Shown: one piece after another, positions 1 to 24,465 of the stretch
Layout: the number at the start of each line of letters is the position of its first letter
Numbering within the stretch: position 1 is the first letter of the stretch
Notes under the pieces: model-generated
Database searches by the model: none
What the model saw: only the letters and a program-made list of their open reading frames with translations
What the model was told of the DNA's origin: nothing
Program-made: the position numbers and the translations under genes
Assembly: GCA_022925895.1 (NCBI GenBank)
Contig: JAKSYS010000801.1
Coordinates: 1 to 24,465, forward strand
Source: Fragilaria crotonensis
Taxonomy: Eukaryota; Bacillariophyta; Fragilariophyceae; Fragilariales; Fragilariaceae
Length of the DNA stretch: 24,465 nucleotides
Direction of reading: 5' to 3'

Positions 1-1527
1 AATTGCACAGTAGTCAATGAGTATATAAACCCACTACAATCAAAGGATGCCGTCGGTATCATCCATGTAAACTTGACAAACTCTGGCAGAACATTTTTTC
101 TACATCTCCAATGCAGCCCTCAGATTTTGCATTACAAAGTGGACCGCACCCTGTATATTTGGGGCTTGTGCACTGACTTGTGTTTCAACCAATAAGTAAG
201 CTCACTACAAACATTCCTAGGATGTCAAAACATTTCTGATATACCCTTAATAGTGCTTGACAGAAGATTTGTTCTGTAACTCAATGCAGCTCTCAGATTT
301 TGCATTACAAAGCAGACTCTGCACCCTGTATATTTGGGGCCTGTGCACTGACTTGTGTTTCAACCAATATGTAAGCTCACTACAAACAATGCTAGGTGTC
401 AAAAACATTTCTGATATACCCTCAACAATCCTTGACAGAAGATTTGTTCTGCATCCCCAATGCAGCCCTCAGATTTTGCAATACAAAGGGACCCTGCACC
501 CTGTACATTTGGGGCTTGTGCATTGACTTGTGATTCAACTGATGAGTAAGCTCACAAAAAAATCCAAGCGTGTCATGAACATCACCAATGCAACTGAAAG
601 AAATATTGACAGGACAATCTCCTGCATCTCCAAGTCTGACCGCAGAATATGAATTTAAGTGGAACCGCCAATCTGCAAAGTTGCGTACTCCGGGTTTTGC
701 ATACTGACTTCGCAACAGTCAGTTTGTATTGAAAGCTGTTTGAATCAATTAGTGTCAACAAAGCAACCAAAGAAAATTGAACAAACACTGACAGAATAAC
801 TTCTTCATGTCCATAACTGACTACAGTTTCTGCATGTGAGCACGGATCCCACACCTTGTAAGCAAGTGTGGATTTGCTTGTGCATTGAGTTTACCAGAAG
901 TCACTTACCATCAATGGGTGTCATCAATACCACAACCAATACAAACTCAACAAATCTTGACCAGATTTTTCCATTTCCCATTTTCCATTTCCCAGGTTGG
1001 CCACAGGATTTGCATCTACTTAACTAGGATCCCATACCCAAAATAGGGATTTGTGCATTGAATTCAACTAGTGTTGATGGGTATGGATAGTACTGACAAT
1101 CAAAGGGTGCTGTCAATACCCCAATACACACTTAAGAAACCATCATGACAGCTAGCTTTTCATTTCCAAAATGAGACTTTTGGCGTATTGTTTTGATAGC
1201 ATCCTGTGATCATGCATTGAATCTTGTTCAAGAAGTCAATGAGCTTGGAAAGTGAATCGCTTCTAAGGATGCCATCAAAGAATACAAATCAATGCACACC
1301 AAGCAACCCACACCAGTATGATTTTGTTTTATCTTAATGTCTCCCTGCTGAATATCATCCATTCAAGTGGAAACCATCCAATGTGCTATACTTGCAAATC
1401 ACCCATTGAATTGCCCACGAGTCAATTGGTTGGCATATCCATTACAATCAATGGGTGCCATCAGTATCACCAAAAAAGCTTCATAATTCCAGACAGAAGC
1501 ATTTTTGCATCTCCATTTCAATAAGAT
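1..1527. repeat. Degenerate ~174-bp tandem repeat array
   Basis: A box reading GACAGAAG or close variants recurs at about 85, 259, 434, 608, 790, 959, 1147 and 1492 (spacings 174, 175, 174, 182, 169, 188 and twice 172), so about nine units are present. A second box, ATGGGTGCCATCAATACC-like, recurs near 40, 913, 1097, 1264 and 1449. Units covering 85-590 are very similar to each other; later ones are increasingly diverged. The array is AT-richer than the genes to its right and runs off the left edge. Short ORFs inside it are repeat-derived and are not called. The right end abuts the hAT relic near 1527. It could be a satellite or the tandem subterminal part of a transposon. Confidence 0.8.
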
Positions 1528-2784
1528 TGAACTGCCTGCGAAGGTGGCCCGTAAGAGACGCTAGAGTGCCAACAAATGAGTTGTCACACAAGAGTTATAA
1601 ATTCGCTCGCTGCAAGACAAGATCAAGCTGGTGCAATGTACACCAGACGCGATAGAATCCTGGTAACGTGGCATTCCCAAACCGAGAGGCAACTCCGCGA
1701 TACTGATCCGTCATGCTTGCGGCACCATCCGTTGTGATCGAGACCATTCGGCACCTCCAATCAGGGACAAGGTCGTCTAATACTCTTGAGGCCAAATCAC
1801 ACAAGCGTTCTCTGGTGTGACGCTTGCGCATTGGGATGGCCATTAAATGCAAGTTTGAAAGTACACCATTCCCGGAAACAACACAAATCCTCACATCTAG
1901 ATATGAGGTATCACTTTTGTTTCCCCCATCAAGGGCAATCAAGAAAGGTCAGCCCATGAAGCATGGAAAGGCCGAGCGTTTTTTTCATGTCTTGCATAAC
2001 CCTTGAAGCTTGTCTGAACAAAAGTCCGCTTGCAATCATCTTTATGCATGAATAGAACTGCATCTTTGAGGAAACTGTGGCAATGTAGTGTTCCTTGCCG
2101 GCTGCTCTAGTAGTACCACCATCATCAACATCCTCTACAAGAGGCTCTCCTTCTTGTAGTTTGAACACCAACATAAATCGCTCCTTGGTCATTGTATCAT
2201 CATCATCCGGATCATAGTGCATGTCACCAATGATTCCTTCCACTATGGGCTTGTCAATCCACACGTTGATACTCATTTCACTTGAAATGGGCCGCCTGAA
2301 GAACTTTGTGGCTTGTGCTCATTCTTACTGATCTACTTCCTGAATTCTTCTGCTACTTGTTTACTCAAATTCTTAATGACTCCTTTTCTCCTGACGGGAG
2401 GACATTATACTCCTCAAATCTCTCTGGATGCTGAGCAAGCATATGGGACTTCATGTGATCTTGTTGCCATGGCTTTGTGAACAGCTTGATATTGGATCTT
2501 GGTCCTCGCCCATGATTGCTGCTCGCTTCTTTCCTGAATGCTCGACAAAATTGACATTCTGCGGAGCAAACAACGCCCGTTGCTTGCAGCATCCCCCGAG
2601 CAGTCGCACGAAGCCCATAAGCCTTCAACCACCGCTCATTGAATCGAGTTGGCTTTGCAACCTTAATATTCTGCTTGCTGTTGGCCTGCATCCTGCATTT
2701 GCTTGACAACAACTTATGCAGCAATGCTTGCATGAATAAGCAACTCCAAGACGTCAGGTTTCCCTCCAAAACGTTGGCGTACAA
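1528..2784 (-). pseudogene. hAT-type (BED finger/DUF659-like) transposase relic
   Basis: Three adjoining minus-strand open segments (2784-2365, 2276-1929, 1942-1595) lie in different frames and read in order like one hAT-family transposase. The first holds a BED-like zinc finger (ECQFC, then HMKSHMLAQHP). The second has GLLFRQASRVMQDMKK. The third has SYLDVRICVV, ITTDGAASMTDQYRGVASR and WCTLHQLDLV, which resemble the DUF659/hAT catalytic region. After the stop at 1595 similarity continues (SLTGHLRRQF) to about 1530, where the tandem array begins. It contains at least two frame changes and several stops, has no C-terminal dimerisation region, and no target-site duplication was recognised. It is an inactive remnant; the family call rests on motif recall. 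Confidence 0.72.
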
Positions 2785-2812
2785 TACTACCTCCTATGTA
2801 TTCCACGCAATT

Positions 2813-2882
2813 TTAAACTGGGGTAAATTGGAGTGTCTATTTGGGGTAAATATCCCAGAATAAGCAAAATACCCCAGTTTAA
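2813..2882. repeat. 13-bp inverted repeat, possible hairpin or TE end
   Basis: TTAAACTGGGGTA at 2813-2825 is the exact reverse complement of 2870-2882. A further GGGGTAAAT lies at 2843-2851, inside the loop. The structure sits just outside the N-terminal end of the hAT relic, so it may be part of that element's terminal or subterminal region, or a small MITE-like insertion. No TSD was identified. Confidence 0.5.
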
Positions 2883-3387
2883 CACAGCCTGGTGGCAGGG
2901 GATTGTCTGGTTTGGCCGCCTCTGTGGCACTGTAGTACTCTATAGGAACAGAAACACGTTCCCACTACTAAACACTTTGTCGAGTTACGACAGTGCAGAC
3001 ATGTTAACCCTAACTCTAACTCAAAAAAAAATCCGCGGGTACCCCGCGGGTAGGGAAAGAATGTGCCGGGTACGGGTACGGGTACCCGTACCTCCCTCGG
3101 TCTTACGACCGGGTAGGGTATGAAAAAGCTTACCCGTGCATGGCTCTGCCTGATGGCTAACGGCTTCTGAGTGTGTCACGAAGGCGAGCAAACTTCTCCT
3201 AGTAGCACGTAGCTAAAGATACCACGGTACCAGTAGCCCACCGTACGCTTGCCGAGGCAGATATGCTGATAATGCACCATCACGAATCAGACCTCCAAAT
3301 TCATTCCAGGACGTTCTTTGCTGACACTTGCATTTGTTGATCCTCGTTGGAGCACAACAAAGTGAACTGTTAGTGCAGCAATAAAGC
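2883..3387. other. Intergenic region with GGGTAC palindromes
   Basis: No gene was recognised. The stretch holds a run of CCCTAA/CTCTAA-like text followed by nine A residues (about 3005-3031). A near-palindrome CCGCGGG-TAC-CCCGCGG lies at 3033-3049, a perfect 18-bp palindrome (GGTACGGGTACCCGTACC) at 3075-3092, and a small hairpin CGGTC-TTAC-GACCG at about 3098-3111. Dense GGGTAC/GGGTAG repetition of this kind often marks transposon subterminal regions, but ownership by the hAT relic is inference. From about 3180 to 3387 the DNA should include the promoter and 5' leader of the J-domain gene; no defined promoter element is seen. Confidence 0.5.
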
Positions 3388-4857
3388 ATGATTCTCCGAG
3401 TACACGAGAAGGCGCTCATTGGCTTGACGATAGGAACTCTAACGCAACAAGCGTTTTCATTTATCAACTCGCCACCTCCTCGGGTTTCCTTTCTTCCTGG
3501 CACCCATGCGCCGCAGGTGTGGAGGACCGGACTTGGCATGAATCTGAATTCAAATGATCCATTCGAGATCCTCGATCTAAAGGCCACTCCTGGTCTCGAC
3601 AAGCAACAGATTAAACGAGCCTACAAGAGACTTGCACTGAAATATCACCCTGATGTTGTGACTAATTCATCGTCCACTCCCGAGGAAAAGCAAAAGGCTG
3701 GAGAAATTTTTGCCAAAATCAATTGGGCGTACGCTACTTTGAGTGGAAAGAATGGCGAGTCCAAGGCAACCGCAACATCATCTTCATCAGCTACCGGAAC
3801 AGGATCAAGTAATACTGGTGGTTACCAACCACCTCATCGTCGAACAAGTTCCTATACCAACCCTTTTGCGTCGACAGACTGGCGCGATTACATGCCCAAA
3901 TACGACGAAGAAGATGCAAAGTACGATGCTGGCGGTGATTCGTTTGGAAAAATATTCTCGGATCTCTTAACAGGCGTGCAAGGCGCAGCAGCCGGTGCTG
4001 CTGTGGGCGGCGGAGGAGGTGTGTTTCGCGACTTTTTAGAATTCTTGGAACGCAACGTCGATGGCTATTCTGGTGGTGACGATGATTCGGAGCTGCTCCT
4101 TCTGCTTTCAGTGGGGACGCTAGAGGACGTTGCCAATGAAATGGATGACACGGATCTGGTGGTGCAGCAACTTTCTAGCAAAATGAAGAGTATCGACGAT
4201 GAGCTCATAATGGTTCAAGCGGATCTCAAGGTCGCCACCAAGTTTTCAGAAAAGTTGGACTTCTCCGAGAGAATTGCTGAACTCGAAGCTCGAAAGAAAG
4301 TGGTGAAAGGTTTCTTGGACAAGGCCCGGAAACGGCTCATATCCATCCAGACAAGGTATAAGACATTGGTCGTTGGAGGACTGAATGATCGACGCGCTGG
4401 CGGTCGAAGTAGATCTTCGTCATACTCAGCACAAGCGCCCGATATGTCAGGATCTAGTAGCTCAGATACTTCAGCCGGCCCGACGACCAGCAACAGTGCT
4501 GCTAGCACCAATAGTGACAGCGAGGATTCATGGAAAACACAGGGATTTTCATCATCTGGACGACGAGGAAGCAATCGACGTAGACGAGACGTCTCCTTCG
4601 CAGTCGACGATCCCATTCCGCCTCCTCCCAGACAAGAACCAGTGTATCAAGCGCCGTCGAGAAGCGCGACTTCGTCTAGTCCAAATCCTCCTCCAAGGGA
4701 CGTGGTGTCGAATCAGTCTTCACAGGGAAGTACCGATTGGAGTGTCCCGCCCCATCGACGAACATCGAGCTATCAATCAGACGATAAACGACGCATCCGA
4801 GAAATTAAGGTCGATGAAGAATTCGATAAGCTGAAGAAGGACCTAGGGTTATCATGA
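3388..4857 (+). CDS. Plastid-targeted J-domain (DnaJ-like) co-chaperone
   Basis: This uninterrupted 489-residue frame starts at ATG 3388. Residues 1-22 form a hydrophobic signal peptide followed by a Phe in QAFSF, the diatom plastid-targeting (ASAFAP-type) arrangement. The J domain spans about residues 56-120 (NDPFEIL...KYHPDV...FAKINWAYATL) with the essential HPD at 87-89, which stimulates Hsp70 ATPase. No zinc-finger or C-terminal substrate-binding domain of classical DnaJ is present. Instead there is a Ser/Thr-rich linker, a Gly/Ala-rich stretch (about 185-230), a predicted coiled coil (about 235-325) and a low-complexity acidic/basic tail. The nonapeptide PPHRRTSSY occurs twice (148-156 and 454-462). 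The function is inferred as recruitment of a plastid or periplastid Hsp70. The J-domain call is firm; the location is a prediction. Confidence 0.9.
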   Translation: MILRVHEKALIGLTIGTLTQQAFSFINSPPPRVSFLPGTHAPQVWRTGLGMNLNSNDPFEILDLKATPGLDKQQIKRAYKRLALKYHPDVVTNSSSTPEEKQKAGEIFAKINWAYATLSGKNGESKATATSSSSATGTGSSNTGGYQPPHRRTSSYTNPFASTDWRDYMPKYDEEDAKYDAGGDSFGKIFSDLLTGVQGAAAGAAVGGGGGVFRDFLEFLERNVDGYSGGDDDSELLLLLSVGTLEDVANEMDDTDLVVQQLSSKMKSIDDELIMVQADLKVATKFSEKLDFSERIAELEARKKVVKGFLDKARKRLISIQTRYKTLVVGGLNDRRAGGRSRSSSYSAQAPDMSGSSSSDTSAGPTTSNSAASTNSDSEDSWKTQGFSSSGRRGSNRRRRDVSFAVDDPIPPPPRQEPVYQAPSRSATSSSPNPPPRDVVSNQSSQGSTDWSVPPHRRTSSYQSDDKRRIREIKVDEEFDKLKKDLGLS

Positions 4858-5980
4858 GTAAGGAACAAAGTTATTGGAAGGCTTCCAAGTCGGGATGTGT
4901 ACACTGACCATCGCGATTTATGGTCTGTCGTGTAGTGGTCGGTGCTGGCATCGACCTTGAGACTACGTGGCTATCCTCCATTTAGTAGCGTTCTTCGGGC
5001 TGGTCAGGCATCAGACGGATAAAGGTGTAGAAAAACGCCTGCCTCGGTTGTTTACGTTGTCTATTGAAACTCGTACTCGAGAACTAATCAGTACATCCTG
5101 GAGACAAATGGCATATCGCAGCTCGAGCGCCAGTCATGGAGACCTCCCAAGAGCTTATGTTCCTCTATCTTCGCACTGCTACATAATTTACAAAACGCAA
5201 AAAATTCGAAACGATTTTTTGGGCGTGGAATGGGATAGTCATCCAGTTTTGTGTATGCATACGAGGTACAAGTACTACTACTGGAGTACAAGTACTAGCT
5301 ACCAGGTATAGTATGTGTTGATTGTTGATTTGCATTGTAACCTTCGTAGAGCTCAATAATACAGTACTTGTAACCATTCCTTGTGCGAGTACAGGACTTG
5401 TACGGAGTCCTCATGTTTATAGTATGTACCAAAACTATATACTGAGTACTCCGACTACTTCTACATAGTACTTCTACAGAGTGCTACAGTATGCATATGT
5501 AAATGCATACTGCATACTGAGTTCATACTCAGAATCATACTTGACCTAAGTACTTGTCCTCAAGTCTTTTATGCATACGACGTACATGGACCGTGGACAA
5601 ATTGGAATTCCCCAGATGACATCCTCGTATGCAGTCGTACGAGGTATGACAAAATGTACCCTTGTACTGCACACTGCACATACCAGCCCTCTACTGTACT
5701 TGTACCAGGTAAACTGTATTCATACTGCCTACTGCATACGGAGTACTCGGAGTACACGCCATCGGACCTCCCTTTTTATGTGTATACGCTCCCCTTGCAC
5801 TCCAAATTTTCTGGAATTCCAAGTCAGTCTTGTGAAGGAAATCCTAACCGACATCGATGTGAGTATGATGACTACCTGGTAACGGCATTGCCAGACACAG
5901 AGATGGACGATAAACAGTATTCGAGACTTTGAGAATCACATATTACTCTATTCCACCCTCTCTCCACGAAGACTCGTCAC
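4858..5980. other. GTAC-rich intergenic region
   Basis: No convincing coding sequence was found. From about 5040 to 5760 the DNA is dense in GTAC, GAGTAC, AGTACT and GCATAC words, often as inverted pairs. A 13-nt odd palindrome GTACTCGGAGTAC lies at 5743-5755, with related copies around 5267-5296, 5390-5410 and 5444-5455. The same vocabulary recurs in 10540-10940. Short ORFs here have repetitive Tyr/Ser-rich translations that follow from the repeats and are not called. About 200 bp before 5981 is ordinary sequence and probably holds the promoter of the next gene. Confidence 0.6.
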
Positions 5981-7385
5981 ATGAATGATCGGCATGATTG
6001 TATGACACAGCAGCGATCGCTCAGTTGCTGAGAAGGCTAGAAGGAATGGAGGATCACTCAATGGCGGCAAAAGAAGAATGCTCGAACAGAGCAGATTTCA
6101 GCGATCCAATGTCGTCGTCAAAACTAGATTTGGTGGCAGCCAACACAGTTCATCCATACTTTAATCGGACTTGGAAGCATGTCAGACAGGATCTACTCAC
6201 AATTGTTGGTGAATATGGAGGTCCACATTAAAATTGTTCCGACCTCTTCACGAAGCTGGAGTACCAACGGATGCACTTCGATCGATTGCTCTGCTTTCTG
6301 TCCCAGACCTAGCGGATGAGGATAGAGATGATTGCGTAGATTGCTTATCTCTTTATTTCGCCTCAAGAAATCATTTGTATCACGTCAAGCTTGCCTGCAT
6401 GCGGATCCTTGTGCTTCTGACATCCCGATAAAAGCAAGTTGGCAACTGGAGGAAGGTTGCCTGAAGGAAACGTTGAACTTCATTCTGGATCGAACGCAGG
6501 ACTGGGCATTCCCGGAACATTCGCAAACACTACTGCTTATGCAGTTGCGCGCGAAGTGCTTGTGGTACATGGATCTCGCCCGCCAAGACTATTGTTCCAC
6601 AGTAGACGGCGTCATCAAAGGGAGTGTCATTGCTGCTGACTCAATTGCAGACGCCGCCAAGTGGGTCGAGCGAGGTCTTAAGCGTTCGGTACCAGTCATG
6701 CACATTGGTCTTGAGAGCGCAGGTGAGCAGCTTAAGAGTATGATGACTCCAACTACAGCGAGATGCGAGAATGTGCAGGCCGTTGCGAGTTACGCAAGCG
6801 TCGCTAAGACTGCGACAGCTGGTGTTCGAGAAAAGGTCAAGTCTGCTGCTGACGGAGTTCGAGATGCATCCGTGAAAGGCATTCACATGGCTGCGAAAAG
6901 TTTGATGACGATCGAATTGGGCACATGCTTGTCACGACAAGAACCATCGCGAAGTGTTGATGGCGGTGGGGAGGGTGGGCATTGCTACGTTTGGAGCTGC
7001 CGCTGTTGTCGGCGAAGCTGTGTTAGAAACCACGAAGTCAGTATCTCAAAAGACAGTTTCCGTCACTGCCGATGTAGTGCGTCACAAATACGGTGACCAA
7101 GCTGGTCAAATCATTCAAGACGGATGCGACACCACCGGAAACATCTTGACCACAATTGCTAACGTTGCCATGCTGGAAAGTAGAGTTTGGTCGAAATCGG
7201 TGGCAAAGAATGCCGGTAAGGTTCAGTTTCGAAACCAATATGACGACGACGAAGAAGAAGAGTTGCCAGAGGATCCGTTGCTTTTTCTGGATTCTACCAA
7301 AGCCGAAGCAATCGCAGTAGTGAGACGACTGCATCGAAAGACCAGCGTCGTGGGCAAGGATGTCGCTATTATCACACGTGTATAG
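5981..7385 (+). CDS. Senescence/spartin-domain protein, frame-disrupted
   Basis: Four open segments in changing frames read as one protein: about 5998-6228, 6213-6426, 6424-6920 and 6936-7385. The C-terminal half has the alanine/valine-rich helical character of the senescence domain (PF06911) found in spartin and plant senescence proteins: VGRVGIATFGAAAVVGEAV, then SVTADVVRHKYGDQAG. ATG 5981 is the likely start if one base is missing near 5998; otherwise ATG 6046 is the first in-frame start. Each disruption is resolved by one missing base near a short homopolymer (TT 6228-6229, CCC 6424-6426, GGG 6919-6921, C 6933). No good intron signals explain them. The family binds lipid droplets or membranes; the role here is unknown. 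It could be a true pseudogene or a gene damaged by assembly errors. Confidence 0.62.
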
Positions 7386-7408
7386 ATCCTCGACAGAAGT
7401 ATCGGCGA

Positions 7409-7431
7409 GCGCATGCAAATATTTCATGCGC
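7409..7431. other. Short hairpin in convergent 3' intergenic space
   Basis: GCGCATG (7409-7415) is the reverse complement of CATGCGC (7425-7431), giving a 7-bp stem with a 9-nt loop. It lies in the 205-bp gap between the ends of the spartin-like and topoisomerase genes and may shape a 3' end, but no function is shown. Confidence 0.3.
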
Positions 7432-7590
7432 ATACATCAATTGCGTTTCGTGATCCATCGCACATGTCCCTGAGCGCAAGGCTAAGGGTACATGCCAACG
7501 TCAGGAGGCGCGTCATGCGCACGAAAAGTGGGCGTACAACTGGACTATATCAAGAACAGCGAGATGAAGGATCCCAGAGTTCAATCTATT

Positions 7591-10022
7591 CTACTTTATC
7601 TTCCCGATCTTGGCATTGAACTGCCAGTCCGGCTCGACGGCCATTGCCCAATTGAATTTATCGCGCAACGTCTTGGAGAAAATTTTCTCGATGGGGACCT
7701 CATTTCGTTTGCACCAGGCGACAGATATGCGAGGATCCATGTAGTTGATCTGAAGTTGGAAGATAAGCAATGTATAAATAAACAAAAATAGAGTGCTTGC
7801 GAGTTCAACTTACCTTGGAAGTACCAAGAGAAACTTCTTTGTTATCGTCTTTGTGCTTCAAATCCATCTCCATTTTCGCAATCTTTCCGCTCCAGGCAGT
7901 GATTCTCTTGATCACTTGGTCCTTCGTTGGACACTTCTCCCACAAATGAGCCTTGGTAAACTTAGCATCGTTGACATCGCGCTTCAGCTGTTTCGCCTTC
8001 TCATCAGCATCAGTCGCTGCAATTTTTTCAGCGTTTGTCTTCGCATTTTCCTTCATTTTCTTCGCCTTGGCAACCGCGGCAACACTTTTCTCCACCATTT
8101 CTTTCTCTGACAGTTTCAAAGGAATCTTGTCGCTCTCGCCATTCCCAAGCATCTGCAATATTTTCTTGAGCTGTTTCTTCTGCTTCTTGAGAGTCGCTAG
8201 CTTGTTACCGATCACTTCAAGCTGGGTTTCTTGTGCCTTACTCACGGAACGCTGGTGATTACATAGAATGGCGACTTCGCGATTCGCGTTGTTGTATTCG
8301 ACAACCTTTTGAGCTGGCAATAAATTCTTCCACGATGAGAGACTTTCAACCTTGGCAAGTTCATCCTGGAGTGTCTTCGATGCATTATAGGTACGGAATA
8401 CCTTGGCCGTGAGGCCATCCATGAATTGTTTCAGGTGCTGATTTAACATGGTTGGGTTAATTTTGTCAAAAATCTCTTCGCTGTTCTTCTTTCCCTTACA
8501 GAATCGCTTGAAATTTTCCCACACTTGCTTTCCCATACCATTGTTCTCGTTGTAGATTTCAGAACCAAAATCGATGGTTTGCTTGTACAGCATGGAGTCT
8601 TTACCCAGGAACTCCAATTCAATTTCGTGATTATCCCCACCCTCTTCGTTAGGGTCAAAGTGCATATGCTCGACACGAAGCGAGCAGCAACCAACTGTGT
8701 CAGCCTCTTCATCAGTATCCTTCTCTCCACCGACACGAAGGGCAAGACGATCGATGACCCAAACAGCGGTTGCGAGTTGTCTTTCTTCCATGTCCTTCGA
8801 TTTCAACGACTTGCGGGTTGCGGCGCGAATCTTAACGATGTTCTCGCACAACAAGGCAGCCTTGTTGTATTTCTTGCGGTCGCTCTTTCCCTTAAAACTC
8901 GACTGTGCGGCAAGCTGCATGTACTTAACTTGATTGTTGATGTTTTCTTTCCATTGAGCCAGCCACTGGACTTGAGGATCGTGACGAACCTCGCCCCATG
9001 CGTGACCTGGAACTGGGCAGTGCGGAACTGCAGCGCATTCTGACATGTTGAGTTGAACTTGCTCTGGAATGACTCGGGACTTCAACTTTCCCATTTTGGG
9101 ATGCTCACCGCGTCCTCGAAATGTGCCTGGAGGTTCCATATTGTAATTGCCTACTCGTTCCAAATGACCGTCTACGATGGAGAATCCATATTGGAACAAA
9201 ACTCGATCGCGATCAGACTTGTTGGCCTTCCGCTCATCATCAGTGATGGCCTTACGAATCATTTTCTGTTCATTTAAATGACGGCGAATGGGTTCAAAGT
9301 CGCATTTACTGAAGTCCTTAATGACGTGCTTCTTGCCCAACAACTCCTTGAAGTCTGCAAAAAAGTTCTTGATGAAGATCTTGGCGGTCTTTGGATTCCC
9401 GAGATGCATGCCGTCCGGGTCCATTGCAGCAAAGAAACTCGCACTGCGTAAGAATGAATGTCATTGTTAGATCTTCCCAATAGCTCCAATGACGCGAGTA
9501 TCGTCGACCCCAAACCGTAGAACACACGCACACAGACAATCGAAAAACGAGATCGTACTCACGCTTCTTCTTGCGCCACCGTCAAGTCTACGGGTTTCCG
9601 TCGTAGTTCATTTTGACCCCGTGCGGCACGTAAGGATCGGGAAAGGAAACTCCAGCATGCTCCATGGTAACCCATTGATTTCCTTCTGGGGGTTCTTCCG
9701 CATTCCACCACAAAAAGGACTGCATTGCATACTGAAGTCGCTCTGCCTTTTCCATTTTCTTCAGTTCGCGGACTTTTGCCTCCGTTTTGATCTTCTTGTT
9801 GGGAGTTGACGATTCGGTCGTTGCAGGCTTGCGCTTTTTGCTGGACGAACTACTGGGAGCTGGGTCGGGCTTGGCAGCAGAATTTGCTTTCGCAGGTTTG
9901 GCCGAGGATTTCACAGCTTTCTTGGTTGCGTCATTGCTGGATTTTTTAACTTTCTTCTTCTTCTTCTTCTTGAGCTGATCAAGCGGAGTGTTGTCATCGT
10001 CGTCAGAATCATCGAAGGTCAT
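7591..10022 (-). CDS. TOP1: DNA topoisomerase IB, three exons
   Basis: A eukaryotic type IB topoisomerase, which relaxes supercoils ahead of and behind polymerases through a 3'-phosphotyrosyl intermediate. Exon 1 is 10022-9563 (ATG 10022), intron 9562-9444 (GTGAGT...CAG), exon 2 is 9443-7814, intron 7813-7750 (64 nt, GTAAGT...CAG), and exon 3 is 7749-7591 (stop TAG). The N-terminus is Asp- and Lys-rich (nuclear localisation). The core has [37 protein letters not shown] and NHQRSVSK (catalytic Arg and His regions). A coiled-coil linker follows. Exon 3 carries the catalytic Tyr in [14 protein letters not shown], about residue 700 of 749. One base appears to be missing in the T run at 9595-9597 on the plus strand; without it exon 1 hits a stop just before its splice site, and with it the three exons total exactly 750 codons. 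It is convergent with the spartin-like gene and divergent from RPB4. Confidence 0.95.
7750..7813 (-). other. TOP1 intron 2
   Basis: This 64-nt phase-0 intron starts GTAAGT and ends TTCAG on the minus strand. It joins ...SLGTSK to INYMDPR.... Reading through it adds two residues and then a stop at 7805, which would delete the active-site tyrosine. Confidence 0.93.
9444..9562 (-). other. TOP1 intron 1
   Basis: This 119-nt intron starts GTGAGT and ends CGCAG on the minus strand. Joining its flanks gives ...[13 protein letters not shown]..., matching the family's conserved stretch before the core domain. The ATG at 9424 is therefore internal and not the start. Confidence 0.85.
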
Positions 10023-11085
10023 GGTGCAGCTCACGCGTAAGTGGGGCTGTATTGCCTTCACTCGTTACTATCACTTGTGCTTTGCTATCTTTCTCGGTCG
10101 GCTCGTTGATCGCATTGATGTAATTGATATCAATGCAGTTCGATTCGCAACCTAATTTGGCCAAGTTTTCTGAGTTGTTGCCTCTGCTCTCCCTCTGTTG
10201 ACCTTCCCGACTTGCAATTTTTTTGAATGTACACTCGGAGTATTTCTCGCGTCTCGCGTGTGAATCAAGTATTCACCCTACGTGCTCGAGTCAACGCTCA
10301 CCTCTCGTGATGGTCCAAGGTCCAAGTCCCAAGATGCCAAATTTGAACCAAACCAAGAGGACTCGGAGACTCGGAATATAGAGATATGCTCGCGTACAAT
10401 GAATTTTATTCAGGCGAATACAGTAATAGAAATGGTTGGCGAGCCCAACCGTGCCACATCGACAATTCGCAGGCGCGAACGACAGGCTGACGGGCCAGTA
10501 TGAATTATGAATAGCAGTCCGTAATAGCAGGGATTCGTATGGACTAGTTTCGGAGTACTGTACGGGGTACTCCGAGTACTATACTGTACAAATGTATAAA
10601 TCGTAGTACATAGCTCTACTACCGGTAGTTGTCAGTACTCCAGTATCATATATCCCAGTGTATCATATTACTGGAGTACCATTCCTTCACGTACGCTGGT
10701 ACGACAGTAGAGTCCAGAGTGTTATGGAGTACTCCGAGTACAAGATACTGGAATATGATGCTACAGGACTCGAAGTGCTCCGAGAACTTTACTGTCTTCT
10801 GTCTATGTGTGACATGCAGAACATAGATCATCATAGTATGGAACGTGTAAACACTTGTACTGTAGTCCCGTTCTCGAGTACTCCAGTACTGTGCACTTTG
10901 CACCAGGCGCAATACCAGGTAGACGGTACTCGGAGTCTTTGAGTGTCGGTGACTCTGCGGCGATCGATGGGCCGATGGCCGATGGGCCATCCTGCCATCC
11001 TGCAACTACACACGCTGGGGATCAGACAACCTTCTCACGCAAACCCATTCCCTTGGTTCTCAAAGCCCAGCCAATCATCGTCAGT
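10023..11085. promoter_or_regulatory. Divergent TOP1/RPB4 intergenic region, GTAC palindromes
   Basis: No gene was recognised. It separates the divergent starts of TOP1 (10022, minus) and RPB4 (11086, plus), so both promoters should lie here. It contains exact copies of the 13-nt palindrome GTACTCCGAGTAC at 10567-10579 and 10729-10741. Partial copies lie near 10550, 10878 and 10926, among many TACTGGAGTAC-like words. The pattern matches 5040-5760 elsewhere in the window. Calling these regulatory rather than a decayed repeat is inference. Confidence 0.45.
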
Positions 11086-11660
11086 ATGGTACTGGAAGAA
11101 TCGTCGACAGGGGTTAATGAGAATGCTGCAGAGCTGCAGTTTGATCCTGAATTTGAAGACATTCACATTCTGAGCAATGCCCAGGTTGCCATCATTCTTC
11201 AAGCATCTGCCCGTTCGGCGGTCAATCGAGATGAAGAGCTTCATGATGTATACCGAAAGACTCAAAAATACGTCGATAGGTTCAATACGATGACTAATCC
11301 GGAGAAGGAGCACCAAGAATTGGTGGATGAATTGGACAATTTGCAAGAGTATGTCGTTTCCGTCGTTTTGATGTCGACTGTCATGCACTTTTGTAGCAAT
11401 TACGGACTGTCTGGTCACTAACTCGTGCGTCACTCGTGCTTTTCTGTAGAGCCCTGACAACGTTCCGCAAAGAAACGGACGATGGCGAAGAAATGGAACT
11501 GCATTCGTTCGAAGTTGCTTCGTTGATGAATTTAGTGGCTACAGACATGAGCGTCGAAGAAGCCACGGCTCTGATACCATCCCTCAGCCGCTTTCCAGAA
11601 GCTGCGATCGAAGAGATTTTGGAGTTGATTCGAACGACCATGATTCGTATAGTGTCGTAG
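11086..11660 (+). CDS. RPB4: RNA polymerase II subunit RPB4, two exons
   Basis: Exon 1 is 11086-11348, the intron 11349-11449 (GTATGT...CTGTAG, 101 nt, phase 2) and exon 2 is 11450-11660 (stop TAG), giving 157 residues; human POLR2D has 142. The N-terminal part has FDPEFEDIHILSNAQVAIIL. The C-terminal HRDC-like part has LHSFEVASLMNLV and EEATALIPSLSRFPEAAIEEIL, closely matching the signature LHxFExAxLxNL...EExxxLIPSL of Rpb4. RPB4 pairs with RPB7 to form the polymerase II stalk, which acts in initiation, RNA exit and mRNA fate in the nucleus. ATG 11086 was chosen because family similarity starts shortly after it; the upstream open frame has no similarity. There are no frame problems. Confidence 0.92.
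11349..11449 (+). other. RPB4 intron
   Basis: GTATGT donor and TTTCTGTAG acceptor. Splicing restores NLQ-EALTTFRKE across the junction. Unspliced reading reaches a stop at 11419-11421 and would cut the conserved C-terminal domain off. Confidence 0.9.
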
Positions 11661-12211
11661 GGGAAACGATCGGAATACGTTGAGAGCAAAACAAATACCA
11701 CTTTAATACAGCAGTACTATTGACGACGAAGGCCTCAGCGTTCGCTGTGAAACAAGGACGGATGAAGCGGATAGAATCTGGTTAAACATCATCCCTGCAT
11801 ATTCTTAAGTCGGTAGTGGATGCTGCTGTTTGACCTTCGCGTCGTCCTGCACTACTTTGTATGAAATTCACTTTGCCTTGTTCTGGGGTCTGGTAGTCTA
11901 GACTGGAGGCTACTCGTAGAGTAGTTCATTCGAATGGTTTCAATGAGGCCTGCGACCCACCTTTTGCTTGCACCTTAGGACTTCAGTGTGTTAAACAACT
12001 ATAACAGTAGAGAGGACGGCATCGCTCTGAAGTAAAGGTAGGTACTCCTTGTGCCCCAAGGTTAATTCCGTCAAATCCGTGATGCTGTCCTAAATGTCCG
12101 ACTGTACGTCGGTCGTTTCGCCATGGCCACTGAAACTGAAAAGTGAAAAAAATCATGGATGTCAAGCATAATTCATGATTCACTTCACCATCGGACTGTG
12201 ACAATTGCACC
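11661..12211. other. Intergenic, nothing recognised
   Basis: About 550 bp between the end of RPB4 and the start of the small charged protein. No open frame with protein-like character, no RNA gene and no strong repeat was seen on either strand. It presumably contains the RPB4 3' end and the promoter of the next gene. Confidence 0.5.
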
Positions 12212-12691
12212 ATGCCAAGCACCACCACGAAAACGAAGCGAACCAAGCGTCCTGATGCACGTCCAAATGGAAAGCGCAGGCGAAAGGAACATCAGGCCGA
12301 GGCTGAAAAGGATCGTCTGGAACGAGTGGCCAAGAACGAGGCCAAGGGTAAAATTGTGGCTGTACCGCGCCTTGCCAAACTGCCTGCGGTCCCTGCTGCG
12401 GATGACGACGTGAAAGGAGGCGACGCCGCGACCAAGGGCCAAACATTACGGAAGGAGTCGAAAGCTCCAGTAGAAAGCAGAGTGCGTGCTCTGCATAAGA
12501 TACTTCGGCAGATTCAAGCTCTTGAAGAGAAGGAGAAAAATGGCGAGAAACTCGACGATGCCCAAAAGCTCAAGGTTGCTCGATTTGATGCGGTGATATC
12601 AGAGCTTGAGGAACTCCAGAACGTGGAAGAGGAGTCAGAAAGCGATAAAGATGAGGATGATGACGGAGAAAGCGATGCCGACGAACAATAA
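12212..12691 (+). CDS. Small charged protein with PYM/eIF2A-like C-terminal helix
   Basis: A single-exon frame of 159 residues from ATG 12212 to TAA. The N-terminus is strongly basic (KRTKRPDARPNGKRRRKE), then a Lys/Glu helix, a linker, and at about residues 92-135 a helical segment RALHKILRQIQALEEKE...GEKLDDAQKLKVARFDAV, followed by an acidic tail rich in Asp/Glu/Ser. That segment resembles the C-terminal ribosome-binding helix shared by PYM (the Y14-Magoh partner) and eIF2A (LRQIExLxxxxxxGexLxxxQxxKxxR). The N-terminal Mago-binding motif of PYM is not clearly present, so it may be a divergent PYM or another protein with this helix. The reading frame is well supported; the function is tentative. 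Confidence 0.6.
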   Translation: MPSTTTKTKRTKRPDARPNGKRRRKEHQAEAEKDRLERVAKNEAKGKIVAVPRLAKLPAVPAADDDVKGGDAATKGQTLRKESKAPVESRVRALHKILRQIQALEEKEKNGEKLDDAQKLKVARFDAVISELEELQNVEEESESDKDEDDDGESDADEQ

Positions 12692-12969
12692 GGTTATCGC
12701 TCGGGATTTTTATACACGTCTAATGATCGACTTGCCAACACGTGATCGAGAATAATTCTATCCTTGATGTGTCAAAGAAGTGTTACAGATGAAGAATGCA
12801 CTGGGGTTGCTTCACCTTGTAAACTACCACCTTAATATTCAGCTACAGAAATGTGCGGCGTTGAATTGGGCGCAAGCACTGATACGTGTCATCTACAGAT
12901 TTGCCTTCTTCTAGGTTAATAACAATAGCGTTCCTCCGGCCATGAGCAGTACAGCTGTATGGGCTACAA

Positions 12970-13749
12970 TCACATACTGCTAATGATTTCGAGCGCGCGC
13001 TTCATCTCATTCGGCGGCGCCAGGGTCAAGTACTTGTCCATGGTTGTCTTGCACGCCTTGGCATATCCAAGAAGGTCCTCGTTGCTTTCGTTTGGGGCTT
13101 TCAACAAGTAATCCAATTCCACTTGCAAGTTTTCAATATTGTTGAGTAAATCGTTACGCAACAGGTAAGCCAATGTCTGATCTGTCTTGGGGACGGCGCC
13201 CCCACCCAAATAGACATTGGCGCGATCGGGATCACTGTAATAAATGTTGTCGCCGTAGGCATTGAACATTTTCTTAAAGGCAATCTTTTCGTACTTTGGT
13301 TGTGAGAGAATCTCTCTTGCGGCCAGGTAGGATTCTATCTTACTTCCGTCTGCAACAAGATCATTGATCTTATTGATATCATTCGACATTTCAACGATTG
13401 GTACCAATAATTGAGGGTAGGCTTCCACCTTGCCTTTGTTTCCGGCATCTCCCTTTTCGAGTTCCCCGTTATACTTGATATTGTCAGCAAAATCTTGATC
13501 CCAGATGCGAATCTGTTCCAACACTGAATTTGTCAGGGGATTTGGCCGGAATAGTTCGTCTTTGGCCAGTGCGGCAGTCGGTGCCAAAGACAGGGTCGCT
13601 AGGACCGAAGCGAGTGCAGATCGGCGACTTGTTGTGGCATGTAATTCCCAGCAACATCCTTCTCGTTTGGTGACAGAGCAGCTGGCGGGAGAAGTGAAGC
13701 CAACAGTATGATCAACAACGAGGGCAAGCGCCAACACAGAGAGATTCAT
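12970..13749 (-). CDS. PsbQ/Psb31-like thylakoid lumen protein
   Basis: A 259-residue protein from ATG 13749 to TGA. The presequence is tripartite. A signal peptide (1-17) ends before Phe18 in VGFTSP, the diatom plastid-import signature. A short transit region follows. Then a thylakoid-transfer peptide carries twin arginines (42-43), a hydrophobic core and an ALA cleavage site at 60-62, which suggests Tat export to the lumen. The mature part is mainly helical with conserved features of the diatom extrinsic PSII protein group (DQDFADNIKYNGELEKGD, DPDRANVYLGGGAVP, ELDYLL, YLTLAPP), a four-helix-bundle family stabilising the oxygen-evolving complex. I cannot separate PsbQ' from Psb31 from memory. 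The copia element begins only 111 bp upstream of its start. Confidence 0.78.
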   Translation of the reverse strand: MNLSVLALALVVDHTVGFTSPASCSVTKREGCCWELHATTSRRSALASVLATLSLAPTAALAKDELFRPNPLTNSVLEQIRIWDQDFADNIKYNGELEKGDAGNKGKVEAYPQLLVPIVEMSNDINKINDLVADGSKIESYLAAREILSQPKYEKIAFKKMFNAYGDNIYYSDPDRANVYLGGGAVPKTDQTLAYLLRNDLLNNIENLQVELDYLLKAPNESNEDLLGYAKACKTTMDKYLTLAPPNEMKRALEIISSM

Positions 13750-13854
13750 TTCTAAGAGTTAAAAATGAACGACTCTGTAACGCCGTCGACTACATGCTCA
13801 TGGTGACGAGTTATGACTGACTCATTCACGTTGTCGACTCTGACGGCCAAACTG

Positions 13855-13859
13855 GTTTT
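13855..13859. repeat. Candidate target-site duplication, left copy (GTTTT)
   Basis: GTTTT directly precedes the 5' LTR and the same five bases follow the 3' LTR at 21261-21265. Five bp is the usual copia TSD length. T-rich sequence makes a chance match possible. Confidence 0.55.
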
Positions 13860-14159
13860 AGTTGATGTATATGAGCTGCGTCGCTCCATCTAGTTACGTA
13901 CTGTACTACAGTTACTGTGATGGGCTACTTGCTACGGCTTGACGGTTTGGATTTCTACTCGTGACATCATCACGTTCATTTTTTGAATCCCGCCCTTTCT
14001 TTGGCAATCGGCGCCACACTTCAAAATAGAATCATAATTCCGGAAACTAGTAACATTGCTTGCTATTGACCGTCTTTGCTTCTATTGAGTAGCAACCCTT
14101 TGAGACCATCCTCCCTTACATCGGTAAGCTGTCTCTCTCTTCGTTGTATTACAACGAGT
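13860..14159 (+). repeat. 5' LTR of the copia element
   Basis: 300 bp, base-for-base the same as 20961-21260 when read side by side; base 14160 also matches but is assigned to the primer-binding site. It contains the element promoter and polyadenylation signals in principle, but no clear TATA box was identified. Confidence 0.93.
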
Positions 14160-14173
14160 GGTTATGAGCCCAA
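14160..14173 (+). other. Primer-binding site, initiator tRNA-Met half-tRNA type
   Basis: GGTTATGAGCCCA begins immediately after the LTR. It is complementary to the anticodon-loop region of initiator tRNA-Met (GGGCTCATAACC), as in Drosophila copia, where an internal 5' half of the tRNA serves as primer. It is not complementary to the tRNA 3' CCA end. Exact pairing length would need the host tRNA sequence. Confidence 0.65.
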
Positions 14174-14243
14174 GACGACTGTCTGTTTATTGAAACAAGA
14201 TAAGCAACTCATCACGTGATCCTATTTTAGTTGATCTTCCACC

Positions 14244-17200
14244 ATGACAACTGTGATCGATCCTCCAAAACGTGGAGGCATTCATCCCCAGTTTGGAAGG
14301 TTCATCGGTGGCGCCAAGCTCAATGACTCGTATGAGACTATCGGCGGAAATGGAGCTAGTTTGTACCGATTCTCGACGCAGCGGCGCCATGAGAAGACCA
14401 TCGCTTCGATCGAGAAGACGCTGATCGATACCCGTGATTCTACTACCGGCATCAAGTTCAATGGGACGCTCGAGCCAGGAAAGGACCGCCCATCGGAGAT
14501 TGGTAAAGAACGCTTTATCACTCTGTTGAAGAAACGTGTTACCGAACACGGTCAGCAGACGTTCTACCACATCAAGGACACGGACGGCAAAGTTGTCGAC
14601 TTGTTTGAACACGCCCATCGGTTCAAGCTTGACTTTGTGGTTGCAGAACATGAGAGGCGCATGCAGGACAACGAGTTGCATGAGTCATACGACAGCATTG
14701 AGCGCGATGATTGTCAGTTGTCTCGCGGAGTCGTGGAATCCTTCTTTTCCGAATCCTTCCAGGAGAAGATTGAAGTCCGGTTTAGCCATCGCGAAGATTT
14801 CGAAACGCTTCCCGGATCTTGCCTTTTCATGATGGCACTCGAGACTTGTAACGCCTCCGTCTTTCATGATGTCGAGGGCGCCAAGAAGAAGTTGGAGGCT
14901 TTGGACCTTAATTCTTACCCTGGAGAAAACGTCACCGATCTCGCTGGTGAGGCTCAGCGATTACTGAAGATTATGGCCGGTGCCTACGCTGTCCCAGTGA
15001 ACACCGGTTCGACATTGCTGATGAAGCTCACGCACACGTCCAGTGAGATTTTCAATCGAAAAATCTTTGCCCTCCTCGACGAAGTCATGACTCGAGTCCG
15101 AGTACGAACTCACGGATCCTCGTCTGTTTGTCAAGGATGCGAACCATAAGAAGTATGGACCTCTGGCCCTCATCGCTACCATCCAAGCGTCGCATGGCAT
15201 GCTATTGAGTCAGCAGCGCTGGCCAGCATTGGCAGCCTTGCCCCAAAGCAACAACTCCTCCGTATCCACCGGTGGATCTTCCGGAACGGGCCCTGCATCA
15301 CTCAACGGGCGCAAGTGTTACCGTTGCCAAGGCGATCATCTGGTGAAAGACTGCCCTGTTCCAGCGCCAGCGGACGGCACGGGTTCAACAGCTAGCGGCG
15401 CTGGCACACAACGTCAGAAGTCTCCCCTTGCAGCTTGGAAATACATCAAACCGAGTGATGTAACGGTTCCTCGTGTCGACGCAAATGGGAAGACGTGGAA
15501 ATTTTGTACGAAGTGCAAGTGTCGCGCTACGCAATCGATTGGCATCTACCAGTTGAGCCATTGGGACTCAGAACATGTGGACAATTATCGACGTCCAGGA
15601 GGTATGCCGGCTGCGAATCCGGCATCCACGGGTGACACTTCTGCGGCCCCACCGGAAGTGCCTGTTGCCACTTCATCTACTGCCCCGCAGAGTAATCTTA
15701 CGTCTGTTTCGAACCCCAATCCTATTCCCCCTGGACCTCCCGACGTCACCGTTCGTCCTGTCGATCTTTCCGATGATGCTCACGATATGGATCAACTCGA
15801 GTTTACTGGCATGTGGTGTGCATCTGTCGATGATACGACCATCTCAGCCGCTGCCATGTTTCATGCTCAGTTATACTGTTCTCTCGTGGACTCTCCAGCT
15901 GATGCCGATGCCACGATTACCTTGACTAGGGTGGCGACGTCTGTCTTCGAGAGGGAGAGTGTTCCCGCATTGCTCGTTGAAACGGTTGTCGAAGACGTGA
16001 CTTGCGATGATGGTGCCGATGATGATGACATTACGGTTGTGACCATGTTTCCTGACCTCAGGAGTAACGACTTGCCCGTTGAAATGGTTCCCGATGATGT
16101 GAGTTGCACCGACAGCGACGATGATGACGATATCACTGTCGTGACGATGTTTCCCGACCCCGATCGCGCTGATCACAATGACGCCGATAATGCGGATTAT
16201 CCATCCACCGACGACGATGATGACAACTCCTTCTATAGTGAGGACGGTTCGAATGGTGAGGACGGTTCGAATGGCGACGCGGACGACGAGGAGGATTCAT
16301 ACTACGATGATCCATGGTCCACTCTTTCTGCTGCTGTTCGCTACGACCTCGAGCACCCACCGATTGATGACTTCTATGATGCTTCGGACGTCGCACTCCC
16401 TGTTACGGTTTACAAAGGCATCGAATTCTTTGATCCAATTGAACCTCCGCTCATTTCTCCCATTTGGTTTCGTCCTCGACCGGAACATTGGTTTTTTCGC
16501 TGGGCTAAGAACCGTTTGTTCTGGGCAACAACTGTGTTTTGGGACACCATCGCCCACTTTGTTGCTCCTCCGCCACCATTATTACGTCGTATTCGCCGTC
16601 GTCGCAGCCCTATTACTGTTCCAGCCTATCCCAAGGCGTGGATGCTCCTGACGAGCTGCTTGATGCTTGGACTGGATGCATTTCGCGGGAATGTCCCACC
16701 GTTCCCGATTCAGAGCCCGATGTCGTTCATCGACCATGCCGTTACCTGCGGACAGGCGTCATATGAGCGTATTGAACGCCTTGAGGAACTCGTTGTTCTC
16801 AATCCAGGAACATTTCTACAATATCAGGCTTGGCAGTATCGTTTGATCAGCCAGATCTTGGAGGCCAGGAACCCACCGGTTCTTGAACCCACCATCGACG
16901 TTGATTCGGAAGAATTCTTTGATTCCTACGAACAGGAACCAAAGGAAACTGGCGAGCACTTCTTTGATGCTATGGAAACAGAAGAGCAAGGCACGGATGT
17001 CGCAAAATTTGATCCGTTCGCTGTGCACGAACTGACCCACAATCCAACAACGATCAACTGCATCACTCAGTCTGTGACAGCGGAACTTCTACTCGATAGC
17101 CAACAGGGACTCAACGGACCAACTGTGCTTCATCAAGGTCTCTCAAGTGCAGCATTTCAGATGCTGGCAGCTGACCCTCACGCGTTTATGAGCATAGGAG

Positions 17201-20200
17201 GAGAGACACGCAAGCCTGTGATTTTTGACACAGGCGCATCCCTCGGAATCACTTACGACAAGGAGGATTTTGACGGACCTCTCACGATTCCAGAGGGAGA
17301 TTTGCGCCTTGGGGGCATGGCACAAGGACTGAGAATTGAAGGAGTCGGACCAGTCAGTTGGACCTTTCGAAATCCCGACGGTAGCGAGATGAAGATCAGG
17401 TCGCAATGCTATTTTGTTCCCGAAGCCAAGGTTCGTCTGATCAGTCCCCAACGGCTATTCAACAAGAGCAAGGGTGTTACTGGCAAGTTTGAAGGAGATG
17501 AAGACACGTTTACATTGCACTTTGATGGAGGTCATCAGTTGATTGTCGAGTATGACAGCCGGAATCACCTTCCAATTGGATACGCCAGAGTCGGTGACGA
17601 TGTACCGCCCTCGATTGATCCACAAGCAAACCTCACATTGTTTGATGACACGAATCAGAACGTTACGGCCGGACATCGTCTTCTCATGAATTGGCATAGT
17701 CGGTTCGGACATTTGAATTTCCCAGCTGTGCAACGCATTCTCCGTCAGTTTCCTTTCGTCTCAGTCAAATTTGCAGCGGCATCAAAATGTGACTTGACCG
17801 ATTTTCGCTGCGAGATTTGTCAATATGCCAAAGCTTATCGCCGTACCACTCACGGAAAACGAACTCAAGTCAACGAAGAGCGTGACGGTTCACTCGCGCA
17901 GAACACCTCGGACCCGGCACCCGCGTTTCGGTCGATCACTTCGAATCTCGACTTCTCGGTCGCACCCGCGATTCGTATGGAAAGCCATCGTCAGATAAAT
18001 ACAAAGGAGGCTGCATTTTTGTGGATCATGGGACAGGGTATTTACATGTGGAACATCAGTTGGGGTTCTCCGCCGTCGAGACGATCCGCGCCAAACAGAG
18101 TTTTGAAAATATGGCTTTCGAACATGGTGTAGTGACACAGTCATATTTGACTGACAGTGGCGCTTTCAAGGCAAACTCATTTGTTCAGCACATTCGGGAG
18201 CACGGCCAGCAGATTCACTACTGTGGCACGAACGCTCATCATCAGAACGGAATAGCGGAGCGATCAATTCGCACTGTATCGAATATGGCCCGTGCCATGC
18301 TGCTTCATTCTGCGGCTCACTGGAAAAACGGTGTTGATAGTTCTCTGTGGCCAATGGCGGTCTCGTACGCTGTCTACGTATATAATAACACGCCAAATGC
18401 ACAAAATCTGTGTCCTGCGGATTTGTTTACTGGAAGTACGGTTCCACGTCATCGCCTACGTGACCTTCATACATGGGGATGTCCTGTATATGTTTTGGAT
18501 CCATCGTTGCAGGCCGGCAAAAAGCTACCTCGATGGGAACCCCGATCTCGCAGGGGTGTCTTCGTGGGTCTCAGCACTATTCATTCAAGTGAAGTTCCGT
18601 TGATCCTTAACCTTGCCACTGGGAGTATCACTCCACAGTATCATGTGGTGTTTGATGACCGGTACTCGACTGTTACATCTATTGGCAGTGATGACGACCC
18701 TCCCTCCGATTGGGATGACCTATGTTTGGACAACTCTCTTTATGTGCCTACCGATACCGCGCCGGACACTCCTGTTCACCTTCATGACGATTGGCTCACC
18801 GATGCCGAACGCGAAGTCAAGTACCGCGACCTCCAACGTCAAGATCGTGTGCGTAATCTGCAACATCCGCAGCCATCAACACCGACCAGTCTACTTGTTC
18901 CTTCGGCACAGCCTCCAAGCCACACATCTTCAGAGGGAGATGTTCCACCCATCGCCCCTACTACTGCTACTCAGCAGCAAACTCTACCTAAGTTTGTCTC
19001 TGTCGCTCCCGAACCTCTCTCGGGCGTCTGTTCTGGTCCTGTGATGGGACCTGACGTCGTTACATCTGACTCCACGGTTGATCAGAGTCTTCGTCGCTCT
19101 ACTCGTGCTACAAAGGAACATTTCAATCAACAAAGTATATTGACGAAGCCTATCTTACGTCTTTTGATCGTATCGCACAATGCGATTCCTACACGACTCA
19201 TCTCGTATCTCGCCGAGATTTCGACGTGCTGCGATACGGGGATTGAAAACGTTGTTGATCCGCGTGCATACGCCGCCAAGACCCCTGGATCTGACCCCGA
19301 CATGCCCACTTTCCATCAAGCTGTGAATGGCGAGCATGCTGAAGAATGGATCAGAGCGATGCAGCTGGAGGTTGAGACGTTGGTCCAGCAACGTACCTGG
19401 ACGATGGTTCCGCGAACGGCTAAAATCAACGTTTTGAAGAGCACCTGGGCGTTTAAGTTGAAGCGCCTTCCCGATGGAACTCCATCGCTTCAAAAGCTCG
19501 TTTCTGCGCCCGCGGGACTTGCAAAAAGGGAGTTGATTTCTTCGACACCTACGCTCCAGTTGTCCAATGGTCCACTATTCGACTTCTGCTTAGCACCGTT
19601 CTGACTGAAGGATGGGCGACGCGGCAGGTGGATTACACAAATGCTTTCGCACAGGCAAATTTGAATGAAGAAGTTTACTTGGAGTTCCCGAAGATGTTCG
19701 CTCCCAAGTCTCGTTCTAACGTCGTGTTGAAGCTCATCAAGAGTTTATATGGCCTCCGACAGGCGCCCCGTACGTTCTTTGAAAAACTTCGAGATGGCTT
19801 ATTGGAACGTGGCTATACTCAATCTCAGAACGATCCCTGCCTGTTCATGAAGGATGGTATTCTTTGCGTTGTATACGTGGACGACACGATATTTGCCGGG
19901 GCTGACTCATCCATTCTTGAAGAAGAAATTCGTGCCTTAGGAGTTAGTGACACCGAGCAACGACATTCGTTCCAACTCCGCAACGAAGGCGAAGTTGGCG
20001 CTTTTCTCGGTATCCAGATCACCAAGACCGGCAAGCGTACGTTTTCGTTACTTCAAACCGGACTGATCTCGAAGGTACTCACCACGGCAAGCATGTCCGA
20101 CTGTAACGGCGTGTCCACCCCAACTGGTAACTCGCCAGTCGGAAGTGATACAGACGGTGCACCATTTGCCGAATCTTGGCAATACCGAACTGTGATCGGC

Positions 20201-20941
20201 ATGTTGATGTATCTGGCGGCCAATACTAGACCGGACATCGCATTTTCGGTGCATCAGGCGGCTCGGTTTTCTCATGCACCGCGCCAGTCGCATGCTGTGG
20301 CGGTGAAACGGATTCTGCGCTATCTCAAAGCAACTCAGGACAAAGGTCTTATCATGTCACCAACGGATGACAGAAGGGTTGATTGTTATGTTGACGCAGA
20401 CTTCGCTGGAGCGTTCGCCGTCGAAAATCCTCAAGATCCCATGTCAGTCAAGTCTCGAACTGGGTACGTCATTATGTATCGCGGTAGTCCGCTCTTTGGG
20501 TCTCAAGATGCAGACTCAAGTGGCGCTGTCGACGATGGAAGCAGAATACGTGGCATTGTCCCAATCTATGCGTGATTTGATTCCAATTCGTCAGATCTTG
20601 CAGGAGATCATGACCACTGTATTCAAAGTTGCACCTACCATTACGTACCGTTCTCTCTCTAAGGCCTTTGAGGAAGTCAAGGCTGGATCCATCTCTTCCA
20701 ATATCGAGCAGTCCACCGTCTATGAGGACAATCATGCCTGCTTGAAGTTTGCTCTGCATGCTCAGCTGAGCCCACGCACTAAGCACATCGGCATTCCGTA
20801 TCATTGGTTTCGCTCAAGGTCGAAAGTCTGGACATTCAGATTGAAGCCATTCCCACAACCAAACAGTTAGCCGACCCGTTTACAAAAGGGCTTGCTCAGG
20901 CTCCCTTTGAGATGTTTCGTATGGCTTTGATGGGATGGTGA
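14244..20941 (+). CDS. gag-pol: Copia gag-pol polyprotein, frame-disrupted
   Basis: Starts at ATG 14244 (ACCATGACA) and ends TGA 20939-20941 (upstream of the purine tract). In order: gag (14244 to about 15300); variant CCHC knuckle CYRCQGDHLVKDC (about 15316-15354) and a second Cys/His cluster (about 15508-15572); a long acidic/hydrophobic spacer; aspartic protease DTGAS (17227); HHCC pre-integrase region (HSRFGH...CEIC, about 17695-17825); integrase catalytic residues in VDHF, LTDSGAF and GIAERS; reverse transcriptase with YVDD at 19874-19885; RNase H with YVDADFAG, STMEAEY and EDNHACL. Frame changes near 15089-15099, 17913, 19489, 20495-20506 and 20816 are each explained by one or two missing bases in short runs. 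With identical LTRs this argues for an otherwise intact element with sequence errors, but genuine inactivation is possible. Confidence 0.92.
15979..16161 (+). repeat. Internal 102-bp-spaced acidic repeat in the gag-pol spacer
   Basis: Two diverged units (about 15979-16059 and 16081-16161) encode ETVVEDVTC...DDDDITVVTMFPD and EMVPDDVSC...DDDDITVVTMFPD, followed by further Asp/Glu-rich sequence to about 16310. The DNA differs at many third positions, so this is an old protein-level duplication and not an assembly artefact. Confidence 0.8.
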
Positions 20942-20951
20942 CTCTCGGGTT

Positions 20952-20960
20952 GAGAGGGAG
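20952..20960 (+). other. Polypurine tract
   Basis: GAGAGGGAG lies just before the 3' LTR and after the pol stop, the expected place for plus-strand priming. Confidence 0.7.
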
Positions 20961-21260
20961 AGTTGATGTATATGAGCTGCGTCGCTCCATCTAGTTACGT
21001 ACTGTACTACAGTTACTGTGATGGGCTACTTGCTACGGCTTGACGGTTTGGATTTCTACTCGTGACATCATCACGTTCATTTTTTGAATCCCGCCCTTTC
21101 TTTGGCAATCGGCGCCACACTTCAAAATAGAATCATAATTCCGGAAACTAGTAACATTGCTTGCTATTGACCGTCTTTGCTTCTATTGAGTAGCAACCCT
21201 TTGAGACCATCCTCCCTTACATCGGTAAGCTGTCTCTCTCTTCGTTGTATTACAACGAGT
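20961..21260 (+). repeat. 3' LTR of the copia element
   Basis: Second copy of the 300-bp LTR, with no difference from the 5' copy seen. It ends 250 bp upstream of the ATG of the PARP-finger gene and points toward it, so read-through or LTR-driven transcription of that gene is possible. Confidence 0.93.
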
Positions 21261-21265
21261 GTTTT
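21261..21265. repeat. Candidate target-site duplication, right copy (GTTTT)
   Basis: Directly follows the 3' LTR and matches 13855-13859. The surrounding T run leaves the boundary uncertain by a base or two. Confidence 0.55.
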
Positions 21266-21510
21266 TTAATCAAACAACAAGGGATTCAAAACTTGCCTCC
21301 GACAACAGGCGGACTGCCAGACGCCAGAGTATCGATTTTGAAAACTCTCCTACGGGACAATCTACACGATTTGTCGTATGAGCGGAGATTGGAGGGAAAA
21401 TGCGAATCGCGGTTAATACTCGAACGCTTCACAGGAGTTGCGAGTTGCGAGTTCTGATTGTGGTGTCACACAAGCATTGCTTAATCTCACGTCGACAGCA
21501 CCATCAAATC

Positions 21511-23043
21511 ATGGCAACAACTTACCACATTGAAAAGGCCAAAAGTGCTCGCTCCAAGTGCAAAAAATGCAAGGAAACCATCGTTAAAGATGACATGCGT
21601 ATTGGAAGTTCCAGTGAACGCGATGATCGCATCATGACTTCGTAAGTACGATGGTTTGACCTCACGCTCAAAAGTCCGCCTGTTCTCTTGCACTATTCGT
21701 ACATCTAATCCGCCGCGCATTCACGCAGTTGGAATCACATCAAGTGCTTCTCGCTTCCGCGAGCACTCAAACAGCAGGGAATTACAATCGAAAGCTTTGT
21801 ATTGGACGAATTGAAGGACCCCGACGGCCTTTTGGATGAACACAGCGATGAAATCATCGCCGAACTAGAATCCAAGGGTTCGGCCAAGAAGACGCCCAAG
21901 AAAGTTGTGGATAGTTCGACCATGCTCGGGAAGATTAAGCGAAACTATGCGGAAAGCATGGACGATGAGGAGGATCGTCCTGCGAAGAAAACCAAACTTA
22001 GCAAGACTGAAAAGGAAGAAGTCGAGCTCTATGAGATCTACAAGAACAAGAATGCAGATGAACTTAAAGACTACATGCGGTACGTTTCCCTCTCCCCATC
22101 ATTACAAGCATCCATTTATTACATCTCGATCTCAATTTCGTCTTTTTTTAGTTGGAATCATCAAATTATTGGCGGCCGCAAAGATGCGCTCATACTGCGC
22201 TGCATCGACGGTCAGATGCGAGGACGGCTGGCCCGGTGCCCCATGTGCAAACAGGGAAAACCCAAGATTGCCGAAGAAGATCACGATTATGCCAGTTGTA
22301 ACGGATACTTTGATGAAGACATGCAATCACGAGTGCCTTGCAACTTCCAGATTTCCCTCGACAAGGCCGCTCGTTTGCATCCATGGTACACGGAGCCGCC
22401 GACTGAGGAGCAAGAGGAAGAAATGAAGGCACAAGATGAAGTTGCCAAGAGCGGTAAGGCACCTCCGAATCCAAAAAATGAGAGTGCCGCCAAAGAAATA
22501 CTTAGAAAGGCTGAAACTATGGAGTGGAAGGTCAAAAGCAAGGAAGATATCAAGTCCACGACGGAAGCCATTGTCAAGATCTGCCTTGACGGCGGGGTGA
22601 GTTTACCGAAGGGAAGCGAGCAGAAGGCGGTGGGTAAGCTTGTCGTACAATGCAAAACAGCCACAGCAGCGGAAGTCATCAAACTGATTATCGATGAATA
22701 CGGTTTTGCCTCTGGCAAAGATACTGGTGACCAAGCCATTGACAATGTCGCCGCATCACTCTGTAAAGTGCCTGCTAACGCGAAACTCTATGCCATGCTC
22801 GATGAATTCGCCGAGCTCATGCGCAAGAGCGGAGAATTTATGAAGAGCAATATGCAGAAGAAGTGTGCACAGGCGATTGCAGCACTTCCGTTCGAGGTGA
22901 CCGAGGAGAACGCTTTGAAGTTGGGTAAGCCAGGTAAAGCTAAGATTCCTGGTATTGGCAAGTCCTCTGCCGAGAAGATGCATGAATACCTAACAACTGG
23001 CAAGGTCGCAAAGCTTGAGGAATTGAGGGCCAGTATCGAGTGA
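21511..23043 (+). CDS. PARP-type zinc finger / PADR1 / pol-beta HhH protein
   Basis: Three exons: 21511-21641, 21729-22079 and 22152-23043, with introns GTAAGT...CGCAG and GTACGT...TTTAG; 457 residues. Residues 5-55 form a zf-PARP finger (C17, C20, H47, C50), the nick/break-sensing finger of PARP1. Residues about 150-235 match PADR1/PARP1 zinc finger 3, with C190, C193, C210 and C224. After an unknown helical region (about 255-365), residues about 375-457 resemble the 8-kDa lyase/HhH domain of DNA polymerase beta: PGIGKSSAEKM...LTTGKVAKLEEL, with Lys436 aligned to pol beta Lys72. No WGR, PARP catalytic or nucleotidyltransferase domain follows before the stop. It is probably a nuclear DNA-break-binding protein; lyase activity is inference. 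The 3' LTR lies 250 bp upstream, and the DUF1415-like gene converges on it. Confidence 0.82.
21642..21728 (+). other. PARP-finger gene intron 1
   Basis: 87 nt, GTAAGT donor and ACGCAG acceptor. It splits the first zinc finger between its Cys pair and its His-Cys pair; splicing gives MTS-WNHIKCF, restoring the ligands. Confidence 0.9.
22080..22151 (+). other. PARP-finger gene intron 2
   Basis: 72 nt, GTACGT donor and TTTTTTTAG acceptor. It has no in-frame stop, so unspliced reading inserts 24 Ser/Ile/Tyr-rich residues. Splicing gives DYMR-WNHQIIGGRKD, which fits PADR1. Confidence 0.85.
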
Positions 23044-23112
23044 ATGGACGGCGACCTTTCCTGCGTTTCATAGTTGTTGTTGTTTGGTTAAGCACAAACA
23101 TATTCCACAAAC

Positions 23113-24263
23113 TTAATTCATGTCGACTGCCGGTAGTGTTTTCTTATCCGCAAGAATTTTCATAACATTTCGAGCATAGACTGCGTTTGGCTTTTGTTGG
23201 AAGACGCGGCTTCGACTTGTTTAGCAGCATTGAGCTGCGACCGAGAAGGTTTATTGTCGCATGCGGAGTCCATCGAACTGCATCGTTCGCTTTTCCACAA
23301 GTTGAAGGCTGGGATGTTCGGCAAGACTCTGCCCATGTTATCGGCAATGAATCTTGCACCATGGATGCTGGTAGGGCATGGCCAGCAATGATTTTGTCGT
23401 GGCCAACATTGACAGTGCTGTAGCTCGGATGAAACCAGGCGCGGCCGACAATTTGATCAGCCTTTACCACTTGTACGGTGACTTCAATCAAGTCGTCACA
23501 CGTTGCTGCAAATTCGTGAAAATCCGCATCGTAGTCGGACGGAGCAATTAAGACAATGTTGCAACCGTCTCTTCCGGGGTCGTCGCGATGTTTGTGACAC
23601 CTTCCCAAAAGGCTGCTGCCAAGAGAGACGCAGCTGAAGCATCAGGGCGATACAATGGTGGTAGAATCACAATAGGGCCGACTTTACATTTGCTGACTCC
23701 AAACCCACAGCTGCTCGAGAGGCTTGCCGTATAAGGACATAGGCTGAGTCGACAGAGAGTGTCGTCGACCCACGTCTTGGTGGCTGATACAGCAGCCTCG
23801 TTCGATGATTCAGCGGGCTTCTCCGTCGTCAATTCGTTTCTTAATGGTGCGGATGGCCAAAATAATTGTATTCCGTTGCAGGGAGCCTTGGCCACGCCAA
23901 CACTTCCGACTTGACCCCACCCAATCGATCAGCATTGTTGTTGACGACACGCACCAAGCCTCCCAGAACATCGGTGTCTGAAAGCCGAGGAAACCATATC
24001 GACAAGCAGTTCCTTCCAGCAGCCAGGGTCTGAAACAATACTCTTGCCACCTGGTATCCTTCTGTTACGTCATTACCCCAGATACAACCATCCAAAGACC
24101 TAGCTTCACAATCCTTCTGCAAAGCCTGCGCTCCTCCGGCGAATCCAAGTCGGACTACTGGGGGCAACAAAAGGCTTTGTGTACTGAGAGCGGCGATCCA
24201 CGGAACTGCAGCGGTTGGTACGATGATCGAGAATAGCAAGATGAACCAACTCCATCGTCCCAT
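23113..24263 (-). CDS. Secreted or organellar DUF1415-like protein, frame-disrupted
   Basis: Starts at ATG 24263 with a signal peptide (MGRWSWFILLFSIIVP...). Successive minus-strand segments read as one protein: a Cys-containing N-terminal region, then DUF1415-like features TKTWVDDTLCRLSLCPY, IVLIAPSDYDADFHEF, GRAWFHPSY and AGHALPASMVQD, with the C-terminal end MKILADKKTLPAVDMN before TAA at 23113-23115. Frame changes near 23843, 23556, 23350 and 23192-23195 each need one extra base in a short run; with four added bases the total is exactly 385 codons. DUF1415 has no established function; bacterial members are about 180-200 residues, so the N-terminal extension is extra. Intron signals were not convincing at the breaks. 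It converges on the PARP-finger gene with 69 bp between stops. Confidence 0.65.
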
Positions 24264-24465
24264 GGTCGACTCGGAACGTTTCGTCAAAGGTTTTTTCAAC
24301 GTTGGTGTCAGTCTAAGGGCCGACGGAGGTACAAGTAACTCGTGGTGGTGTGGTGGATGGTGAGTTGTCAGGTGAGTTTTTACCGGCGCATGAGAAGGAC
24401 TCTCGTATCTCCTATGAATATACTGGTACTGAATATACAGTGTATGTCATACGCTATAATGGTCT
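24264..24465. other. Upstream region of the DUF1415-like gene
   Basis: About 200 bp to the window edge, with TACTGGTACTGAATATAC-type words at 24420-24450 that resemble the GTAC-rich blocks elsewhere. No gene seen. Confidence 0.4.

Follow-up and report, generated by a model that had tools for sequence, protein, structure and literature searches.

A diatom protein that joins a PARP1-like finger to a pol beta-type 8-kDa domain: a possible break-targeted lyase

A three-exon gene of the diatom Fragilaria crotonensis encodes a 457-residue protein in which a zf-PARP finger and a probable PADR1/Zn3 module precede a C-terminal domain of the 8-kDa type found in DNA polymerase beta (pol beta). The protein retains the lysine equivalent to Lys72 of pol beta, which appears to have been replaced in the only family-X polymerase (PolX) found in the genome. 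We tentatively view the protein as a break- and gap-binding factor, possibly a dRP lyase that acts in trans to a lyase-less PolX, a reading that is plausible if somewhat short of probable, the lyase chemistry being putative.

Gene structure and the two alleles

The gene occupies the + strand near the end of the window, the whole 24,465-nucleotide stretch of DNA that was analysed. Exon 1 (21511 to 21641) encodes residues 1-44 and ends in a split codon, and is followed by exon 2 (21729 to 22079) and by exon 3 (22152 to 23043), which ends in the stop codon. The intervening sequences, intron 1 (21642 to 21728, 87 nt) and intron 2 (22080 to 22151, 72 nt), both have GT..AG boundaries, and spliced translation gives 457 residues in which Cys17, Cys20, His47, Cys50, Cys190, Cys193, Cys210, Cys224 and Lys436 are exactly where a preliminary description of this DNA had placed them. 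Intron 1 divides the zf-PARP ligands, with Cys17 and Cys20 before it and His47 and Cys50 after it. The open frame of exon 3 comprises 296 whole codons and contains the zinc ribbon, the middle region and the 8-kDa domain; these two domains are thus fused irrespective of splicing: the ribbon and the 8-kDa domain share the exon.

A search of the genome (62.1 Mb, 881 contigs) with the whole protein returned six exon-wise matches in two places, the contig of the window (C781) and a second contig (C567). As the two are 97.7-98.3% identical over their common stretches, they are read as two haplotypes. The genome itself is that of a diatom, as shown by the silicon-transporter family, which has 19 matches, 18 above the cut-off. 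The allele on the second haplotype encodes 458 residues, and differs by one inserted codon and in 16 other codons (10 synonymous and 6 non-synonymous changes; dN 0.008, dS 0.041, dN/dS about 0.2). The amino-acid changes affect residue 132 and the segment 270-353 (numbered as in the window), leaving the finger, the ribbon and the 8-kDa domain identical. Intron 2 is stop-free and in frame, but carries 7 substitutions between the alleles in 72 sites, compared with differences at 15 of 1374 coding sites (Fisher P 5e-5); such an excess is expected of a removed intron, despite its readable frame. Intron 1 displays no allelic difference in 87 sites. Judged from the sequences of both haplotypes, the gene is real, has three exons and is under purifying selection.

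Upstream of the gene, positions 13860-21261 of the window contain a retrotransposon, Copia-like as judged by eye from its ORFs, with 301-bp LTRs of 100% identity and a target duplication of 5 bp. The element is not present on the other haplotype. About 250 bp separate its end from the start codon, and it may change the expression of this allele. Downstream, on the minus strand (23144-24446), are three overlapping open frames that contain no Pfam family above cut-off.

Domain content of the protein

A Pfam scan of the protein identified a zf-PARP finger (PF00645; residues 8-86, positions 21532 to 21855 with intron 1 inside) with a score of 54.7 bits, compared with a cut-off of 39.3, and an E-value of 1.7e-14. 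Membership of the family is supported both by the profile score and by the C-C-H-C ligands Cys17, Cys20, His47 and Cys50. In the alignment to PARP1 Zn1, Arg14 and Arg30 correspond to Arg18 and Arg34 of PARP1, whose Lys15 and zf-PARP ligands are likewise all matched, while Phe44 is replaced with Asp and Val48 with Met. The order of a zf-PARP finger and then a probable Zn3 is that of PARP1; the protein, however, contains a single zf-PARP match and lacks the WGR and ADP-ribosyltransferase domains. Indeed, the six families listed by Pfam at E up to 10 include no WGR, PARP-catalytic or polymerase catalytic domain, and thus no fingers, palm or thumb of DNA polymerase X; one of the six, the HhH motif IMS_HHH (E 0.2), overlaps the C-terminal HHH_8 match. 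The preliminary description, which had reported the finger, the missing domains and a pol beta-type C-terminus, is borne out on all three points. When the whole protein was compared with PDB sequences the best matches were PARP1 in full length, an N-terminal construct of PARP1 (query residues 4-194 aligned) and a fusion of Zn1 with Zn3, with the C-terminal part matching pol beta. Following the finger is a basic stretch, RPAKKTKLSK (residues 127-136, positions 21976 to 22005), which is NLS-like in pattern and suggests that the protein may be nuclear.

The probable PADR1/Zn3 module spans residues 130-224 (positions 21985 to 22341, intron 2 inside) and contains Cys190, Cys193, Cys210 and Cys224. 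Its profile, Zn_ribbon_PADR1 (PF08063), scored 13.5-15.0 bits against a cut-off of 25.1; run against the genome in six frames, it ranked the two alleles third and fourth of four matches (E about 1), and it gave matches of an equally weak kind in five control genomes. When the module alone was compared with the PDB, PARP1 Zn3 was at the top (E 0.071), and four of the five matches at E up to 1 were PARP1, the remaining one being an unrelated protein. BLASTP against human Zn3, a single comparison, gave 2e-5. The score of the local alignment to PARP1 Zn3, which spans the first two cysteines only, was reached by none of 1000 shuffles, and in the global alignment all four cysteines are paired. The assignment to PADR1/Zn3 made at the outset is therefore retained as probable, supported by the domain order, the ligands, the best PDB match and the shuffles, but not by the profile, which remains below its cut-off.

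The C-terminal domain (residues 369-445, positions 22774 to 23004) matched HHH_8 (PF14716) with 43.6 bits against a cut-off of 30 (E 3.8e-11), and this part of the protein alone retrieved pol beta from PDB sequences with an E-value of 3.2e-6. Exon 3 (296 aa) was modelled with AlphaFold2 from a 28-row alignment in which relatives cover only the last 90 or so residues. The model has a mean pLDDT of 72.0, with C-terminal blocks at about 85-96 and a poorly modelled ribbon at 35-40. Foldseek returned 149 PDB matches at E up to 10 and none at E up to 0.001; the best 50 of the 149 consisted of family-X polymerases and of 6h5h, a designed lyase domain, with a lowest E of 0.025. The C-terminal domain matched pol beta at about 2.0 Å over 86-88 columns (prob 1.00), an alignment that involves about 86 of the 296 residues. 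The 8-kDa fold of the C-terminal domain is thus shown by the predicted model. In its fold, its HhH motif and its equivalents of Lys72, Lys35 and Lys84 the domain resembles the 8-kDa dRP-lyase domain of pol beta, and also those of pol lambda and prokaryotic PolX. In contrast to pol beta, the domain is C-terminal, is not accompanied by fingers, palm or thumb, and has Gln and Met in place of Tyr39 and His34, respectively. The stand-alone dRP lyase domain 6h5h, matched by both sequence and fold, is similarly an 8-kDa domain without a polymerase, but is engineered rather than natural.

Prokaryotic relatives of the 8-kDa domain were also found (37, with identities of up to 49%; alignment A3). We do not conclude that the domain came from archaea or bacteria: it is short, and these relatives are the top matches of a very large collection and were selected by motif. 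Searches of viral contigs gave no relatives among the 20 stretches that fitted the pattern for the full-length protein, or among the 213 found with the 8-kDa alignment A2.

Between the ribbon and the 8-kDa domain is a middle region (residues 268-364, positions 22471 to 22761) that is predicted by AlphaFold2 to be helical, the prediction extending over residues 261-372. Modelled alone, the latter segment has a pTM of 0.71, and its five models range in mean pLDDT from 74.6 down to 49.1. The region lacked an assignment in the preliminary description, and comparison with the PDB leaves it so: phmmer gave no match at E up to 10 and Foldseek none at E up to 0.001, a Ruvbl chain having the top probability (0.30) among the best 50 of 106 Foldseek matches. 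The DNA-binding domain of DNA ligase III was rejected as a relative, the observed alignment score being reached by 312 of 2000 shuffles.

Lyase pocket and genome context

Pairwise alignment with human pol beta places Lys436 (codon 22975 to 22977) on Lys72 with a score that was reached by none of 1000 shuffles. Together with the profile of relatives, this upholds the correspondence originally proposed for this residue. Lys35, Lys84 and Lys41 of pol beta are also kept (Lys392, Lys448 and Lys398, respectively), whereas His34, Tyr39, Lys68 and Arg40 are replaced with Met391, Gln396, Ser432 and Lys397. In pol beta Lys72 is the nucleophile, Lys68 a ligand of the 5'-phosphate and Lys84 an alternative nucleophile, according to PMC8375306. 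Ten of the 37 prokaryotic relatives were left out of the alignment. In the 27 that gave long matches, column 72 is Lys in all 27, a figure biased by the presence of AEK in one of the two search patterns, column 39 is Tyr in 26 and column 68 is Ser in 21. The serine is thus normal for these prokaryotic relatives. The loss of Tyr39, by contrast, is unusual at the sequence level and, with that of His34, indicates an altered 5'-phosphate pocket. The evidence on whether the protein may be a lyase is consequently mixed: the equivalents of Lys72, Lys35 and Lys84 are kept, and positions 39, 34 and 68 are changed to Gln, Met and Ser.

The genome was searched in six frames, so that genes are seen exon by exon and split domains could be missed. 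HHH_8 occurs in six places, four of them above cut-off, which we interpret as three genes, each present on both haplotypes. In addition to the gene described here, these are a Mus81-like gene (C33, with Pfam ERCC4; C313 is the presumed allele) and PolX (C143, L026, with Pfam fingers, palm and thumb; C382, L027, is the presumed allele), the latter pair being the only places in the genome with a palm domain in the six-frame profile search. PolX has Met in the Lys72 column of the profile of 27 relatives, within the motif SSLGMIKEW that both haplotypes share, and its residue in the Tyr39 column is Phe, although its HHH_8 scores (27.8 and 26.5 bits) are below the Pfam cut-off of 30 and its alignment is therefore less certain. 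In the Mus81-like gene the alignment ends just before the Lys72 column, the next letter being Ile. Thus, among the three HHH_8 genes found, the lysine is kept only by the gene described here, a comparison that covers HHH_8 genes; pol theta, Ku and glycosylase-lyases are other sources of lyase activity. The diatom's own repair polymerase seems, from its sequence, to have lost the lyase step.

WGR domains gave no match in a six-frame profile search of the genome, while two control genomes did give matches. The zf-PARP profile matched the gene described here twice, and one further place (C327; L001, L034), where an intron-split match lies just upstream of an SNF2-related ATPase domain, the two probably forming one gene. 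PARP catalytic domains gave six matches, five above cut-off. Pfam scans of four of these loci (C89, C41, C658 and C328) identified WWE but neither zf-PARP nor WGR, and in the one frame of C94 that was scanned neither was present; no PARP1-type enzyme was thus found among these five, the sixth match being at C843. Perina et al. 2014 (PMC4245714) report one diatom that has PARPs and some others in which none were found.

The PARP-catalytic loci have architectures of their own. In C658 (L030:2590-5127, minus strand) and C328 (L031:1542-4130, plus strand) an ANF_receptor ligand-binding region, WWE and the PARP catalytic domain share one open frame, and in C94 (L033) a receptor region is followed by a sub-cut-off PARP match in the next, overlapping frame. 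By eye, all three resemble membrane receptors that carry an ADP-ribosyltransferase on the cytosolic side, fusions that seem stranger than the protein described here. In C89 (L028) the 3' end of a frame encoding a Cache domain overlaps the start of the WWE and PARP frame, which is a different one, while C41 (L029) has a single open frame in which a stretch that, by eye, seems extracellular and membrane-spanning precedes WWE and PARP.

Possible functions

A role in finding breaks and gaps, as was initially suggested, follows well from the zf-PARP and 8-kDa families. By analogy with PARP1, the finger and the probable PADR1/Zn3 module would grip the broken end, and the 8-kDa domain, as in pol beta, would sit on the 5' side of the gap. 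Lys436 could then act as the Schiff-base nucleophile on the 5'-deoxyribose phosphate, leaving a 5' phosphate that can be ligated. The lyase step would be supplied in trans, as the Lys72 equivalent is missing from the one family-X polymerase found, with the gap being filled by a polymerase; the protein would combine a break sensor with an end cleaner in the absence of ADP-ribosylation or polymerization. The genome context, with Met in PolX and no WGR match, strengthens the lyase idea. The fuller proposal, that this is a natural free-standing dRP lyase targeted to breaks, in which a PARP1 sensor lost its ADP-ribosyltransferase and gained a dRP-lyase domain in a genome whose only PolX lost the lysine, is more doubtful.

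The main rival to a lyase is a non-catalytic scaffold, in which the finger and the 8-kDa domain hold the sides of a nick or gap and the middle helices recruit partners, similar to XRCC1/PARP1-like loading but with no chemistry. We consider this a real possibility. It is consistent with the altered Tyr39 and His34 positions of the pocket, and with the predicted helical middle region, in which five of the six allelic substitutions and the one-residue indel are located. XRCC1_N had no match in the genome, which would also fit a scaffold, but as no control genome gave a match either this is not evidence of absence. Against a scaffold, the equivalents of Lys72, Lys35 and Lys84 are retained together, while PolX and the Mus81-like gene lack the lysine. 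It is improbable that the protein is instead a modulator of end processing that competes for or shields breaks, for example a PARP1 remnant devoid of its catalytic domain acting in a dominant-negative-like manner or as a chromatin factor. Although the finger and probable Zn3 in PARP1 order and the lack of a WGR match in the genome are consistent with such a remnant, decay of PARP1 leaves the well-matched pol beta-type domain unexplained. In the global alignment Arg stands opposite PARP1 Trp318, a residue of an interdomain contact, a change that fits loss of the catalytic part but does not discriminate between the readings. An artefact of the gene model or assembly that joined neighbouring genes is highly improbable, given the identical structure on both haplotypes, the single open frame that holds ribbon and 8-kDa domain, the zf-PARP ligands that straddle intron 1, and the dN/dS.

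The finger of plant ZDP is presumably of the zf-PARP type. As an idea, a zf-PARP finger that delivers an end-processing domain resembles DNA ligase III, whose finger was matched in the PDB (1uw0, E 3.3e-6), and ZDP (PMC6728418). Unlike these enzymes, the diatom protein contains no ligase or phosphatase family in Pfam. The earlier statement that no named protein with this architecture is known holds for the titles and beginnings of abstracts listed from the open-licence PMC literature, none of which describes zf-PARP with an 8-kDa domain, and for passages of PMC4245714, PMC8375306, PMC8877055, PMC2375893 and PMC6728418; it does not extend to absence from print. The individual parts are known, and the combination may be a known but uncharacterized diatom architecture, as the search for relatives covered this genome, prokaryotic and viral sequences and the PDB.

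As a rule, dRP lyase activity of the pol beta type comes with a polymerase that fills the gap. If the lyase reading is correct, a stand-alone lyase carried on the break sensor of PARP1 would make sensing, cleaning and filling separable, and would hint at how single-strand breaks are dealt with in a lineage that lacks WGR-type PARPs. The three jobs of vertebrate single-strand-break repair would then have been redistributed in this diatom.
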